64,000 nucleotides of DNA, from contig NZ_QMDV01000002.1 of assembly GCF_003284895.1 (NCBI RefSeq), forward strand, positions 62,001 to 126,000, given 5' to 3'. Positions 1 to 64,000 of the stretch are shown here, in pieces. The stretch comes from Pontibacter arcticus (lineage in GTDB: Bacteria; Bacteroidota; Bacteroidia; Cytophagales; Hymenobacteraceae). Positions within the stretch are counted from its first letter, which is position 1. Every line of letters starts with the position of its first letter. The notes beneath the pieces are model-generated. The model did no database searches. It saw nothing but the letters and a program-made list of their open reading frames with translations, and was not told the DNA's origin. The position numbers and the translations under genes were made by a program.

Positions 1-2911
1 CATAAAGCAGGTTGGTATCGAACTGTAAGTAGTTGTCTGCTGGCACTGTCCATTTATCGTAATTGATCACGAGCTGGTCCGGGTTAAACACGAAGCGGTA
101 GCCCTGGCCCAGGCCATTTAATAATCCACCCAGCACAAAGCGTTCGCGTCCGTTCTCAGGAGCCATAGCCAAACGCGTGGTGATGCTGTTATCGCGGGCA
201 GCCCCGCTAAGCGACACATTTCTGGCCTGCAACGAAGGCGAAAGTATGGCACCCAGGCCCAGGTTATAAGCCAGTTGATCTTTATCGCCGTTAATGCGCA
301 GGGTCAGGTTTTGCAACGTATAATCGGTATACTTTATACTTCCGAAGCCGCCCTCTACACGCATCTGTTTGGTAGCGGCATTGTACGTACCGGCCAATGG
401 GGCAGAAGGGGAGAGCTGTTCCAGGCCAGGCACAAACGCTTTTATCACTTCGCTGTTCTTCAGTAAAATGCTAAAAGTAAAATCGCCGAGGTTGGTATTG
501 GCCGGATAAGGGGAATCGGGCTGCAGGTCGAGGTAATTTGAGAAATGCTTTTGCAAGGCAACTGGCAAGGTGCCCAGGTCGTTTCCGAAGCGCAAGTCCG
601 CATTCGCGATGTTAGACTGTAATCCGATCAGGGTGCGGTCGCCGGGCTGCTGCAAGTTTAGCCGCAGCGAATCGATCGGATAAGTTACCTGGTTCAGTTT
701 TACTAAAACATCCTGACCTTCCAGAATACCACTTATACTTGCTGCATCGGCACCGCTCATGTTGGCTGCAATTCTGCCTTGCACTTCCAGCGGTTCGTTG
801 TAAAAATTCAGCTTCTGCAGGTCGGCTTCTCTCAGATCGAGGGTGAAGTTATACTTTGGGACATCCGCATTACGCAAATTAAAATCACCGTTCAGCGTAA
901 AATCCAGGTTCTGGTCTCCGGACACCGCATTTACAGTATACAGGTTCTGGTTGATAGTGGCGTTCAGGTTGATGTTGTTGTAAGTATAGTTATTATACTC
1001 AGCCTGTTTGATGCTGGCTTTCGCAACGGCCTGCATGGTTTCCGGGGCAAGTCCGGTACCGCGAACAGTGGCATTCATGGCAATAACACCAACGCCCAGG
1101 CTATCGGTAAAGAGTTGGGCCATGTCTATCCGGTTGGTGCTTACGGTTGCACTGAAAGGCTCACGACCGGAAGGGCCGGGGTTCATATCTACTACTGCAT
1201 TCAGGTTACCCACAGAAGTCCGGATATCTGCTCTGGCATCGAAGGCGGTCATGGTGCCGGTATACTTGCCGGTCAGGCTCATGTTGTTGGGTATTCTGAT
1301 GTTAGGAGGTACCGTGCCTGCAGGCAGCAGCGCCATCACATCGGTGCGGGTAGTGGCAAAGCGGTTAATGTTCAGGTCGGCAAACAGTTTATCCGGGTCC
1401 ATGGCATTTTTAATATTGCCGCTTACCGCTATGTTCGTGCCTTTTAAACCTGATACCTGCAGCTGTTGTACCTGTATATTATCGAGCCTGCCTGTCGCTT
1501 TACCATCTAATTTTACAGTAGAGCCAGCTATACTTCTGAACGACGGATTGGAAGCCAGGTCCGGGGCAAAGTATAAAACATCCTGCATCCCGATGCGGGT
1601 GTTGTCGATATCCAGGTTTAGCGTAATCAGGTTGGGGTTATCGGCAATTGTGGTAAGGGATGGGTAGCCAATGGCCAGGTCCTGAGCGATGCGGCTGTTG
1701 CCGGTCTGCAGATCGAGGTTGGCCAGGCGTGCACTGGTGGAATCTACGGTTATATCAGCGTTAAAATTATTTACCCGGAAACCGCTTTTTTCCTGTAGCT
1801 TAAGCTGGTTCAGGGCAAGGCCCATTTTGCTCTGGCTATACAGGATATCTTCCGCGTTAATCTCTACATTGCTGAACTGCAGGTGGTCGTAATCCATGCC
1901 GCGTTGGAGTGGGGCAGCATTAAAATTATCGAACTTCACATTTAAGCCGGCAATATCCAGGTTGTTCAGGTTAAGTACCCAGTTTACAGGCTGGCCCTGC
2001 GTGGCTTCCACATCTTTATCCAGTTCATCTACCGTTTGGGCCGGGTTTACGGCAAGCGAATCGGTGGGCTTATACTTTTCCTGTTTGTATATAAGGGCCG
2101 TGTTTTTGAGCTCAAACTTATCCAGGTCGATGCGGGCGTTCGGTACATCAATTTTATCTGCCAGCAACTCCGATTGCCCTACTTTCAGGTCGATGTACTG
2201 GTCAGCGAGTTTGTTGGCATAGTGTACTTCGATATTATCCAGGGCTACGCGGTTCAGGCCAAACTGCATCTCAATGGGCTCCGATTCGGAAGGCGGTGCG
2301 ATCTTGGTTTGTTCAAAATCGATGCGGGTATTACTCAGTTCTACTTCATCTACCAGGTAGCGTTGCCCTTCCAGGTCAAGTTCATCCATGGTGGTAACCA
2401 GCTTGCCGATGCGGCCTTTGATCCAGTTTCCGCCTGCTTCATCGTTATAGCTCAGCTTAATATTCTGCAAACTGATCAGGTCGAGGTTAATCTTCAGGGG
2501 CGCTGCCGAAGTATCTACAGGCTGGGCGGTAGTGGTGTCGGTGGCAAACGCATCCAGTATAAAATCATAGTTGGTGGTGCTGTCCGATTTTACATGAATG
2601 TTGGCGGTGGCCTGTTGCAGATCCAGTTTACTGATGTTTACTTCACCCTTCAGGAGGGCCAGTATTTTCATGTCTACGCCCAGGCGCTCGCTGTACCAGA
2701 GCGTGTCCTGCTGCTGGTCTTCGAGGTATACTTCCTTCAGCACAATGGCATTGCGAAAATCAGTGGTGAGGCCACCAATCTCGACGCGTGTGTTCAGGGT
2801 GTTGGCTAAATACGATGCGCCTTTCTGAGCCAGAAAGTTCTGAACTTTCGGGAACTGCAGTGCAATCACAGCAACCAGCACAATCCCGACCAGGGAAATG
2901 AGCAGCCACAT
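1..2911 (-). CDS. AsmA/TamB-like translocation-assembly protein (partial, C-terminus outside window)
   Basis: The reverse strand is open from about 3022 to the left edge, giving more than 960 residues. The first ATG in frame (2911) begins with one hydrophobic anchor (WLLISLVGIVLVAVIALQF), then a short amphipathic stretch (VQNFLAQKGASYLANTLNTR) and a very long beta-rich region full of repeated strand patterns such as LDLISLQNIKLSYND. This is the architecture of AsmA/TamB family proteins: an inner-membrane anchor with a long beta-groove in the periplasm that handles lipid transport or outer-membrane assembly. The C-terminal DUF490/TamB domain would lie outside the window. Start is uncertain: GTG 2917 or TTG 3007 would add residues that look coding (HIGIVFLKVL). 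Family assignment is from architecture; specific function is inferred. Confidence 0.8.
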   Translation of the reverse strand, partial: MWLLISLVGIVLVAVIALQFPKVQNFLAQKGASYLANTLNTRVEIGGLTTDFRNAIVLKEVYLEDQQQDTLWYSERLGVDMKILALLKGEVNISKLDLQQATANIHVKSDSTTNYDFILDAFATDTTTAQPVDTSAAPLKINLDLISLQNIKLSYNDEAGGNWIKGRIGKLVTTMDELDLEGQRYLVDEVELSNTRIDFEQTKIAPPSESEPIEMQFGLNRVALDNIEVHYANKLADQYIDLKVGQSELLADKIDVPNARIDLDKFELKNTALIYKQEKYKPTDSLAVNPAQTVDELDKDVEATQGQPVNWVLNLNNLDIAGLNVKFDNFNAAPLQRGMDYDHLQFSNVEINAEDILYSQSKMGLALNQLKLQEKSGFRVNNFNADITVDSTSARLANLDLQTGNSRIAQDLAIGYPSLTTIADNPNLITLNLDIDNTRIGMQDVLYFAPDLASNPSFRSIAGSTVKLDGKATGRLDNIQVQQLQVSGLKGTNIAVSGNIKNAMDPDKLFADLNINRFATTRTDVMALLPAGTVPPNIRIPNNMSLTGKYTGTMTAFDARADIRTSVGNLNAVVDMNPGPSGREPFSATVSTNRIDMAQLFTDSLGVGVIAMNATVRGTGLAPETMQAVAKASIKQAEYNNYTYNNINLNATINQNLYTVNAVSGDQNLDFTLNGDFNLRNADVPKYNFTLDLREADLQKLNFYNEPLEVQGRIAANMSGADAASISGILEGQDVLVKLNQVTYPIDSLRLNLQQPGDRTLIGLQSNIANADLRFGNDLGTLPVALQKHFSNYLDLQPDSPYPANTNLGDFTFSILLKNSEVIKAFVPGLEQLSPSAPLAGTYNAATKQMRVEGGFGSIKYTDYTLQNLTLRINGDKDQLAYNLGLGAILSPSLQARNVSLSGAARDNSITTRLAMAPENGRERFVLGGLLNGLGQGYRFVFNPDQLVINYDKWTVPADNYLQFDTNLLY

Positions 2912-3147
2912 CAGCACTTTCAGGAAGACTATTCCGATATGTTTTGGAGAAGCGATAGTTCTAAATATTAAAATTTGCTGATTTGCCTTACGTAAATTCA
3001 GGGCCAAGGATAGACTATAGCGCTAAAAATTGTGCTTTTTTTCATAAACCTCCTTCTTTTAAAAAAGCCGGTTTATACTTTTATGTACGATCCTGACGTG
3101 CTTGTTATCCTTATACTTACAGATGATGGAAGTATGAGTACAAAAAG

Positions 3148-3189
3148 ATCCCGGCTTTATGCTTGTTGCCTGAAGTATAAAACCGGGAT
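3148..3189 (-). terminator. Terminator after the small GNAT gene
   Basis: ATCCCGG (3148-3154) pairs with CCGGGAT (3183-3189), extended by a mostly matching AT arm. Read on the reverse strand the hairpin is followed by CTTTTTG, so it fits a rho-independent terminator for the gene at 3222-3500. Confidence 0.5.
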
Positions 3190-3221
3190 GGAAGCCTGGC
3201 CGAAGTGTTGTAATATAAAAT

Positions 3222-3500
3222 TTATATTTCCTGTTCGAGTTCTTTATACTCCGGGTGGCGCTTTACATAGGTATCTACGGCAGGGCAGGAAGGAATAAAT
3301 TTATAGCCTTTGCTTTTTACAAATTCCATGCTTGCCTTCACTAATTTATCGGCTACGCCTTTCCCGCGCTGGGGCTCCGGTACGAAAGTATGGTCCAGGT
3401 CCAACACGCCCTCCTCTGGGTAAGTATAGGTTAACTCGGCTTCGCCTTCTTCAAATTCAATATAAAAACGTAAGTCTTTTTCGTCGTGGATTACCTGCAT
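3222..3500 (-). CDS. Small GNAT-family N-acetyltransferase (YjdJ/NATD1-like)
   Basis: A 92-residue protein whose whole length matches the short single-domain GNAT group (COG2388-like). It carries the acetyl-CoA-binding core LDHTFVPEPQRGKGVADKLV around residues 34-53, where QRGKGVA is the pyrophosphate-binding loop, followed by the helix and the typical CPAVDTYVKRHPEY ending. These proteins are predicted cytosolic acetyltransferases with unknown substrates. The gene stands alone, with AAGTATA just upstream of the start and its own terminator downstream. Family is confident; substrate cannot be inferred. Confidence 0.85.
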   Translation of the reverse strand: MQVIHDEKDLRFYIEFEEGEAELTYTYPEEGVLDLDHTFVPEPQRGKGVADKLVKASMEFVKSKGYKFIPSCPAVDTYVKRHPEYKELEQEI

Positions 3501-3695
3501 AAGTATAGTTTTTTATATCGCTATACGCCGGGCTGTAGCCAGAGTTCAGGAATGTGACGGACAGATAAGGGAGACTAAAGAGGGTGGGAGCATTAAATTT
3601 CGCTTAAATCTTAACTATAGGCCCACCGATCATCGTACTGCTTTTATACTGGCTGCTACATGGCCGTAATTTTTTCAGAAACATGATCTGATAGA

Positions 3696-5192
3696 ATGAT
3701 TAGACGCAACAAAACACCCGAAATTGAGACGGACGTAATTTTGATCGGAGCAGGCATTATGAGCGCTACGCTGGGCATGCTCCTGAAACAGCTCGAACCA
3801 AACCTCAACATCCAGATATTTGAACGCCTGGATACAGCTGCCGCCGAAAGCTCGGATGCCTGGAACAATGCCGGCACCGGCCACTCTGCCTTCTGCGAAC
3901 TGAACTATACGCCAGAACAACCAGATGGCACTGTTGATACAAAAAAAGCGGTCGTGATTGCCGAAGCCTTCGAAACATCCAAGCAGTTCTGGGCTTACCT
4001 GATCGAAAACAACATACTTAGCCTGCCCGATTCGTTTATAGAGCGCATCCCGCACATGAGTTTTGTCTGGGGACATGATAACGTAAACTTCCTGCGCAAA
4101 CGCTACGAAGCCCTCACCACCTGCCATCTTTTTAAAGGGATGGAATACACAGAAGACCCTGCGCTGTTGCAGGATTGGATCCCTTTGATGATGGAGGGCC
4201 GCAACAACTCGGAACCGGTAGCCGCCACCAGAATGGATATTGGGACGGATGTTAACTTTGGTGAGCTTACCCGCTGCATGTTCAATCACCTGAAAGACCA
4301 GGAAGGCGTTACGATGCATTTTGCCCATGAAGTGCGCAACCTGAAAAAAGAAGAATCAGGGAAATGGCGTGTAAAAGTAAAAGACCTGAAAACCGGCGAA
4401 AAGCGAAGAATACATGCCCGGTTCGTGTTTATCGGCGCAGGTGGCGGCTCTCAATATCTGCTCGAAAAATCGGATATACCGGAGAGCAAAGGTTTTGGCG
4501 GTTTCCCGGTGAGTGGGCAGTGGCTGAAGTGTCTGAACCCGGAAGTGATTGAACGCCATCAGGCAAAAGTGTACGGAAAAGCCTCGGTTGGTTCTCCACC
4601 TATGTCGGTACCGCACCTGGATACACGCATGATCAATGGCAAAAAAGAACTGCTCTTTGGCCCATATGCCGGTTTCTCGACCAAGTTTCTGAAAAAAGGC
4701 TCTTTCCTGGATCTGCCTCTTTCTATCAAACCAACTAACCTGCGGCCTATGTTAGCAGCTGGGATTAAGAACATCGGCCTGACAAAATACCTGGTAGACC
4801 AGGTGATGCAATCGCCGGAAGACAGGTTTGCTGCCCTGCAAGCCTATTTCCCAAAGGCTCAACCCGAAGACTGGAAACTCGAAATTGCGGGGCAAAGGGT
4901 ACAGGTTATTAAAAAAGACCCGAAACATGGCGGCGTACTGGAGTTTGGGACGGAAGTGGTGACAGCTTCGGATGGTTCATTAGCTGCGCTTCTGGGGGCA
5001 TCGCCGGGTGCATCTACGGCTGTTTCTATTATGCTTGACCTGTTAAAGCGCTGCTTTATAAACAAAGTAGATTCTGTGGAGTGGCAAACCAAACTCAAGC
5101 AGATGATTCCGTCTTATGGGCAATCGCTGGGCAAAGACGCCAGGCTGCTGGAGCAAGTTAGAAGCCATACTTCGCAGGTTCTGAATTTATAA
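3696..5192 (+). CDS. mqo: Malate:quinone oxidoreductase
   Basis: At 498 residues this matches the usual length of Mqo. Near the N-terminus is the FAD dinucleotide motif LIGAGIMSATLGML, followed by the family hallmarks SSDAWNNAGTGHSAFCELNY and, further on, GAGGGSQYLLEKS and GFPVSGQWL. The C-terminal part has the family segment GQRVQVIKKD and the conserved LLGASPGASTAVSIM. The enzyme is a peripheral membrane flavoprotein that oxidises malate to oxaloacetate and passes electrons to the quinone pool, serving the TCA cycle and respiration in place of or beside NAD-malate dehydrogenase. It is monocistronic, followed by a strong terminator. Confidence 0.97.
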   Translation: MIRRNKTPEIETDVILIGAGIMSATLGMLLKQLEPNLNIQIFERLDTAAAESSDAWNNAGTGHSAFCELNYTPEQPDGTVDTKKAVVIAEAFETSKQFWAYLIENNILSLPDSFIERIPHMSFVWGHDNVNFLRKRYEALTTCHLFKGMEYTEDPALLQDWIPLMMEGRNNSEPVAATRMDIGTDVNFGELTRCMFNHLKDQEGVTMHFAHEVRNLKKEESGKWRVKVKDLKTGEKRRIHARFVFIGAGGGSQYLLEKSDIPESKGFGGFPVSGQWLKCLNPEVIERHQAKVYGKASVGSPPMSVPHLDTRMINGKKELLFGPYAGFSTKFLKKGSFLDLPLSIKPTNLRPMLAAGIKNIGLTKYLVDQVMQSPEDRFAALQAYFPKAQPEDWKLEIAGQRVQVIKKDPKHGGVLEFGTEVVTASDGSLAALLGASPGASTAVSIMLDLLKRCFINKVDSVEWQTKLKQMIPSYGQSLGKDARLLEQVRSHTSQVLNL

Positions 5193-5502
5193 AGTATAGA
5201 AACTCAGATAACATAAAAGTGCATCGCCGGCCGGTAAATTCTCTCAGAGATACCGCTGGCGATGCACTTTTTTAATGGTTAAGAGACGATGTTAAGGTGT
5301 GTGTTGCAGTAGTTTTTTTAATCCGTTTTCAGTTGCCCATGTGTCATGGCAGGTCGCTGTACAGGTAACATTTCTAGTTACAAAGCAACCCGGGCCGACA
5401 CCGCTTAGAGCTGTCTGAAAAAGGCAAAGCAGTTTTGTTAATTTTCAGTAAAAAAGAGGCAAAGTCGAAAAGCGTAGTGCGTAATAGGGCGCGTATTGCT
5501 TC
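5193..5502. other. Intergenic stretch after mqo
   Basis: Apart from the terminator at 5215-5273 this stretch between mqo and the convergent small HTH gene holds no convincing gene or repeat. Confidence 0.5.
5215..5273 (+). terminator. Terminator of mqo
   Basis: A perfect 14-bp stem, AAAAGTGCATCGCC (5215-5228) with GGCGATGCACTTTT (5258-5271), followed by TT. The flanking A and T runs would allow termination from both directions. Confidence 0.85.
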
Positions 5503-5685
5503 TTAAGCAAAGCTGCGGATTGCAAAAGGATGTCCCAAACGATCATAAATCACCTGTTGTTCGCGGGGAGTTATCAGACGGTTGTGCAGCTCAATTCCTT
5601 CTTTTTTTAGCCAGTTATACAGGGTCTTACGTGTAATTCCGTATTCGTCGGCAATTAATTGTCTTGTTTTTACACCGCTTTTCAT
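5503..5685 (-). CDS. Small helix-turn-helix DNA-binding protein
   Basis: A 60-residue protein with a predicted helix-turn-helix: TRQLIADEYGITRKTLYNWL (about residues 8-27) resembles homeodomain-like or Fis-type HTHs, where LIADEYG is the first helix and TRKTLYNWLKKEG the recognition helix. The C-terminal half (ITPREQQVIYDRLG) could form another helix. No effector domain is present. It may be a small transcription factor or a remnant of a larger one. The palindromes just upstream of its start (5725-5750) could be an operator. The gene sits alone in an AT-rich stretch. I think it is real, but the role is unknown. Confidence 0.6.
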   Translation of the reverse strand: MKSGVKTRQLIADEYGITRKTLYNWLKKEGIELHNRLITPREQQVIYDRLGHPFAIRSFA

Positions 5686-5724
5686 TTTGTTGTTGTTTTA
5701 GTAGGTGAGTATTAGTTTTATTTT

Positions 5725-5750
5725 GGTTCGGAACCGGAAGTAGTATCCGG
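5725..5750. promoter_or_regulatory. Two adjacent palindromes upstream of the small HTH gene
   Basis: GGTTCGGAACC (5725-5735) and CCGGAAGTAGTATCCGG (5734-5750; arms CCGGA/TCCGG) overlap by two bases and lie 40-65 bp before the start of the reverse-strand HTH gene. This is the position expected of an operator; autoregulation is inference. Confidence 0.35.
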
Positions 5751-6198
5751 CAGTATTAAGCGCTACTGTGTTTACTTGAAAAACTTATCTCCTGGTGTTA
5801 TAAATTTAACCAAGCCCTATGTTTGCTTTAGCTATAAATCACATTATAGTCTTGTCAATAAGCTACTTGTAATCAGCTTATCAAATATAAGTAACCTCCA
5901 ATTCAAAAAAAGGGAAACTTTTCATAAAAAGTAACATGATGTTTTGGGCTAATTTTAAGGGAAATAAAAGCTTAACGCTATTTAAAGCATGTTTGTTTCT
6001 GTATAATGTGGTTAATAAGTAACATTATTTCAAATAAAAATTCATGCTTATTTTCTGATTTTACAGCAAGTAAAAGCACTGATAATCCGCAGCAACTAAA
6101 GTTGCCGGTACTTTTGTCTCAATATTTGTTTTGGGAAATTAGAAAAGCCCTGAATAACACCCGGAAGTATACTTTGTAGCGTAACTTTATGAGTCGGC
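5751..6198. other. AT-rich intergenic stretch
   Basis: Strongly AT-rich, with no open frame that looks coding on either strand. It lies between the start of the HTH gene and the stop of the dehydratase gene, so it can only hold regulatory sequence for the HTH gene or a small RNA. No clear hairpin with a T-run was seen. Confidence 0.4.
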
Positions 6199-7152
6199 TT
6201 AACCTGCTTTGGTTTGCCCAAATGGCAGATCAAGCAAATCTACGTTACCACCTGATAAAAGGATGCCAACTTTCTGGCCTTCGAACCGGCCTTTTTCAAT
6301 TAACAGTGCAGCCAGGGCAACGGCGCTGGATGCTTCCACAATGATTTTCATGCGTTCCCAGATCAGGCGCATCGCTGCTATAATAGCTGCTTCCGAAACC
6401 CGTATAATTTCCTGCACATGTTGTTGGATGATCGGGAAATTACGGTCGCCGAGTTCGGTGCGTAAGCCATCTGCAATAGTGTTAGTAGCCGTATTGGTTT
6501 CAATGCGACCCGCTATAAGGGAGCGGTAGGCATCGTCTGCGGCCTCAGGTTCGCCGCCAATTACGTCGCAGTTATTTCCGAAATAGTGCGCCGCAAGCGC
6601 TGTACCTGCAATTAAACCGCCACCACCCACCGGCGAGAAAATAGCGTTCAGGTTTGGGTGGTCTTCCAGCAGTTCGAGCGCTGCAGTTCCCTGGCCAAGT
6701 ATAACTTCATCCTGGTTGGAAGGGTGGATGAATGTAGCGCCATACTTTTGTACCAGGTCGGATGCGGTTTTTTCGCGTGCTGCTAAGGTCGGTTCGCATT
6801 CAATGATGTGCCCGCCGTAGCCGGAGACTGCATCTTTTTTAACCTGTGGCGCTGTGCGCGGCATTACAATATAAGCAATAGTGCCTACCTCGCGCGCAGC
6901 CAATGCTAAGGCCTGCGCAAAGTTGCCCGACGAATGTGTAACCACGCCTCTTGCCCGTTGCTGTGCTGTTAGTTGCAGGATGGCATTAGTCGCTCCTCTG
7001 AACTTAAAAGCACCCATTCGCTGAAAATTCTCACATTTAAAGTATAAACTGGCTCCCGCCAAATCGTTGAGCAATTGGGAGGATAGTACGGGTGTGCGGT
7101 GTATATAAGGAACGATGCGGGCTTGGCAATCAAGCAGATCCTGTTTCAGCAT
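6199..7152 (-). CDS. PLP-dependent threonine/serine dehydratase (serine-racemase-like)
   Basis: A 317-residue fold-type II PLP enzyme. The Schiff-base lysine is K50 in GAFKFRGA. The substrate loop is SSGNFAQA (about 74-81), the phosphate-binding glycine loop is GGGG at 176-179, and the C-terminal SGGNVDL lies near residue 300. The length lacks the ACT-like regulatory domain of biosynthetic IlvA, so it resembles catabolic threonine ammonia-lyase, serine racemase or 3-hydroxyaspartate dehydratase. It would deaminate L-threonine or L-serine to 2-oxobutyrate or pyruvate in the cytosol. The usual SSGNHAQA loop has Phe in place of His here, which may affect substrate choice. Exact substrate is not decidable from sequence. 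Confidence 0.88.
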   Translation of the reverse strand: MLKQDLLDCQARIVPYIHRTPVLSSQLLNDLAGASLYFKCENFQRMGAFKFRGATNAILQLTAQQRARGVVTHSSGNFAQALALAAREVGTIAYIVMPRTAPQVKKDAVSGYGGHIIECEPTLAAREKTASDLVQKYGATFIHPSNQDEVILGQGTAALELLEDHPNLNAIFSPVGGGGLIAGTALAAHYFGNNCDVIGGEPEAADDAYRSLIAGRIETNTATNTIADGLRTELGDRNFPIIQQHVQEIIRVSEAAIIAAMRLIWERMKIIVEASSAVALAALLIEKGRFEGQKVGILLSGGNVDLLDLPFGQTKAG

Positions 7153-7285
7153 AAAATTGGATAATAAAGTTTAAACTAAAATACGAATAAGTTGTAAGTT
7201 CTGAAACGGCTGATGGTTTATACTTTATAATGAGACAAGTACAGGCAAGTTTAGAAGTATAAAAGCAGTTGCTTTAAAAGATTGT

Positions 7286-7293
7286 TAACTTTG
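7286..7293 (+). promoter_or_regulatory. Candidate -7 box for the lipoprotein gene
   Basis: TAACTTTG matches the Bacteroidota -7 consensus TAnnTTTG and lies 53 bp before the start at 7347. No convincing TTG -33 element at standard spacing was seen. Confidence 0.4.
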
Positions 7294-7346
7294 AAGGCCG
7301 TTATTAAAGAAACATACTTTGAACCCGGCTTACGTTTAAGATTTCT

Positions 7347-7841
7347 ATGAAAAGATACCTATCCGTTTTAGTTGTTCTGTTTTTGTTTTTTTCAGCGTGT
7401 AAAGAAAGTGACAGCCCATCGCCTTATAACCTGAACGGGTTGTGGGAAGGAAGCCATACCTTAACCAGAACAGCAGGCGAGAATTGTGAAGCCGAATTAA
7501 AAGCAGACCAGTTCCGGATGATCTGGCGCGTGGATTTCCGGGATACCCTAACGGCAACTGAGCAGCAATATTCTGATTTTTCGAAGCGCTGGTTTAACCT
7601 GACCACAACCTGGCGCGGCACCGTAGCCAGCGATTCTGTGGTGCGTGTAACCAAGTATTACGACAGTGCATGCAACACATTGGCTAAACGGGATTCCGTA
7701 GTTTTCAGGGGAACTGTCCGGTTGCAGGAAGGGTACCTGGTTTTAAATTTAGCTGGCAACGAAATACGCTGTACCACTACCGATACAGTTTCCTGTGCTT
7801 ATACCAGCAGCTACCAGATCCGGAAAAAAATCGAAGAATAA
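7347..7841 (+). CDS. Hypothetical lipoprotein
   Basis: A 164-residue protein with an N-terminal lipoprotein signal: charged MKR, hydrophobic LSVLVVLFLFF, lipobox FSAC with the lipidated Cys at position 18, then a short polar linker. The rest is a small beta-rich domain with Trp and paired Cys residues (ENCEAELKAD, DSACNTLAKR, NEIRCTTTDTVSC), resembling the lipocalin-like small lipoproteins common in Bacteroidota. No catalytic motif is visible. It shares a bidirectional terminator with the convergent cyanophycin synthetase gene. Probably anchored in the outer membrane facing the periplasm; function unknown. Confidence 0.75.
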   Translation: MKRYLSVLVVLFLFFSACKESDSPSPYNLNGLWEGSHTLTRTAGENCEAELKADQFRMIWRVDFRDTLTATEQQYSDFSKRWFNLTTTWRGTVASDSVVRVTKYYDSACNTLAKRDSVVFRGTVRLQEGYLVLNLAGNEIRCTTTDTVSCAYTSSYQIRKKIEE

Positions 7842-7842
7842 C

Positions 7843-7874
7843 AAAAAAGGCCCGGTTCTATACCGGGCCTTTTT
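7843..7874. terminator. Bidirectional terminator between lipoprotein gene and cphA
   Basis: The stem AAAAAGGCCCGG / CCGGGCCTTTTT (arms 7844-7855 and 7863-7874) has A and T runs on both sides, so it can end both convergent transcripts. Confidence 0.9.
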
Positions 7875-7890
7875 GTTAAATATACTATGG

Positions 7891-10521
7891 TTACCAATCG
7901 GAGGCTTGTTTGCGGTGTTCTATAATACGGAAGCTTTCCACCATCTTAATTGCCTCCGGTATATCCTCTGAGAACATCGTGATAAAAGAGCCATCCGGGG
8001 CATATTCCAGGGCATATGCCAGCGCGCGGGCTTCCTGTTTTATTTCCCGCGGCTCCAGCTCCGGTTTCACTGAAAAAATACCTTCTTTTAGTAAAGAGTT
8101 AATTTCTTTGCCGGTTCTGCCACGCAGGTCTTTGTCCTGCCGGATAATGATCTTATCAAATATCTCGGCGGCCAACTTGCCTACGGCCCGTATATCTTCA
8201 TCGCGCCGGTCGCCTACGCCTGCAATAATACCTATTTTAACCGGAGCCTCTACGTTGCGCATAAAATCAGCAATGGCCTCCATACTTGCTGTGTTGTGTG
8301 CATAATCAATTAACACATCCAGGTGCGGTAGTTTAAACAGGTTCATGCGGCCCGGCGTTGTTTCGGAAGAAGGCAGGAACGTACGCAAAGCGGTTTTGAT
8401 CTCGTTCACTTCCATATGAGACGTATAAGCTGCCAGCGTAGCTGCCAACACATTTTGTATATTAAATCTGGCTTTTCCGCCAAAGGTCAGCGGTACATCC
8501 GCTACGCGGTCTACCCGAATCTTATAGGTGTTTTTAAAAATAGAAATGTACCCATCTTCCAGCACAGCTGCTAACCCGCCTTTGGCAATATGTTCTAAGA
8601 TGCGGGGATTGTTTTCATTGAGGCTGAAGTAGGCTATTTTGCAGCGCAAGCCGGTTGCCATTTCGTAGACCAGGTCGTCGTCTGCATTTAAAACAGCATA
8701 ACCTTCGGGGCAAACGGTTCGGGCAACCACCACTTTTACGCGCGCCATATCTTCGAGCGTGTTGATATCGTTGAGGCCCATGTGGTCTTCGGATACATTT
8801 AACACAATTCCGACATTGCACATCGTAAAAGCCAGCCCGGAGCGTAACATACCACCGCGTGCACATTCCAGTACAGCGTAATTTACGGTTGGGTCTTTTA
8901 AAACGAACTCGCTGCTGTAAGCGCCTGTGGTATCGCCTTTAATAATTTTGCGGCCTTGTATGTAAATGCCATCTGTGGTTGTGTAACCTACTTTATACCC
9001 TTTAAACTGCAGCATATGCGCAATCAGGCGCGAAGTAGTTGTTTTGCCGTTGGTACCTGTTATGGCTACAATCGGGATACGCGACGGCTGCCCATGCGGG
9101 AAAAGCATATTTACGATGGGTTCTGCAACGTTACGCGGTAAACCTTCGGTCGGGGAGATATGCATCCGAAGGCCTGGTGCGGCATTCACTTCAATAACGG
9201 CACCTCTTGTTTCGGGCAACGGAATGGCAATATCGGTGGTCATCACATCGATGCCGCAAATATCCAGGCCAATAATGCCTGCAATGCGTTCGGCCATCAG
9301 TACGTTGTAAGGGTGTACAATATCGGTTACATCGGTGGCGGTGCCGCCTGTGCTAAGGTTGGCGGTGGTTTTTAAGTATAAAATTTCGCCTTTCGGAAGT
9401 ATGGATTGGAGCGTTAACCCTTTCTGGCGAAGTATGGCCCTGGATAGTTTATCTATTTTAATGAAAGTAAGCGCTTTTTCGTGCCCAACACCGCGTCTGG
9501 GGTCTTTGTTAACTTCGTTTACCAGTTCTCTTATTGTTGAGTTGCCATTGCCGGTAACCATGGCGGGCGTGCGCTTGGCGGCGGCAGTAAACTTGCCATT
9601 AATAACGAGCAACCGGTAATCCAAGCCTTCAATAAACTGCTCCACCATAACTGATTGGGAGTAACGCTGTGCTTCTGTCAGACCCTTCAGGGCATCTTTC
9701 CAGTTGTTGATGTTCACGGAAGCGCCTTTGCCCTGGTTGCCATCCAGCGGTTTTGTTACGATCGGGAAGTCCAGTTCCTCAATAGCCTGCTCCAGTTCAG
9801 CCACATTCCGGGCAATGGTGCCACGCGGAACCGGAATACCTGCTTCTTCCAGAATTTCTTTGGTAGCGTTTTTATCACCGGCATGTTCTACAGCAAAAAA
9901 GGACGTACTGCTACTCATGGCAGCCTGTATATGCCGCTGATGTATACCGTACCCCAATTGTATAAGCCCGCGCTGCTTGTTCTGGATGTAGGGGATGTTG
10001 CGGTTAACGGCTTCGGTAACAATGGCTTCGGTGCTTGGCCCGAAATACTCATCTTCGCGTATCTGGTGCAGTTTGGCTACATCCTGAATGATGTTCACTT
10101 TCTCGCCACGCGCCAGGCATTCGGTTATTTTTACGGCTGCTTTAACGGCATATTCACCGGCACGCTCTTCCTGGTAAGATACTACAACGTACTCGTGGCC
10201 AGGCTCATTTGCGGTATAACGGCGCCCATACCCGCTTTCCATCCCAGCCATTGTTTGCAGCTCGAGGGCAATATGCTGCACCACTTTGCTAAAGGATGTT
10301 CCTTCCTGGATCAGCTTAAAGAAACCACCTTCGCTACCCACTGACGCGCGGTGCAGGTACATCTCGGGGAAAAGTTTTTCGAGTTTTTGTGAGAGGTTGG
10401 GAATGTCTCTGGTGGATGCCTCTGCGAGGTCTTCCAGGTCGAGTTTGAGTACGATGATTTTAGGATGCTTGATAGACCAGTAGTTTGGCCCCCGCATTAT
10501 TTTCAGTTCTATGATTTTCAT
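7891..10521 (-). CDS. cphA: Cyanophycin synthetase
   Basis: An 876-residue protein with the complete CphA layout: an N-terminal domain (about 1-160), an ATP-grasp domain (about 215-475, with FPIVTKPLDGNQGKGASVN and EVNAAPGLRMH), and a Mur-ligase-like domain (about 485-876) with the P-loop GTNGKTTT at 489-496. The ATP-grasp part adds aspartate to the backbone and the Mur-like part adds arginine side chains, building the storage polymer multi-L-arginyl-poly-L-aspartate. Length equals that of cyanobacterial CphA1. No cyanophycinase (cphB) or isoaspartyl dipeptidase gene is adjacent, unlike many CphA loci, so degradation genes must be elsewhere or absent. Confidence 0.95.
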   Translation of the reverse strand: MKIIELKIMRGPNYWSIKHPKIIVLKLDLEDLAEASTRDIPNLSQKLEKLFPEMYLHRASVGSEGGFFKLIQEGTSFSKVVQHIALELQTMAGMESGYGRRYTANEPGHEYVVVSYQEERAGEYAVKAAVKITECLARGEKVNIIQDVAKLHQIREDEYFGPSTEAIVTEAVNRNIPYIQNKQRGLIQLGYGIHQRHIQAAMSSSTSFFAVEHAGDKNATKEILEEAGIPVPRGTIARNVAELEQAIEELDFPIVTKPLDGNQGKGASVNINNWKDALKGLTEAQRYSQSVMVEQFIEGLDYRLLVINGKFTAAAKRTPAMVTGNGNSTIRELVNEVNKDPRRGVGHEKALTFIKIDKLSRAILRQKGLTLQSILPKGEILYLKTTANLSTGGTATDVTDIVHPYNVLMAERIAGIIGLDICGIDVMTTDIAIPLPETRGAVIEVNAAPGLRMHISPTEGLPRNVAEPIVNMLFPHGQPSRIPIVAITGTNGKTTTSRLIAHMLQFKGYKVGYTTTDGIYIQGRKIIKGDTTGAYSSEFVLKDPTVNYAVLECARGGMLRSGLAFTMCNVGIVLNVSEDHMGLNDINTLEDMARVKVVVARTVCPEGYAVLNADDDLVYEMATGLRCKIAYFSLNENNPRILEHIAKGGLAAVLEDGYISIFKNTYKIRVDRVADVPLTFGGKARFNIQNVLAATLAAYTSHMEVNEIKTALRTFLPSSETTPGRMNLFKLPHLDVLIDYAHNTASMEAIADFMRNVEAPVKIGIIAGVGDRRDEDIRAVGKLAAEIFDKIIIRQDKDLRGRTGKEINSLLKEGIFSVKPELEPREIKQEARALAYALEYAPDGSFITMFSEDIPEAIKMVESFRIIEHRKQASDW

Positions 10522-10743
10522 CTTTCAGGTCTGTAAAACTGATTAGCTGAACAGTTTTGCTTTAAAGAAGGAGCTGATAGAATAAGATATTTAGAAGCAT
10601 CTCCAACTAGAGAACTATACGCAGTAACATTTTTAAAGTAATAAGTAAAGGCCTGATTTATCAGTAAATAAGTATAAAAGACTCGTGGGCGTAAGTATAA
10701 ACTGACCAGGGTTACAAGTATAAAATTTAAATCGGCCGATAAT

Positions 10744-10781
10744 AAAAAAGCCGTCCATACTTTTAAAGTATGGACGGCTTT
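10744..10781 (-). terminator. Terminator of the MBL-fold hydrolase gene
   Basis: A perfect 17-bp stem AAAGCCGTCCATACTTT / AAAGTATGGACGGCTTT spans 10747-10781 with a one-base centre. On the reverse strand it runs into GGCTTTTTTATT, a good T-tract. The stem contains the abundant CATACTT motif in inverted orientation. Confidence 0.88.
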
Positions 10782-10805
10782 GGGAAAGAAGTATAAAGTT
10801 ATACT

Positions 10806-11567
10806 TTACTTGGCAGGATACCAGTTGCGTAACCGCACATCAATCTTCTTGTTAGAGGTGTTTACCAGTTTTTTAAATTCTTCCACATCACTGAAGCCAT
10901 CTTTGCCTCTGAAGTGGTACGGATAAACAATGCCCGGTTTAAAAGCCAGTACGCCGCTTGCCGCCTGTTTCACATCCATAGTATACGGTAAGTTCATGGT
11001 CACAAAAGCTACATCTATATTTTTAAGCGCACGCATTTCAGGAATATCCTCTGTGTCGCCTGACAAATAGATCGTTTTACCACCTACCAGCATCAGGTAA
11101 CCGTTGCCGCGGCCTTTCGGGTGCATCGCATCAGCGGCTTCGGGCAGGTTATACATAGGCACGGCGGTAAGCGTAATGCCCAGTTTCTCGGTTTTGGCAC
11201 CGTTCGCCAGTACGGTTGTTTTGGCTTTCATAGCTTCCGGAAGCTTGTCGGCTACGGCTTGCGGGGCTACAATCACAGCTTTTGAAACATCTATACTATC
11301 CAGCGTGCTCATGTCCAGGTGGTCGCCGTGAATGTCCGTGATCAGGATCAGGTCGGGTGCTGCCATGCCTTTAAATGCCGCCGCGCCGCCGTATGGGTCC
11401 ACGTAAATGGTTTTGTTATCCCAGGTAAAAACAACCGTACCATGCAAAATTGGCTGAATAGTGAGTTCTCCTTTTTTGGTTGCCAGTTTATCCGGTGCGG
11501 CCAGCTGGGCCTGTGCACTTAAAAACGTAAGTGCGAGTAGTAATGTGAAAATAGTTTTCAGTTTCAT
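10806..11567 (-). CDS. Secreted metallo-beta-lactamase-fold metal-dependent hydrolase (UlaG-like)
   Basis: A 253-residue protein with a signal peptide (LKTIFTLLLALTFLSAQAQ, cleavage near residue 21) and an MBL-fold domain of the UlaG/UPF0173 type. The metal site is seen as TDIHGDHLD (H80, D82, H83). The usual first His of HxHxDH is Asp (D78). Further motifs are YLSGDTED and the late PYHF. Metal-dependent hydrolases of this type act on lactones, phosphodiesters or other small substrates. The signal peptide places this one in the periplasm or outside. The gene is monocistronic with its own terminator. Substrate unknown. Confidence 0.85.
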   Translation of the reverse strand: MKLKTIFTLLLALTFLSAQAQLAAPDKLATKKGELTIQPILHGTVVFTWDNKTIYVDPYGGAAAFKGMAAPDLILITDIHGDHLDMSTLDSIDVSKAVIVAPQAVADKLPEAMKAKTTVLANGAKTEKLGITLTAVPMYNLPEAADAMHPKGRGNGYLMLVGGKTIYLSGDTEDIPEMRALKNIDVAFVTMNLPYTMDVKQAASGVLAFKPGIVYPYHFRGKDGFSDVEEFKKLVNTSNKKIDVRLRNWYPAK

Positions 11568-11776
11568 ACGTGTTATTTGTTTTGAAGTATAAATAGTAGA
11601 ATTCCCGTTCAGATCAACTTAAAAAACGACCCTGCTTTGTATTAGTACGGATTAAAACGAATCATATAGCACTGTATTAAATGAAACAATGCGCGGTAAA
11701 ATCCGGAAAATATATACGATAACAGTTTTCGCTTTGGAGCGTTGCCCTGGGAGAACAGGAAAGTGCGGATTTTGTT

Positions 11777-11850
11777 AAAAACAAAAGGGCTCCTACGTAT
11801 AGGAGCCCTTCATTGTGTGATCAGTTTATAAAACCTTTCAACTTTTAGCC
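11777..11850 (-). ncRNA. Putative small RNA, copy A
   Basis: Read on the reverse strand, a conserved 5' segment beginning GGCTAAAAGTTGAAA and containing CTGATCACA is followed by a strong hairpin (AAGGGCTCCTA / TAGGAGCCCTT, 11785-11810) and then TTTTGTTTTT. The same order recurs at 23006-23086, where the 5' segment is conserved and the hairpin sequence differs but pairs. A CCGTATA element lies at the same distance upstream of both copies. Conserved 5' part, compensating hairpin and T-run suggest an independent RNA of about 74 nt. No conserved open frame is present. Confidence 0.55.
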
Positions 11851-11853
11851 GTG

Positions 11854-11861
11854 CAAATATA
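11854..11861 (-). promoter_or_regulatory. -7 box of the putative small RNA, copy A
   Basis: On the reverse strand this reads TATATTTG, an exact match to TAnnTTTG, ending 3 bp before the conserved GGCTAAAAG start. The equivalent position in copy B reads TATAAAAG. Confidence 0.45.
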
Positions 11862-12216
11862 CGGAGCTTATTTCTGATTTGTTCTCCCTTTTCTGAAAAT
11901 AAACTAAAAATTTTCCAAAAAAGTGGTTTAATAATAATAGTAAATTGATTATCAGTATGTTGTATTATTTTATGATTAAGCAATAACACAGGATGTTCTG
12001 CAGTTACATAGTTTTATCGGGCGTTTATATAGTATATCTAATACCACATGTATCTAAACAGTAAATTAACCGTTGAAATGCTAGTTTATGCTTTACCACG
12101 TCCAAACCGGGCATTACAAATTTCGCGTTAATACAAGTATAAACTTTGGAATATGTTTTGCTTTGTGCATCTTAAACAGATAATCCAATGCAAGGCTTTC
12201 ACTCTAACTTTATTTC

Positions 12217-13584
12217 ATGTCGCTAAAAAAGTATAAAAGCCATACAAGTTACCTGCTGCTGGGTATGCTGCTGCTATCCGGTTGCTTCGAAAAAAAATCA
12301 GCTAACCAGGAAACAGAGCCGGCTGCCACTACAGAACAAACACCGCAACCGGAACCAATTGCACCTGCTGCAGATGAAAGTATGGAAACCCCGGTTAGTG
12401 CTCCGGATAAAGTGGATGTGCAGGTTTACCTCGAGATATCGAACGGCATGAAAGGTTTTATGCCGCAAGCCGCTGCCGACAAAGAGCCAACCGGTTTCCA
12501 GAGCAAATTAAACAAGCTGATCTCCGAAGTGCAGGACGGCCGTTACGTGGTCAGTAAAAGCTATTACCTGGCCAAACAGGATGCGAAAGGTAACCCGGTA
12601 CTGGATAGCGTGAGTTACCAGACCATGAAAGGCACTATAGTAGGTGGTATAAAAAGTGATGTACTGGGTACGCCGTTGCCTGCCATGCTGGAAGTCGCTT
12701 TAAAAAACGCCGTTTCGCAGAATGCCGTCAGCATCATCGTTTCTGACTTTATACATGGACCGGACCCACGCAAGCCTGAGCAATTCATTTCTTTGGATTC
12801 TGATATCCGCAGCAGCCTGAAGCTGGCTGAGCAGAAAGGGTTGGCCATTGCCGTATTAGCAGATGCTTCCGAGTTTTATGGTTCGTACCATCCGGCTGTT
12901 AAAAAACCGGAAATTAAGCGCACCCTTAACGGCGAGTTAATACCTTATTATATATGGGTGATCGGCAAGCAGCAGGAAGTACAGGTGGTTACCAGTAAGG
13001 TTTTACGACAGCTTCCAGCGCAGCAGGCATATTTTGGCTTCAGTTATACTTCGGTGCCGTTTAGCGCGTTACTCAAATCAAAAACATTTAAGCCGAACGG
13101 TAATGTATATTGCGCTTCGCGTACGGCTGAAGTTTGCAAAAGTATAAATCTGCTGCCTGAGAAGAACGTACCGGTTGAGTTTACAATTGGCCTGAATTTG
13201 AACAACCTGCCGCTATCGATGCAACAGTCGACTTACCTGAAATCAAACCTTAAACTAAAGAACAACGGCATCAAGGCAAGTATACTTTCGGTACAAGCGG
13301 CCGACGAAAATACCAAAGCAACACCGGAACTGGCAAAGTATAGCCATTTTGTAAACCTGCAGGTGCCGCAACTTACCGCTTCGTCCGGGGCAATATCGTT
13401 ACACTTACCGCAGCAAACACCTAACTGGATCGCAGCCTGGTCTACCACAAACGATAACAACCCGGCGGCGGCTCCTAAAAAGACGTACCAGTTAACCAAA
13501 ATAATCGAAGGCGTATACGCCCTTTACCGCGACCGGAGCGAAGACGTTTTTCAGGCAACCATACAATTTAACAAAGCAGACTAA
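12217..13584 (+). CDS. Lipoprotein with degenerate von Willebrand A-like domain, first gene of the motor/cytoskeleton cluster
   Basis: A 455-residue lipoprotein: hydrophobic SYLLLGMLLL, lipobox LSGC with C23, then a Glu/Pro/Ala/Thr-rich linker to about residue 65. The globular part starts with strand VQVYLEIS followed by NGMKGFM (72-82). This has the position and pattern of a vWA first strand and MIDAS loop (DxSxSM), but with Glu for Asp and Gly for the second Ser. A second vWA-like strand, VSIIVSDF (171-178), resembles the usual IIVLSDG. The C-terminal part (about 230-455) is beta-rich. I infer a vWA-related adaptor anchored to a membrane, perhaps with altered metal binding. It lies 2 bp before the next gene. 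The vWA call needs structural confirmation. Confidence 0.7.
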   Translation: MSLKKYKSHTSYLLLGMLLLSGCFEKKSANQETEPAATTEQTPQPEPIAPAADESMETPVSAPDKVDVQVYLEISNGMKGFMPQAAADKEPTGFQSKLNKLISEVQDGRYVVSKSYYLAKQDAKGNPVLDSVSYQTMKGTIVGGIKSDVLGTPLPAMLEVALKNAVSQNAVSIIVSDFIHGPDPRKPEQFISLDSDIRSSLKLAEQKGLAIAVLADASEFYGSYHPAVKKPEIKRTLNGELIPYYIWVIGKQQEVQVVTSKVLRQLPAQQAYFGFSYTSVPFSALLKSKTFKPNGNVYCASRTAEVCKSINLLPEKNVPVEFTIGLNLNNLPLSMQQSTYLKSNLKLKNNGIKASILSVQAADENTKATPELAKYSHFVNLQVPQLTASSGAISLHLPQQTPNWIAAWSTTNDNNPAAAPKKTYQLTKIIEGVYALYRDRSEDVFQATIQFNKAD

Positions 13585-13586
13585 CC

Positions 13587-14000
13587 ATGATTCAGAACTT
13601 TTTTTCAGGGCTTTACGAGCTGTTTTTAGGCAGGCCGCTCCCTGCTAATTTTACCAACGATTACCGCGAAGTTATTTTCCCGAACACCGGCCTAATGCTG
13701 CTTCTTATTACCCTCGCGCTGGTTCTCATCTATTATTATGTACTGAACAGTATGATGAGCACAGGCTTGTATAAGACCAAACACTGGGTACTTTTCCTTG
13801 TTCTGAATGCGATCATCGCGTTTGCCATTCCGATTTTCCAGGTGCAGGGCAACGAGGTGGAGGTGCATTCTTATACTTACACGTTTGCTTTCGTGAACAC
13901 GCTATACAGTATCGTCCTTTTCTTCGTTTTCTCTATACTGTTAAAAAGAGGCTCGGTGCAGGCCTGGACAACGCCCACCAAATGGCCCACTAAAAAATAA
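13587..14000 (+). CDS. Three-TM membrane protein of the cluster
   Basis: A 137-residue protein with three predicted membrane helices: about 34-54 (LMLLLITLALVLIYYYVL), 66-84 (HWVLFLVLNAIIAFAIPIF) and 97-119 (FAFVNTLYSIVLFFVFSILL), with a basic C-terminus (TPTKWPTKK). No recognised family motif. It starts 2 bp after the lipoprotein gene and ends 3 bp before the tubulin-like gene, so the three are almost certainly co-transcribed. It probably serves as a membrane platform or anchor for the cytosolic NTPases. Function unknown. Confidence 0.85.
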   Translation: MIQNFFSGLYELFLGRPLPANFTNDYREVIFPNTGLMLLLITLALVLIYYYVLNSMMSTGLYKTKHWVLFLVLNAIIAFAIPIFQVQGNEVEVHSYTYTFAFVNTLYSIVLFFVFSILLKRGSVQAWTTPTKWPTKK

Positions 14001-14003
14001 ACT

Positions 14004-15455
14004 ATGCCAAAATTATTTGTATTCGGAATAGGAGGGACCGGCTCCCGTGTGATCCGGTCGCTGGTGATGCTGATGGCAGCCGGCGTAAAAGTGCAGAACT
14101 GCGATAAAATTGTGCCTATCATCATCGACCCGGACACACAGAACGGCGACATGAACCGCACTGTGGATCTGCTCAAAACTTATAAACAAATTCACCAGCA
14201 ATTAGGTCGCCGCGACGAAGGATTTTTCCATAAAGATATCAGTACGCTGTCCAGTATAGCCGGCGACGGCAGTTCCAAGATCAGGGATAGTTTTGTGTAT
14301 GATTTTGGGGGCATCAACAAGCCGTTTAAAGACCACGTAGGCTACAACCAGCTCGACATTGATAGCCAGGCTTTGGTTGATCTGCTTTTCACAAGAGAGA
14401 ATTTAGGAAACAGTTTGGATGTTGGTTTCCGGGGTAGTCCGAACGTAGGCAGTGTAGTTCTGAATGAGATCATCGACTCGCCGGAGATGCGTTTTTTTGC
14501 TTCCAACTTCCAGGAAGGCGACCGTGTCTTTTTTGTGAGTTCGATATTTGGCGGGACAGGAGCAGCCGGTTTTCCATTGCTGCTGAAGAACTTTAAAGAT
14601 GCCCATACTTCACTGCCGAATGGTGCAAGCCTGAACAGGGCGTTAACCGGTGCGATGGTGGTGTTGCCATACTTCTCTCTGGAGCAACCAGCCGCCGGCA
14701 GCGAAGCAGATTTTATCGATTCCAACGCCTTTACCACCAAAGCCAAAGATGCACTTTCATACTACCAGCATCATCTGGATGGCGTGAACGCTTTGTACTA
14801 TATCGGCGATACCCCTGACAAACCACTCGAGAATAACCCGGGACGAGCCAGCCAGAAAAACGATGCGCACTTGATTGAGTTGCTGAGCGCGATGGCTATT
14901 GTAGACTTTATGGACTACTCGGATAATGAGCTAGACAATGGCCAGGTATACCACGAATTTGGTTTGCGCGAAGATGTGGACCAGGTACAATTCGCACACC
15001 TCGATTCAGAAACCCGCGATAAAATAGCCAAACAACTCATTCGGTTCCATTATTTTGAGCGTTACTTCACCATGCACACCGCCAGCGATGCACAGGCCGC
15101 TTACGCAAAAGGAGTAGACCTGCCAGGTGCCATGCGAAATGAACCTGTTTTTAAAGAGCTCAACAAATTTCTGACGCACGCTGAGTTTGGTTACCAATCG
15201 TGGCTGCGCGAGCTAAACCGCAAAGAGCGCACGTTTGCTGCGCTTAATCTGGATGAAACTGATTTTAACCGGATGGTTTCGGATAAGCAGATCGAAACCG
15301 GTCTGTTCAACAAAGGCATTAACCAGAACGCTTTTGTAAAAGAACTGAACAAAGCTGCAGAAGCCAGCTCAGAGCGCAATGCCTTTAAAGCAACCATACA
15401 AGCCTTCGAGAAAGCAACCGATGTGCTGGTAGAGGGTAAGCTGAAGTATAGCTAA
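14004..15455 (+). CDS. Tubulin/FtsZ-like GTPase (Tubulin_2-type)
   Basis: A 483-residue protein. The N-terminus has the nucleotide-binding first loop FVFGIGGTGSR (GIGGTGSR at 8-15). Residues 183-189 read GGTGAAG within SIFGGTGAAGFPLL, which corresponds to the tubulin/FtsZ signature GGGTGSG. IIDPDTQNGD (about 39-48) fits the second strand-loop. This order is that of the Tubulin_2 (tubulin-like) family rather than canonical FtsZ, and the C-terminal half is helical and unlike FtsZ. Such proteins should bind GTP and may polymerise. It is tightly coupled to the 3-TM gene upstream and followed, after a GIY-YIG insertion, by an actin-fold ATPase. Biological role unknown. Confidence 0.78.
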   Translation: MPKLFVFGIGGTGSRVIRSLVMLMAAGVKVQNCDKIVPIIIDPDTQNGDMNRTVDLLKTYKQIHQQLGRRDEGFFHKDISTLSSIAGDGSSKIRDSFVYDFGGINKPFKDHVGYNQLDIDSQALVDLLFTRENLGNSLDVGFRGSPNVGSVVLNEIIDSPEMRFFASNFQEGDRVFFVSSIFGGTGAAGFPLLLKNFKDAHTSLPNGASLNRALTGAMVVLPYFSLEQPAAGSEADFIDSNAFTTKAKDALSYYQHHLDGVNALYYIGDTPDKPLENNPGRASQKNDAHLIELLSAMAIVDFMDYSDNELDNGQVYHEFGLREDVDQVQFAHLDSETRDKIAKQLIRFHYFERYFTMHTASDAQAAYAKGVDLPGAMRNEPVFKELNKFLTHAEFGYQSWLRELNRKERTFAALNLDETDFNRMVSDKQIETGLFNKGINQNAFVKELNKAAEASSERNAFKATIQAFEKATDVLVEGKLKYS

Positions 15456-15507
15456 ATATAATGTGAGCTTCCGGGCTGGTGTTTTCTATAAACAGAAGTA
15501 GTGTGTG

Positions 15508-15530
15508 TTGTCATCCTGAAAGGATCTTGT
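15508..15530 (+). repeat. Left inverted repeat of the GIY-YIG unit
   Basis: Core TCATCCTGAAAGGATCTTG. It is the exact reverse complement of 15874-15896 and contains an internal hairpin ATCCT-GAA-AGGAT. Confidence 0.85.
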
Positions 15531-15554
15531 GGAAAGTGAGTATAGACTTCAACA

Positions 15555-15851
15555 ATGAAAAGTCACAACTACTTTGTGTACATTATTACAAACCCAGGCA
15601 AAACAGTGCTATATACAGGCGTAACGAACGACTTATACAATAGAATTAATCAGCACAAAGCAAATCGGGGAAAGCCGGATACTTTTGCCGGACGTTACTT
15701 CTGCTACAAGTTGCTGTACTTTGGACGCTATACTTATGTACAACATGCTATAGAACGTGAGAAAGAGATAAAGCTTATGAGTAGAAAAGATAAGTTACAA
15801 TTAATAAAAGCAGAAAATCCTGCTCTGCTGTTTTTGGATGTGTGGGAGTAG
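15555..15851 (+). CDS. GIY-YIG nuclease-domain protein
   Basis: A 98-residue single-domain protein of the small GIY-YIG (UPF0213/YhbQ-like) group. VYIITN (8-13) and LYTGVTNDLYNRINQHK (about 20-36) correspond to the GIY and YIG strands and the following catalytic Arg helix, and AIEREKEIKL supplies the conserved Glu. Such nucleases cut DNA with a metal ion. Here the gene lies between perfect inverted repeats, like REP-associated nuclease genes, and breaks an otherwise compact cluster. I take it as a passenger mobile unit, not a component of the cluster, but it could be a captured effector. Family call is firm. Confidence 0.88.
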   Translation: MKSHNYFVYIITNPGKTVLYTGVTNDLYNRINQHKANRGKPDTFAGRYFCYKLLYFGRYTYVQHAIEREKEIKLMSRKDKLQLIKAENPALLFLDVWE

Positions 15852-15873
15852 TGAGGCTTATTGGTTCTTGCCT

Positions 15874-15896
15874 ACAAGATCCTTTCAGGATGACAA
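15874..15896 (-). repeat. Right inverted repeat of the GIY-YIG unit
   Basis: Core CAAGATCCTTTCAGGATGA; exact inverted partner of 15508-15530. Confidence 0.85.
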
Positions 15897-16013
15897 AAGA
15901 GTAAAGTGTTATTGAATGTAAATAAGTGGCCGGAGGCCCAACTATAGTCAGTAAAGAGCCAGGAGGCTCGCGCCATTTTTGGCAAAAAAACATTACAATA
16001 AAAGAAACAGAAT

Positions 16014-19000
16014 ATGCCGAAAGTTCTTCGTCTACATAAAACCGGCTCTAACGTAGAAGGCTGGTCCAAAACAGCACAGATCACCAGCACCGAAATAAAG
16101 GATATGGTGGATGGCGCAGGTGGTCGCGCGCAGAAAATAAATGCTTCCATACCCACGCCGTTTGCGCGCATGCACCTCTTCGAAACCGCTTTCGATTTTG
16201 TGAAGCAGGGCGTAGCCGGAAATGGCAACAGCATCTATCATAAATTTGTAACGCACTTCTGGGACCTTTGGGAGCTGCTTTATAACTATGAAAATTACGC
16301 GCAGGCAGGCAACAAGATCATCATCCGGCGCTGGAACAAAAACCAGCAACTGGCGGCCATGCAAAGCAACCCAAACACCAGGCTGCTGGGCAAAACGCTG
16401 GAGCTATTCATGAACGATACCCGCTTTCAGGGCATCGAAGACCTGTTCCTGGTATACTTCGAAAATATCAACGCATACGGCAACAAACATACCCAACTGA
16501 TCGGGGGTACTTCGCCACTTACGATGCTTTTTGTGTCGCCTAATGTGGAACCATTAACCATAAATAGGCCGCAGAATGTGGGTGTATACTTTGATAACCG
16601 CTTTGTGCCGTTAGAGGAGCGCAACCCGGAATTCAAGGAATATATTCACAGGCTTTTCCTTTCTGATCCTGCGTATTCATACTCTTTTCCGAAGGTATTT
16701 AACAGCCTCGACGAAAACCTGCTGCGCAACCTGAATATGGCTGGTGCAGCCGGAGCGCATGCCATAACTGCAGAGTATACACCATTGGTAGATTACCAGC
16801 AGAACCCGGTACACGTCGGGCATCTTAATTTCCTGATCAAAAAAGAGCAGAGCGCCGTTAACAGCAGCGACCTGTTCATCAGGCCAACCAACCCATACTT
16901 CAGCAGCGACAGACCTTTGGTTTTAAAGCCGGATCTGCGCCTGGCGCCGCATGTAAAGTATGTAAATAACCTGGCCTGGCCGGTAAATACAGTGGTTGGG
17001 TACGCAGATAGCAAGCCGCTTGCCAGTCGCTCGTTACCCGGTGTTGGTTTTAATTATCCCTACTTAACGATCAACGACCTGTTGCAGGAAACACTGGTGC
17101 AGGTGCCTTATGAGGTAAACACCGACCGATTTTATAGCGGCACCGTAGTGTACCAGCCAGGCGTAACCGATAAATCTTTTAGTTGCTTATTACCGCTCAC
17201 CAGTTTATACTTTGATTTCTTCACGCCCCAGGACCTTGCCAACCAGCTTACTTTTTATGTGGATGTGAACCATGTGCGCGTAACGCTTCAGGTGCCAACC
17301 GAACAGGGAAATGTGGTATATGAGCGCAGTTATTACGACAACCCGTTGAACGCTAAAAATGAGCAGGGCGAGGTGATACCGGAGAAAGGCCGCATCCTGA
17401 AAGCAAAGATCGGATTAGGCATTTTCCCTTTTTACAAGTTTACCGATACCACCGCACTGAATGATTTTTATAAGGTGATGCTGGTAGATGAGGACATTGA
17501 TCCGTTGCTGGTCAATAAAAACCATGCGCTTAACTTTTACTTAGGTGGTAAATTAATAGAAGCGGGTGGCGGCATTATCTCTGCATCCGGCCACAAGCGT
17601 ACCAAAAAGAGTAACAGCAGCGCCGGCAGTACCTACTACGAGATCAAAGGAACACACTTCGATTACGCTGAACTGGATTGCGTAGCAGCCGATATAACCG
17701 GAAAAGCGTTAATCGTACCAAAGTATAACGAGGTACAGCAGGGCATTCATACCTTCACGTTTGCCATCGATTTTGGTACATCCAATACCCACATCGCTTA
17801 TACTTCCGGGCCAAACCAGGCACCAAAAGAATTTGCCGTTACAGCCAACGATCTGCAGGTGGTGATGCTGAACAAGCCTTCCGATGATCCATCGTTAACA
17901 GATTACCAGCGTTTCCACAAGCGTGGTTTCGGGCGTTTGTTTGCTGTGGAAACCTTGCTGAAGCGTGAGTTTATACCACTGATCATCGGCTCCGGTGGTT
18001 CGTTATTTTCGTTCCCGACCAGAACGGCTACCTGCGAGTCTGTGGATTTCGAAAACCAGATACCGAACCTTTTTGGCAATATCAACATCGGCTTTGCTAT
18101 TAATACCGAAGGCACGCATCAGGACCAGTACAAGCAAACCTACCACACCGATCTGAAGTGGAGCGAAACGCTTACCAACACCGGAAAGCGCCGTATCGAA
18201 GCGTTTTTTACGGAAGTAATGTTGCTGCTCAAAAACAAAGTTGTCCTGAACCACGGCAATGTAGGCGCAACTAAGATTGTATGGTTTGCACCGTTGAGCT
18301 TTGATGACTATTCGCGCAATATGTTCCAGAATGTTTGGGATGGCGTGTATAACAAAGTATTCCAGAATGGCAGGCAAACCGTTTGCATCACAGAGTCGGT
18401 TGCGCCTTACTATTACTTGTCAAGAACGGGGGCAGTGGTACCGAGCCAGGATGAAAATCTGATTAACGTGGATATTGGCGGCGGCACGACCGATGTGCTT
18501 TTATTTACGAACCGAAGGCCTTCCTATAGTTCCTCGTTCCGGTTTGCCGGTAACGATCTATGGGGCGATGGTTTTGCAACGGTCAAGACCAAAAAAGATA
18601 ACGGCCTGCTGCAGTATGGTATCGAGCATGTGCTGCGCATCCCGTTAACAGAAGAAGGAAAGGAGTATAAAAAATTCCTGGAGACGGCGCTGGATAACCC
18701 GGATTTTGATTCGGCGGACATTGCCAGTTTGCTGTTCAGTTACGATAAAGAGTTGCATTACAGCTCGCAGTTGTTGCAGGCGCGCCAGCTACGGTTAATG
18801 TTCTACCTGCACTTTGGGGCATTGATGTACCATTTGGCGCAACTCACAAAACAACTCGATGTGCAGACGCCACGCTACATTTGCTTCAGCGGACAGGGCA
18901 GTTTATACATTAAATTGCTAAGTGCCGGCAATAACCTGAGCAACGTAGAGCGCTATGCCAAAGCGATATTCAAAAAAGTAACAGGGCAGGAGCCACCGGC

Positions 19001-19466
19001 TAACTTTAAACTGGTGCTGGTCGATAACCCGAAACAGGTAACAGCCAATGGCGGCGCCATGGCCCTGGAAGGTGCCAATCTATCTGACCTGACTGAGATT
19101 CCGATTATCAGGCCAACTGGTTCTGCCAACCCGGAAGATGCTTTGCAGCCACTTAACAGCAGCCAGGTTACAGGTATGTTGCGCCAGGAGGTGCTGGATA
19201 ATGTAATGAACTGCCTGGAGCTTTTATTGGATGACCCGGAAATTGCGCCGCAAATGCGCTCGATGGGCGTGGAAGTAGAGCCGACTCAGGTGCTCAGTTT
19301 CATGAAAGCCAATATACAGGACAGTTATACCCTGGTGCTGGAAGAAACGCTCCGTGGATTATCGCCGCGCGAACTGTTGCCAGAAACGATGTTCTTTATG
19401 CCTTTGAAGCAAACCTTATACTTGCTCTCAAAAGAGCTGTTTCAGGAGCAACAACAGGTAAGGTAA
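16014..19466 (+). CDS. Large actin/Hsp70-fold (ASKHA) ATPase, SrfB-like
   Basis: A 1150-residue protein. The actin/Hsp70 fold occupies about 580-1075: phosphate-1 loop FAIDFGTSNTHIAY (583-596), phosphate-2 NVDIGGGTTDVLLF (D820), adenosine motif CFSGQGSLYIKLL (957-969), and a late NGGAMALEG. The first 580 residues form a separate region with no recognised motif, and the C-terminus (about 1075-1150) is helical. Large ASKHA proteins of this layout include the virulence-associated SrfB family, which I consider the nearest named group, without certainty. It should hydrolyse ATP and may act as a chaperone, switch or filament. A hairpin terminator-like structure follows it (19471-19514), suggesting modulation of downstream expression. 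Confidence 0.82.
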   Translation: MPKVLRLHKTGSNVEGWSKTAQITSTEIKDMVDGAGGRAQKINASIPTPFARMHLFETAFDFVKQGVAGNGNSIYHKFVTHFWDLWELLYNYENYAQAGNKIIIRRWNKNQQLAAMQSNPNTRLLGKTLELFMNDTRFQGIEDLFLVYFENINAYGNKHTQLIGGTSPLTMLFVSPNVEPLTINRPQNVGVYFDNRFVPLEERNPEFKEYIHRLFLSDPAYSYSFPKVFNSLDENLLRNLNMAGAAGAHAITAEYTPLVDYQQNPVHVGHLNFLIKKEQSAVNSSDLFIRPTNPYFSSDRPLVLKPDLRLAPHVKYVNNLAWPVNTVVGYADSKPLASRSLPGVGFNYPYLTINDLLQETLVQVPYEVNTDRFYSGTVVYQPGVTDKSFSCLLPLTSLYFDFFTPQDLANQLTFYVDVNHVRVTLQVPTEQGNVVYERSYYDNPLNAKNEQGEVIPEKGRILKAKIGLGIFPFYKFTDTTALNDFYKVMLVDEDIDPLLVNKNHALNFYLGGKLIEAGGGIISASGHKRTKKSNSSAGSTYYEIKGTHFDYAELDCVAADITGKALIVPKYNEVQQGIHTFTFAIDFGTSNTHIAYTSGPNQAPKEFAVTANDLQVVMLNKPSDDPSLTDYQRFHKRGFGRLFAVETLLKREFIPLIIGSGGSLFSFPTRTATCESVDFENQIPNLFGNINIGFAINTEGTHQDQYKQTYHTDLKWSETLTNTGKRRIEAFFTEVMLLLKNKVVLNHGNVGATKIVWFAPLSFDDYSRNMFQNVWDGVYNKVFQNGRQTVCITESVAPYYYLSRTGAVVPSQDENLINVDIGGGTTDVLLFTNRRPSYSSSFRFAGNDLWGDGFATVKTKKDNGLLQYGIEHVLRIPLTEEGKEYKKFLETALDNPDFDSADIASLLFSYDKELHYSSQLLQARQLRLMFYLHFGALMYHLAQLTKQLDVQTPRYICFSGQGSLYIKLLSAGNNLSNVERYAKAIFKKVTGQEPPANFKLVLVDNPKQVTANGGAMALEGANLSDLTEIPIIRPTGSANPEDALQPLNSSQVTGMLRQEVLDNVMNCLELLLDDPEIAPQMRSMGVEVEPTQVLSFMKANIQDSYTLVLEETLRGLSPRELLPETMFFMPLKQTLYLLSKELFQEQQQVR

Positions 19467-19470
19467 GTAT

Positions 19471-19514
19471 AAATGCAGCTGTACAAGGGAAAACCAGGTA
19501 TGGCTGCATTTTTT
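19471..19514 (+). terminator. Internal terminator-like hairpin
   Basis: AAATGCAGC (19471-19479) pairs with GCTGCATTT (19503-19511), followed by TTT. It stands between two cluster genes in the same direction, so it could attenuate or separate transcription units. Confidence 0.5.
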
Positions 19515-19577
19515 GAGCATGATGAATCAGATCCGGCTTATTTCCGGACAATTTTAAAAGTATAAAACTGTATAGTT

Positions 19578-20456
19578 ATGGATGCAATTGCCCTTGTCGT
19601 TGGAGGTTTGGCACTATTGGGTGTCATTTACGCTATCCTTCGCATTAACAGAGTAGCTCAGGATCAGGACCGGGATATCAAAGCGCTCCGGTCTAAAGTG
19701 AGTGCGATAGAGCAGGAATTACGGAAATCTAAAACGCCATCTGGCCAGGGAAACAGAAACAACCCGAACCCGGCGCAGCAACAAAACAGAAGCCGCAACG
19801 AACCGATGCAGCCATCTGAGCCTCGGCAAAGTGATCGATCATCCCAGCAAAACCAGCCTAAAAAGCGGAACGAGTTCAAGCAAAACGAACCCCGTCAAAA
19901 CGAGCGGCCTCCGCAACAGAATGAACGTCAGAAGCAGCAGCGGGAACAACAACCGGAAAAGCAGCCGCAGCAACAACGCGAGCGGGCACAGCAACCTCCA
20001 AGAGAAAAGCCCAAGCAGGCAAACACACCGAAGCCCAGGCCACTACCCATGCCCGAAATAGACCTGGACCAGATAACCGGGCAGGAAGCCACGGTACAAC
20101 AATCTGTTCAGGAGCAGCCGGCACCGGAAGCTTTTGCAGCACGCAAGTATGCGATTATACCGGAAGATGGCATGATCCGGCAGCACCAGTTGCAGGTACA
20201 ACCCGACTCCGACAGTTATATTGAAGTAGATATGCCACAGAGCGGGCAAAGCAATTTTACCAAGTATAGATTTAACTTATCCGGAAACCAGGCTTTTGTT
20301 ATTTCGCAGGGCATCGACAGGCTGGAAAACGCCTTTGCTTTCGAGAAGCCGTCAAACCGCATGGTAAGCCGGATTCTGCAGCAAGGCGATGGCGTGCTGG
20401 CCAAAACCGAAAGCGGTTGGCGCATCCAGGAAAAGGCCAAAATTGATTTCAGATAA
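19578..20456 (+). CDS. Membrane-anchored protein with Q/P/R/N-rich linker and C-terminal globular domain
   Basis: A 292-residue protein in four parts: a membrane helix (IALVVGGLALLGVIYAIL, about 4-21), a short coiled coil (about 25-50, DQDRDIKALRSKVSAIEQEL), a low-complexity linker rich in Gln, Pro, Arg and Asn (about 52-160), and a beta-rich domain (about 188-292, with KYAIIPEDGMI and TKYRFNLSG). The anchor plus extended linker suggests a tether joining the membrane motor to a partner at a distance. No family recognised for the C-terminal domain. Flanked on both sides by terminator-like hairpins, it may be its own transcription unit within the cluster. Confidence 0.75.
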   Translation: MDAIALVVGGLALLGVIYAILRINRVAQDQDRDIKALRSKVSAIEQELRKSKTPSGQGNRNNPNPAQQQNRSRNEPMQPSEPRQSDRSSQQNQPKKRNEFKQNEPRQNERPPQQNERQKQQREQQPEKQPQQQRERAQQPPREKPKQANTPKPRPLPMPEIDLDQITGQEATVQQSVQEQPAPEAFAARKYAIIPEDGMIRQHQLQVQPDSDSYIEVDMPQSGQSNFTKYRFNLSGNQAFVISQGIDRLENAFAFEKPSNRMVSRILQQGDGVLAKTESGWRIQEKAKIDFR

Positions 20457-20461
20457 ACAGG

Positions 20462-20500
20462 AATAGCTGCTACCTTTCATACTTCGGGGCAGCTATTTTT
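20462..20500 (+). terminator. Internal terminator before the ZorA-like gene
   Basis: AATAGCTGC (20462-20470) pairs with GCAGCTATT (20489-20497), followed by TTT. A palindromic pair of the abundant motif, CAAGTATA-AAT-TATACTTG, follows at 20531-20549, about 25 bp before the next start. Confidence 0.55.
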
Positions 20501-20573
20501 GTAAGTGGCATAACCGGAGCAAGCATCATCCAAGTATAAATTATACTTGCACCCCAATTTTTAATAGCATAGA

Positions 20574-22331
20574 ATGGAAGTCGTATTTATTTTAGAAGCC
20601 CTTTTGGTGGTGGCCATTATCGGTTACCAGTTTTACGTATACCGGGGCACCAAAAGCCGCATCGAACTTTTAAAAAATCTTTACCCAACCCAGGAAAAAC
20701 TAGCTGTAAAAGCCACCGCTTTTGGCGAGGCAGCACCTGCAAACGCAGCTTCTTCAACAACAGAAACCCAATGGCAGCAACTACTCACCGGAAAGCCATT
20801 TAAAGAGTATGCCCTTACCAACCTGGTGACCAAACGTGCTGTATCTGCTGATGAAAAGACGGTGCAGATAGAATCCATGGATGGAAATGAGGTGCAAAAG
20901 TATGATGTAAGTATAGAGCGGCTCCAAAACCTTTTACAAAACGGGAAGATCTTTTTTCTGGAAGAAGGCTTCGTAAATGCACCTGCCGAAAAAGTTGGCT
21001 TAAGCCAGAACGCCGTATACTTTGATCTGATCGAAGTACAAAACCCGTCCGCCACCTTCAGCAAGATCATTCACAGCACCAACGAGTACCTCAAGCGCAA
21101 CAAAGGGGCCGCTGCAGACTTTAACATCCTCAAAGATATATCGGAACGCTACGCTGAAGCCCTGGATAATGAAGTGCAGGCTACCGTTGCGTCGCCGCTA
21201 TACATTGGTTTGTTGGGTACTTTCTCAGGTGTGATCATCGGTCTTTCGAGTTTGGTTTTTGCCGGTTTCAGCGCCGGCGATTCAGAAGTCTCCTCTTTTA
21301 TCACAGATCAGAATATACCTTCGTTTTTGTTTGGTGTGCTGATTGCGATGGCGGGTAGTTTCTGTGGTTTACTATTAACGTTGCGTGGCAATTACGAGTT
21401 GAAAGATGCCCGTAGCACCCGCGACCGCCTCAAAAATGATTATTATACTTTTCTGCAGGCCTACCTCTTGCCCAAACTGAACTCCGATATGGCCGCTAGT
21501 TTGGGTAACCTGAAAGCCGTGCTGGATTCGTTTAATAAAGATTTCCTGGATAAGATCATGGGTTTCCGGCCAATTGTGGATACCCTAACCGAGAACATCA
21601 GCATACAAAAAGACTTTGTAGAGCGGCTCGATAAAATTGGTTTTACGCAGATGGCCAACGCGAACCTGATGGTATTTGATAAACTAAAGGAAAGCGAATA
21701 CCTGTTCCAGAATTTTATACAATACCAGGTGGCCTTAAACGAATCGGTACAGAAAGGTGCAGAACTGACCGGCACCATCGAACGTGTATTGTCTCGCTTG
21801 ACAGGATTGGAAGAAGGCTTCAATAAAATGCCCGGTTACCTCGAAAAGCACGATGAATCTATCCGGCGGCAGGTTAACTTCTTTTCGTCGCATGAACAGG
21901 AGTTACAGACTATTGCCGCGCGCGTAGAGCAGTATTTCGATAAAGCCACGCTGCAACTTACCAACCTGATGGAAGCCCGCCTGGAACACCACGAGCGCGA
22001 CGCACAGAACGCGTACAGTAAGTGGCAGGAGCATTTCAGCCGCCTGAACAACGATAATGTGTACCAGCGCATTGTGGAATACATGCAGCCGTTCAGCCAC
22101 CTGAAAGAGGAGCAGGAAAAGCTCAACCAAAACCAGTTGCAGCTGGCGCAAAGTATAAACCAATCGAATGAGAGGTTTATGCAGAAGCTCGAAGCAGATG
22201 CGGAAGTACAACGCCGTTTGTTGGAGCAGATAACCCTGAGTAATGCCCTGATGGCTAAACAGGCTGAACCCGGTCCGTTGAAAGCAGCTCTAAACAAAGT
22301 GTTTGGCACAGGCGATAACCGTAAACGTTAG
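20574..22331 (+). CDS. ZorA-like MotA/TolQ/ExbB proton-channel subunit with long coiled-coil tail
   Basis: A 585-residue protein. It has an N-terminal membrane helix (about 3-22), a cytosolic domain, then the paired channel helices SPLYIGLLGTFSGVIIGL (207-224) and FLFGVLIAMAGSFCGLLLTL (251-270). The LLGTFSG motif is typical of MotA/TolQ/ExbB and of ZorA from the Zorya defence system. From about 330 to 560 the sequence is helical and heptad-rich, rich in Glu, Gln and Leu, which resembles the long ZorA tail. It should form the pentameric stator of a proton-driven motor with the MotB-like partner encoded 5 bp downstream. Ordinary ExbB/TolQ proteins lack such a tail. Zorya-type ancestry is inference from architecture. 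Confidence 0.82.
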   Translation: MEVVFILEALLVVAIIGYQFYVYRGTKSRIELLKNLYPTQEKLAVKATAFGEAAPANAASSTTETQWQQLLTGKPFKEYALTNLVTKRAVSADEKTVQIESMDGNEVQKYDVSIERLQNLLQNGKIFFLEEGFVNAPAEKVGLSQNAVYFDLIEVQNPSATFSKIIHSTNEYLKRNKGAAADFNILKDISERYAEALDNEVQATVASPLYIGLLGTFSGVIIGLSSLVFAGFSAGDSEVSSFITDQNIPSFLFGVLIAMAGSFCGLLLTLRGNYELKDARSTRDRLKNDYYTFLQAYLLPKLNSDMAASLGNLKAVLDSFNKDFLDKIMGFRPIVDTLTENISIQKDFVERLDKIGFTQMANANLMVFDKLKESEYLFQNFIQYQVALNESVQKGAELTGTIERVLSRLTGLEEGFNKMPGYLEKHDESIRRQVNFFSSHEQELQTIAARVEQYFDKATLQLTNLMEARLEHHERDAQNAYSKWQEHFSRLNNDNVYQRIVEYMQPFSHLKEEQEKLNQNQLQLAQSINQSNERFMQKLEADAEVQRRLLEQITLSNALMAKQAEPGPLKAALNKVFGTGDNRKR

Positions 22332-22336
22332 GCGGC

Positions 22337-22996
22337 ATGAGCAAGGAAAGCAGGGATTTTTTCTGGCCGAGTTACGTGGACCTGATGACGGTGCTGTTTC
22401 TGGTGATGCTGGTGCTTTTTGTGCTGAGCTATAAAATGTTTCAGAACAAGGACATCGAAAACCGGAACAATATTGCCAGGCTGCAGGTAGAAGTGCGCGA
22501 AAAACGGAAACTGGATGAGATAAAAGCAGCTCTCTCGAAGCTGGAAGGCCGTTATTTTACTTACAACGAAAAGTATAAACGCCACGAGTTGCTGGTTGAT
22601 GTGGTATTTGAGCAAAGCAGCGCGCGCATTCCGCAACGGGCCCTGGAACCGCTCCGCAAAGCAGGAGAGCAGTTAAGCAAAGTTGTAAATACCGTTACCG
22701 ACCAGGATGTAAAATACCTGATCGTGATTGATGGCCGCGCTGCTCGTTTCCCCGAAGGGGATAGCCGCAATGTTACCCAGCGTGATTATGCCCTCAATCT
22801 GAGTTACCAACGGGCCTTGGCGCTGGTGCAATACTGGCGAAGTGCTGGTATACAGTTTCCGAGCAATAGAATAGAGTTGGTGGCGTCGGGGAGTGGTTTC
22901 GAAGGCGCAGGCCGCACCGGCGATATTCGTGACAGGCGTTTTGTAATCCAGGTGCTGCCAAAAGTCGGGACGCTGGAATCAGAGGAAATAAACTAA
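22337..22996 (+). CDS. ZorB-like MotB/OmpA-domain motor subunit
   Basis: A 219-residue protein with the MotB plan: a short N-terminus, one membrane helix, a coiled linker (about 38-70) and a C-terminal OmpA-like peptidoglycan-binding domain. The membrane entry reads WPSYVDLMTVLFLVMLVLFV, with D15 at the place of the essential proton-carrying Asp of MotB and ZorB. The OmpA core is seen as YLIVIDGRA, NLSYQRALALVQYWRSAGI and RIELVASGSGF, with DIRDRRFVIQV at the end. It would anchor the ZorA-like stator to the cell wall. It begins 5 bp after the ZorA-like gene, so the two form a unit. Confidence 0.85.
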   Translation: MSKESRDFFWPSYVDLMTVLFLVMLVLFVLSYKMFQNKDIENRNNIARLQVEVREKRKLDEIKAALSKLEGRYFTYNEKYKRHELLVDVVFEQSSARIPQRALEPLRKAGEQLSKVVNTVTDQDVKYLIVIDGRAARFPEGDSRNVTQRDYALNLSYQRALALVQYWRSAGIQFPSNRIELVASGSGFEGAGRTGDIRDRRFVIQVLPKVGTLESEEIN

Positions 22997-23005
22997 GTAT
23001 GACTT

Positions 23006-23086
23006 AAAAAAAGGAAGGCTCCCGAATCAGATTCAGGAGCCTTCTCTTTATGTGATCAGTTTTTGAAAACTTTTCAACTTTTAGCC
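23006..23086 (-). ncRNA. Putative small RNA, copy B
   Basis: On the reverse strand GGCTAAAAGTTGAAAAG and CTGATCACAT repeat the copy A sequence (11777-11850). They are followed by a hairpin GAAGGCTCC / GGAGCCTTC (23014-23022 with 23036-23044, extended by imperfect pairing) and CCTTTTTTT. The hairpin sequence differs from copy A yet pairs, which argues for selection on the structure. Its 3' end lies 10 bp beyond the stop of the ZorB-like gene on the opposite strand, so the hairpin could also end that transcript. Confidence 0.55.
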
Positions 23087-23267
23087 ATCCTTTTATACGG
23101 TAGTGTTTTAAGGAAGGTTATACTTTAGTAAAAAATAGTTGAAATTATTTTTTTGGAAGTATACTTTTTAAGTATAAGTTATTGAATATCATGTTTATAA
23201 TTCGGAATATGCTTGGTTAAAAATTCATCTAAGCTTAACCCAATGCTGTAAATTAAAAAATTAGCTC

Positions 23268-23410
23268 ATTCGGATTTGTAATCCGAATGTTGCCATGATC
23301 CGGATTTACAATCCGCTTTCCTGCCTCTATCCCTTTCACTGAACTATAGAAGTATAAAATCGGATTACAAATTCTGATAGTACGTGCTTTCGGATTGCAA
23401 ATCCAGAAGA
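23268..23410. repeat. Cluster of four CGGATT-type short palindromic repeats
   Basis: Four related sequences: ATTCGGATTTGTAATCCGAA (from 23268), CGGATTTACAATCCG (23301-23315), CGGATTACAAATTCTGA (23361-23377) and CGGATTGCAAATCCAGA (23391-23407). The first two are near-perfect palindromes and the others are degenerate. Spacing is irregular (about 30, 60 and 30 bp), so this is not a CRISPR array. They look like decayed copies of a dispersed repeat. Confidence 0.6.
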
Positions 23411-23525
23411 GCGAAGCAAGTTGTTGGTCAGAAGACGCAACAACGGCGCCTAAAACCCTTAAGTTGGCGGCATTGCCACGAACCTCACCGAAGAGGGGAA
23501 TTTTAGAAGAACATTAATTTATCGT

Positions 23526-23560
23526 GATTCCCCTCCTCGGAGGGGCTGGGGTGGGTTAAC
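23526..23560. repeat. GC-rich dispersed repeat
   Basis: CCCCTCCTCGGAGGGG followed by CTGGGGTGGGTTAA. A related sequence, CCCCTCC-TTTTTCAA-GGAGGGG followed by a GGGGTGGTTAA stretch, lies at 54013-54055. They look like members of one dispersed repeat family. Confidence 0.5.
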
Positions 23561-23620
23561 TCTTGCTCCGTATTTATGAATACAAACTGTTTATACTTCC
23601 TTATCAAAAGTATAAAATGC

Positions 23621-23653
23621 AAAAAGGCCGCTTAAAGTATAAGCGGCCTTTTT
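23621..23653 (-). terminator. Terminator of the M13 peptidase gene
   Basis: AAAAAGGCCGCTTA pairs with TAAGCGGCCTTTTT around a short loop. On the reverse strand it is followed by a T-rich run. Confidence 0.88.
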
Positions 23654-23674
23654 GTTATTCTTTAATCTTAAAAA

Positions 23675-25735
23675 CTACCAGATTTTGTTTCTGTCTTCTG
23701 GTTTTTTGTAAAGCTTATCTCCAGGCTTCACATCAAATGCTTTGTACCAGGCATCCATGTTTACAGGTGCACCAATAGTACGGAACTGACCCGGAGAGTG
23801 TGGATCGGTTACGATCTGCTGTGCAGCACTTTCCGGAAGAATGTTGGTTCTCCATACCTGCGCCCATGCCAGGAAGAAACGCTGATCCGGCGTAAAGCCA
23901 TCGATCTTCTCGTTAGACTGCCCTTGTTTCGTCATTTTAAAGGCTTCGTACGCAGCATTTAAACCACCTAAGTCACCGATGTTCTCCCCTAAAGTAAGTT
24001 TACCATTTACATGGATGGTATCTAAAACTGTGTAAGCGTTATACTGCTCTTCCAGTGTTTTCGCTTTTTCCTTGAAGCGGGCCAGGTCTTCCGGCGTCCA
24101 CCAGTTGCGCAGTGTACCGTCTTTGTCGTACTGGCTTCCTGAGTCATCAAAACCGTGCGAAATCTCATGGCCGATTACTGCACCGATACCACCGTAGTTC
24201 ACTGCATCATCAGCTTTGGCATCAAAGAACGGGAACTGAAGTATACCAGCCGGGAAAACGATCTCGTTCATTACCGGGCTGTAGTAAGCATTTACGGTTG
24301 GTGCCGTCATGCCCCACTTGGTTCTGTCAACGGGCTTGCCAAGCTGGCTTACCATGTCGTTGTAGCCCCAAACACCGGCGTTGCGCACGTTCTGGAAGAA
24401 AGACTTACGGCTGATCGCCAGGCCATCGTAGTTTTTCCAATTGTCAGGATACCCAACTTTCGGACGGAACGCATATAGTTTGGCAAGGGCTTTTTGTTTT
24501 GTTGCATCGCTCATCCAGTCCAGCCCTTTGATACGGATCTCATAAGCCTTTACCAGGTTCGAGATCAACTCATTCATGCGCGCTTTGGCTTCCGGCTTAA
24601 AGTGTTTCGCTACGTAAAGCTGGCCCAGTAATTCGCCTACCGTGCCGTCTGTTAAAGACGACATACGCTGCCAGCGTGGTGTTTGTACTTTCTGGCCTGT
24701 TAAAGCCTGGTTGTAAGCAAAGTTAGCATTTACGAAAGCAGAGCTCAGGTATGGCGCTGAAGACTTCAATACATTCCACTGCAAGTAGGTTTGCAGGTCC
24801 GTGATCGGCGTAGATTTTAGTAAGCCGTTCAGGGTTGTGAAGAAAGCAGGAGAGTTAACTAAAACGGTATCCTGTCCGGTTACTTTCATGTTTGCCATCA
24901 GCTTCTTCCAATCCATGTTCGGAGTGGTTTTCGTGAAGTCAGCAACGGCAAATTTGTTGTAGGTTTTGTACGGGTCGCGCATTTCTACGCGGCTCATTTG
25001 TGCTTCAGCCAGTTTTTTCTCGAAGTTGAAGATCGTTTCTGCGTTTTTGGCAGCTTTATCCTTCGGAACGCCGGTTAACGTGAAAAGCGTCGTGATGTAA
25101 GTTTTGTAGGCATCCTGAATTTTTGTGCTACGCGCATCATTTTTCAGGTAATAGTCACGGTCAGGTAGGGTAGTACCGCCCTGGCTCAGTTGCGGAATCA
25201 TTACTTCCACATTTTTGCGGTCCTGGCCTACGTAAAATCCGAAGAAAGGAGAACCGGCACCAGACGTACGAAGCAAAGCTGCCTCGGTTAATACGCCATC
25301 CAGGTTTTTAACGCTTCCAACTCTTTTCAGATCGGCTTTGATGGGCGTATAGCCGGCTTTCTCGATGGCAGCGCTGTCCATAGCAGCGGCATAAAAATCG
25401 CCTACGCGTTTTTCTACAGATCCGGCAGGCGCCTTTGTGTTTTTAGAGGCTTCGTTCAGGATGTCTTTTACTGCCTGAATGTTGAATTCGCGCAGCTGGT
25501 TAAAGCTTCCCCAACGTGTTTCTTTTGCAGGCACCGGGTTGTTTTTGATCCAGTTGCCGCTGGCGTAAGTATAAAAATCATCGCCTGGTTTTACGCTCAG
25601 GTCCATGTTGGCTTTATCGATAAACTTACCGTTAGCCGGAGCCTGTGCAAAGGTATCTGCAGAATAAAGCGCAGCTGCACCAAAAAGGGCCAGCTTCAGG
25701 TTATTCTTCCAGAAAGAAGTGTTTTTAATTGACAT
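23675..25735 (-). CDS. M13-family (neprilysin/PepO-like) zinc metallopeptidase
   Basis: A 686-residue exported peptidase. The N-terminus has a signal peptide (LALFGAAALYSADTFAQA). The body has the M13 hallmarks: NAYYSPVMNEIVFPAG, the zinc motif HEISH at 523-527 and the third-ligand motif GENIGD (E584), with the late family segment SPGQFRTIGAPVN. The length matches full two-lobed M13 enzymes, which cut small peptides in the periplasm. Nothing in its neighbours suggests a specific substrate. It is a single-gene unit with a strong terminator and convergent with the motor cluster. Confidence 0.95.
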   Translation of the reverse strand: MSIKNTSFWKNNLKLALFGAAALYSADTFAQAPANGKFIDKANMDLSVKPGDDFYTYASGNWIKNNPVPAKETRWGSFNQLREFNIQAVKDILNEASKNTKAPAGSVEKRVGDFYAAAMDSAAIEKAGYTPIKADLKRVGSVKNLDGVLTEAALLRTSGAGSPFFGFYVGQDRKNVEVMIPQLSQGGTTLPDRDYYLKNDARSTKIQDAYKTYITTLFTLTGVPKDKAAKNAETIFNFEKKLAEAQMSRVEMRDPYKTYNKFAVADFTKTTPNMDWKKLMANMKVTGQDTVLVNSPAFFTTLNGLLKSTPITDLQTYLQWNVLKSSAPYLSSAFVNANFAYNQALTGQKVQTPRWQRMSSLTDGTVGELLGQLYVAKHFKPEAKARMNELISNLVKAYEIRIKGLDWMSDATKQKALAKLYAFRPKVGYPDNWKNYDGLAISRKSFFQNVRNAGVWGYNDMVSQLGKPVDRTKWGMTAPTVNAYYSPVMNEIVFPAGILQFPFFDAKADDAVNYGGIGAVIGHEISHGFDDSGSQYDKDGTLRNWWTPEDLARFKEKAKTLEEQYNAYTVLDTIHVNGKLTLGENIGDLGGLNAAYEAFKMTKQGQSNEKIDGFTPDQRFFLAWAQVWRTNILPESAAQQIVTDPHSPGQFRTIGAPVNMDAWYKAFDVKPGDKLYKKPEDRNKIW

Positions 25736-25893
25736 AGAATTGTATGCTTGTTTTAGTTTAGGTGTAATCCGGTTACTTTGACTCGAATTTAATAAAACAG
25801 TTTAATTCAAGTATAAATAAAATTCGAAAGGATACTTAGGGAAAATATAGGGTTAAAAGAATTGTAAAGCATATAGCTGAAAGAAAGTTGCTT

Positions 25894-26610
25894 TTAAACG
25901 ATCACATCCCCATGGGTATAATGGTGATAATCTTTGACTATGGTTTGCAGAAAGGGCCATTCATCCATATCAGAAATTATGCCAGTAGTTTCTTTTACCC
26001 GGATAGCCACTTTCTCTAATAAAGTATAATTGTTATGTTGCTGAGCTTTAAAGAGCAATTTCCTGATCAGGGCTACGTCGCTGTCAGTCAGTGCACTCAC
26101 TTCAGGGAATCTGATCTGATAATCTGGTTCAAGGATAACCTGGATCCTGTCTTTAACCCGGATAACCCGCTGCTTGATGACACAAGTGCCAGCAGCCATA
26201 TCGCCGAGGCGTTGACCATGCTTCGTACTGGCAATGGTTACAATAGCTACTACACCACTCGTTAAAGCGGTATCTACCAACCTGAAGAGCCAACGTAGCA
26301 GATAATCGCCTACAGTTGGTGCCTGGCCGGATAACTTTATCACCTGTATATCCCGGGCTCTCTTGCCGATGCTCTGCCCGTTAAAAAATATTTCACAGAT
26401 CAAGTGATAAAAAACAATAGGCAGCATCAGAATCAAAAAGAACATGATGTCATCATTCGCACCGATACCCTGAAGGATAATCACTACCAGGATCATCCAT
26501 ACGAAATAGACGGCATAATCAATTAGTTGAGCCACTATTCTGTCGCCTACGCTTGCCATAGGGTATTCAACTTCAACATTTTGGGTAGTTCTTATTTTAA
26601 TCGTCTGCAT
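25894..26610 (-). CDS. RDD-family membrane protein
   Basis: A 238-residue protein with the RDD domain: the opening segment ASVGDRIVAQLIDYAVYF carries the Arg-Asp pattern, three to four membrane helices follow (about 30-150), and the second signature GQSIGKRARDIQVIKL is intact. The C-terminal 90 residues are cytosolic and not typical of the minimal domain. RDD proteins are associated with ion or solute movement. It is divergent from the SpoIIM-DUF4129-MoxR-DUF58 operon, sharing a 67-bp promoter region, a pairing frequent in Bacteroidota. Confidence 0.9.
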   Translation of the reverse strand: MQTIKIRTTQNVEVEYPMASVGDRIVAQLIDYAVYFVWMILVVIILQGIGANDDIMFFLILMLPIVFYHLICEIFFNGQSIGKRARDIQVIKLSGQAPTVGDYLLRWLFRLVDTALTSGVVAIVTIASTKHGQRLGDMAAGTCVIKQRVIRVKDRIQVILEPDYQIRFPEVSALTDSDVALIRKLLFKAQQHNNYTLLEKVAIRVKETTGIISDMDEWPFLQTIVKDYHHYTHGDVIV

Positions 26611-26646
26611 ATACCAACTTTACTTTTATTTATATTACAATGTACA

Positions 26647-26654
26647 TATATTTG
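26647..26654 (+). promoter_or_regulatory. Candidate -7 box for the SpoIIM-MoxR operon
   Basis: TATATTTG is an exact TAnnTTTG match, 24 bp before the GTG start at 26678, within the divergent promoter region. Confidence 0.45.
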
Positions 26655-26677
26655 GTAAAGATTAAAATTCTATTCCA

Positions 26678-27640
26678 GTGCGTGAGGCAGCCTTTATCAA
26701 GAAAAACAAGCTTAAGTGGAAATCTTTCGAGTCTCAGGCACCCGGTAATCCGGATGAGCTGGCCGATAGATTTATTGAACTGACAGACGACCTGGCCTAT
26801 GCGCGAACGTTTTATCCTGAGTCAGATACAACAGCTTACCTGAACAACCTCGCAGGTAAGTCGCATATGAGCATTTACAAGAACAAGAAACTGGAAAAGA
26901 ACCGATTTGTGTCTTTTTGGAAGTATGAGTTGCCCTACCTTTTCCGTGACCACCAACGACAACTGCTTTACGCGTTTCTGATTTTTATACTTGCCGTAGG
27001 TATAGGTGCGCTCTCTGCAGCCCTCGATGACACATTTGTGCGCTTGATTCTGGGTGATTCGTATGTGAACATGACGTTGGAAAACATCCGGAAAGGCGAC
27101 CCGATGGCAGTATACAAAGGAGAAGGCGAGGCGGAAATGTTTCTGTTTATTACTTACAATAATATAAAAGTATCTTTCCTGGCTTTTGTACTTGGTGTTT
27201 TCTTTTCAATTGGTACCGGCTGGATATTGTTTCAGAACGGAATTATGCTGGGAGCCTTTCAATATTTTTTTTACAAGCAGGGCGTTTTACTTCCGTCCTT
27301 ATTAACCATCTGGATACACGGCACCCTCGAAATTGCAGCCATTGTTATAGCAGGATGCGCTGGCTTAGTGATGGGTAACAAACTGCTTTTCCCTAAAACG
27401 TATTCCCGCCTGTATTCTTTTAAGCAGGGAGCCAGGCAGGGACTTAAAATCGTTATCGGGCTGGTGCCTGTGTTTGGCATGGCCGGTTTTCTGGAAGGTT
27501 TTGTAACGCGCCACACCGAAATGCCTGTGTGGCTTAGCCTGGCAATCATACTTTCATCTGCTGCTTTTATCATCTACTATTTTATACTTTACCCACGCTT
27601 ACTGCACAAACAAAATGCAACCGACAAGTCAGAAGATTAA
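26678..27640 (+). CDS. Stage II sporulation protein M (SpoIIM)-family membrane protein
   Basis: A 320-residue protein with a cytosolic N-terminus of about 95 residues (REAAFIKKNKLKWKSFE, typical of the DUF95/SpoIIM group), then about five membrane helices, including YAFLIFILAVGIGALSAAL, FVLGVFFSIGTGWILFQNG and a HGTLEIAAIVIAGCAGLVMG segment, the family's most conserved region. The start is GTG. In this species it cannot have a sporulation role; SpoIIM-like proteins commonly sit with MoxR/DUF58/DUF4129 genes in envelope-related clusters. It overlaps the next gene by 26 bp, so translation is likely coupled. Confidence 0.9.
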   Translation: MREAAFIKKNKLKWKSFESQAPGNPDELADRFIELTDDLAYARTFYPESDTTAYLNNLAGKSHMSIYKNKKLEKNRFVSFWKYELPYLFRDHQRQLLYAFLIFILAVGIGALSAALDDTFVRLILGDSYVNMTLENIRKGDPMAVYKGEGEAEMFLFITYNNIKVSFLAFVLGVFFSIGTGWILFQNGIMLGAFQYFFYKQGVLLPSLLTIWIHGTLEIAAIVIAGCAGLVMGNKLLFPKTYSRLYSFKQGARQGLKIVIGLVPVFGMAGFLEGFVTRHTEMPVWLSLAIILSSAAFIIYYFILYPRLLHKQNATDKSED

Positions 27641-28505
27641 TCTCAGGGAGGAAAGAGGTTTTGGTGAGAAACTGAATGCTACTTTCGCTTTTATCAGGGC
27701 AAATTTCAGGTCACTTCTTAAAACCTTATTTTTTTATGTTACTCCCGTTGCGCTTGTTTCAGGGTTGGTGTCCGGGTTTTACCAGGCGCGGCTTATGAAA
27801 AGAGTTGCAGGCGGGCAGGTATATGAATCTTATGGTGAATTCAATTTTTTCAACCAGGTAAATTCAGTTAATTACTATTTTTCAATCCTGTTCACCCTGA
27901 TCAGCTTCTTCTTCTTATCGCTTACGGTTTATAGTTTTATGGTAGTATACCAGGATGAGGAAGGGGAAGTAGAACCGGCAGCAGTATGGCGACATATCAA
28001 AGAAAACCTGGTAAAGGTGATTTACAGTGGGGTGGTGCTGTCTGTTTTTACCTTTCTGAGTGTTTTTATGCTTGGCTTTGGTATTTATTTCGGAGTAGTG
28101 ATCTCGATGTTCGTGCTTATTATGGTACGCGAAGAACTTGGTTTTGTAGATACCATCGAGCGAAGCTTTTACCTGATAAAAGGGCATTGGTGGGCTACCT
28201 TTGGACTTTTGTTTGTGGCAGGATTTATACAAAGTATAATAGGTTACCTGGCAGCTTTGCCAGTAGGTATCATCACATTTTTACGCGTAATGCAACTGCC
28301 CGGTGCAGAAAGCGACCTGCTGCTGGTGAGCGCTACCACCCTGGCAACGGTACTTACTATCTACATCTACTCCGTTAGTGTCATCGCCTTAGGTTTTCAG
28401 TATTTTAATTTAGTAGAGAAAAAGGATGGCATCGGCTTCATGGAACAGGCAGAGCTAATTGGTCAGCAACAACAGGGTGCAACAGCAAATGCAGGCCAGT
28501 ATTAA
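27615..28505 (+). CDS. Multi-pass membrane protein of the MoxR cluster
   Basis: A 296-residue protein with about six membrane helices (about 34-55, 90-115, 140-165, 168-185, 200-225, 235-262), resembling the general fold of glycerophosphodiesterase-type membrane domains, but I do not recognise a named family. Residues such as VREELGFVDTIERSFYLIKGHWW between helices resemble a conserved amphipathic segment in these proteins. Its overlap with the SpoIIM gene and with the DUF4129 gene places it firmly in the operon. Function unknown; probably part of a membrane complex with the neighbouring proteins. Confidence 0.8.
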   Translation: MQPTSQKINLREERGFGEKLNATFAFIRANFRSLLKTLFFYVTPVALVSGLVSGFYQARLMKRVAGGQVYESYGEFNFFNQVNSVNYYFSILFTLISFFFLSLTVYSFMVVYQDEEGEVEPAAVWRHIKENLVKVIYSGVVLSVFTFLSVFMLGFGIYFGVVISMFVLIMVREELGFVDTIERSFYLIKGHWWATFGLLFVAGFIQSIIGYLAALPVGIITFLRVMQLPGAESDLLLVSATTLATVLTIYIYSVSVIALGFQYFNLVEKKDGIGFMEQAELIGQQQQGATANAGQY

Positions 28506-29226
28506 AACTGTTTTAAGTTTATTTCTCTGTTTTAGCCTGTTTTTCGGGAATGGGAGGCCAAGCTATGCCCGGCAACAGGATAGTGCGGCAGCTGCAACTG
28601 CACCCATTAAGTTAAGAATGCCCGACCAGAAAAAGCTGGAAGCCCTGAAGAACGACAGTGATTTTAATTATTTCGAAGAAGTTAAAACGGATAATACGAG
28701 GTGGCAGGGCTTTTTGTACAAAGTAAAACAATGGCTTAAAGATTTCTTTTATCAGCGCCAGGCAAGCGGCTTCTGGGAGTTTCTGATGTATGTTGCACTG
28801 GTAGGTGTGATCGGCTTTGTAATCATTAAAATGCTGAAAATGGACATGCGTATGCTGTTTGGAAAAAAATCCAGCTCAGTAGAAATTCCTTATGATATAG
28901 TAGAAGAAAACATACACGAACTGGACCTGGAAAGCCTGCTTGAAAATGCCATAACACAACACGAATACCGCAAAGCTACACGTCTGCTTTACCTGCAAAG
29001 CCTGAAAAAACTAACAGAAGCAGAACTCATAAACTGGAAGCCTGGCAAAACAAACAGAAGTTATATTTCGGAAGTGAAGCAACCGGTAGTGAGACATGAG
29101 TTTGAGCAGCTTACCAACATGTTTGAATATGTTTGGTATGGTGGCGCAACACTGGGCGATTCACTTTTTGCAGAGGCCCATAAGAAGTTTGGGCAATTCC
29201 ATATCCTTTTAAAAGAACATAAATGA
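28489..29226 (+). CDS. DUF4129-domain membrane protein
   Basis: A signal peptide (ASIKTVLSLFLCFSLFFGNG), a periplasmic stretch, one central membrane helix (about residues 95-115, FLMYVALVGVIGFVIIKML) and a C-terminal DUF4129 domain (about 145-245) with HEYRKATRLLYLQSLKKL and the ending TNMFEYVWYGG. DUF4129 proteins are regularly encoded next to MoxR and DUF58 proteins and are thought to assist envelope assembly or protease-like complexes. An upstream TTG (28459) would extend the frame by ten residues, but ATG 28489 gives a clean signal peptide. Overlaps the previous gene by 17 bp and the next by 4 bp. Confidence 0.88.
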   Translation: MQASIKTVLSLFLCFSLFFGNGRPSYARQQDSAAAATAPIKLRMPDQKKLEALKNDSDFNYFEEVKTDNTRWQGFLYKVKQWLKDFFYQRQASGFWEFLMYVALVGVIGFVIIKMLKMDMRMLFGKKSSSVEIPYDIVEENIHELDLESLLENAITQHEYRKATRLLYLQSLKKLTEAELINWKPGKTNRSYISEVKQPVVRHEFEQLTNMFEYVWYGGATLGDSLFAEAHKKFGQFHILLKEHK

Positions 29227-30413
29227 AAGGGTACCGCCGTTATATAACCTTAGTAGTACTGCTTTTTGGAGGACTTATTCTGCTTGATTATTTTCGGCCG
29301 AAGCCAGTTGACTGGACCAGGACCTTTTCGAGCAAAGACAAAATACCCTATGGAACTTATGCTCTTTTAGAGCTATTGCCGGGCATTTTTGAAAATGCTC
29401 CTATTCAGGCGGTGCAACAGCCCATCTTTAACCAGCTGCAGGACAGTACGCTGCAGGGAAATTACATTTTCATAAACCAGACTTTTAACGCAGATAGCCT
29501 GGACACAGACCGGTTACTTGATTTCGTTAAAAGGGGTAATTATGTGTTTATCGCAGCCGAAAGTTTTTCAGATAACTTTACAGACACACTTCGTTTTCAG
29601 ACTAAGTTACTCAATACCACAGATCCTGACTCTACTGGCCTATATTTTAAGAACCCGGCACTGCAGGGCGTTTACAGGTATCCACCCAATAACAATACAA
29701 TCTACCTGCTAGCGGGCGATAGTCTAAAATATACTCGTTTAGGGGGCAACAAAGCCGGGAAAATGAATTTCATGGAGCTGCCTTTTGGCCGCGGTTCCTT
29801 TTTTATAAGCACCGTGCCACTATCCTTCTCGAACTATGCCCTCCTAACTATAGATCAAAGTGAATATGCAGCAAGCGCGCTGTCGCATTTACCGGTAGCG
29901 CCCGTTTTATGGGACCAGTATCAGAGCCAGGGTATGTCCGGAGGAAATACCTCTGTATTCAGCGTCTTGCTCAGCCACGAAGCATTAAGCTGGGCGTATT
30001 ATGTGGCTTTGTTGACAGTTATACTTTTCCTGCTGTTCAAGAGCAAGCGTACGCAACGCATTATTCCGATCATTGAGCCTCCCCGTAACACAACCCTGGA
30101 ATTTGTAAATGTAATCGGCAATCTATACTATAACAACGGGAACCATAAAGATATAGCAGAAAAAAAGATCACTTATTTTCTGGAACACCTCCGCTTACAT
30201 TATCATGTTGCTACAAGCGAGCCAGAAGAAGAAATGCGCGGGCGGGTAGTAACCAAATCCGGTGCAGCGGAAGAACTGGTAACACGCATCTTTAATTTAA
30301 TTGAAAGCATCAGGCGCAGTGATAGTTTAGGCGAACAAACGCTCCTGATGCTGAACACTTACCTGGAAGACTTTTACGAACAAACATTAAGCAAGCCTGA
30401 AGGCTCTAAATAA
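29223..30413 (+). CDS. DUF4350-domain membrane protein
   Basis: A 396-residue protein with a membrane helix at the N-terminus (ITLVVLLFGGLILLDYF), a periplasmic domain starting with the DUF4350 segment SSKDKIPYGTYALLELLPG, a second membrane helix near residue 265 (AYYVALLTVILFLLFK) and a cytosolic tail of about 120 residues. DUF4350 shows a glutamine amidotransferase-like fold without obvious catalysis. It is standard in MoxR-DUF58-DUF4129 clusters. ATGA overlap with the gene before and a 3-bp gap to the MoxR gene indicate co-translation. Confidence 0.88.
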   Translation: MKGYRRYITLVVLLFGGLILLDYFRPKPVDWTRTFSSKDKIPYGTYALLELLPGIFENAPIQAVQQPIFNQLQDSTLQGNYIFINQTFNADSLDTDRLLDFVKRGNYVFIAAESFSDNFTDTLRFQTKLLNTTDPDSTGLYFKNPALQGVYRYPPNNNTIYLLAGDSLKYTRLGGNKAGKMNFMELPFGRGSFFISTVPLSFSNYALLTIDQSEYAASALSHLPVAPVLWDQYQSQGMSGGNTSVFSVLLSHEALSWAYYVALLTVILFLLFKSKRTQRIIPIIEPPRNTTLEFVNVIGNLYYNNGNHKDIAEKKITYFLEHLRLHYHVATSEPEEEMRGRVVTKSGAAEELVTRIFNLIESIRRSDSLGEQTLLMLNTYLEDFYEQTLSKPEGSK

Positions 30414-30416
30414 CAT

Positions 30417-31409
30417 ATGGAAAATGAAGCACTAACTTTAGTACAGGAAAATAAAACCGACTACAGCGTCTTACAAAATGCCATGCAGGCTATCAAACAA
30501 GAGTTACGGCAGGTAGTAGTAGGGCAGGATAACTTAATAGAGCTTTTACTGGTAGCCTTGCTTGCAGACGGGCATGTACTGCTCGAAGGGGTGCCCGGCG
30601 TAGCTAAAACGCTTACAGCCAAATTACTGGCGCGCACCGTGCAGGTAGATTTTAACCGGATTCAGTTTACACCGGATCTGATGCCTTCTGATGTACTCGG
30701 TACTTCTGTTTTTCATCCGGTAACCGGCACATTCGACTATAAAAAGGGACCTGTTTTCGCTAACATTGTTCTGATTGATGAGATTAACCGCGCTCCAGCC
30801 AAAACCCAGGCTTCGCTTTTCGAAGTAATGGAGGAACAGCACATCACCCACGATGGTGTACGTTATACCTTAGATGCTCCGTTTATTGTGCTGGCAACCC
30901 AAAACCCAATAGAACAGGAAGGTACTTACAGGTTGCCGGAAGCACAGCTGGACAGGTTCATGTTTAAAGTTCTGGTTGCCTATCCTAGCCTGGCCGAGGA
31001 AGTGTTTATACTGGAGCTCCAACATAAAGGAGCCAACTTAAAAAAAGACCTGGAATGTGTAAAACCTGTACTTACTGCTGCTGAATTAATTGACTTGCGA
31101 CAAGCCGTGCAAGCTGTACATCTTGATAAAAAACTACTGGAGTACATAGCACAATTGGTAGGCGAGACCAGAATCAGTAAATCGTTGTACCTGGGCGCTT
31201 CCCCGCGAGCTTCTATTGCTTTGCTTAACAGCGCGAAAGCACTAGCTGCTATCCGCGGCCGCGGTTTTGTTACGCCGGAAGATATACAGGAGCTTGCGCC
31301 AGTTGTACTTCGACACCGCGTTATGCTTACTCCTGAGCGCGAAATGGAAGGGAGTACACCGGATGAGGTCATCAAAATGATCATTCAGAAAATAGAAGTA
31401 CCTCGCTAG
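30417..31409 (+). CDS. MoxR-family AAA+ ATPase
   Basis: A 330-residue AAA+ protein of the MoxR group. Walker A is GVPGVAKT at 58-65, Walker B and following loop are VLIDEINRAPAKTQASLFEV, and sensor motifs include ATQNPIEQEGTYRLPEAQLD, a MoxR hallmark. The C-terminal lid domain follows (about 235-330). MoxR ATPases act as chaperones that mature or remodel partner proteins, commonly with vWA or DUF58 partners; the DUF58 gene follows with a one-base stop-start overlap (TAGTG). Confidence 0.96.
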   Translation: MENEALTLVQENKTDYSVLQNAMQAIKQELRQVVVGQDNLIELLLVALLADGHVLLEGVPGVAKTLTAKLLARTVQVDFNRIQFTPDLMPSDVLGTSVFHPVTGTFDYKKGPVFANIVLIDEINRAPAKTQASLFEVMEEQHITHDGVRYTLDAPFIVLATQNPIEQEGTYRLPEAQLDRFMFKVLVAYPSLAEEVFILELQHKGANLKKDLECVKPVLTAAELIDLRQAVQAVHLDKKLLEYIAQLVGETRISKSLYLGASPRASIALLNSAKALAAIRGRGFVTPEDIQELAPVVLRHRVMLTPEREMEGSTPDEVIKMIIQKIEVPR

Positions 31410-32740
31410 TGCAGTTTTTACGCAGTTTATACTTTACAAACCGGTTATACCTGAGCCTTTCGGGTATCGTGTTTCTTTTTGTGCTTGCTTTTTTCGTTCC
31501 TGTACTTTATGTAATTGCTAAAGTAGTTGCGGGCTTACTGTTATTGTTTTCCCTGCTGGATGTGTTCCTCCTTTACCGGACGCGTGAGGGAATGTTTGCC
31601 AGCCGTAGCATGCAGGAAAAACTATCGAACGGAAGCGACAATGAGATTTACCTGTACCTCGAAAATAAGTATACTTTTGCTGTGCATGCCGAAATAATTG
31701 ACGAACTGCCGTTTCAGTTTCAGAAACGCGATAACCTGTTTGAGGCGCATATTCCCAAGAACCGTACACATGTGCTGCAGTATACTATCAGGCCTACGAA
31801 GCGGGGCAGCTATAACTTCGGGGCCATTAATGTTTTTGCAATAGGCATGCTACAACTTGTAAAACGGCGCTACCGCTTTGCCCAGGATCAGGAAGCCAGC
31901 GTGTACCCATCGTTTATACAAATGAGACAATATGAGCTGATGGCTCTGTCAAACAGGCTGCAGGAGCGCGGCATTAAACGGGTAAGGCGCATTGGGCAGA
32001 GTACAGAGTTTGAGCAGATACGGTCTTATGTAGCCGGAGATGATCAGCGCTCCATCAACTGGAAGGCATCCGCACGCAGGTCAGAATTGATGGTAAACAG
32101 TTTCCAGGATGAAAAATCGCAACAGGTATATTGCCTCATCGACAAAGGCCGTGTGATGCAATTGCCATTTGCTGGTCTCAGTCTGCTGGATTATGCCATT
32201 AACGCGGCCCTGGTTATTGCTAACATTGCACTCAAAAAGCAGGATAAGGCCGGCGTTATCACATTTTCCAATAACATCAGCAACATACTTCCGGCCCAAC
32301 GGAATGCCGGACAATTGCGGCACATTTTGGAGCTGCTTTATAACCAGAAAACCATGTACCAGGAAACAGATTATGAACGCCTGTACGTAACTGTCCGCCG
32401 AAAAATTACGCAACGTAGCCTCTTACTGTTATTTACAAACTTTGAAACACTGAATGGTTGCCAGCGCCAGTTGCCGTACCTGCGTGCGCTTGCAAAGCAT
32501 CATTTGTTAGTGGTTGTGTTTTTTGAAAATACCGAACTGCAGACTTTACTGTATAAGCCAGCCGCTACAACAGAAGCTGTTTACACTAAAACCATTGCCC
32601 AGCAGTTTGATTACAACAAACGCCAGATTGTAAAGGAACTCCAGCAACACGGAATCCATACTATCCTGACAGCACCTGAACAGCTGACCGTAAATACCAT
32701 CAACAAATACCTGGAACTGAAAGCCAGAGGTCTGATCTAA
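31409..32740 (+). CDS. DUF58-domain protein (vWA-like MoxR partner)
   Basis: A 443-residue protein with two N-terminal membrane helices (about 15-45), a middle beta-rich domain and the DUF58 core with the signature IRSYVAGDDQRSINWKASAR (about 208-227). A vWA-like fold follows, with YCLIDKGR and the late LLLLFTNFE. The usual MIDAS DxSxS is degenerate (DKGRV). It begins with GTG overlapping the moxR stop. DUF58 proteins are the probable clients or adaptors of MoxR ATPases. Last gene of the operon. Confidence 0.92.
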   Translation: MQFLRSLYFTNRLYLSLSGIVFLFVLAFFVPVLYVIAKVVAGLLLLFSLLDVFLLYRTREGMFASRSMQEKLSNGSDNEIYLYLENKYTFAVHAEIIDELPFQFQKRDNLFEAHIPKNRTHVLQYTIRPTKRGSYNFGAINVFAIGMLQLVKRRYRFAQDQEASVYPSFIQMRQYELMALSNRLQERGIKRVRRIGQSTEFEQIRSYVAGDDQRSINWKASARRSELMVNSFQDEKSQQVYCLIDKGRVMQLPFAGLSLLDYAINAALVIANIALKKQDKAGVITFSNNISNILPAQRNAGQLRHILELLYNQKTMYQETDYERLYVTVRRKITQRSLLLLFTNFETLNGCQRQLPYLRALAKHHLLVVVFFENTELQTLLYKPAATTEAVYTKTIAQQFDYNKRQIVKELQQHGIHTILTAPEQLTVNTINKYLELKARGLI

Positions 32741-32827
32741 AACAAGCACATCAAAAGTAACTGTTACGCATTTATACCGATATAGGACATGAGATTAGAT
32801 GCAAGCGTTACTCTTTTACTGCTGATG

Positions 32828-33373
32828 TTAAAGTTTGCCAGCCAGCTCCATAAGCTTATTGACAGTGGCCCAGTTGCGGGTGGTGGCCTTCAGCTTTAGT
32901 TTGTTCTCGAAAAAATTGTTGCTCATTTTGGCTTTGCCATAATTTGCCGGCGAATAAAAGTATAGCGTTGTACCAACCAGGCGGTATTCTTCCGGATCGT
33001 AAGCTGAGGCGTTAATCTTTACCAGGTTCTCAGGTGCGGGTACCTCAGATAGAAACGTAACATATTGCCTGCTCAATTCCTTTTCAGGTTCGTGCAGGAA
33101 CGGATTGGCGTTTATAGCTTCTTTAAGTTCAGGGGGCGTTCTGAGCAACGTAACTACTTTAAAATTATACTTTGCCAGGATCATCTTTTCGATCTCAGCC
33201 TGAAGTATAGCTGCATTTTTTTCTTCGGATTGAAAGAGCACGTTCCCGCTTTGGATGTAAGTCTGTACGTTGGTAAAGCCCAATTCCTCGAAATGTTTTT
33301 TCAGATCAGACATCAGGATTTTCTTCTGGCCGCTCACATTGATGCCTCGTAGCAAGGCGATAAAAGTCTGCAT
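32828..33373 (-). CDS. DUF1697 protein
   Basis: A 181-residue cytosolic protein starting TFIALLRGINVSGQKKILMS, the DUF1697 hallmark, followed by FTNVQTYIQSGNVLFQS and the later NNFFENKLKLKATTRNW. Full-length match to the family, whose role is unknown although structures show two ferredoxin-like subdomains. It begins 6 bp before the HrpB stop in the same direction, so it is probably co-transcribed with hrpB as the downstream gene. Confidence 0.93.
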   Translation of the reverse strand: MQTFIALLRGINVSGQKKILMSDLKKHFEELGFTNVQTYIQSGNVLFQSEEKNAAILQAEIEKMILAKYNFKVVTLLRTPPELKEAINANPFLHEPEKELSRQYVTFLSEVPAPENLVKINASAYDPEEYRLVGTTLYFYSPANYGKAKMSNNFFENKLKLKATTRNWATVNKLMELAGKL

Positions 33374-33379
33374 GTTCTG

Positions 33380-35935
33380 TTAATTAAAGCCTTGTGGTCT
33401 TTTCTTGGTTCCTCTGATTGCCTGTGCAGTTAAAGGGTCGTCGGGCCAGTGGTGTTTGGGGTAGCGGCCGCGCAGGTCTTTGCGCACGTCAAAATAGCCT
33501 GTGTTCCAGAAGCTGCGGAGGTCACGGGTAACCTGTACCGGGCGCGAAGCCGGCGAAAGCAAATGTATGAGCAAGGGCACTTTTCCGCCGCCAATCCGGG
33601 GCGTGTCGAGCATCCCGAAAACTTCCTGCAACCGTACGGCAAGTATAGGCGTTGCTGGTTCAGAATAATCCAGTGCAATGCGGGAACCGCTGGGTACGGG
33701 CAAATGGGTAGGCGCTAACCGGTCCATTTCCTGGCGCTGCTCCCAACTCAGTTCAGAAAGCAACATTTCGTTAAAATCCAATCTTGCCACCTGTTCCAAA
33801 GACCGTAACCCTGCCAAATGGGGAAACAGCCATACTTCTATACTTGCCTCCAGTGCTTCATCAGATACATCAGGCCATTGCTCAGGGTTAAGCTGCTGCA
33901 GAAATGCCAGTCTTTTGCGGGTTTGGTGTGCTGTTTCAGACCACGGCAAGCGGGCAATTCCTTTTGCTAAAAGCGCTTTTAGTAGCGCTGCTGCCACCAA
34001 CTCCGGGTCAGGTTTGGGTTGCGTTTTCTCATCCAGCAGGAGTGCTCCTAATTTGGTGGTCTGCCGCGCTAAGACGCGTTCTGTTTTCTCATCCCAGTAT
34101 ACTTCCTGTACTTCGGCTACCTGTTCGGCAAAATGTTCCAGTAGTTCTTCTTTCGTAACTGGTGCTGCCAGCATCACGCGGGCCTGCTGGTTATTTTCGA
34201 GATGGGCCACGCCATAAAAAGGTGCTTCGCTGAAGAACTCGGTTGGCAGAACGGCGCGCTGACCGGTGATCAGGCGTACTTTACCGGAGGTTTCGCGCTG
34301 TGCCAAACGGTCGGGGTAGGCGAGGGCGGTCAGCAAGCCTGCCATGTCGGGTTTTATACTTAAGTTTTGTTCCCGAATGCGTTGCTGCAAGTATAAAGTC
34401 TGCTCGCGCACTCTTCTCAACCCATTTTCATCTACCTGAAAACCGGGAGTATGAGGCCGTTTGCCCTGAAGGAGTTCTAAGCGTAAAGCCAGATCGGGGA
34501 GCAGGTTGCTGCGGTTTTGCTCTACGGATTTCAGAACGTCTTTTTCAGAAAGTATGGCTGCAATGGCGCAGGCAGTGGCCCCAAGCCCCATTTCCTGGCC
34601 ACGTACCACCAAATGGCCCAACCGGGGGTGCAAGCCTAAGGCAGCCAGTGCTTTGCCGTGTTTGGTTGGTTTTTGATCTTCGTTAATGGCCTGTAGCCTG
34701 ACCAGTAAATCTTTCGCAAGCGAAAGTGCGGCCGGTGGTGGTACATCGAGCCATTTTAAAGTAGTGGCATCTTTTACGCCCCAAAGTGCTAGTTCCAGTA
34801 CTAAGCCTGTCAGGTCAGCTTCACAAATTTCGGGGGCTTGGCGGGGAGTTAATTGCAGTTGGTCGGCTGAAGACCAAAGGCGGTAACATGTACCCGGTGC
34901 CAGACGCCCGGCACGCCCGCGGCGCTGGTTGGCGGCAGCTTCTGAAACAGGAATGGTAACTAAAGTGGTTAATCCGGTGCGGGGCACAAACTTGGGTACA
35001 CGCGCAAATCCGCCATCTATTACAATGGTCACGCCTTCTATAGTTAAACTGGTTTCGGCAATACTGGTGGCTAAAACAATTTTGCGTTTGCCTTTGGGGG
35101 CAGGCTGGATGGCGGCCAGTTGTTTGTTTAAAGTGAGGTCGCCGTGGAGCAGGTGCAGGTCGGTAGCAGCGGGTAGTTTGCCATCCAGTTGCTGCGCGAT
35201 TTTCCGCATCTCGCCCATGCCGGGCACAAAAACAAGTAAGTCGCCTACCGGGTGTTTTTCCAGCGCTTTCCGGATCGCTTTCGGAACCAGGTTCGCCAAT
35301 CGTTCGGCAGGGCGGTTGCCGGCAGCGGCCACCTCAGCAGGCGAAAGGTAAAGCGTCTCTACCGGAAACATACGGCCTTCGCTGCGCACAACAGGCGCTT
35401 CCAGCCAACTCCCCACCGAAGCCGCATCCAGCGTTGCGCTCATAACAAGCAAACGCAGATCGGGGCGCAGCACAGCCTGTGCATCCAGTGCCAGTGCCAG
35501 CCCTACATCAGCAGGCAAACTGCGTTCATGAAACTCATCAAATATAATAGCTGTAACACCTTCAAGCGCCGGGTCTTCCTGCAAAAGCCTGGTGAGGATA
35601 CCTTCGGTTACCACTTCAATTTTAGTTTTTGCAGAGGCTACATGCTCCATGCGCACCCAGTAACCTACCGTTTGCCCGACTGGCTCGTTAAGCAGTTCGG
35701 CCATGCGTTGTGCGGCAGCGCGTGCCGCCAGGCGGCGGGGCTCCAGCATCAGTATTTTACCATCGTAGCGCCAGTCGGCTTTTAGCAAAGCAAGGGGAAC
35801 CAGCGTGGTTTTTCCGGCTCCGGGAGGCGCTTCAAGTACGGCTCTGGTATGGGTGTGTAAAGCAGCAAGTAACGCAGGCAGCGCTTCTTTTACAGGCAGG
35901 TCGGGTAAATCAGGAAAGGGGGTAGCAAATGACAT
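33380..35935 (-). CDS. hrpB: ATP-dependent DExH helicase HrpB
   Basis: About 851 residues from the start chosen at 35935, where SFATPFPDLPDLPVKEALPA opens the typical N-terminus. Motif I is APPGAGKTTLVPLAL, motif II DEFHERSL, motif III MSATLDA, and motif VI QRRGRAGR, followed by the HrpB-specific C-terminal domain with SGSRIALDYS. The open frame extends upstream to 36085, but that segment has no homology character and nearly meets the kinase gene. HrpB is a DEAH-type helicase of unknown physiological substrate. It lies downstream of the PAS kinase in the same direction. Confidence 0.95.
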   Translation of the reverse strand: MSFATPFPDLPDLPVKEALPALLAALHTHTRAVLEAPPGAGKTTLVPLALLKADWRYDGKILMLEPRRLAARAAAQRMAELLNEPVGQTVGYWVRMEHVASAKTKIEVVTEGILTRLLQEDPALEGVTAIIFDEFHERSLPADVGLALALDAQAVLRPDLRLLVMSATLDAASVGSWLEAPVVRSEGRMFPVETLYLSPAEVAAAGNRPAERLANLVPKAIRKALEKHPVGDLLVFVPGMGEMRKIAQQLDGKLPAATDLHLLHGDLTLNKQLAAIQPAPKGKRKIVLATSIAETSLTIEGVTIVIDGGFARVPKFVPRTGLTTLVTIPVSEAAANQRRGRAGRLAPGTCYRLWSSADQLQLTPRQAPEICEADLTGLVLELALWGVKDATTLKWLDVPPPAALSLAKDLLVRLQAINEDQKPTKHGKALAALGLHPRLGHLVVRGQEMGLGATACAIAAILSEKDVLKSVEQNRSNLLPDLALRLELLQGKRPHTPGFQVDENGLRRVREQTLYLQQRIREQNLSIKPDMAGLLTALAYPDRLAQRETSGKVRLITGQRAVLPTEFFSEAPFYGVAHLENNQQARVMLAAPVTKEELLEHFAEQVAEVQEVYWDEKTERVLARQTTKLGALLLDEKTQPKPDPELVAAALLKALLAKGIARLPWSETAHQTRKRLAFLQQLNPEQWPDVSDEALEASIEVWLFPHLAGLRSLEQVARLDFNEMLLSELSWEQRQEMDRLAPTHLPVPSGSRIALDYSEPATPILAVRLQEVFGMLDTPRIGGGKVPLLIHLLSPASRPVQVTRDLRSFWNTGYFDVRKDLRGRYPKHHWPDDPLTAQAIRGTKKRPQGFN

Positions 35936-36033
35936 AGCTAGGCAAAGTTGCGTAAACTTTTTGAAATATACGTATCCGCTTCCTGCTTCCGAAATGGAGT
36001 TGATGCAGATTTGGAAAGTATAGCGAGGATATA

Positions 36034-37869
36034 CTAACTGGCAGGGGTAAGCTTTGGTAAAGAGGCTCTGGTTTTCCTGAAACAAAGTATAAATGTGGTT
36101 CCCTCCCCCGGCTGGCTTTCCACTTTGATGGTTCCGTTTATGGCTTCCATCTGCGTTTTAACCATGTACAGGCCAATGCCCCGACCTTCGGCCTGCCTGT
36201 CTATTTTGCCATAAAGTTTAAAGAGCTGGTTACTGTTTTTTTCCAGGTCAATCCCTTTTCCGTTATCGCTCACGCTGATCTCATACCTGGTTTTAAGCGA
36301 AATATATCTGATCGTGATCTGCAAAGGCCGGTGCCTGTTTCTGTACTTAATGGCGTTTGTGATCAGGTTAAAGAAAATACTGTACAGAAAAGCCCTGTTT
36401 GCCGTCACACAAATTCTGGCCGGAATCGCAATTGTAACGCTGGCATTTATACTTTCGAGTTTCCCTTTCAGGCTGTTTATGATCTCCTGGCAGATCACCT
36501 TAAAACTTACTTTTTCATACTTTACAAGCCCGTTGGCGTTCCGGACGGAGAGGATTTCGTTCAGGTCTTTGATAACGGTATCGAGGCCAACGGATGTCTG
36601 TTTCAGGTTGCGGATGGTTCTGTTGACGACCTCCGGCGAGTTGTGGTAGTTTTCAAGGATGGAAGTAAGACCAAGGATGTTGGCTACAGGCGCACGCAGG
36701 TTATGGGAAACTATGTAGATGAACTGCTGTAAGTCTTTGTTATGCCGGATCAGGTCTTCTGTGAGCAGGCGCATTTTCTCCTGTGTTTTCTTTCGTTCAT
36801 CAATATCATTCTGAATGGCAAAAAACTGGATCAGGTTACCACCCGCATCAAAAAGCGGAATAATATCCATGTTAAACCAGAATTTTTCGCCGTTCTTCCG
36901 GTAATTGATCACCTCTACATAAAACGGTTCTGCTGCCCGTATCTTTTCGCGCATGAACTGGATGGTGGCCGTATCAGTGTCTTTGCCTTGCAGTAACTGC
37001 CCCGGTGTAATGCCCATCGCGTCCTGCAAGGTATAGCCGGTAACGCGTGTAAATTCATCGTTTACCCATTCGGTTTTACCGGCAGCATCGGTTATCAGAA
37101 CACAACTTACAGCTTTACTGGCTACCAGAGATAACTTCTCGAGTTCCCTGCGGGCTGCTTGCTCGGCACTTATGTCGCGGGCAATGCCCAGTATACCCAA
37201 CTTTTTCTCATCCAGGAAAACGGGCACAATTACAAAACGCAGGGCTTTCGGAACACCGGCTGCTGTTAAAATGGTATCTTCAAAAAAAGAAGGATTGCGG
37301 TCTGTTAAATTTTTTAAGGTGTGTTCGATCTCTTTTTGGAAAGCTGCTCCCGAAAGCAAAGTATAAGGTTGGCCGGCCACATGATCGGTGGTGTAACCCA
37401 GCAACTGCAAAACATTTGTATTCACCTTCTCAAAAATACCTCCCATCGAAATTGTAAACACAAACCCCGGGTGGGTGCTGAATAATGCGTGGTAATAGCT
37501 CAGATCTTTGGTTGCGCCTGCACTTTGGCTCGCGGCCTTTTTTAAGATAACAACAAAGCCCTGCCCGGTGCTATTGCAGTTAAATTCCATCAGAAGCCAA
37601 TTGCCGGTGGCAGTTCTTAGATGGCCATAAGTTGTGCCGGGTTCTTTATACTTATTAAAAGTGCAGGTTTTGATGATATCGGCCTCCTGTGGGTGCAGGT
37701 AGTCTGTCCATTTTTTGCCGGTCAGTTGTTGTGGGGGATACCCAAGTATGGCCTCACTCGATTCGCTGACATATGTAAGTACGCACTCCTGATCTGATAC
37801 AAAAACCAACAGGTTACTTTGTAGTAACAGAGTTTCATAAAAAGCTGTCGTAAGCGCTGGCTTATCCAT
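36034..37869 (-). CDS. Three-PAS sensor histidine kinase
   Basis: A 611-residue kinase lacking membrane helices, so cytosolic. PAS1 (about 15-110, FVSDQECVLTYVSESSEAIL), PAS2 (about 130-235, GIFEKVNTNVLQLLGY) and PAS3 (about 250-370, TEWVNDEFTRVTGY, ending FFAIQNDIDERKK) precede HisKA with the phosphoacceptor H389 in HNLRAP and a HATPase domain with NGKGIDL and GRGIGLYMVK. PAS3 has LLQGKDTDTATI, similar to LOV-type neighbours, but lacks the photoactive NCRFLQ Cys. No response regulator is adjacent. Ligand unknown. Confidence 0.92.
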   Translation of the reverse strand: MDKPALTTAFYETLLLQSNLLVFVSDQECVLTYVSESSEAILGYPPQQLTGKKWTDYLHPQEADIIKTCTFNKYKEPGTTYGHLRTATGNWLLMEFNCNSTGQGFVVILKKAASQSAGATKDLSYYHALFSTHPGFVFTISMGGIFEKVNTNVLQLLGYTTDHVAGQPYTLLSGAAFQKEIEHTLKNLTDRNPSFFEDTILTAAGVPKALRFVIVPVFLDEKKLGILGIARDISAEQAARRELEKLSLVASKAVSCVLITDAAGKTEWVNDEFTRVTGYTLQDAMGITPGQLLQGKDTDTATIQFMREKIRAAEPFYVEVINYRKNGEKFWFNMDIIPLFDAGGNLIQFFAIQNDIDERKKTQEKMRLLTEDLIRHNKDLQQFIYIVSHNLRAPVANILGLTSILENYHNSPEVVNRTIRNLKQTSVGLDTVIKDLNEILSVRNANGLVKYEKVSFKVICQEIINSLKGKLESINASVTIAIPARICVTANRAFLYSIFFNLITNAIKYRNRHRPLQITIRYISLKTRYEISVSDNGKGIDLEKNSNQLFKLYGKIDRQAEGRGIGLYMVKTQMEAINGTIKVESQPGEGTTFILCFRKTRASLPKLTPAS

Positions 37870-38160
37870 AGTTTAGGTTTGCGTATCTGGTCTACATAAT
37901 AAAGGAAAAATACAGGGCAAGCTAAGTAGTTATACTTTTAACTTTACTGGTATACAGCAAACATGTTTAAGTTAATTAAAATAAAATATTAAGCTGAAGC
38001 TAAATGCAAGTGATTATTTATCAATTAGATTGAAATTGAAATTGCTGCTGCAAACCCTGTGCTTGCCGTGGATTGATTGTTTGGTTTTTATTTTCTGGCA
38101 CACCGTTTGACTTTGGCACAAACAGATTCGTATAGTGTTCAGAATTTAAAATTTAAGATC

Positions 38161-38685
38161 ATGAAAAAAGTAACTTATATCTTAACCCTCTTGTTTGTCT
38201 TCACGCTCGCTTATTCAGGCTCAGCACAAACACAAGAAAGAAAACGTTGGAGCCCGCAGGCTAAAGGTGCCGTAATAGGTGCCGGTACAGGTGCTGCTGC
38301 CGGTGCTATCATTAACAAACGTAACCGTGTAGTAGGTGGCGTTGTAGGTGGTGTAGTAGGTGGCGCAGCCGGTTACGGTGTTGGCAAAATAGTGGATAAC
38401 AAACAGAAGAAAAGAGAAGCGGAACGTATTGCAGCCGAAAACAGAGCCGCAGCAGCCAACCGTGCCATACTTGCCAGCAACAACACGCCGGCAGTAAGCT
38501 CGCCGGCCAGAAAGCAGCAGGCAGTTCGTAACAGCGTGCAATCCGACAGAGCCGCGATGGCTTATACAGCTAAAAACGATGAACCTACGCCTTACCTGAT
38601 GAGTGCGATCTATTTACCAAACGAAGCCTACGGCGACCGTACCAAGCCTTACTCTACTTCCGAATACAGAAGAAAAAGCTGGTAA
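38161..38685 (+). CDS. Exported Gly-zipper (YMGG-like) protein
   Basis: From ATG 38161 the product has about 174 residues: a signal peptide (KKVTYILTLLFVFTLAYSGS), then a Gly-zipper region with two hydrophobic glycine-rich segments (KGAVIGAGTGAAAGAII and VVGGVVGGVVGGAAGYGVG), then a charged Ala/Arg-rich helix and a polar tail. Such proteins insert into or associate with the outer membrane. An upstream in-frame extension to 38077 is unlikely, since the signal peptide starts at 38161. Function unknown. Confidence 0.85.
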   Translation: MKKVTYILTLLFVFTLAYSGSAQTQERKRWSPQAKGAVIGAGTGAAAGAIINKRNRVVGGVVGGVVGGAAGYGVGKIVDNKQKKREAERIAAENRAAAANRAILASNNTPAVSSPARKQQAVRNSVQSDRAAMAYTAKNDEPTPYLMSAIYLPNEAYGDRTKPYSTSEYRRKSW

Positions 38686-38757
38686 TTTTTATACTTAATA
38701 TGCCCGAAACTACTTTAGCTATTTTACGTTTCAGGCAACACATTTAGTACAAACCAT

Positions 38758-38792
38758 AAAAAAGAGAGCAGCTTAAGTCGCTCTCTTTTTTT
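38758..38792 (+). terminator. Terminator after the Gly-zipper gene
   Basis: AAAAAAGAGAGC pairs with GCTCTCTTTTTT, followed by T. It lies between two co-directional genes, 73 bp beyond the stop. Confidence 0.85.
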
Positions 38793-38810
38793 GATAAAAA
38801 ACGTGATATT

Positions 38811-39269
38811 ATGAAAAATCTAATCTTATTACTCACCCTGGCGGTAACATTTGCCTCATGTGCTGATAAAGAAGCGCCAGTAAATGTACAGCAACTGAAC
38901 CAGCAATTTATCGGAGCCTGGAACAACAGAAATGCCACCGTGCTGGATTCGCTTTTAGCCGACGATGTTAGTTTTGTGCAGGGCGAAATTCATTTTAACG
39001 GTAAAGCTGAAGTATCTGAAAAGTGGGTGGATGAAACGCTTGGTACCATTGCCGACCTTAAAACAAACGTGGTAAGCTCCGGCACTGACAGTGAGATTGC
39101 CTATGAAGCCGGTACTTTTTCAGTGGATGTGCTGCCGTCTGGCCCCGGCGAACCGGCAGGCGAAGGGGAAGGTAATTTTATGCTTCTCTGGAAAAAGCAA
39201 AAGAACGGTGCCTGGAAACTAAGCTATGCCCAACTCGAAGACTTGCCCGTTGAAGTGAAAAATAACTAA
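38811..39269 (+). CDS. NTF2-like (SnoaL/DUF4440) lipoprotein
   Basis: A 152-residue protein with lipobox FASC (lipidated C17) after the signal helix LILLLTLAVT. The rest is an NTF2-like cone: helix QQLNQQFIGAWNNRNATVLDSLLADDVSF, a turn, and the strands EIAYEAGTFSVDVLP and FMLLWKKQKNGAWKLSYAQL, typical of DUF4440/SnoaL domains. The Pro/Gly-rich insert (SGPGEPAGEGEG) between strands is common in the family. Probable periplasmic lipoprotein binding or converting a small ligand. Confidence 0.85.
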   Translation: MKNLILLLTLAVTFASCADKEAPVNVQQLNQQFIGAWNNRNATVLDSLLADDVSFVQGEIHFNGKAEVSEKWVDETLGTIADLKTNVVSSGTDSEIAYEAGTFSVDVLPSGPGEPAGEGEGNFMLLWKKQKNGAWKLSYAQLEDLPVEVKNN

Positions 39270-39285
39270 CATACATTTATGCCTT

Positions 39286-39330
39286 ATTACAAAAGCCATA
39301 CTTGCCGGGAGCAAGTATGGCTTTTGTAAT
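39286..39330. terminator. Bidirectional terminator with 20-bp stem
   Basis: A perfect 20-bp stem, arms 39286-39305 and 39311-39330 with the loop CGGGA, lies between convergent genes. The stem includes CCATACTTG and CAAGTATGG. Confidence 0.85.
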
Positions 39331-39365
39331 TGTAAGCAAGTATAAAGTATAGCCTGCTGTAAAAA

Positions 39366-40472
39366 CTATTTGATGGAGATCTCTTCCTGTACAGGTTTGT
39401 TCAGGTTTTCTGCAGTCGGTGCAACAATCGTATCGGGTTTGCTGAAGGCTTTGGCTGCCCAGCGCGGGAACACAATCGCACCCAGAACCAAGTATAAATA
39501 ATAGGTTAACAAGCGGTAAAGTAACACAATTACGGTCGTAAAGCTGCCCACAAAAACTCCGAAAAAGGCAGGGAAAGCAATCTCCGCCAGACCGGCAGCG
39601 CCCGGTGTTACCGACATCATCAGCACCACTTTATAGATCAGGTTGCGGGCGAAAATAATCACATGGTCGTTGAGGCTGAGTTCTGTAAAAGCGGCAATCA
39701 TACAACCAATAATGGCATAACGGGCCGTCCAGACGAAGATGGTAGATATACTTGCCCGTAACCAGTAAGAAGCATCCTTGTGGCGCATGTGTCTGGAGGC
39801 AACCAGCAACTCGTTGGCATGGTTAAATAAGGAAACGCGCCAGCGCTTAAACAAACGCAGCATACTAATCCGGATCAATAGTCTTTTAACGGCACGCGGG
39901 TTTATAAACAGCGCATAAGACATTAAAAAAGCATAGAGCGTTACCAGTATATAACTTACCAGAAAAGCCACTTCAAGGCTGTTAAGCACAGCCTGATTTA
40001 ACACATCCAATCCGGGCATGGCCGCATCCCAGGCAAAAAGCACCACCAACGGTACAGCCAGCACAAAGTATAAATTATCGAGCAGGGCCGTTACCATTAC
40101 CTGCGCAATAGATTTGCCTAACGGGATTTTCTCTTTGTAAAGTATAAACGCAGCCACTGTAGAGCCACCCACCACCGAAGGAAGCGCACACGAGGCAAAT
40201 TCCCAGAGCAGGATCACGTTCAGGCTTTGTTTCCAGCTAAGGGCTTTGTCGGTCACGTAACGGATGCGGTAGATGTAGCCAAAATCACGGATAAAAAGCA
40301 CCAGAAACATAATCCCGATCCAGAGCGGGCTTGCCTGCATTAAGGTTTGTAGCTGGCCGGGCTCAAAGTTTCGGTATAACATATAACCGATGACACTCAA
40401 CCCCAGCGCGACTGGCAATAATATTTTGCGAGCTGAAAATTGTTTCTGGAGTTTTTGCTCATTCAATGCCAT
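39366..40472 (-). CDS. Lysylphosphatidylglycerol synthase TM-domain (UPF0104) protein
   Basis: A 368-residue integral membrane protein with about eight helices and the family segment SVTPGAAGLAEIAFPAFFG, where GxxGxxE is the UPF0104 hallmark. It lacks the soluble C-terminal aminoacyl-phosphatidylglycerol synthase domain, so it is a flippase-like member, probably moving a lipid-linked intermediate across the inner membrane. A short polar tail ends the protein. Monocistronic, convergent with the NTF2-like gene. Confidence 0.9.
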   Translation of the reverse strand: MALNEQKLQKQFSARKILLPVALGLSVIGYMLYRNFEPGQLQTLMQASPLWIGIMFLVLFIRDFGYIYRIRYVTDKALSWKQSLNVILLWEFASCALPSVVGGSTVAAFILYKEKIPLGKSIAQVMVTALLDNLYFVLAVPLVVLFAWDAAMPGLDVLNQAVLNSLEVAFLVSYILVTLYAFLMSYALFINPRAVKRLLIRISMLRLFKRWRVSLFNHANELLVASRHMRHKDASYWLRASISTIFVWTARYAIIGCMIAAFTELSLNDHVIIFARNLIYKVVLMMSVTPGAAGLAEIAFPAFFGVFVGSFTTVIVLLYRLLTYYLYLVLGAIVFPRWAAKAFSKPDTIVAPTAENLNKPVQEEISIK

Positions 40473-40917
40473 ACTATTCTTTCTACTGATTTAATATTGA
40501 CAGCCCCGGCAAAGGAACAGAAGCTGTGGTACCAAAATTAGCGTATTTTTTTAACCTTTCAGCAACGCTAAACTTAACCTTGGTAATTGCTCTTACTACA
40601 TCTACCTGTAAATTACGGTTCCTTTTTAAACAGGTCTGTGTTTTTATAAAGTATGACTTACGGCTACAATGTAAACCGGGATCTTAGCTTATTGCCTTTA
40701 AAAGTACAGAAGCCATATTTGCCTTAAATTGTTTTCATGCAGGGCCTAAATCAGGTCTGGCCTATAGAGCAGGGCCCCAGTCTTAAACTGAAAGAAAACG
40801 AAAGAAGTATAAAACAGACAGGCTTTTGCTGCTTTTTTCTGGCTTAGGAATCTTTTTAAATGTAATTTAAATTCAATTTAGCTGCCGTAACAGGTATCTT
40901 TGTAGCAACAGGCTATC
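40473..40917. other. Intergenic region before the heme-PAS operon
   Basis: 445 bp between divergent genes. Besides one exact -7 box (40895-40902) it holds AT-rich sequence and copies of AAGTATA. No second gene seen. Confidence 0.4.
40895..40902 (+). promoter_or_regulatory. Candidate -7 box of the PAS kinase operon
   Basis: TATCTTTG matches TAnnTTTG. It lies 15 bp before the GTG at 40918, leaving a very short leader, so the true start might be a later codon such as the TTG before SDNLQNSD. Confidence 0.4.
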
Positions 40918-42543
40918 GTGCTGCAAAGTATAAATGGCACATTTGCAGAAGTTTATAAAACTGAAGGCAGTTTGTACAGTAAACAAAAAAGAGAAAAATT
41001 GAGCGATAACCTCCAGAACTCCGATCCAAACTTAGATACCCGCTCACGGTTAAAAGCCATTATCGATACGGCCATTGATGGCATTATCACGATTGACCGG
41101 CATGGTACCATTGAAACGGTAAACCCGGCGGCGGCACGCATTTTTGGTTTTGACCCTGACGAAATGATCGGCCATAACATACGCATGCTGATGCCCGAGC
41201 CCGACAAAGGCCTGCACGATAGCTACATCAAAAATTACCTGACTACCGGCATCGGGCAGATCATAGGCAAAGGCCGCGAGGTACAGGGCAAGCGAAAAGA
41301 CGGAACCGTTTTTCCGTTTTTGCTAAGTATAAGTGAGGTAAAGCTTCAGGACCGGATCATATTTACAGGCATTGTGCACGACATCACGGAGCTGAAAAGA
41401 GCGGAAGATGCCCTGCGCGAAAGCGAAAACCAGATCAACTCTATTATCCAGACTGCTGTAGATGGCATTATTACCATTGATATGCGCGGAAAAATGGAAA
41501 TGGTAAACCCCGCTGCCTGCAAACTGTTCGGTTACCAGCCCGAAGAGATGATCGGCAACAACGTAAGCATGCTGATGCCCGAGCCCGACCACAGCCTGCA
41601 CGATAATTACCTATACCACTATCACCAGACCGGCGAAAAAAGAATCATCGGGATCGGGCGCGAAGTATCAGGGCTTAAAAAAGACAAAACGATTTTCCCG
41701 CTATACTTAAGTATAAGCGAAGTACAGCTCAGCGACCGAAAAGTATACACCGGCTTTGTGCACGACATCACGCAGCAAAAGTTAAGCGAAGAGCGCCTGC
41801 GCCGTTATGCCGCCGAACTCGAACGCAGTAACCGCGAGCTGCAGGATTTTGCCTACGTTTCGTCGCATGACCTGCAGGAGCCGTTGCGCAAGATACAGGC
41901 CTTCGGCGACCGGCTGAAGACGAAAGAATACAACACCCTAAGCGACCAGGGTAAAGATTACGTGGACCGCATGCTGAATGCTGCCTCGCGTATGCAAAAC
42001 CTCATCAACGACCTGCTTGATTTCTCAAGGGTGGCCAGTAAATCGAAGCCTTTTGTTAAAATATCACTCGAAACGGTACTGCAGGAAGTGCTCTCTGACC
42101 TGGAAGTTTCGATAGAGAACAGCCATGCCACGGTAACTTATGAAGCGCTGCCCGAAATACAGGCTGACCCGCTGCAGATGCGCCAGCTGTTTCAGAACCT
42201 GGTAAGCAACGCCATCAAGTTTAAAAAAGAGAACGAGGCCCCGCGCATCCATATTTACGCCCGCGATGTACAGGCCCGCGCCCATTTAACCTCTACGCCC
42301 GGCGATGAGCTGCTACAGATTTATGTGCAGGACAACGGTATCGGGTTTGAGGAAAAATACCTCGACAGAATTTTTAATATCTTTCAGCGCCTGGAAGGGC
42401 AAAAGTACGAAGGGTCGGGCATAGGGCTGGCTGTTTGCCGCAAAATTGCCATTCACCACGGCGGCGATATTACGGCGCAAAGCAAGCCCGGCGAAGGCAC
42501 AACGTTTATCATCACCATTGCAAAACAACATTTTAAGGATTAA
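40918..42543 (+). CDS. FixL-like sensor histidine kinase with two putative heme-binding PAS domains
   Basis: A 541-residue soluble kinase: PAS1 (about 45-160), PAS2 (about 173-288), a coiled coil, HisKA with H317 in SSHDLQEPLRK, and HATPase with NGIGFEEKYLDRIF and GSGIGLAVC. Each PAS carries the FixL pattern LMPEPD....HD.Y followed 20 residues later by the Arg of the IIGKGR or IIGIGR motif: H100/R120 and H228/R248. In Bradyrhizobium FixL the same spacing gives His200 (heme ligand) and Arg220 (oxygen gate), so both domains may bind heme and sense oxygen. Start GTG 40918. First gene of a four-gene signalling operon. Confidence 0.92.
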   Translation: MLQSINGTFAEVYKTEGSLYSKQKREKLSDNLQNSDPNLDTRSRLKAIIDTAIDGIITIDRHGTIETVNPAAARIFGFDPDEMIGHNIRMLMPEPDKGLHDSYIKNYLTTGIGQIIGKGREVQGKRKDGTVFPFLLSISEVKLQDRIIFTGIVHDITELKRAEDALRESENQINSIIQTAVDGIITIDMRGKMEMVNPAACKLFGYQPEEMIGNNVSMLMPEPDHSLHDNYLYHYHQTGEKRIIGIGREVSGLKKDKTIFPLYLSISEVQLSDRKVYTGFVHDITQQKLSEERLRRYAAELERSNRELQDFAYVSSHDLQEPLRKIQAFGDRLKTKEYNTLSDQGKDYVDRMLNAASRMQNLINDLLDFSRVASKSKPFVKISLETVLQEVLSDLEVSIENSHATVTYEALPEIQADPLQMRQLFQNLVSNAIKFKKENEAPRIHIYARDVQARAHLTSTPGDELLQIYVQDNGIGFEEKYLDRIFNIFQRLEGQKYEGSGIGLAVCRKIAIHHGGDITAQSKPGEGTTFIITIAKQHFKD

Positions 42544-42554
42544 CTATAGCATAC

Positions 42555-43004
42555 ATGAGCCCTCAGAAAAGATCAATTGTAATACTTATTGCTGATGATG
42601 ATGCCGAAGACCGCATGCTTGTAAAAGACGCGCTGGAGGAATGCCATCTCTCAAATAAAATGCACTTTGTTGAAAACGGGGAGGAGCTGTTGGATTACCT
42701 GCATAACCGGGGCAAGTATACGGATAAAATTGCGCACCCGGCACCCGGCATTATTTTGCTGGATCTGAATATGCCGAAAAAGGACGGCCGCGAAGCGCTG
42801 AAAGAGATCAAAGCTGATGAAAAGTTACGGATCATTCCGATTGTAGTGCTAACCACTTCCAAAGCTGAAGAGGACATTATGCGCACCTATAACCTGGGCG
42901 TAAGTTCGTTTGTAACAAAGCCGGTTACGTTTGCGGCGCTGGTAGATACCATGGCCACGTTAAGCAAATACTGGTTCGAAATAGTGGAGCTGCCGCGCCC
43001 CTGA
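42555..43004 (+). CDS. Single-domain CheY-like response regulator (Rcp1-type)
   Basis: A 149-residue protein that is one receiver domain with ADDDAEDRML acidic residues, the phosphoacceptor D70 in ILLDLNMPKKDG, the conserved Thr of VLTTSKAEED and the Lys of VTKPVTF. It has the extra insert HNRGKYTDKIAHPAPG typical of Rcp1-type regulators that pair with soluble PAS/phytochrome kinases. It follows the heme-PAS kinase by 11 bp and is its likely phosphate acceptor. No output domain, so it acts by protein contact or as a phosphate sink. Confidence 0.92.
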   Translation: MSPQKRSIVILIADDDAEDRMLVKDALEECHLSNKMHFVENGEELLDYLHNRGKYTDKIAHPAPGIILLDLNMPKKDGREALKEIKADEKLRIIPIVVLTTSKAEEDIMRTYNLGVSSFVTKPVTFAALVDTMATLSKYWFEIVELPRP

Positions 43005-43088
43005 TCAGTAATAAACTAAACGTAAGCGGGTTGAAAAGTATGAATACCCTTATTCGGCTTAAAACTCAGAACACGACTCAAAACTAAA

Positions 43089-44315
43089 ATGATGCCCGAA
43101 AAGATTCAGGTTTTGTTGATTGATGACGACGAAGATGATTTCGTGATCACGCGTGATATTATAAGCGATATACCGGGGCGAAAGTATACGTTGTCGTGGG
43201 CTTCTTCTTTTAAAGAAGCCGAAGAACTTATAAAACAGCAACTGCACGATGTGTACCTGATCGATTTCCATTTGGGCGCACACGACGGCCTGGAGTTACT
43301 TACCAGAGCTGTTGCAGCCGGCACCAAAGCCCCGTTTATACTTTTAACGGGCCAGAGCGACATCGAAACAGACGAAAAAGCAATGCGGGCCGGCGCGCTG
43401 GATTACCTGGTAAAAGGAACCTTTAACCCCTTCGACCTTGACCGCTCGATCAGGTATAGTATAGAACATGCCAAAAGCCTGGCTGAGATACAGAAACTGA
43501 ACGCAGAACTGGAGTTGCGCGTGGAAGTACGCACCCAGGAACTAGCCGAAGCCATAGAAAAGCTCGAGAAAACAAACGAAAGCCTTTATGAAGCGCAGCA
43601 GGAAATTTACAAAGCCCTGCAGAAAGAAAAAGAACTGCACGAACTTAAATCCCGGTTTGTAACCATTGCTTCCCACGAGTTCCGGACACCGCTCAGTACT
43701 GTACTGTCCTCGGCTTCGCTGATCGGCAAGTATAAAACAACAGAAGATGACGAAAAACGGCAGAAGCATGTTAACCGCATCAAGTCTTCGGTTAGCAACC
43801 TTACCACTATTCTGGATGATTTCCTGTCGTTGAGCCGCATTGAGGAAGGTATGATCCACAATGTGCCAAGCACGTTCAATATAAAAAACCAGTCCACCGA
43901 GATTGTAGATGAGATGCAGGGTTTCCTGAAACAGGGCCAGAAGATTACTTACCAGCACCTCTCCTCACACGAAACCGCTAATGTAGACAGGCAGCTTTTT
44001 AAAAATATCCTGCTCAACCTGTTATCCAACGGTAGTAAATATTCGGGGGCAGACAAAGAAATCCTGTTAACCACCAAAGTAGAGAAAACAGCTATAACCA
44101 TACAGGTACAAGACCGGGGCATAGGGATACCTGAAGCTGATAAAGCGCATTTGTTTACCCCTTTTTTCAGGGCACAGAATGCGGTAAACATACAAGGCAC
44201 GGGCATGGGCCTGAACATTGTAAAACGTTACGTAGAACTGATGCAGGGCACTTTAACTTATACCAGCGAACTGGGCCAGGGCACTACTTTTACCATCACA
44301 CTTCCCACTAATTAA
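43089..44315 (+). CDS. Receiver-histidine kinase hybrid
   Basis: A 408-residue protein with an N-terminal receiver (about 6-125, D59 in LIDFHLGAHDG), a long coiled coil (about 135-185), HisKA with H196 in ASHEFRTPLS, and HATPase with DRGIGIPEADKAH and GTGMGLNIVK. REC-first kinases can be switched by phosphate from another kinase, so it may relay signals from the PAS kinase to the following REC-CRP regulator. It is cytosolic and co-directional with its neighbours. Confidence 0.92.
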   Translation: MMPEKIQVLLIDDDEDDFVITRDIISDIPGRKYTLSWASSFKEAEELIKQQLHDVYLIDFHLGAHDGLELLTRAVAAGTKAPFILLTGQSDIETDEKAMRAGALDYLVKGTFNPFDLDRSIRYSIEHAKSLAEIQKLNAELELRVEVRTQELAEAIEKLEKTNESLYEAQQEIYKALQKEKELHELKSRFVTIASHEFRTPLSTVLSSASLIGKYKTTEDDEKRQKHVNRIKSSVSNLTTILDDFLSLSRIEEGMIHNVPSTFNIKNQSTEIVDEMQGFLKQGQKITYQHLSSHETANVDRQLFKNILLNLLSNGSKYSGADKEILLTTKVEKTAITIQVQDRGIGIPEADKAHLFTPFFRAQNAVNIQGTGMGLNIVKRYVELMQGTLTYTSELGQGTTFTITLPTN

Positions 44316-44320
44316 GAAAC

Positions 44321-45379
44321 ATGAAAAAGATACTCTTAATAGAAGACAATCCCGAAATACGAGAAAATACAGCCGAAATTCTGGAACTGGCCAACTACAC
44401 GGTAGTTGAAGCAGATAACGGAAAAACGGGCGTAGACCTGGCCCGGAAAGAGCTTCCTGATCTGATTGTGTGTGATATTATGATGCCCCAACTGGATGGC
44501 TACGGCGTACTGCATTTGCTTAGCAAAAACCCGGAAACGTCTGGCATCCCTTTCATTTTCCTGACGGCGAAAGCTGAGAAAGAAGACTTCCGGAAAGGCA
44601 TGAACCTGGGTGCAGACGATTACCTGACCAAGCCATTTGACGATGTGGAATTGCTGGACGCGATTGAAATGCGCCTGAAGAAAAACGAGATTCTGAAAGC
44701 TGAATTCCAGAAAAATGCCACCGGTCTGGCCCAGTTTATCGAAGAAGCAAAAGGCTACGAAGAACTGGAGAAATTCATTTCGGAAGAGTGCAAAATGACT
44801 GTTTTCAAAAAGAAGCAATACCTCTTCATGGAAGGCAACCGGCCCAATACTTTATACTTCCTTAATAAGGGCAAGGTAAAAGGTTTTAAGTCGAATGAGG
44901 AAGGCCGCGATTACATTACCAACCTCTACAAAGAAGGCGACTTTATCGGCTACCTCGACCTGCTGGAAGAATCTCACTACCGCGAAACAGCCATTGCCAT
45001 GGAGGATTCTGAAGTATATAGTATCCCGAAAGAAGACTTTTTCTCGCTGATGCACCGCAACCGCGATGTGGCGGCCAAGTTCATTAAAATACTGTCTGAT
45101 GACCTGGCTGACCGGGAAGAGCGGTTACTGAAACTGGCTTATAACTCGGTGCGCAAACGTGTGGCAGAAGCTTTGTTGCTGGTGCATAAACAGTTTCAGA
45201 GCGATGAGGCACAACCGCAGATCCTGATCACGCGCGAAGACCTGGCCAGCATCGTGGGCGCTTCCAAAGAAACGGTTATCCGGACACTCGCCGACTTTAA
45301 AGACGAAAAGATCCTCGATAGCCAGGGTAGCAAAATTACGATTCTGAACATGGATAAACTGACCAAAATGCGGAATTAG
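44321..45379 (+). CDS. Receiver-CRP/FNR fusion transcription regulator
   Basis: A 352-residue protein with a receiver (about 1-120, D52 in VCDIMMPQLDG), a cyclic-nucleotide-binding-type domain (about 145-235, with YLFMEGNRPNTLYFLNKGKV) and a CRP/FNR-type winged HTH (about 275-340, with LITREDLASIVGASKETVIR). No FNR-type N-terminal cysteine cluster is present, so direct Fe-S sensing is unlikely; input would come through phosphorylation. It lies 5 bp after the hybrid kinase. The fused form is known in Bacteroidota. It is a candidate binder of the TGA-N6-TCA sites before hemA. Confidence 0.93.
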   Translation: MKKILLIEDNPEIRENTAEILELANYTVVEADNGKTGVDLARKELPDLIVCDIMMPQLDGYGVLHLLSKNPETSGIPFIFLTAKAEKEDFRKGMNLGADDYLTKPFDDVELLDAIEMRLKKNEILKAEFQKNATGLAQFIEEAKGYEELEKFISEECKMTVFKKKQYLFMEGNRPNTLYFLNKGKVKGFKSNEEGRDYITNLYKEGDFIGYLDLLEESHYRETAIAMEDSEVYSIPKEDFFSLMHRNRDVAAKFIKILSDDLADREERLLKLAYNSVRKRVAEALLLVHKQFQSDEAQPQILITREDLASIVGASKETVIRTLADFKDEKILDSQGSKITILNMDKLTKMRN

Positions 45380-45509
45380 TGCTCAAATGCTTGCAGCGTA
45401 CATTTTTGCGATAAATCATTAGGGATAGCTCCGGCGTATAGCTGTGCTTGTTTCTGGCCGGTACATATTACTAAGTTGCAGTCTGGCATTTAACCATTTA
45501 GCGCATTAC

Positions 45510-45521
45510 TGACATCAATCA
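45510..45521 (+). promoter_or_regulatory. CRP/FNR-type site 1 upstream of hemA
   Basis: TGACATCAATCA fits the CRP/FNR core TGA-N6-TCA, 77 bp before the hemA start. A second copy lies 23 bp downstream, about two helical turns. Confidence 0.5.
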
Positions 45522-45532
45522 AGTATAATAAC

Positions 45533-45544
45533 TGACATAGATCA
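45533..45544 (+). promoter_or_regulatory. CRP/FNR-type site 2 upstream of hemA
   Basis: TGACATAGATCA fits TGA-N6-TCA and shares the extended pattern ACTGACAT..ATCA with site 1. Confidence 0.5.
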
Positions 45545-45598
45545 TGTTTTTGAACCGGCTTTATGCTGAAATTTGCATCCGAAGATTAATACTCCACC

Positions 45599-46855
45599 AT
45601 GCAGAACAGATTTAAAGCCCTTACTTTATCTTACAAATCGGCCCCGATTGCCGTGCGCGAAGCCGTAGCACTGAATGAGATCGCGAGCCGGAACCTGCTG
45701 GCCAAGATAAGCGAATTTACAGATGCCACGGACGTACTCGTACTTTCGACCTGCAACCGCACCGAGGTGTATTATACTTCCGAAGCCGATCTTTCGCAGC
45801 CACTGATCAAGCTGATTGCGATGGAAAGAGGGTTTATGGCAACCAAAAATATCGCGCCCTATTTTACAAGTATAACTAACGCAAAGGAGGCTGTGCAGCA
45901 TTTGTTTTATGTAGCGCTGGGCCTGGAGTCGTTGGTGGTGGGCGATATGCAGATCCTGAACCAGGTAAAAAAAGCGTACCAATGGACGGCAGATGCAAAC
46001 ATGGCCGGCCCTTTTCTGCACCGCTTGCTGCACACTATCTTTTCTGCTAACAAACAGGTTTTTAACCAGACATCATTTTTTGATGGCGCAGCTTCGGTTT
46101 CGTATGCCGCTGTTGAACTGGTAGAAGAGCTGACCAAGAACATCGAAAACCCACGCGTATTAATGATCGGAGTAGGGGAGATCGGGGCGAATGTGTGTGA
46201 TAACTTCCAGAAATCTTCTATTAACAATATCATCATAGCCAATCGTACCTACCACAAAGCGCTGGAACTGGCCAAAAATACCGGTGCCACTGCGGTTTAC
46301 TGGGAAAACGTGCAAGCTGAAATAAAGCTGGCTGATGTGATCATTTCTTCCGTACCCGGCGATTGCTTTTACATTTCTAAAGTGGATATAGCCCCACTAC
46401 AGGCGCCTAAGTTTTTTGTGGATTTATCGATGCCACGCAGCATCGATCCTGCTTTAACAGAGCTGGAAGGCGTTACGGTACACAACATCGATAACATAAA
46501 GAACCGTGCAACCGAAGCCCTGGAAATACGGTTGGCAGCCATCCCGGCGGTAAAGCAGATCATTGCGGATAACATGGAAGAGTTTGCCACCTGGACCAAA
46601 GAACTGGCTATGTCGCCGGCTTTGCAACAGTTTAAAAGCCGCCTCGAAGAAATCAGGCAACAGGAAGTTAACCGTTATTTAAAAAAGCTGGGCGATTCTG
46701 AAAAAGAAATGGTGGAAGCCATTACCCGCAACATCCTGAACAAGATTGTAAAACTGCCAGCGTTAGAGCTAAAGGCGGCCTGTATGCGCGGCGAATCCGA
46801 GGCCTTGCTGGAAGGCTTAAGCGCGTTGTTTAACCTCGATCAGCAGGAAGCTTAA
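45599..46855 (+). CDS. hemA: Glutamyl-tRNA reductase
   Basis: A 418-residue protein with the HemA hallmarks: catalytic C52 in LSTCNRTEVYY, the GLESLVVGDMQILNQVKKAY segment, the NADPH-binding stretch MIGVGEIGANV (about 183-193), and the helical C-terminal dimerisation domain (about 310-418). It makes glutamate-1-semialdehyde from Glu-tRNA, the first committed step of heme synthesis by the C5 route. Its place just after a heme-PAS/CRP-type operon and the TGA-N6-TCA pair upstream suggest control by oxygen or heme state, which is inference. Confidence 0.97.
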   Translation: MQNRFKALTLSYKSAPIAVREAVALNEIASRNLLAKISEFTDATDVLVLSTCNRTEVYYTSEADLSQPLIKLIAMERGFMATKNIAPYFTSITNAKEAVQHLFYVALGLESLVVGDMQILNQVKKAYQWTADANMAGPFLHRLLHTIFSANKQVFNQTSFFDGAASVSYAAVELVEELTKNIENPRVLMIGVGEIGANVCDNFQKSSINNIIIANRTYHKALELAKNTGATAVYWENVQAEIKLADVIISSVPGDCFYISKVDIAPLQAPKFFVDLSMPRSIDPALTELEGVTVHNIDNIKNRATEALEIRLAAIPAVKQIIADNMEEFATWTKELAMSPALQQFKSRLEEIRQQEVNRYLKKLGDSEKEMVEAITRNILNKIVKLPALELKAACMRGESEALLEGLSALFNLDQQEA

Positions 46856-46992
46856 TTCCAACTCCTGTACCAAGTATAAAATCTCTGTAGGGCTCTCAGT
46901 GGCATACTTGTAATGGCGTTGTTAAGCACAATTATCCATTTATAACCTTAACTGAGTTCAGCAACCGGCTCCATTCTTAACAGAGCTCCCGC

Positions 46993-47017
46993 ACAACAAG
47001 CCGAAACAGCTTGTTGT
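46993..47017. terminator. Hairpin between hemA and the CBS gene
   Basis: ACAACAAGC pairs with GCTTGTTGT (9 bp, 7-base loop) between convergent genes. There is no clear T-run, so termination is uncertain. Confidence 0.35.
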
Positions 47018-47037
47018 TCAAAGCAATAACCTGTCTG

Positions 47038-47493
47038 TTAACTCAGCATGGCTTCGTGGTGCCCGGAAATGTAATGTTCCAGTTTGCCAATAATGAACTG
47101 CTGCTCTTCGATAATATACTTCACCAGATCACCTATAGAAACAAGGCCTTTCAGTTCGTTATTTTCGATAACCGGTAAATGGCGGATAAACTTTTGGGTC
47201 ATCAGGTTCATGCAATCCTGCACGGTGGTATCAGAAGTAACGGTCAGTAATTGTGTGCTCATAATTTCCCGGATCGGCGTTTGTTTAGAGGCCTTGGCTT
47301 TAAGGATTACTTTGCGGGCATAATCCCGTTCCGTAAAAATACCGGTCAGCTTACCTCCATCCAGTACCAGCAGCGACCCTACATTCTTTTCAACCAAAAG
47401 CTCCAGCGCCCTGAACACCGTAGCATCCGGGTTTATCGAAATGATTTCATGCCCTTTTTTCTGTAAAATGTGTCGAACTGTTCCCATCTGCAC
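47038..47493 (-). CDS. CBS-pair protein
   Basis: A 151-residue protein of two CBS domains only. CBS1 (about 10-65) includes INPDATVFRALELLVEKNV and TGIFTERDYARKVI; CBS2 (about 75-130) includes TVTSDTTVQDCMNLMTQKFI and LKGLVSIGDLVKYII. Such stand-alone CBS pairs bind adenosine ligands (AMP, ATP, SAM) and regulate partner proteins. The partner is not nearby. Convergent with hemA. Confidence 0.93.
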   Translation of the reverse strand: MQMGTVRHILQKKGHEIISINPDATVFRALELLVEKNVGSLLVLDGGKLTGIFTERDYARKVILKAKASKQTPIREIMSTQLLTVTSDTTVQDCMNLMTQKFIRHLPVIENNELKGLVSIGDLVKYIIEEQQFIIGKLEHYISGHHEAMLS

Positions 47494-47835
47494 CTCCTTT
47501 TAGATTAAAACACAATATTTAAATAGTTAAGTCTTATATACGATTATTTAAAATAAAGTATAGCTAAAGCTGAGTTTAATACAGAATGAATAGCTAAACT
47601 TTCATGGATAAAAAGCATGGCTAAATCCAAGATAGGGGAAAGCAGTTAATGTAATTACTGTAATCAAAGTATAAATTCCACTTAAAAACACTTGCAGCAG
47701 CTAAAGAGAATCAGCATTGGAAAAGCAGTTTATATGTTGTAATAAAGTATAATATAGAGCAAAAAGAAACCGGCCAACGCATCGGGTTACAGAGACGTTG
47801 GCCGGTTGAAGGCGAAGTATAAAACAGCTGTTACT
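47494..47835. other. Intergenic region before selO 3' end
   Basis: About 340 bp upstream of the CBS gene. It contains the selO terminator (47768-47807) and several copies of AAGTATA, otherwise nothing recognisable. Confidence 0.4.
47768..47807 (-). terminator. Terminator of the SelO gene
   Basis: AACCGGCCAACG pairs with CGTTGGCCGGTT (12 bp). On the reverse strand it is followed by TCTTTTTG. Confidence 0.85.
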
Positions 47836-49395
47836 TTACGAACTGCACGATAACATAGAGCAACCTGCTTTCTGGCTTGCCCAGTCGGGACGCCTGGCAA
47901 AGAACTCCTTATGTACGGTTTCGTAAGGCTTCTTCATGGCTTCCTGTAGTTTCAGGAACAGCGTGTTTTCGCCTTTTTCCAGTTCTTCGATAGCCTGGTG
48001 CAACAGGTAGTTACGAAGTATAAATCGTGGGTTAGCGGCCTGCATCATCTGCTGCGAAGCTTCCCTGGAAATGCTGTTCTGTTGAATCCGAGTTGCATAT
48101 TGCTGCATCAATTCAAATAGCAAAGTGCTTTCTTTATTAGTCAGCTCTTTGTAAAAGCTTTCCTTGAAATGATTTGCAACTTCTATCTCATTATCAACTG
48201 ATAACGGTAGGTTTATCAGTAACTGGTAGAAAATTGTCATATCGGGTTGCAGTTCGCCGAGCATCTCCTCGAATTGCGTGATAAAGGCTAGGTCTGCTTC
48301 CTTTATTTCGTCAAAGCCCAGTTTGTTGCCCATCATGGTGTAATACTTCTCTGATACTACTGCCTGGTAGCTTTCCAGCAGCGCGATCAGTTCTTTGGTA
48401 TCCGGAAGCAGCGGAGCAATAGCGCTGGCCAGGCAGCCCAGGTTCCAGTGCGCCACAGAAGGCTGTCTGCCGAAAGCATAGCGTCTGCCGGGTAGGTCGG
48501 TGGTGTTGGGCGTAAAGTTCGGGTCGTAATCATCCAGGAAGGAGTAAGGGCCATAATCGATGGTGAGGCCAAGTATAGACATGTTATCTGTATTCATAAC
48601 GCCATGCACAAAGCCGACCCGCATCCATTCCACCACCATACTTGCGGTGCGTTCCATCACCTCTTTAAACCAGGTGAGTACTTTATCTTCTCCTTTAATG
48701 TGTGGATAGTAACGGTCTATCGTCCAGTTGGTAAGGTTGCGAAGATTGTCCAGTTCTTTGCGCGCAGCCAGTATCTCAAAATTACCGAAGCGCAGGAAGC
48801 TGGGAGCTACACGCATCACAATGGCGCCGGGCTCATACTTGGCATTGCCGTTGTAGAACATATCGCGCAGTACAGGTTCCTCCGTTTCCACGAGGCTGAG
48901 GGCACGGGTAGTAGGTACGCCCAGGTAATGCATGGCTTCGCTCATTAGATACTCTCTAACAGACGATCTCAGCACAGCGCGGCCATCTGCCCTACGCGAG
49001 TAGGGCGTCGGTCCACCGCCTTTTAATTGCAGTTCCCAGGTCTTGCCATCCGGGGCTTCCATTTCGCCCAGCGTAATGGCCCTTCCATCGCCGAGTTGCC
49101 CTGCCCAGTTACCGAACTGGTGGCCCGCATAGCAGGCAGCGTACGGGTACATGGTATCGGCAATGCGGTTTCCGCCCAGGATGTCTACTTCCTGCTGTTC
49201 GGTGGGCTTCTCGATGCCAAGTTCCTGTGCCAGCTCATCAGACCAGGCTATGAGCGTTGGTTGCGCTACTGGCGTAGGGATGGCTTTGCTGTACAGCACA
49301 CCAGGTGTCTGGCGGGGCTTCTTGTCGCCGCTCTCATCTCCCGGAAAATGGTCTGTAAATTCTTTTTTATATGTTTTGGTGCTTAAGCTTTGCAT
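47836..49395 (-). CDS. selO: SelO/YdiU-family protein AMPylase
   Basis: A 519-residue pseudokinase-fold protein of the SelO family. Visible hallmarks are YAACYAGHQFGNWAGQLGDGR, RRADGRAVLRSSVREYL, and VHGVMNTDNMSILGLTIDYGP (active-site His, Asn and Asp). The C-terminus ends in CSS, matching the place where the eukaryotic protein has selenocysteine, followed by two serines. SelO transfers AMP to Ser, Thr or Tyr of proteins and is linked to redox stress. It is a single-gene unit ended by a strong terminator. The long N-terminal 25 residues are not conserved. Confidence 0.95.
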   Translation of the reverse strand: MQSLSTKTYKKEFTDHFPGDESGDKKPRQTPGVLYSKAIPTPVAQPTLIAWSDELAQELGIEKPTEQQEVDILGGNRIADTMYPYAACYAGHQFGNWAGQLGDGRAITLGEMEAPDGKTWELQLKGGGPTPYSRRADGRAVLRSSVREYLMSEAMHYLGVPTTRALSLVETEEPVLRDMFYNGNAKYEPGAIVMRVAPSFLRFGNFEILAARKELDNLRNLTNWTIDRYYPHIKGEDKVLTWFKEVMERTASMVVEWMRVGFVHGVMNTDNMSILGLTIDYGPYSFLDDYDPNFTPNTTDLPGRRYAFGRQPSVAHWNLGCLASAIAPLLPDTKELIALLESYQAVVSEKYYTMMGNKLGFDEIKEADLAFITQFEEMLGELQPDMTIFYQLLINLPLSVDNEIEVANHFKESFYKELTNKESTLLFELMQQYATRIQQNSISREASQQMMQAANPRFILRNYLLHQAIEELEKGENTLFLKLQEAMKKPYETVHKEFFARRPDWASQKAGCSMLSCSS

Positions 49396-49689
49396 GTCTC
49401 TCTTTTAAAAGTAGGGATAAACCGGTTTAAAGGTACGGCTGGCGTGCTTTAGTTCCGGTTGTTTTTAAACAGAATTTATACTCGAAAAGTTGAAAAAGTG
49501 GTCTGTTTACTTAAAGTATGTATATTGGTTTATGCATATAATATACTGATTATGAAAAGTATAAAGATTTTAATTTAATTTAAAAATTAAATCGGGTAGT
49601 AAAGTATCTAATGTAAACAGCTAAAAATCTGAATTTATACTTGGGGTGATTTTGAGCGTAACAGGAAAACTCCAACTACTCATACTTGC

Positions 49690-51447
49690 ATGCGCGTTCT
49701 CTGGAACTACCTGAAACCCCACCGTGGCCTGGTTATACTTTCGCTGTTACTGGCAGGCATTAGCCAGGTGCTGGCCCTGCTCGACCCGGTTATCTTCGGA
49801 AAAATAATTGATGATTATGCCACGCCGCCTTATACGATGCCGGCCGATGAACGGGTAAAAGGTGCCGTTACCCTGATGGCGCTGGCAGTTGGCATTGCGT
49901 TGCTTTCGAGGCTGGCCAAAGCTTTTCAGGAGTATATGACCAACCTGGTGGTGCAGAAATTCGGAGTGCAGATTTTTAACGATGGCCTGAAGCAGACGCT
50001 GCGCCTCTCGTACCAGGAGTACGCCGACCAAAACAGCGGCGAAACATTGTCTATACTTCAGCGGGTGCGCCGCGATACTGAACGCTTTATCACAGCTTTC
50101 ATCAACATCCTGTTTTCGTCTATCGTGGGGGTTGGGTTTCTGGTTTGGTATGCCATAACAAAACACTGGGCGCTGGTGCCTATTTTCCTGATTGGAATTG
50201 TGGTGCTGGGCGGACTGACCAGCTTGCTGAGCGCGAAGATCAAAACGATGCAGCGTTCCATTAACCGGGCAACCAACAAAATGTCAGGAGTGATCACCGA
50301 ATCGCTGCGCAACATAGAACTGGTCAAAAGCCTGGGGCTGACGTTTCAGGAAGTACGCCGGCTGCGGCAGCACACCGAGCAGATCTTTGAGCTGGAAATG
50401 GTAAAAGTAAAGCGCGTCCGGACCTTGTCTTTCCTGCAGGGCACGGCCCTCAACCTACTCAAGCAATCTATACTTTTTACCTTGCTCTGGCTGATTTTCC
50501 GGGATAAACTGACTACAGGAGAACTGATCTCGATGCAGTTTATTTCGGTGAGCATTTTCGGGCCGTTGCAGGATTTAGGTACTATCATACTTGCTTACCG
50601 CGAAGCGGAGGCTGCCCTGTTTAACTTTGATGAACTGATGAAAAAGCCGGTTGAGAAACGCCCCGAATCTGCCATCGACATTGGCCCGATACAGCAGTTG
50701 CGTTTTGAAGACGTGGTATTCCGGCACCGCGATGCGCCACAAAATGCTTTAGACGGAATTTCGTTTGAAGCCAACACTGGCGATACCATTGCGTTTGTGG
50801 GACCGTCGGGTTCGGGTAAATCTACGCTGGTAAAATTGCTGGTCGGGCTTTATGTACCCGTTACCGGCGAAGTATACTATAACAACACGTCGGGCAAAGA
50901 GATCTGGCTGAACGAGGCGCGCCGGCAACTTGGCTTTGTAACCCAGGAAACCAACCTGTTTTCGGGCACCATCAAAGACAACCTGCAATTTGTAAAACCA
51001 GACGCGACTGACGACGAAATTGTAACGGCTATGCAGAAGGCATCCTGTACCAATTTGCTGGCCCGCTCTAAAAACGGAATTAACACGCAGATAGGGGAAG
51101 GCGGACTGAAAATGTCTGGTGGCGAAAAGCAGCGTTTGTCTATTGCCCGCGCCCTGATCCGGAACCCGCGTCTCCTCATTTTTGATGAAGCCACCTCCGC
51201 TTTAGACTCCCTGACAGAAGAAGAAATTACTGCGACTGTGCGGGAGATCTCCGCGTTGCGCGAGCAGATCACCATCCTGATTGCGCACCGGCTTTCCACG
51301 ATCATGCACGCCGATATTATTTTCGTACTTGAAAAAGGAAAGATAGTGGAGCAGGGCAGCCATAATGAGCTATTGGAGCAAAAAGGCTTATACTATGCCA
51401 TGTGGCGACAGCAGATTGGGGAACGTAAGCTTGAGTTGATTAAATAA
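49690..51447 (+). CDS. ABC exporter (fused permease-ATPase)
   Basis: A 585-residue half-transporter. Six membrane helices occupy about 1-310, typical of type IV ABC exporters, with an ATPase from about 335: Walker A GPSGSGKS at 371-378, Q-loop FVTQETNLF, signature LKMSGGEKQRLS (S476), Walker B LLIFDEATSALDS and H-loop IAHRLSTI. It should work as a homodimer exporting lipids or hydrophobic compounds, as MsbA-like proteins do, but the substrate is not apparent. Monocistronic, with a MITE-like element about 40 bp downstream. Confidence 0.95.
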   Translation: MRVLWNYLKPHRGLVILSLLLAGISQVLALLDPVIFGKIIDDYATPPYTMPADERVKGAVTLMALAVGIALLSRLAKAFQEYMTNLVVQKFGVQIFNDGLKQTLRLSYQEYADQNSGETLSILQRVRRDTERFITAFINILFSSIVGVGFLVWYAITKHWALVPIFLIGIVVLGGLTSLLSAKIKTMQRSINRATNKMSGVITESLRNIELVKSLGLTFQEVRRLRQHTEQIFELEMVKVKRVRTLSFLQGTALNLLKQSILFTLLWLIFRDKLTTGELISMQFISVSIFGPLQDLGTIILAYREAEAALFNFDELMKKPVEKRPESAIDIGPIQQLRFEDVVFRHRDAPQNALDGISFEANTGDTIAFVGPSGSGKSTLVKLLVGLYVPVTGEVYYNNTSGKEIWLNEARRQLGFVTQETNLFSGTIKDNLQFVKPDATDDEIVTAMQKASCTNLLARSKNGINTQIGEGGLKMSGGEKQRLSIARALIRNPRLLIFDEATSALDSLTEEEITATVREISALREQITILIAHRLSTIMHADIIFVLEKGKIVEQGSHNELLEQKGLYYAMWRQQIGERKLELIK

Positions 51448-51489
51448 GTGGTAAGTTATACTTTGCCTGCGTTGCTGGCTGCTTAGGTT

Positions 51490-51882
51490 AATTGAGAAGT
51501 TCTTTTTTTATAGTGTGCTTTTTCGCCTCGCCGGCTAGGCCTCACTTTTCTCCTTGATGAGAACAGAGGGCCCCTACCCCCAAAGTAAGCAAAAGAATCA
51601 AGACAATTCGAAACTCGCTGAACGCTCAAACAGCGAATTGTCGGCAACGTGCACCTGGCTAAGGTCTATTTCTCTTTGCGGTAGTATAAATTATTATTCG
51701 TTATGCGAATAATTTAAGCTGATAGAAGAGAAAAACTTATCCCAGTTCTTGGGTTGAGCGCCTTGTGAATTTCCGGTGCGCAGCAGCCGTAAGGCAGGGA
51801 ATGAGCACAGCGCGATACCCGAGAACGAGTCCCAGCGGACTTGGAGCGAAAAAGCTAACTATAAAATAAAAACTTCTCAATT
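51490..51882 (+). mobile_element. MITE-like element, copy 1
   Basis: Imperfect terminal inverted repeats of about 36 bp: AATTGAGAAGTT from 51490 ending in GCTTTTTCGC, and GCGAAAAAGC ending in AACTTCTCAATT at 51882. No coding capacity. Three internal blocks (51517-51537, 51735-51764, 51807-51855) recur in inverted order in the copy at 53794-54147. Confidence 0.65.
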
Positions 51883-51944
51883 GAGTCAGGAAGAAGTTAC
51901 GCTAGCAAAGTATAAAACTCACTACTAACCACCAATTTTATACT

Positions 51945-52382
51945 TTACCTATCCTTACGATGGCTTCCCTTTTTGGCTCTTCTTTCTTTGGCGCGGTCGC
52001 TTTTCAGCTTCTGGAATTCGTCGTTCGAGATAACGACAGTATAAGTTAGAGCAGACAAAATAGAAAGGCCTTCGTCAAAATCCACTTCAATGCTGAGCTC
52101 CAGGCGTTTGTTTTCATTTAAAGTATAAGTACCGTCCTCGGCTTTATCATATACCTTAAACTCAAAATCACCTTCTTCGGTATGCTTGGTGTTATCGCGC
52201 GCCAGGCAATCGCCGGTAAGGATGAGGGGCGTTTCCAGTTCATCAATGTAATCGAAAGGCTGGTGGTATTTTCCGTCTTTTTTGTACGTAATGTACTCGA
52301 TCTTATCAATCTCCAGTTCGATATCAGCGTTGTTACTGTCGCGTTTGGATTTGATATTCAGAATATTGCCCTTTAATTTCAT
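51945..52382 (-). CDS. Hypothetical acidic protein with basic tail
   Basis: From ATG 52382 the product has about 145 residues and no recognisable domain; it starts KLKGNILNIKSKRDSNNADI, is rich in Asp, Glu, Lys and Tyr in beta-like pattern, has LTYTVVISNDEFQKL, and ends in a strongly basic tail (RAKERRAKKGSHRKDR). The frame is open 60 bases further upstream, but that part looks non-coding. It is divergent from the TcmP gene, and both lie between inverted MITE-like copies. Function unknown; real gene likely because of steady codon pattern. Confidence 0.6.
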   Translation of the reverse strand: MKLKGNILNIKSKRDSNNADIELEIDKIEYITYKKDGKYHQPFDYIDELETPLILTGDCLARDNTKHTEEGDFEFKVYDKAEDGTYTLNENKRLELSIEVDFDEGLSILSALTYTVVISNDEFQKLKSDRAKERRAKKGSHRKDR

Positions 52383-52602
52383 GTGCTGTGCGATTTGTTT
52401 TGCTGGCCAAAGTATAAAACAGGCTACAGGCCGTTGTTGCAAAGTATGCTACAAAAGTACGTTTTAATTTCTGTAGGCGTATCTTTAAAATGGATTTCCG
52501 GTTTATAGCTACTTTAAATTTGTAGCTAAGCGCAACAATTTGGTTAATTTTGGTTGCTGCTATTTACCACCTGTTTACGTCATTTTATACTTTCGTTTCC
52601 GT

Positions 52603-53727
52603 ATGTCTACAGCCGATACAAGCGATTTTTTTAAAGAACAACGCAGCACCTCCGAAATCAAGTCGGAGCTGCTGAACGAGTTTTTCAAGGCCTGGTGCAG
52701 TGCACAACTGGGAGGGCAGCGGTATGTAGCCAACCCGGCACTGGCTTTTATAGACCTGTATGCCGGCGACGGAACCAATGAGGAAGGCAAACCAGCCACG
52801 CCCGTTAAGATACTCAACAGCATTTTTGGCTCGCAGCAGAAAGTAAATCTGAATAAAATTGTCCGCACATTTTTTAACGACGAAAAGCAGGCCACAGCAG
52901 CCAAATTAAAGCAGCACCTGTTGCAATTACCTTACTACGCGGAGCTGATTCATAAACCGGTGCTGCTGCACGAAGAAGCCAACTTCAGTTTGCTGGCAAA
53001 ACTTCTCGGCACCGATACGCCTACCTTGCTCTACCTCGATCCGTTTGGTTATCCTTTTTCGCAGCAGTTGCTTTTGCAGTCCGTTAAGAAATGGGGCCTC
53101 GATGTGTTTATGCTCTTTAGTCCGGCGAAGATACGGGCGGCTGTAACCAATGCATCTGAGAAAGATATTTTGTATGAGTTGTTTGGTGCAGACCGCATCG
53201 CAAGTATAAAAGCTTTCTGCGAAAAGCACCAGGACGCCAACCAGCGCGAAGATTTCATCACGGATCAGCTGGAAGAGATATTTAAGGAGAAGCAGTATAA
53301 AACTTTCAGGTTCAAGATCAGTTTGCCCAAAAAGAACCAGACCAGCCATTATTTGTTTTTCGTGTCTAAGACGGATGCGGCCTACATGAAAATGAAGGAG
53401 CTGATGTTGTCTTACAGCGATTACCAGGAAGACGGCGTACCTTTGTTTGGAGCTAACATCAAGCACCAGTTATCGCTTTTTCAGGAGCAGTATCGTTACT
53501 CTATCAAAAACCTGACTGCCGATTTAGCCGCTAAAGCCAGCTTTTACAACAACCTGCCCCTGGAAAGTATTTACAAGCACCACAACATCGGCACGAACTA
53601 CATTCGCGGTAATTACCTCGAAGCGTTCGAGCAGCTTAAAAAGGCGGATGTTGTTACAGCTATCAATCCGGTTTCCAGGCAGCCCATGCGTAAGTTGGGT
53701 TTTACTTCTATTATTGCTTATAAATAA
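52603..53727 (+). CDS. Three-Cys-motif partner protein (TcmP)
   Basis: From ATG 52603 the product has 374 residues; the upstream extension to 52540 is low-complexity leader. The opening (TSDFFKEQRSTSEIKSELLNEFF) and LAFIDLYAGDGTN are the TcmP family's conserved N-terminal motifs, where the second looks like a Rossmann methyltransferase loop (D-x-x-A-G-x-G). LLYLDPFGYPF is a methyltransferase-like motif IV. TcmP proteins usually sit beside a three-Cys-motif radical-SAM-like protein (Gp37/DUF5131) in defence or phage contexts, but none is encoded here. Flanking inverted repeats suggest transfer. Confidence 0.85.
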   Translation: MSTADTSDFFKEQRSTSEIKSELLNEFFKAWCSAQLGGQRYVANPALAFIDLYAGDGTNEEGKPATPVKILNSIFGSQQKVNLNKIVRTFFNDEKQATAAKLKQHLLQLPYYAELIHKPVLLHEEANFSLLAKLLGTDTPTLLYLDPFGYPFSQQLLLQSVKKWGLDVFMLFSPAKIRAAVTNASEKDILYELFGADRIASIKAFCEKHQDANQREDFITDQLEEIFKEKQYKTFRFKISLPKKNQTSHYLFFVSKTDAAYMKMKELMLSYSDYQEDGVPLFGANIKHQLSLFQEQYRYSIKNLTADLAAKASFYNNLPLESIYKHHNIGTNYIRGNYLEAFEQLKKADVVTAINPVSRQPMRKLGFTSIIAYK

Positions 53728-53793
53728 GATGTGATTTATACTTTGCTGGCGTAGTTTGCCTTTTCAACTTTTAAAGTATAAGTAGTATGGTTG

Positions 53794-54147
53794 GCTTTTT
53801 CGCTCCAAGTCCGCTGGGACTCGTTCTCGGGTATCGCGCTGTTTACTTGAAGCTGCCCTCGCTCCGCTGCGGGCTGCCCCTATCGTGGCATCGCAACAAT
53901 TAAAAGGCGCTCAACCCAAGAACTGGGATAAGTCTTTTTCTTCGATCAGTTAATTCTTCAACAAAGTATATATCATACTTCTGTTAAATCAGACGGCTTC
54001 AGCGGTTCTAACTCCCCTCCTTTTTCAAGGAGGGGTGCCGCAGGCGGGGTGGTTAAACGCATCAAGTCGCAGATCCCGATGAATATCAGGAGAGAAAAGT
54101 AGGGCCCAGCCGGCGAGGCGAAAAAGCATGTTATGAAATAAGAACTT
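53794..54147 (-). mobile_element. MITE-like element, copy 2 (inverted)
   Basis: Inverted relative to copy 1 at 51490-51882. The shared blocks are 53794-53842, 53904-53933 (core CCCAAGAACTGGGATAAG) and 54083-54126. Ends are GCTTTTTCGC and GCGAAAAAGC. A GC-rich CCCCTCC/GGAGGGG repeat sits inside at 54013-54055 and is absent from copy 1. Confidence 0.65.
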
Positions 54148-54205
54148 GTATGATAGGGCACTTAAAAGTTGAACTGCAACAATCAAAACAAACATGAATA
54201 ATCTC

Positions 54206-54213
54206 TATTTTTG
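54206..54213 (+). promoter_or_regulatory. Candidate -7 box of the DUF1543 gene
   Basis: TATTTTTG matches TAnnTTTG, 25 bp before the start at 54238. Confidence 0.45.
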
Positions 54214-54237
54214 CTTTAACTAAAGTATACTTTTACC

Positions 54238-54801
54238 ATGCAGGATTTAAAACTTTTTATGCTGATGCTGGGGTGCAGGCCGGCTGGCAGAAACACCGAG
54301 CAACACGACATGCTTTTCGGAATTGCAGAAACTGTAAAAGATCTGGTACCAGAGATCAAAGCATTCTGGCCCGAGGCAAAGGGCAACATACACGTCGATG
54401 CCTGGCGCGCAGTAACATGTGTGAACGGTTACGCTATCAAAGTAGTACCGAAGCAGGAGGCAACACCATCAGAAAACACGGACAAGCTTTTCTTTTTGAA
54501 CCTGGGCGGATACAAACCGAACGAGTTTGATGAGTTTCATTATAAGATGTTGGTAGTGGCCAGCGATCAGGCTGGCGCCGTAAAGCAGGCCAAGCAAACC
54601 GCTTTTTACAAGCACACCGGTTTTGCAAGTGCTACCTCACACATCGACGATAAATTTGGGGTAGACGTGGATGATCTGGCTGAAGTAAAAGACATGCTCT
54701 CTGCAGAGGTAAAGCAAAAGTATAGCCTGCAGTTAACACCGCATTCAGCTGCACCGGAAGACGAAATGCACCTGGGTTATTTTCAGCTGCATAAGTTATA
54801 A
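54238..54801 (+). CDS. DUF1543-domain protein
   Basis: A 187-residue protein starting QDLKLFMLMLGCRPAGRNTE and then QHDMLFGIAETVKDL, the DUF1543 pattern. The second half repeats the same fold loosely (LFFLNLGGYKPNEFDEFHYK and MLVVASDQAGAVKQAKQT), consistent with the two-repeat structure of the family. No catalytic motif is known; the proteins are small and cytosolic. Single gene with promoter box and terminator. Confidence 0.9.
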   Translation: MQDLKLFMLMLGCRPAGRNTEQHDMLFGIAETVKDLVPEIKAFWPEAKGNIHVDAWRAVTCVNGYAIKVVPKQEATPSENTDKLFFLNLGGYKPNEFDEFHYKMLVVASDQAGAVKQAKQTAFYKHTGFASATSHIDDKFGVDVDDLAEVKDMLSAEVKQKYSLQLTPHSAAPEDEMHLGYFQLHKL

Positions 54802-54820
54802 CCCTTCGCCAAGTATAAAT

Positions 54821-54852
54821 AAAAAAGCCCGGCATATAGCTGGGCTTTTTTT
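54821..54852 (+). terminator. Terminator of the DUF1543 gene
   Basis: AAAAAGCCC / GGGCTTTTT with inner GGC/GCT, followed by TTTG. Faces the convergent 54871-55203 gene, so it may serve both. Confidence 0.8.
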
Positions 54853-54870
54853 GTAGGTATAAAGTATGAA

Positions 54871-55203
54871 TTAGTCTTTCTCGTTGCCAAGGTTTTCGTT
54901 GCTCTTATGGCCTTTTAAGGTGCTGGCATTAGGCTGGTCATTCCGGAACTCTTTATCAGAACTGTCGGCTCCACGGCTGGTTGTTGTCAGGTTTGCGCTG
55001 TTGGCAAGTGTGTTCTTGTCTGGTGAGTCTTTGCCAGCTTTAGCTCCGCCGCTATTTCCCTCACGGCTTGGCTTATTTTCGCCGCGTGTATTATCGGCTC
55101 CGCCTACTACAGGCCCGCTTTGTGTGCCTTGTCCTAATCCGCTCACGCCTTCGCCTTTTCTTGAATTTTCGTCTTCCTGGATATTTCTGTTATTATTGCT
55201 CAT
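54871..55203 (-). CDS. Small disordered hydrophilic protein
   Basis: A 110-residue protein with almost no hydrophobic residues: Asn, Gly, Asp, Ser, Lys and Glu dominate (SNNNRNIQEDENSRKGEGVS at the start, STLKGHKSNENLGNEKD at the end). No signal peptide, domain or Cys. It resembles stress-related disordered proteins such as general-stress or dehydrin-like small proteins of Bacteroidota, but I claim no homology. Real gene is supported by codon use and a clear start near an AT-rich upstream. Confidence 0.6.
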   Translation of the reverse strand: MSNNNRNIQEDENSRKGEGVSGLGQGTQSGPVVGGADNTRGENKPSREGNSGGAKAGKDSPDKNTLANSANLTTTSRGADSSDKEFRNDQPNASTLKGHKSNENLGNEKD

Positions 55204-55388
55204 AGCTTGGTTTCTTTTAGTTTAATAGAAAAAGTATTAACTCCTGTTTTATACAACATGGAGATATCCGGGTGTACGCAGGAACAAGGGGTAGAGGTTT
55301 TGGTTAATAATATAAGTAATTGATCATCCATACTTTAAAGTGTAAGGTAGCTGCTGAAATGATTCAAGCTTCTTTTGCGCAGGTGCAT

Positions 55389-56717
55389 TTATTTCAGAGG
55401 AGCCAGTAACTGAACACCTTTCAGCAGAATATTTAAACGTGCCACAGCCTCATTCAGTAATTCTCTGTCTAATGGGTTGGTAATGGCCTTATCTGCATCC
55501 TTTAATACTGCGGTTGCATGGCTGCATATGGCCTGTACCTGTTCGGGGGCGGGTTGCTGATGTAGCATATTCTCAAAGCATTTCAGGAGGCGTATATTTA
55601 TTTGCAGGTCACCCTTGCCATACGTCCGGATAGGGCTGAGGTAGCGGGTCATGAGCTCGTTTAGCGTAACCGTTTTATCTATAACCCGCACTTGTTGCTG
55701 CTCGTCCAGTAAGCAATTATGCTCCGTACATTTTAAGCGTCTTATAAACAGGAGGGTCAGAAAATCGATCGCTTTCTGGGCTGTGCCAGGGTCGTTAATA
55801 CCGGGGCTAAGCGCTTTTACCGCAATTTCGGATATCTGTTTTACGCCCTGTTCATAATCCTTCATCACCACCTCTTCCTGGCTAAATGTAAAGCAACCTT
55901 GCAATTCTTTCTGTGCTTCCGGTGGCAAGGGGCTGTTTGTATAGTTTAAAAGTGGTGTTCCTTCTACCGCAAAACCTCCTACTTCCACAAGTATTTCTAG
56001 CTGTACCTGATGTTTGGTAGCCAGTTGCTGCAGCGCTGATAAGTCTATTTGTTTCAGGTACCCGTTGGCATCGTTTTTCAAGGTATGGTCTGGTGCAGCA
56101 TTCCGGAAATTAGCCGGGGCATGCGTTTTCTTTACTGCTTTTTCTTCCTGGTTTAAGGCTTGCGTGGCATTCAGGAAAATGGTATTCAGGATGTTATCAA
56201 CCTGTATTGCTTTGGAAACGCTATGTATAAAATATACAAACAGGATAAGGCATACAATCCCCAGTAGCAGCCCTATAAGTATAGCAATGGCAGGCGTTTG
56301 CTGTGTTTTCTCGTCAGGTTTATAACTCAGCAGCAAAAGGAATATATAAATGATAGTACCAATGTAAAAACCCAGTACAAGTTGGTGTGGCCGGGCGGTG
56401 GTTAGGCCCGGTATAACCCGGGGCGATAAGTTACTGGATGCCTGGCTCAAAACGATCATAACCATCGAGAAACTAAACACTGTAAGCGAAATAGTACTGG
56501 CTGCCAGTGTACTTAGTATGATCCGCGCATTTTCCTTATCACGAACCAGGTCGAAGGGCAGCCTTTTTTCAATAGCAGTGCTGTAAGGTGTAGTTTCAAA
56601 GTAGAGCATAACCAGCGCCAGCAGAAAAAATGCTGTCGTTATAATTGAAGGCAGAAATGCAATGCTGCTTGTAATAGATGCTTGCTTCCTGTAGGTCGAA
56701 GTTGTGAATTTAGCCAT
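55389..56717 (-). CDS. DUF2254 membrane protein
   Basis: A 442-residue protein with four membrane helices in the first 175 residues (about 15-40, 65-95, 110-132, 145-168) and a long C-terminal soluble part. The conserved VFSFSMVMIVLSQASSNLSPR and AVKALSPGINDPGTA segments identify DUF2254. Function unknown; likely an inner-membrane protein with a cytosolic domain. Single-gene unit. Confidence 0.92.
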   Translation of the reverse strand: MAKFTTSTYRKQASITSSIAFLPSIITTAFFLLALVMLYFETTPYSTAIEKRLPFDLVRDKENARIILSTLAASTISLTVFSFSMVMIVLSQASSNLSPRVIPGLTTARPHQLVLGFYIGTIIYIFLLLLSYKPDEKTQQTPAIAILIGLLLGIVCLILFVYFIHSVSKAIQVDNILNTIFLNATQALNQEEKAVKKTHAPANFRNAAPDHTLKNDANGYLKQIDLSALQQLATKHQVQLEILVEVGGFAVEGTPLLNYTNSPLPPEAQKELQGCFTFSQEEVVMKDYEQGVKQISEIAVKALSPGINDPGTAQKAIDFLTLLFIRRLKCTEHNCLLDEQQQVRVIDKTVTLNELMTRYLSPIRTYGKGDLQINIRLLKCFENMLHQQPAPEQVQAICSHATAVLKDADKAITNPLDRELLNEAVARLNILLKGVQLLAPLK

Positions 56718-57121
56718 GTTTTAAAGTAAACCTTTGCTGGGTAGTGTTATACTTTCTCTTTTGTGATGGTGTAAATGACTTGCCAGCTTCGAAATATTTG
56801 CCCCCGCTGGCAAGTAGCGGCTTAGTTTCTACGGAAAGTATGAAATACGGATTGTGCAGGCCGGCTTTAAAGACTCTTGTTTTGCTCTGGTTTATACTTT
56901 GGTTTTAATGGTTTCATGCATCTGATTTAAGTAATATAAATATTGCTATCTGTATATTATAAAGACTATATATCTTTTAATTATGCAATTGCTTGAAACT
57001 TTGACACTATAATTAAGTATCTATTACTCTGTGATACCCTGGGTCTGGGGTATTGTTTTTAAACCAGGCTCGGGCAGTATCATATCGAATTATATGTCTC
57101 ACATTAATAAAGCAATGTTTT
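56718..57121. other. Intergenic region before the alcohol dehydrogenase gene
   Basis: 404 bp of AT-rich sequence between divergent genes; several TATACTT copies; no gene or hairpin terminator seen. Confidence 0.4.
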
Positions 57122-58273
57122 ATGCTGGCAATGAACTACCGTGGCCCGAGAAGGGTGCGAATTGATAATAAGCCAATGCCCGAGATCCTGCATCCGGAAG
57201 ATGCCATCGTTCGGGTTACCCGCTCCTGTGTTTGCGGGTCTGACCTGCATTTATACAACGGCAACGTGCCCGATACCCGCGTAGGTATGACTTTCGGGCA
57301 TGAATTTACCGGCGAGATTGTAGAAGTTGGTTCTGAGGTTACAAAAGTAAAAGTAGGAGATAATGTACTGGTACCGTTTAACATTGCATGCGGCAAATGT
57401 GCGTTCTGTAAACAAAAGCTGTTTGGTAACTGCCACGAATCAAATTCACAGGCAACAGCTGTAGGTGGTATTTTTGGATACTCGCATACGGCGGGTGGCT
57501 ACGATGGCGGGCAGGCAGAGTATGTGCGCGTACCTTATGCAAACGTAGGCCCTACCGTAATACCGGAAGGCATGCACCCCGATGATGCCGTGATGCTGAC
57601 CGATGTTGTGCCAACAGGTTACCAGGCTGCTGAAATGGGCGGCATACAACCCGGCGATACCGTGGTGGTTTTCGGGGCAGGGCCGGTAGGTATTATGGCA
57701 GCAAAATGCGCCTGGCTGTTTGGTGCAGGCCGCGTTATCATAATCGATCATGTAGAATACCGTCTCGAGTTTGCACGTAATTACGCACAATGCGAAGCTT
57801 ACAATTTCAGGTCGCTGGAAGATCCGGTTGTGTTCATCAAAAAAACAACCGACTGGATGGGAGCTGACGTTTGTATTGATGCCGTAGGAGCCGAAGCAGC
57901 CGGTAATGCCATGCAAACCATAACAGGGCGTAAATTACTTTTGCAGGCAGGTTCGGCTACGGCCCTGCACTGGGCCATCAATGCTGTTAAAAAAGGCGGA
58001 ATTGTTTCGGTAGTGGGTGTATATGGCCCAACCGATAACCTGGTACCGATCGGTAACGTGGTGAACAAAGGACTTACCATCCGTGCAAACCAGGCTTCTG
58101 TAAAACGATTGTTGCCTAGGCTGATCGAGCATGTGCAGAACGGTATACTTGATCCGAAGGCGCTGATCACGCACCACTTTGCTTTGGAAGAAGTAGCCGA
58201 TGCCTACCATATTTTCTCTGATAAATTAGACGAGTGTATCAAGCCTGTTCTTGTTCCACCTTCAGCACAGTAA
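57122..58273 (+). CDS. Zinc-dependent alcohol/polyol dehydrogenase
   Basis: A 383-residue MDR protein from ATG 57122 (starting LAMNYRGPRRVRIDNKP). Catalytic zinc ligands are C38 (in CVCGSDLH), H60 and E61 (GHEFTGEIVEVG). Structural zinc ligands are C90, C93, C96 and C104. The cofactor motif is VVVFGAGPVGIMAA, followed by IIIDH where the Asp suits NAD. This matches the glutathione-independent formaldehyde dehydrogenase-like group. It may oxidise formaldehyde or small alcohols. The next gene starts 17 bp downstream, a pairing that suggests function together. Confidence 0.93.
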   Translation: MLAMNYRGPRRVRIDNKPMPEILHPEDAIVRVTRSCVCGSDLHLYNGNVPDTRVGMTFGHEFTGEIVEVGSEVTKVKVGDNVLVPFNIACGKCAFCKQKLFGNCHESNSQATAVGGIFGYSHTAGGYDGGQAEYVRVPYANVGPTVIPEGMHPDDAVMLTDVVPTGYQAAEMGGIQPGDTVVVFGAGPVGIMAAKCAWLFGAGRVIIIDHVEYRLEFARNYAQCEAYNFRSLEDPVVFIKKTTDWMGADVCIDAVGAEAAGNAMQTITGRKLLLQAGSATALHWAINAVKKGGIVSVVGVYGPTDNLVPIGNVVNKGLTIRANQASVKRLLPRLIEHVQNGILDPKALITHHFALEEVADAYHIFSDKLDECIKPVLVPPSAQ

Positions 58274-58290
58274 GTTAAATTTAGAACATC

Positions 58291-58794
58291 ATGGAAAACA
58301 TACCAGAAGATAAAAGACACATAAAAGGGTGGGGCGTGGACATCGATCCTAAAAACGACCCTACTTACCCAATGAAGCACCGCACCAACGAAGAGCACAA
58401 AGGCTATAGCTGGGAGCGGCCATCGCTGCAACCGGTAAACATCGAAGTGCTGCATTCGAACGAACGACCAAATGTAACAGCTGTGTTCGGTACCTCTACA
58501 CCGCCCAGCGGCCTGAGTGGCATGATCCGGCGTTATGCTTTTAAGCACAGCGAGAACAGTTACCTGCATTGGTTGCCTTTATTACTGGCAGATCGCGTAA
58601 ATGTAGTGGAAGGGATCGTGGATGATTTCAAGCAGGGACATGTACCAAACATTTTTGCTGAGAAAGGCATGAAAGCAGACTGGAAACACGACAAAGCCGG
58701 CCTGTTTCAGAAAGTAGCGATTACAGCACTTGTTACAACAGCGGCTGTACTTATACTTACCGGCAAGCACAAAGAACTGGCTAAGAAGTTCTAG
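58291..58794 (+). CDS. Conserved hypothetical protein paired with the alcohol dehydrogenase
   Basis: A 167-residue protein with a polar, Pro-rich N-terminal half (GWGVDIDPKNDPTYPMKHR) and a late single membrane helix (about 145-160, ITALVTTAAVLILTG). The middle contains FGTSTPPSGLSGMIRRYAFKHSE and LLADRVNVVEGIVDD, resembling short segments seen in uncharacterised proteins adjacent to zinc alcohol dehydrogenases in this phylum. It may tether the enzyme to the membrane. Name and reaction unknown. Confidence 0.75.
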   Translation: MENIPEDKRHIKGWGVDIDPKNDPTYPMKHRTNEEHKGYSWERPSLQPVNIEVLHSNERPNVTAVFGTSTPPSGLSGMIRRYAFKHSENSYLHWLPLLLADRVNVVEGIVDDFKQGHVPNIFAEKGMKADWKHDKAGLFQKVAITALVTTAAVLILTGKHKELAKKF

Positions 58795-58924
58795 AAAAAT
58801 GGAAGTATAACTCTTCTTAATACAGGAGTTAGGAATGAAAAAGGCACCACTTGCATCGTAATTTATACGTTGGGAGTGATGCCTTTTTATATGCCATTGC
58901 TAGTATACATTTTGAGTAAAAAAT

Positions 58925-58956
58925 AAAAGGGGCGGTTAAACTAACCGCCCCTTTTA
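58925..58956 (-). terminator. Terminator of the Thr/Gly-repeat lipoprotein gene
   Basis: AAAAGGGGCGGTTA pairs with TAACCGCCCCTTTT around AAC. On the reverse strand it runs into TTTTATTTTTT. Confidence 0.88.
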
Positions 58957-58985
58957 CATCCTGTATAGTTGTTAAATCTAAACGA

Positions 58986-59621
58986 TTAACCTCCAGTAGT
59001 TCCGCCGGTTGTTGTGGTGGTACCAGATGTAGTAGTACCAGAAGTGGTCGTCCCTGTAGTAGTGCCGGATGTTGTCGTGCCACTCGTGGTAGTTCCAGTA
59101 GTCGTAGTTCCACTCGTGGTAGTTCCAGTAGTAGTGGTACCACTAGTTGTGGTTCCGGTTGTGGTAGTTCCACTAGTGGTAGTACCTGTGGTAGTCGTTC
59201 CTGTTGTGGTAGTACCTGTCGTCGTGGTTCCAGCTGTTGTTCCGGTTGTCGTTGTACCTGATGTCGTTGTTCCTGCAGTAGTTCCTGTTGTTGTGGTTCC
59301 TGCTGTTGTACCAGTAGTTGTCGTACCTGTTGTTGTTGTACCCGCTGTCGTCCCGGTCGTTGTTGTTCCAGTTGTAGTACCAGTAGTGGTCGTGCCGCTG
59401 GTAGTAGTTCCAGTAGTAGTTGTACCCGTTGTAGTCGTTCCGGTAGTAGTAGTAGTAGTAGTACCCGTGGTAGTAGTTCCGGCTGTAGTGCCTGTTGTAG
59501 TTGTGCCGGATGTTGTAGTCGGCATATCAGGAATCTGATCGTCGTCATCGTCGCATGATACTAGAACGACTGAAGATAGAAGCAATCCGCCTGTTATTAA
59601 TGAAATCCAGTTCTTTTTCAT
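58986..59621 (-). CDS. Lipoprotein with long Thr/Gly repeat tail
   Basis: A 211-residue protein: signal helix (WISLITGGLLLSSVVL), lipobox LVSC (C23), then DDDDD, and from about residue 34 to the end a low-complexity region of Thr and Gly with Ser and Ala, built on units such as GTTTTGTT and GTTTSG. Thr codons ACT, ACC, ACA and ACG alternate, so the DNA is not a simple tandem array, which argues for selection on the protein composition and against recent slippage. Likely surface-exposed and possibly heavily O-glycosylated, though the sites are only inferred. Terminator follows. Confidence 0.75.
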   Translation of the reverse strand: MKKNWISLITGGLLLSSVVLVSCDDDDDQIPDMPTTTSGTTTTGTTAGTTTTGTTTTTTTGTTTTGTTTTGTTTSGTTTTGTTTGTTTTGTTAGTTTTGTTTTGTTAGTTTTGTTAGTTTSGTTTTGTTAGTTTTGTTTTGTTTTGTTTSGTTTTGTTTSGTTTTGTTTSGTTTTGTTTSGTTTSGTTTGTTTSGTTTSGTTTTTGGTTGG

Positions 59622-59966
59622 AGCTTGTAGGTTAATGTTATTTTGTATTTAATTTATCCTTTTACGGAATGAAATAAATTTGATGCTAAAAAAATAACTC
59701 ATAAATGCCTGATTAATTGTGTTTACGATTTTATTTAGGGATAAACAGGCGAAAAGCGGTTAGAAATCAGTTATATATAAAATATAAATATAATAATGTG
59801 TAAAGTATGAATATAGTCGCTTCATAACCTCAGCATTAAGTTGGTACAGCTTGCTGGGGCACTGATGCGGGGTTTTATCCCTGCTTCAGTATAAAAGAAA
59901 AACAAGCCCTACGCACTGTCGTAGAAAGCTTTATACTTTTATAAGCCAACCTTAACAATTAAACTA
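59622..59966. other. Intergenic region upstream of both divergent genes
   Basis: 345 bp of AT-rich sequence holding promoters for the repeat lipoprotein and the aldo/keto reductase. No separate gene seen. Confidence 0.4.
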
Positions 59967-60836
59967 ATGGCAGACGCTTCAACACCTACATTTAAGAAAA
60001 CATACTTGCTGGGCAACGATTTTACAGTAAACAGAATGGGCTACGGTGCCATGCGCATTACAGGCGAAGGCATCTGGGGGCCTCCAAAAGATCACGACGA
60101 AGCGATCCGGGTACTGCAGCGCGCCGTAGAACTGGGCATTAATTTTATCGATACCGCAGATAGTTATGGCCCGAACGTATCAGAAGAACTGATTACAGAT
60201 GCTTTATACCCTTATCCGAAAGATCTGCTGATCGCGACCAAAGGCGGCCTCACCAGAACCGGCCCCAATGTATGGCCCATCAATGCAGACCCTGCTTATC
60301 TGAGAAAAGCACTGGAAGGTAGCCTGAAACGGTTGAAGCAGGACCGGATTGACCTTTACCAACTGCACCGCATAGACCCGGAAGTGCCGTACGAGAAAAC
60401 CCTGGAATTTTTGCAGCAGGCACAGGAAGAAGGCCTGATCAAGCACATCGGCCTTTCGGAGGTAACGGTGGATGAGATCAAAAAAGCGCAGGAGTATTTT
60501 AAGGTCGTATCGGTACAGAACAAGTATAGCGTCGATTTCAGGAAGTGGGAAAGTGAACTCGAATACTGCGAGCAGCAGGACATGGCCTTTATTCCCTGGA
60601 ACCCGATCAACGCCGGTAATATAAAAGACCTGAAGCCGCTTACCCAGGTAGCTGAAAAGTATGATACCACACCCAACCAGGTGGCGTTAAGCTGGCTGTT
60701 GCATAAATCGCCGAACATCCTTCTGATTCCGGGAACATCCAAAGTAAAACACCTGGAAGAGAACTATAAAGCGGCATCGCTGGCGCTTACGCAGGAAGAT
60801 ATGGCTGCACTCGAAACAATCGGTAAAAATGCTTAA
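59967..60836 (+). CDS. Aldo/keto reductase
   Basis: A 289-residue (beta/alpha)8-barrel oxidoreductase. Catalytic residues are visible in FIDTADSYGPNVSEELI (Asp and Tyr), LIATKGG (Lys) and YQLHRIDPEVP (His). The C-terminal LLIPGTSKVKHLEENYKAASL is the NADP-binding signature. It most resembles the YhdN/AKR11-type general reductases. Substrate unknown. Single gene. Confidence 0.93.
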   Translation: MADASTPTFKKTYLLGNDFTVNRMGYGAMRITGEGIWGPPKDHDEAIRVLQRAVELGINFIDTADSYGPNVSEELITDALYPYPKDLLIATKGGLTRTGPNVWPINADPAYLRKALEGSLKRLKQDRIDLYQLHRIDPEVPYEKTLEFLQQAQEEGLIKHIGLSEVTVDEIKKAQEYFKVVSVQNKYSVDFRKWESELEYCEQQDMAFIPWNPINAGNIKDLKPLTQVAEKYDTTPNQVALSWLLHKSPNILLIPGTSKVKHLEENYKAASLALTQEDMAALETIGKNA

Positions 60837-60878
60837 GTACCACAGCAGCAAAGTATAAATTCAACTATTTTCTGAGCG

Positions 60879-60923
60879 TATAAAATGAAAGCAGGTAAGT
60901 ATGTTTGCCTGCTTTCATTTTAT
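60879..60923 (+). terminator. Terminator of the aldo/keto reductase gene
   Basis: ATAAAATGAAAGCAGG pairs with CCTGCTTTCATTTTAT, a long near-perfect stem around a short loop containing AAGTATG. Confidence 0.85.
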
Positions 60924-61115
60924 ACTTTAACCCAGCTGTTTTGCAAAGTTTATTACAGTAAATTATACCCTCGCCTAGACCTGAAATCAACCTGAAGTAT
61001 AAACAGCCTGCAGGTAACCAAAGTATAAAAAGGGAATGCACAGGATTGAAAAATTAGCTGTTACTTGCATATAGTTACGCATAAATCAAATCTGAAAGCT
61101 TATACTTCTTTGCCC

Positions 61116-62198
61116 ATGAGATTTTACTTGTTCGGGTTACTTTTTATACTTGCCTTGGCTGCCTGCTCTAAAAAGCAGGAAACAACCCAGGCTGCCGTGA
61201 TGGATATTTCCGAATCGGTGTATGCTTCCGGGGTTATAAAAAGTAAGAACCAGTACACTGTTTTCCCGATGGTGAGCGGCATTTTACAGCAGGTGCTGGT
61301 AACCGAAGGCGACGAGGTTAAAAAAGGCGACCCGCTGATGCTGATAGAAAATGAAGCCGCCCGCTTATCAACCGAAAATGCACGCATTGCCGCTGAATAT
61401 GCCCGGCTGGATGCCAACCGCGAGAAACTGAACGAACTACAGGCCGCTATTGAACTGGCCGAAAGTAGCAAACGCAACGACTCGCTTTTGCTGGTACGCC
61501 AACGTAATTTATGGGCCGAAAAAATTGGAACGCGTGTAGAACTGGAGCAACGCGAACTGGCTTATAAAAATGCTGTAACTGCCCATCGCTCGGCCATACT
61601 TCGTTACAACGACCTTAAAAAACAACTCGATTTTACTGCCCAACAGGCACGTAAAAACCTGCAGATCAGCCAAAGCCAGTCAGATGAGTATACTATCAAA
61701 AGCGAGATGGATGGCAAGATATACAACATCCTGAAAGAGAGAGGCGAACTGGTAAACCTGCAGACGGCTGTAGCGCTGGTAGGCGATGCAACAGAATTTA
61801 TACTGGAGTTGCAAGTAGATGAGTACGATATTGCGCGCGTAAAACCGGGCCAGCAGGTGCTCCTGAACCTGGATAGTTACAAAGGGAAGGTGTTCGAAGC
61901 CAAAGTATACAAAGTAAACCCGGCCATGAACGAGCGCACCCGTTCGTTTACCGTAGAAGCCAGCTTTGTAACCCGTCCGCCCGTGCTTTTCCCTAACCTG
62001 ACCACCGAAGCCAACATCATCATCCGGACAAAGAAAAACGCCTTAACCATACCACGCGAGTACCTCCTGGACAGCTCGTATGTACTTACCGAAAACGACG
62101 AAAAAATAAAAGTTAAAACCGGCCTGAAAGATTACCGGAAAGTGGAGATACTGGATGGACTTACCAAAGAACAGGTGCTCGTAAAACCGGTGCAATGA
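61116..62198 (+). CDS. HlyD/MacA-type membrane-fusion lipoprotein
   Basis: From ATG 61116 a 360-residue protein: lipobox LAAC after FYLFGLLFILAL, a biotinyl-lipoyl-like N half (GILQQVLVTEGDEVKKGDPL), a coiled-coil hairpin (about 80-180, with ARIAAEYARLDANREKLNEL), then the second lipoyl half and a beta-barrel (about 215-310). This is the adaptor of a tripartite or MacAB-type transporter. The longer frame to 61065 is unlikely. It overlaps the permease gene by 4 bp (ATGA), so they form one operon with the ATPase gene that follows. Confidence 0.9.
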   Translation: MRFYLFGLLFILALAACSKKQETTQAAVMDISESVYASGVIKSKNQYTVFPMVSGILQQVLVTEGDEVKKGDPLMLIENEAARLSTENARIAAEYARLDANREKLNELQAAIELAESSKRNDSLLLVRQRNLWAEKIGTRVELEQRELAYKNAVTAHRSAILRYNDLKKQLDFTAQQARKNLQISQSQSDEYTIKSEMDGKIYNILKERGELVNLQTAVALVGDATEFILELQVDEYDIARVKPGQQVLLNLDSYKGKVFEAKVYKVNPAMNERTRSFTVEASFVTRPPVLFPNLTTEANIIIRTKKNALTIPREYLLDSSYVLTENDEKIKVKTGLKDYRKVEILDGLTKEQVLVKPVQ

Positions 62199-63454
62199 AC
62201 AAAAAACTGATCATCAGCATAGCAAAGTCGTTGTTACTGGCGCGCTGGCGGCAAAGCCTGGTTGCTGCGGTGGGTGTTACCTTCAGTATTGCCATGTTTA
62301 TTACACTGCTGGGTTTCATGACAGGCTTAAACGACCTGCTGGATGGCCTTATCCTGAACCGGACACCTCACATACGTCTCTACAATCAAATAAAGCCCAG
62401 CGAAAACCAACCTGTAAATGCAGCAGCTGAGTTCAAAGATTCTTACAACTTCATCCATTCGGTAAAGGCTGGTATTACGCGCCAGGAGCTTTATAACAGC
62501 GGCCCGGTTATGCAGGCTGTGAAAGCAGATGCGCGCGTGGTGGGGGCAGCACCAAAATTAACGGCGCAGGTTTTTTTTAACGAAGGCACCATCGATATTA
62601 CAGGCGTGATAAATGGCATCGAAGTAGAGGAGGAGATGCGCCTTTTTAACTTCCGGGATTATGTAACGGCCGGTTCTGCCATTGATGTAAAAAATGTAGC
62701 CAACAGCATTATTCTGGGCAAAGGCCTGGCCGACATCCTGGTTGCCGATATTGGCGATGTGGTGCAGGTTACAACGGCACAGGGCGAGCGTTTTCCGCTT
62801 AAAGTGGTGGGCTACTTTCAGTCCGGCATTCAGGAGATAGACAAAGTACAGAGTTTCGCATCCATTGGCACCACCCAGAAGCTGCTGGGCAAACCCGCCA
62901 ACTACATCACCGATATACAGATAAAACTTACTGACCTGAACCTGGCGCCTGCCGTTGCTAAAGAATATACAACGCTTTTTGACGTGGATGCAGAAGATAT
63001 ACAAACGGCAAATTCGCAGTTCGAGACGGGCAGTTCGGTGCGCACGCTTATTTCTTATGCCGTTGGTATTACGCTGCTTGTGGTGGCGGGCTTCGGTATT
63101 TTTAACATCCTGAACATGATGATCTATGAAAAAATGGATTCCATCGCCATCCTGAAAGCCACTGGTTTTTCGGGTTCAGATGTAAACGCCATTTTTATCG
63201 TGATCGCGCTAAGTATAGGTTTTTTCGGCGGGCTGGTTGGGCTGGTACTGGGCCTGGTTTTTTCCCTGATCATCGACCAGATTCCGTTTGTAACAGCAGC
63301 GCTGCCAACCGTCACGACTTACCCGGTAAATTACAGCCCGATGTTTTATATTATCGGCGGCGTGTTCTCGCTGGTAACCATGTATTTTGCAGGTTTTTTT
63401 CCGGCGCGCAAAGCCAGCAAAGTAGATCCCGTCGAAATTATCCGGGGCAAATAA
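62195..63454 (+). CDS. FtsX/MacB/LolE-type ABC permease
   Basis: A 419-residue permease: one N-terminal membrane helix (about 22-45), a large periplasmic MacB-PCD-like domain (about 46-290) and three C-terminal helices (about 290-315, 335-365, 380-405), ending in the conserved PARKASKVDPVEIIRGK. The layout fits MacB- or LolC/E-type permeases that use mechanotransmission rather than substrate passage. No fused ATPase; the separate ATPase gene is next. Confidence 0.93.
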   Translation: MNKKLIISIAKSLLLARWRQSLVAAVGVTFSIAMFITLLGFMTGLNDLLDGLILNRTPHIRLYNQIKPSENQPVNAAAEFKDSYNFIHSVKAGITRQELYNSGPVMQAVKADARVVGAAPKLTAQVFFNEGTIDITGVINGIEVEEEMRLFNFRDYVTAGSAIDVKNVANSIILGKGLADILVADIGDVVQVTTAQGERFPLKVVGYFQSGIQEIDKVQSFASIGTTQKLLGKPANYITDIQIKLTDLNLAPAVAKEYTTLFDVDAEDIQTANSQFETGSSVRTLISYAVGITLLVVAGFGIFNILNMMIYEKMDSIAILKATGFSGSDVNAIFIVIALSIGFFGGLVGLVLGLVFSLIIDQIPFVTAALPTVTTYPVNYSPMFYIIGGVFSLVTMYFAGFFPARKASKVDPVEIIRGK

Positions 63455-63499
63455 AGTATAAATCAGCGTTGCGTTATACTTGCCGAAAACACGTTCATC

Positions 63500-64000
63500 A
63501 TGCAGGATATCATTTTAGAAGCCAGGCACATCAATAAGTATTTTCATGATCCGGTTACAACCCAGGTACTGACGGATGTGTCGTTTTCGATCCGTAAAGG
63601 TGAGTTTACGTCCGTGATTGGGAAGTCGGGTTCCGGGAAATCAACACTGCTCTATATTTTGTCTACAATGGATACCGATTACGAAGGCGAAGTGTTGATC
63701 GATCAGGAATCTATGGCTAATAAAACCGATAAAGCACTGGCCCTGATCCGCAACGAAAAGATCGGTTTTGTGTTCCAGTTTCATTATCTGCTAAACGAGT
63801 TTTCGGTGCTCCGCAATGTGATGCTGCCCGGTTTAAAGCTGGGCAAGTACAGCGCCCAGGAAGTAGAGCATAACGCCATGCAGCGCCTCGAAATGCTGGG
63901 CATCGGACACCTGGCCACCAAAATGGCGAATAAAATTTCGGGTGGCGAAAAGCAGCGGGTGGCCATTGCACGCGCGTTGGTAAACAACCCGCACATCATC
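63500..64000 (+). CDS. ABC-transporter ATPase (partial, runs off right edge)
   Basis: About 167 residues are visible from ATG 63500. Walker A is GKSGSGKS at 41-48, the Q-loop reads FVFQFHYLLNEF, and the signature is ISGGEKQRVAIARAL. It belongs to the MacB/LolD-type ATPases and completes the adaptor-permease-ATPase set. Its Walker B and H-loop lie outside the window. Confidence 0.93.
   Translation, partial: MQDIILEARHINKYFHDPVTTQVLTDVSFSIRKGEFTSVIGKSGSGKSTLLYILSTMDTDYEGEVLIDQESMANKTDKALALIRNEKIGFVFQFHYLLNEFSVLRNVMLPGLKLGKYSAQEVEHNAMQRLEMLGIGHLATKMANKISGGEKQRVAIARALVNNPHII

Follow-up and report, generated by a model that had tools for sequence, protein, structure and literature searches.

Four consecutive genes in the 64,000-nt stretch of the Pontibacter arcticus genome analysed here (the window) appear to encode an oxygen-sensing relay of two kinases with a haem-based sensor, HK1, a reading to which we give a probability of about 70%. 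Judged from predicted operators, the output protein of the relay, REC-CRP, probably switches on a low-oxygen respiratory enzyme and haem synthesis. HK1, a soluble PAS-PAS kinase, is followed in a row by a receiver-only protein (lone REC), REC-HK, REC-CRP and hemA (Table 1). The order of the four genes was identical in 14 of 14 close homologues. The GTG start of HK1 at 40918 is doubtful because, in 10 of the 14 homologues, the ORF starts about 30 residues further in. A TTG at 40999 perhaps fits better; the residue numbering would then shift by 27.

Table 1. Features of the four-gene locus and its surroundings (positions in the window).
Feature	Position	Strand	Basis or details
HK1, PAS-PAS-HisKA-HATPase kinase	40918..42543	+	ORF list, Pfam scan; tandem FixL-type PAS
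PAS1 of HK1, FixL-type	41047..41397	+	sequence match, alignment, structure model
Predicted haem His H100 of PAS1	41215-41217	+	distal Arg R120 at 41275-41277
PAS2 of HK1, FixL-type	41422..41775	+	sequence match, alignment, full-length model
Predicted haem His H228 of PAS2	41599-41601	+	distal Arg R248 at 41659-41661
His317 of HK1, predicted phosphorylation site	41866-41868	+	
Lone REC, Rcp-type single-domain response regulator	42555..43004	+	phospho-Asp D70 at 42762-42764
REC-HK, N-terminal receiver and HisKA-HATPase	43089..44315	+	D59 at 43263-43265; His196 at 43674-43676
REC-CRP response regulator, CRP-type fold and HTH	44321..45379	+	phospho-Asp D52 at 44474-44476
Tandem CRP-type operator	45510..45544	.	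TGAcatcaaTCA 45510-45521 and TGAcatagaTCA 45533-45544, 23 bp apart
hemA, glutamyl-tRNA reductase; predicted target	45599..46855	+	3′ of REC-CRP

Each PAS domain of HK1 is about 50% identical to the haem PAS domain of FixL. The best PDB matches were FixL haem domains (E = 1.9e-32 for PAS1 and 1.8e-31 for PAS2), with DosP, the next family, far behind (about 1e-13 and 1e-15), so that, at the sequence level, the His/Arg pairs do not look like chance. H100/R120 and H228/R248 are each spaced by exactly 20 residues. The pocket His, Tyr and Arg and the residues that match I215, L236 and I238 of FixL were the same in the window and the 14 homologues; the sole exception among these residues (n = 15) was one I-to-V change in PAS2 of locus L013. 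For each PAS, just 3 of the 15 sequences retain the proximal Arg206 of FixL.

A structure model of PAS1 (mean pLDDT 83.9) superposed on FixL without gaps over 128 of 128 residues (Z = 19.6, rmsd 1.6 Å). Model residues 1-128 fall on FixL 138-265, so H100 corresponds to His200 and R120 to Arg220. For PAS2, the same equivalence was given by sequence alignment. The full-length model of HK1 (mean pLDDT 62.5, pTM 0.34) was used only for placing the two pairs; at this low confidence, H100 and H228 lay within helices and R120 and R248 at strand openings. Its Foldseek matches had other kinases on top and FixL from rank 12.

This genome gave 39 PAS_9 matches, and 30 PAS domains from these were examined. 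Only the two of HK1 had the His/Arg pair, and most of the others had a gap at the His column; this comparison covers the FixL-type motif, not every possible haem ligand. The preliminary description of this DNA had placed a single REC, a REC-HK and a REC-CRP after the first kinase, and we found these ORFs there, all on the forward strand. It had also stated that both PAS domains keep the haem His and, 20 residues later, the distal Arg, and had proposed two possible FixL-type haem sites in one kinase. The spacing is exact in both domains, the PAS1 model places the pair where the structural check had called for it, and the comparisons above are consistent with two sites. We infer that the PAS domains of HK1 bind haem in the manner of FixL.

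Both domains need not do so. The His of PAS1 was absent in two genomes (G004 and G055) in which PAS2 keeps it; the four-gene layout therefore does not depend on two haems. Together with a Lys at the position of FixL Ile218 in 12 of 15 PAS1 sequences, and with single-PAS versions known in five loci (L043, L044, L063, L098 and L101), this loss could mean that only one PAS, most likely PAS2, binds haem, and that PAS1 serves in dimerisation or coupling, its residues being kept by descent. We regard this as possible and less likely than two haem sites, given that the His, Tyr, Arg and I/L/I triad of PAS1 are unchanged in 15 of 15 and that its model follows the haem domain of FixL so closely.

It is very unlikely, in our estimate, that haem in the pockets serves to sense NO, CO or redox state instead of O2. 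According to their structure titles, FixL haem domains have been solved as NO and CO complexes, and M, K or L replaces the Arg in many of the related kinases next to REC-CRP. In eight four-gene loci of one family (f18), the HK1 PAS has diverged, with the His present and Lys or Leu in place of the Arg. In the window, however, the distal Arg is present in both PAS domains, and the predicted operators at cbb3 and hemA genes fit O2 limitation.

The phospho-accepting Asp was conserved in the lone REC (D70, 27 of 27), in REC-HK (D59, 32 of 32) and in REC-CRP (D52, 90 of 91, the remaining sequence having a gap). At the specificity positions, the lone REC resembles the receiver of REC-HK, and the receiver of REC-CRP differs. 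The latter was recognised at 102 bits in the Pfam scan, and the best PDB match of the CRP part was 2gau, then CRP. REC-CRP resembles CRP/FNR regulators in its CRP effector fold and HTH but, unlike them, has an N-terminal receiver and lacks the four-Cys set of FNR. The whole protein has only Cys51 and Cys157, and FNR-type control of the CRP part was rejected for this reason. Control by cAMP was also rejected: in the alignment, a Tyr replaces the cAMP-pocket Glu of CRP.

The kinase core of HK1 was closest in the PDB to 8f71, the RpBphP2 phytochrome kinase (2.7e-57), and RcpB, Rcp1 and RcpA were within the best eight structure matches of the lone REC. Phytochrome kinases signal to Rcp regulators. 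HK1 might thus phosphorylate the lone REC only, with REC-HK and REC-CRP answering another kinase, so that two pathways would share one operon. We consider this unlikely. The likeness of the lone REC and REC-HK receivers in specificity residues argues against it, as do L098 and L101, where no lone REC was found between HK1 and REC-HK, and REC-HK stands where relatives have a kinase with a haem PAS.

In 13 loci, a FixL-type PAS kinase (direct kinase) is placed directly before REC-CRP, and in its kinase core it belongs with REC-HK. The His and Arg were retained in 11 of these (L072 and L102 lack the His); the PAS of 10 of the 11 was 61-69% identical to PAS1 of the window, and that of L017 50%. 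In the REC-CRP tree, which holds 92 of 94 loci (L041 and L100 lost REC-CRP at the ORF filter; that of L041 is known by tblastn only), both layouts are mixed within one supported group. The survey had 82 REC-CRP places, two being left out (G087:C1:94248 and G085:C1:42519). The kinase that bears a receiver here is, in related genomes, fused to this same haem PAS. This exchange at the same kinase argues for a path from HK1 to the receiver of REC-HK and on to REC-CRP.

A TGA-N6-TCA box was found 5′ of hemA in 12 of 12 loci; it was tandem only in the window, L007 and L010. Tandem boxes separated by N10 occurred at four places in the 3.77 Mb genome (control, 0), three of them before cco genes, and all three of ccoI, ccoNO and ccoG had a tandem box in 12 of 13 same-genus genomes. 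The fourth is faced by the 5′ end of a 605-residue gene; NrdJ and a truncated globin were rejected as its targets because it is located past the 3′ end of each. The 94 REC-CRP loci had 45 tandem boxes against a shuffled mean of 0.6. The loci themselves include cco genes in 26 of 94, a count from which L063, L078 and L104 are left out, their match being weak or to CcoI alone. For the operator consensus, 12 loci gave 39 boxes, of which the 32 followed by a T-rich tail were used, so the tail is present in it by construction. No TGA-N6-TCA was found 5′ of HK1 in the window or in 4 of 14 relatives.

TGA-N6-TCA is a general CRP/FNR core. Of the 66 genomes with REC-CRP, 31 had no strict tandem box; of the 82 genomes with no REC-CRP match, 12 had such boxes, and one of these (G132) has 10. 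Other CRP/FNR proteins therefore probably read similar sites. That one of them reads the tandem operators of this genome, with REC-CRP having different targets, seems to us quite improbable. Just two CRP-family proteins were found in the genome, the other being of 215 aa and adjoining genes that look sulfur-related by eye, and boxes stand before the kinase or REC-CRP genes themselves in several relatives (for example, L017, L053, L058 and L066).

In the relay that we propose, HK1 would bind haem in its two PAS pockets, autophosphorylate on His317 according to O2, and pass phosphate to D59 of REC-HK and to D70 of the lone REC, which may be a phosphate sink or a feedback partner. The receiver of REC-HK would set its kinase activity, and REC-HK would phosphorylate D52 of REC-CRP. 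Phosphorylated REC-CRP would bind the tandem operators and, at low O2, turn on ccoI, ccoNO, ccoG and hemA, and in relatives also its own operon; where the operators lie and what the genes do suggest this activation. Two settings of the sign are conceivable. HK1 might be on at low O2, like FixL, with the phosphorylated receiver activating REC-HK. Alternatively, O2 would switch HK1 on and the phosphorylated receiver would silence REC-HK, as published for NmpS.

The second option is hinted at by the linker between PAS and His, because it was 34 in all 27 readable HK1 proteins against 66, 73, 80 or 87 (all 7n+3) or 30 in 34 of the 39 values read for kinases immediately preceding REC-CRP. To the remaining five (187, 294 twice, 295 and 309) we attach no interpretation; three of 30 upstream kinases (L062, L098 and L101) were not recognised in this survey, and some loci were counted twice. 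Linker register can invert kinases, according to two reports (PMC11164954, PMC6798134). Tentatively, the dual-haem HK1 might be an inverting front end, convergent with NmpRSTU: O2-bound HK1 would be active and its phosphate would silence REC-HK. Once O2 had left the two pockets, which would differ in affinity, REC-HK would be free to activate a CRP regulator gated by phosphorylation. Such a relay might have arisen, more than once in the order, when the input domain of a single kinase was swapped between haem PAS and receiver.

Sensor, relay, regulator, operator and targets can now be named as directly testable candidates. The loci also form a natural series: in some, the kinase itself bears one haem PAS, and in others a separate kinase carries one PAS or two. 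In this series, the growth of a two-component system into a relay, and a possible flip of its sign, can be studied. Among the open-licence papers listed, we found none on control of the cbb3 oxidase in these Bacteroidota, though not all searches were aimed there, and none on REC-CRP of Bacteroidota, which says little as subscription papers were outside the scope.

Several known systems resemble parts of this locus. DosP, a haem PAS phosphodiesterase with c-di-GMP output, shares the haem PAS fold (Z = 16.4 for the PAS1 model against the E. coli haem domain) but only 26% identity. The likeness to RpBphP2/Rcp1 systems lies in the HK1 core and the lone REC; a haem-type PAS replaces their light-sensing module.

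With FixL/FixJ/FixK, the locus shares the PAS identity, the His and distal Arg, a CRP-family output and the cbb3 oxidase as predicted target. It differs in its two predicted haem-competent PAS domains, phytochrome-type kinase core and inserted second kinase. HK1 scored 319 bits with the curated FixL model (NF041777, NCBIfam; cut-off 850 bits). No FixJ-type REC-HTH regulator was found beside HK1 in the operon, where the neighbours are REC, REC-HK and REC-CRP, and the CRP protein carries its own receiver, unlike the receiver-less FixK. With these differences and the Rcp-like lone REC, we rejected the proposal of the preliminary description that the genes form a compact FixLJ-K-like circuit. What survives of that proposal, by comparison, is a multi-protein relay with an O2-type output, to which the CRP-type operators predicted before hemA and the cbb3 genes lend support.

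The nearest studied layout is NmpRSTU of Myxococcus xanthus (PMC11841059, PMC6211767), which likewise combines a soluble haem sensor kinase, a receiver-only protein, a REC-HK and a DNA-binding response regulator. Its regulon includes a cbb3 oxidase and the haem-synthesis gene hemN (PMC11841059, PMC6211767), similar in type to the targets predicted here. The NmpU sensor is a globin, while HK1 has FixL-type PAS and no globin match in the Pfam scan; NmpT has two receivers, and the output protein NmpR is NtrC-like rather than CRP-type. The second kinase is a REC-HK here as it is there, and by this analogy the two-kinase layout is closer to NmpRSTU than to FixLJ-K.

Four genes follow one another on the forward strand: HK1, a kinase with two PAS domains; a lone receiver (lone REC); REC-HK, a kinase with a receiver; and REC-CRP, a CRP-family protein with a receiver. 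This order was identical in all 14 close homologues, and hemA begins 219 bases 3′ of REC-CRP. The nearest named relatives belong to Pontibacter; the assembly of the window genome (G000) comprises 3.77 Mb, in which the window spans G000:C2:62001-126000.

Features of the proposed relay and of genes beside tandem operators (window coordinates unless a fetched locus, L132, or the window contig, G000:C2, is named)
Feature	Location	Strand	Remark
HK1	40918-42543	+	
HK1 GTG start	40918-40999	+	likely upstream of the true start; homologues fit TTG at 40999 better
Lone REC	42555-43004	+	
REC-HK	43089-44315	+	
REC-CRP	44321-45379	+	
605-residue protein gene	L132:4204-6021; G000:C2 near 192-194 kb	-	
Genes for a truncated globin and a class II (B12) ribonucleotide reductase	L132:6347-10171	-	ends adjoin a tandem operator

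Among solved structures, the best matches of PAS1 and PAS2 of HK1 were FixL haem domains (E 1.9e-32 and 1.8e-31), the best DosP-type entry being much weaker (1.8e-13 and 2.5e-15). The residue pairs H100/R120 and H228/R248 named in the preliminary description were correct, and HK1's two domains were the only ones with the His/Arg pair among 30 PAS domains examined (39 matches in the genome). His, Tyr and Arg were invariant in both domains in the window and 14 homologues, as were the equivalents of FixL Ile215, Leu236 and Ile238, except for one Val in PAS2 of locus L013. The role of the His/Arg pair in FixL is established. As counter-evidence, Lys occupied the FixL Ile218 position in 12 of 15 PAS1 sequences, and FixL Arg206 was retained in only 3 of 15 for each domain. 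PAS1 alone, modelled from 27 alignment rows (mean pLDDT 83.9), superposed on FixL 8js5 with all 128 residues aligned (Z 19.6, rmsd 1.6 Å). Model residues 1-128 corresponded to 138-265 of the 8js5 chain; H100 therefore falls on FixL 200 and R120 on FixL 220. FixL ranked above 10jx (16.9) and E. coli DOS (16.4), which are other haem PAS domains, and LOV domains ranked lower (Z about 14). We infer that the PAS domains of HK1 bind haem.

The predicted phosphorylation sites were conserved: D70 of the lone REC in 27/27 sequences, D59 of REC-HK in 32/32 and D52 of REC-CRP in 90/91, the remaining one having a gap. At the five receiver positions that we take, from the HK853-RR468 work, to set kinase partnership, 15 sequences each gave E-D-L-[DE]-A for the lone REC, D-D-I-[DE]-[IT] for REC-HK and E-I-N-E-I for REC-CRP. 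The closest match of the HK1 kinase core was the RpBphP2 kinase, and Rcp regulators were among the top eight matches of the lone REC.

Two TGA-N6-TCA boxes, 23 bp apart, lie upstream of hemA and are the sole such pair in the window at the spacings tried. A box preceded hemA in 12 of 12 loci having that gene (tandem in 3) and HK1 in 10 of 14 relatives; none was found upstream of HK1 in the window. As a background figure, a box lay within 300 bases upstream of 200 of the 861 ORFs of at least 150 aa in the fetched loci, targets included. The tandem form with N10 occurred at four places in the window genome against 0 for the control: before the cbb3 oxidase (cco) genes ccoI, ccoNO and ccoG, and near the gene for a 605-residue protein. 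Thirteen genomes of the same genus, the window's included, gave 58 tandem matches versus 4 for the control; of the six other genomes in that search, four had none, and these lacked a REC-CRP match. Boxes preceded all three cco genes in 12 of the 13 (the thirteenth, G154, is 87% complete, and cco genes were inspected in the other 12 only). From 32 of 39 such boxes, oriented by a T-rich tail, the consensus is CTGAt-N4-ATCA-N10-TGAC-N4-GTCAT.

The 94 REC-CRP loci held 45 tandem boxes versus 0.6 on average after shuffling (at most 3 in 20 shuffles); several directly precede the kinase gene, and cco genes lie within 26 of these loci. With kinship ignored, strict boxes were found in 35 of 66 genomes with REC-CRP versus 12 of 82 without (Fisher 9e-7), and in 35 of 66 versus 12 of 61 among genomes larger than 2.5 Mb (1e-4). 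Because of this distribution, the cco gene context and the finding of only two CRP-family proteins in the window genome, REC-CRP is the likely reader of the tandem boxes, as judged from sequence. G132, a genome with no REC-CRP match, has ten strict tandem boxes, so the operator may also serve a different CRP/FNR regulator.

The 605-residue protein matched nothing in Pfam or NCBIfam and nothing credible in the PDB, and six Cys were invariant in 11 homologues. Its gene has a tandem operator upstream and is divergent from HK1 in five loci (L001, L003, L004, L007, L162); its product is a candidate member of the low-O2 regulon. A DesA-like desaturase gene lies amid cbb3 and REC-CRP genes in L053, L058, L059, L060, L061 and L103.

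Across 148 genomes of the order, REC-CRP was matched (threshold 1e-50) in 66, at 82 places, and neighbourhoods read from 78 fetched regions showed four layouts. The first is the four-gene row with FixL-type PAS: both domains are haem-competent in the window group and G130, PAS1 lacks the His in G004 and G055, and a single PAS is present in G040, G024 and G096 (for the last of these, the filtered ORFs did not include a lone REC). HK1 also has a single PAS in G041 and G070, whose neighbourhoods, as read, showed no lone REC. The second, in 8 loci of family f18, is the same row with a diverged HK1 PAS in which a His is kept and the Arg position is taken by Lys or Leu. In the third, a two-gene form (13 loci), a FixL-type PAS is joined directly to a core like that of REC-HK, and REC-CRP comes next; His, Tyr and Arg were kept in 11, several with Val for the last Ile, and identity to window PAS1 was 61-69% in 10 of these and 50% in L017, the exceptions without His being L072 and L102. 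The fourth (35 loci) has more distant PAS kinases, with about 30% identity where a PAS was read; most keep a His, and the Arg position is occupied by M, K, L, R or some other residue. Five of the distant PAS kinases beside REC-CRP (L047, L048, L049, L052, L056) keep the haem-position His with Met or Phe at the distal Arg, and are possibly haem sensors with a different distal ligand. In 13 loci no kinase was recognised beside REC-CRP, partly owing to contig ends.

In the REC-CRP tree, a supported group (100/96) of 39 rows mixes 21 REC-HK and 11 FixL-PAS rows, and, given the starred branches, the REC-HK label must have been gained or lost four times or more. The input of REC-CRP's partner kinase thus appears to have been swapped at least twice, a PAS replacing a receiver or the reverse. 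This exchange is the main argument for the proposed step in which HK1 would pass its signal to the receiver of REC-HK.

FixL proper is active without O2. NmpRSTU has the same layout as the row in the window: its haem kinase is modelled as active in O2 and phosphorylates the NmpS receiver, which turns NmpS off, and at low O2 NmpS activates NmpR, leading to control of cbb3 oxidase and hemN (PMC11841059, PMC6211767). If the receiver of REC-HK is likewise inhibitory, the response of HK1 must be the opposite of FixL's. Between the PAS and the predicted phosphorylated His, the linker measured 34 residues in all 27 readable HK1 proteins (of 30); for kinases immediately preceding REC-CRP, 34 of 39 readings gave 66, 73, 80, 87 (all 7n+3) or 30. 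Since linker register can invert kinases, according to two reports (PMC11164954, PMC6798134), these distinct lengths make an inversion of HK1 plausible.

The row had been described as a compact FixLJ-K-like circuit. It does not belong to FixLJ, but comparison gives good support to the view that it works like an O2-responsive FixL pathway. The predicted O2 relay is a combination of FixL-type sensing, NmpRSTU-type wiring and a CRP output bearing a receiver.
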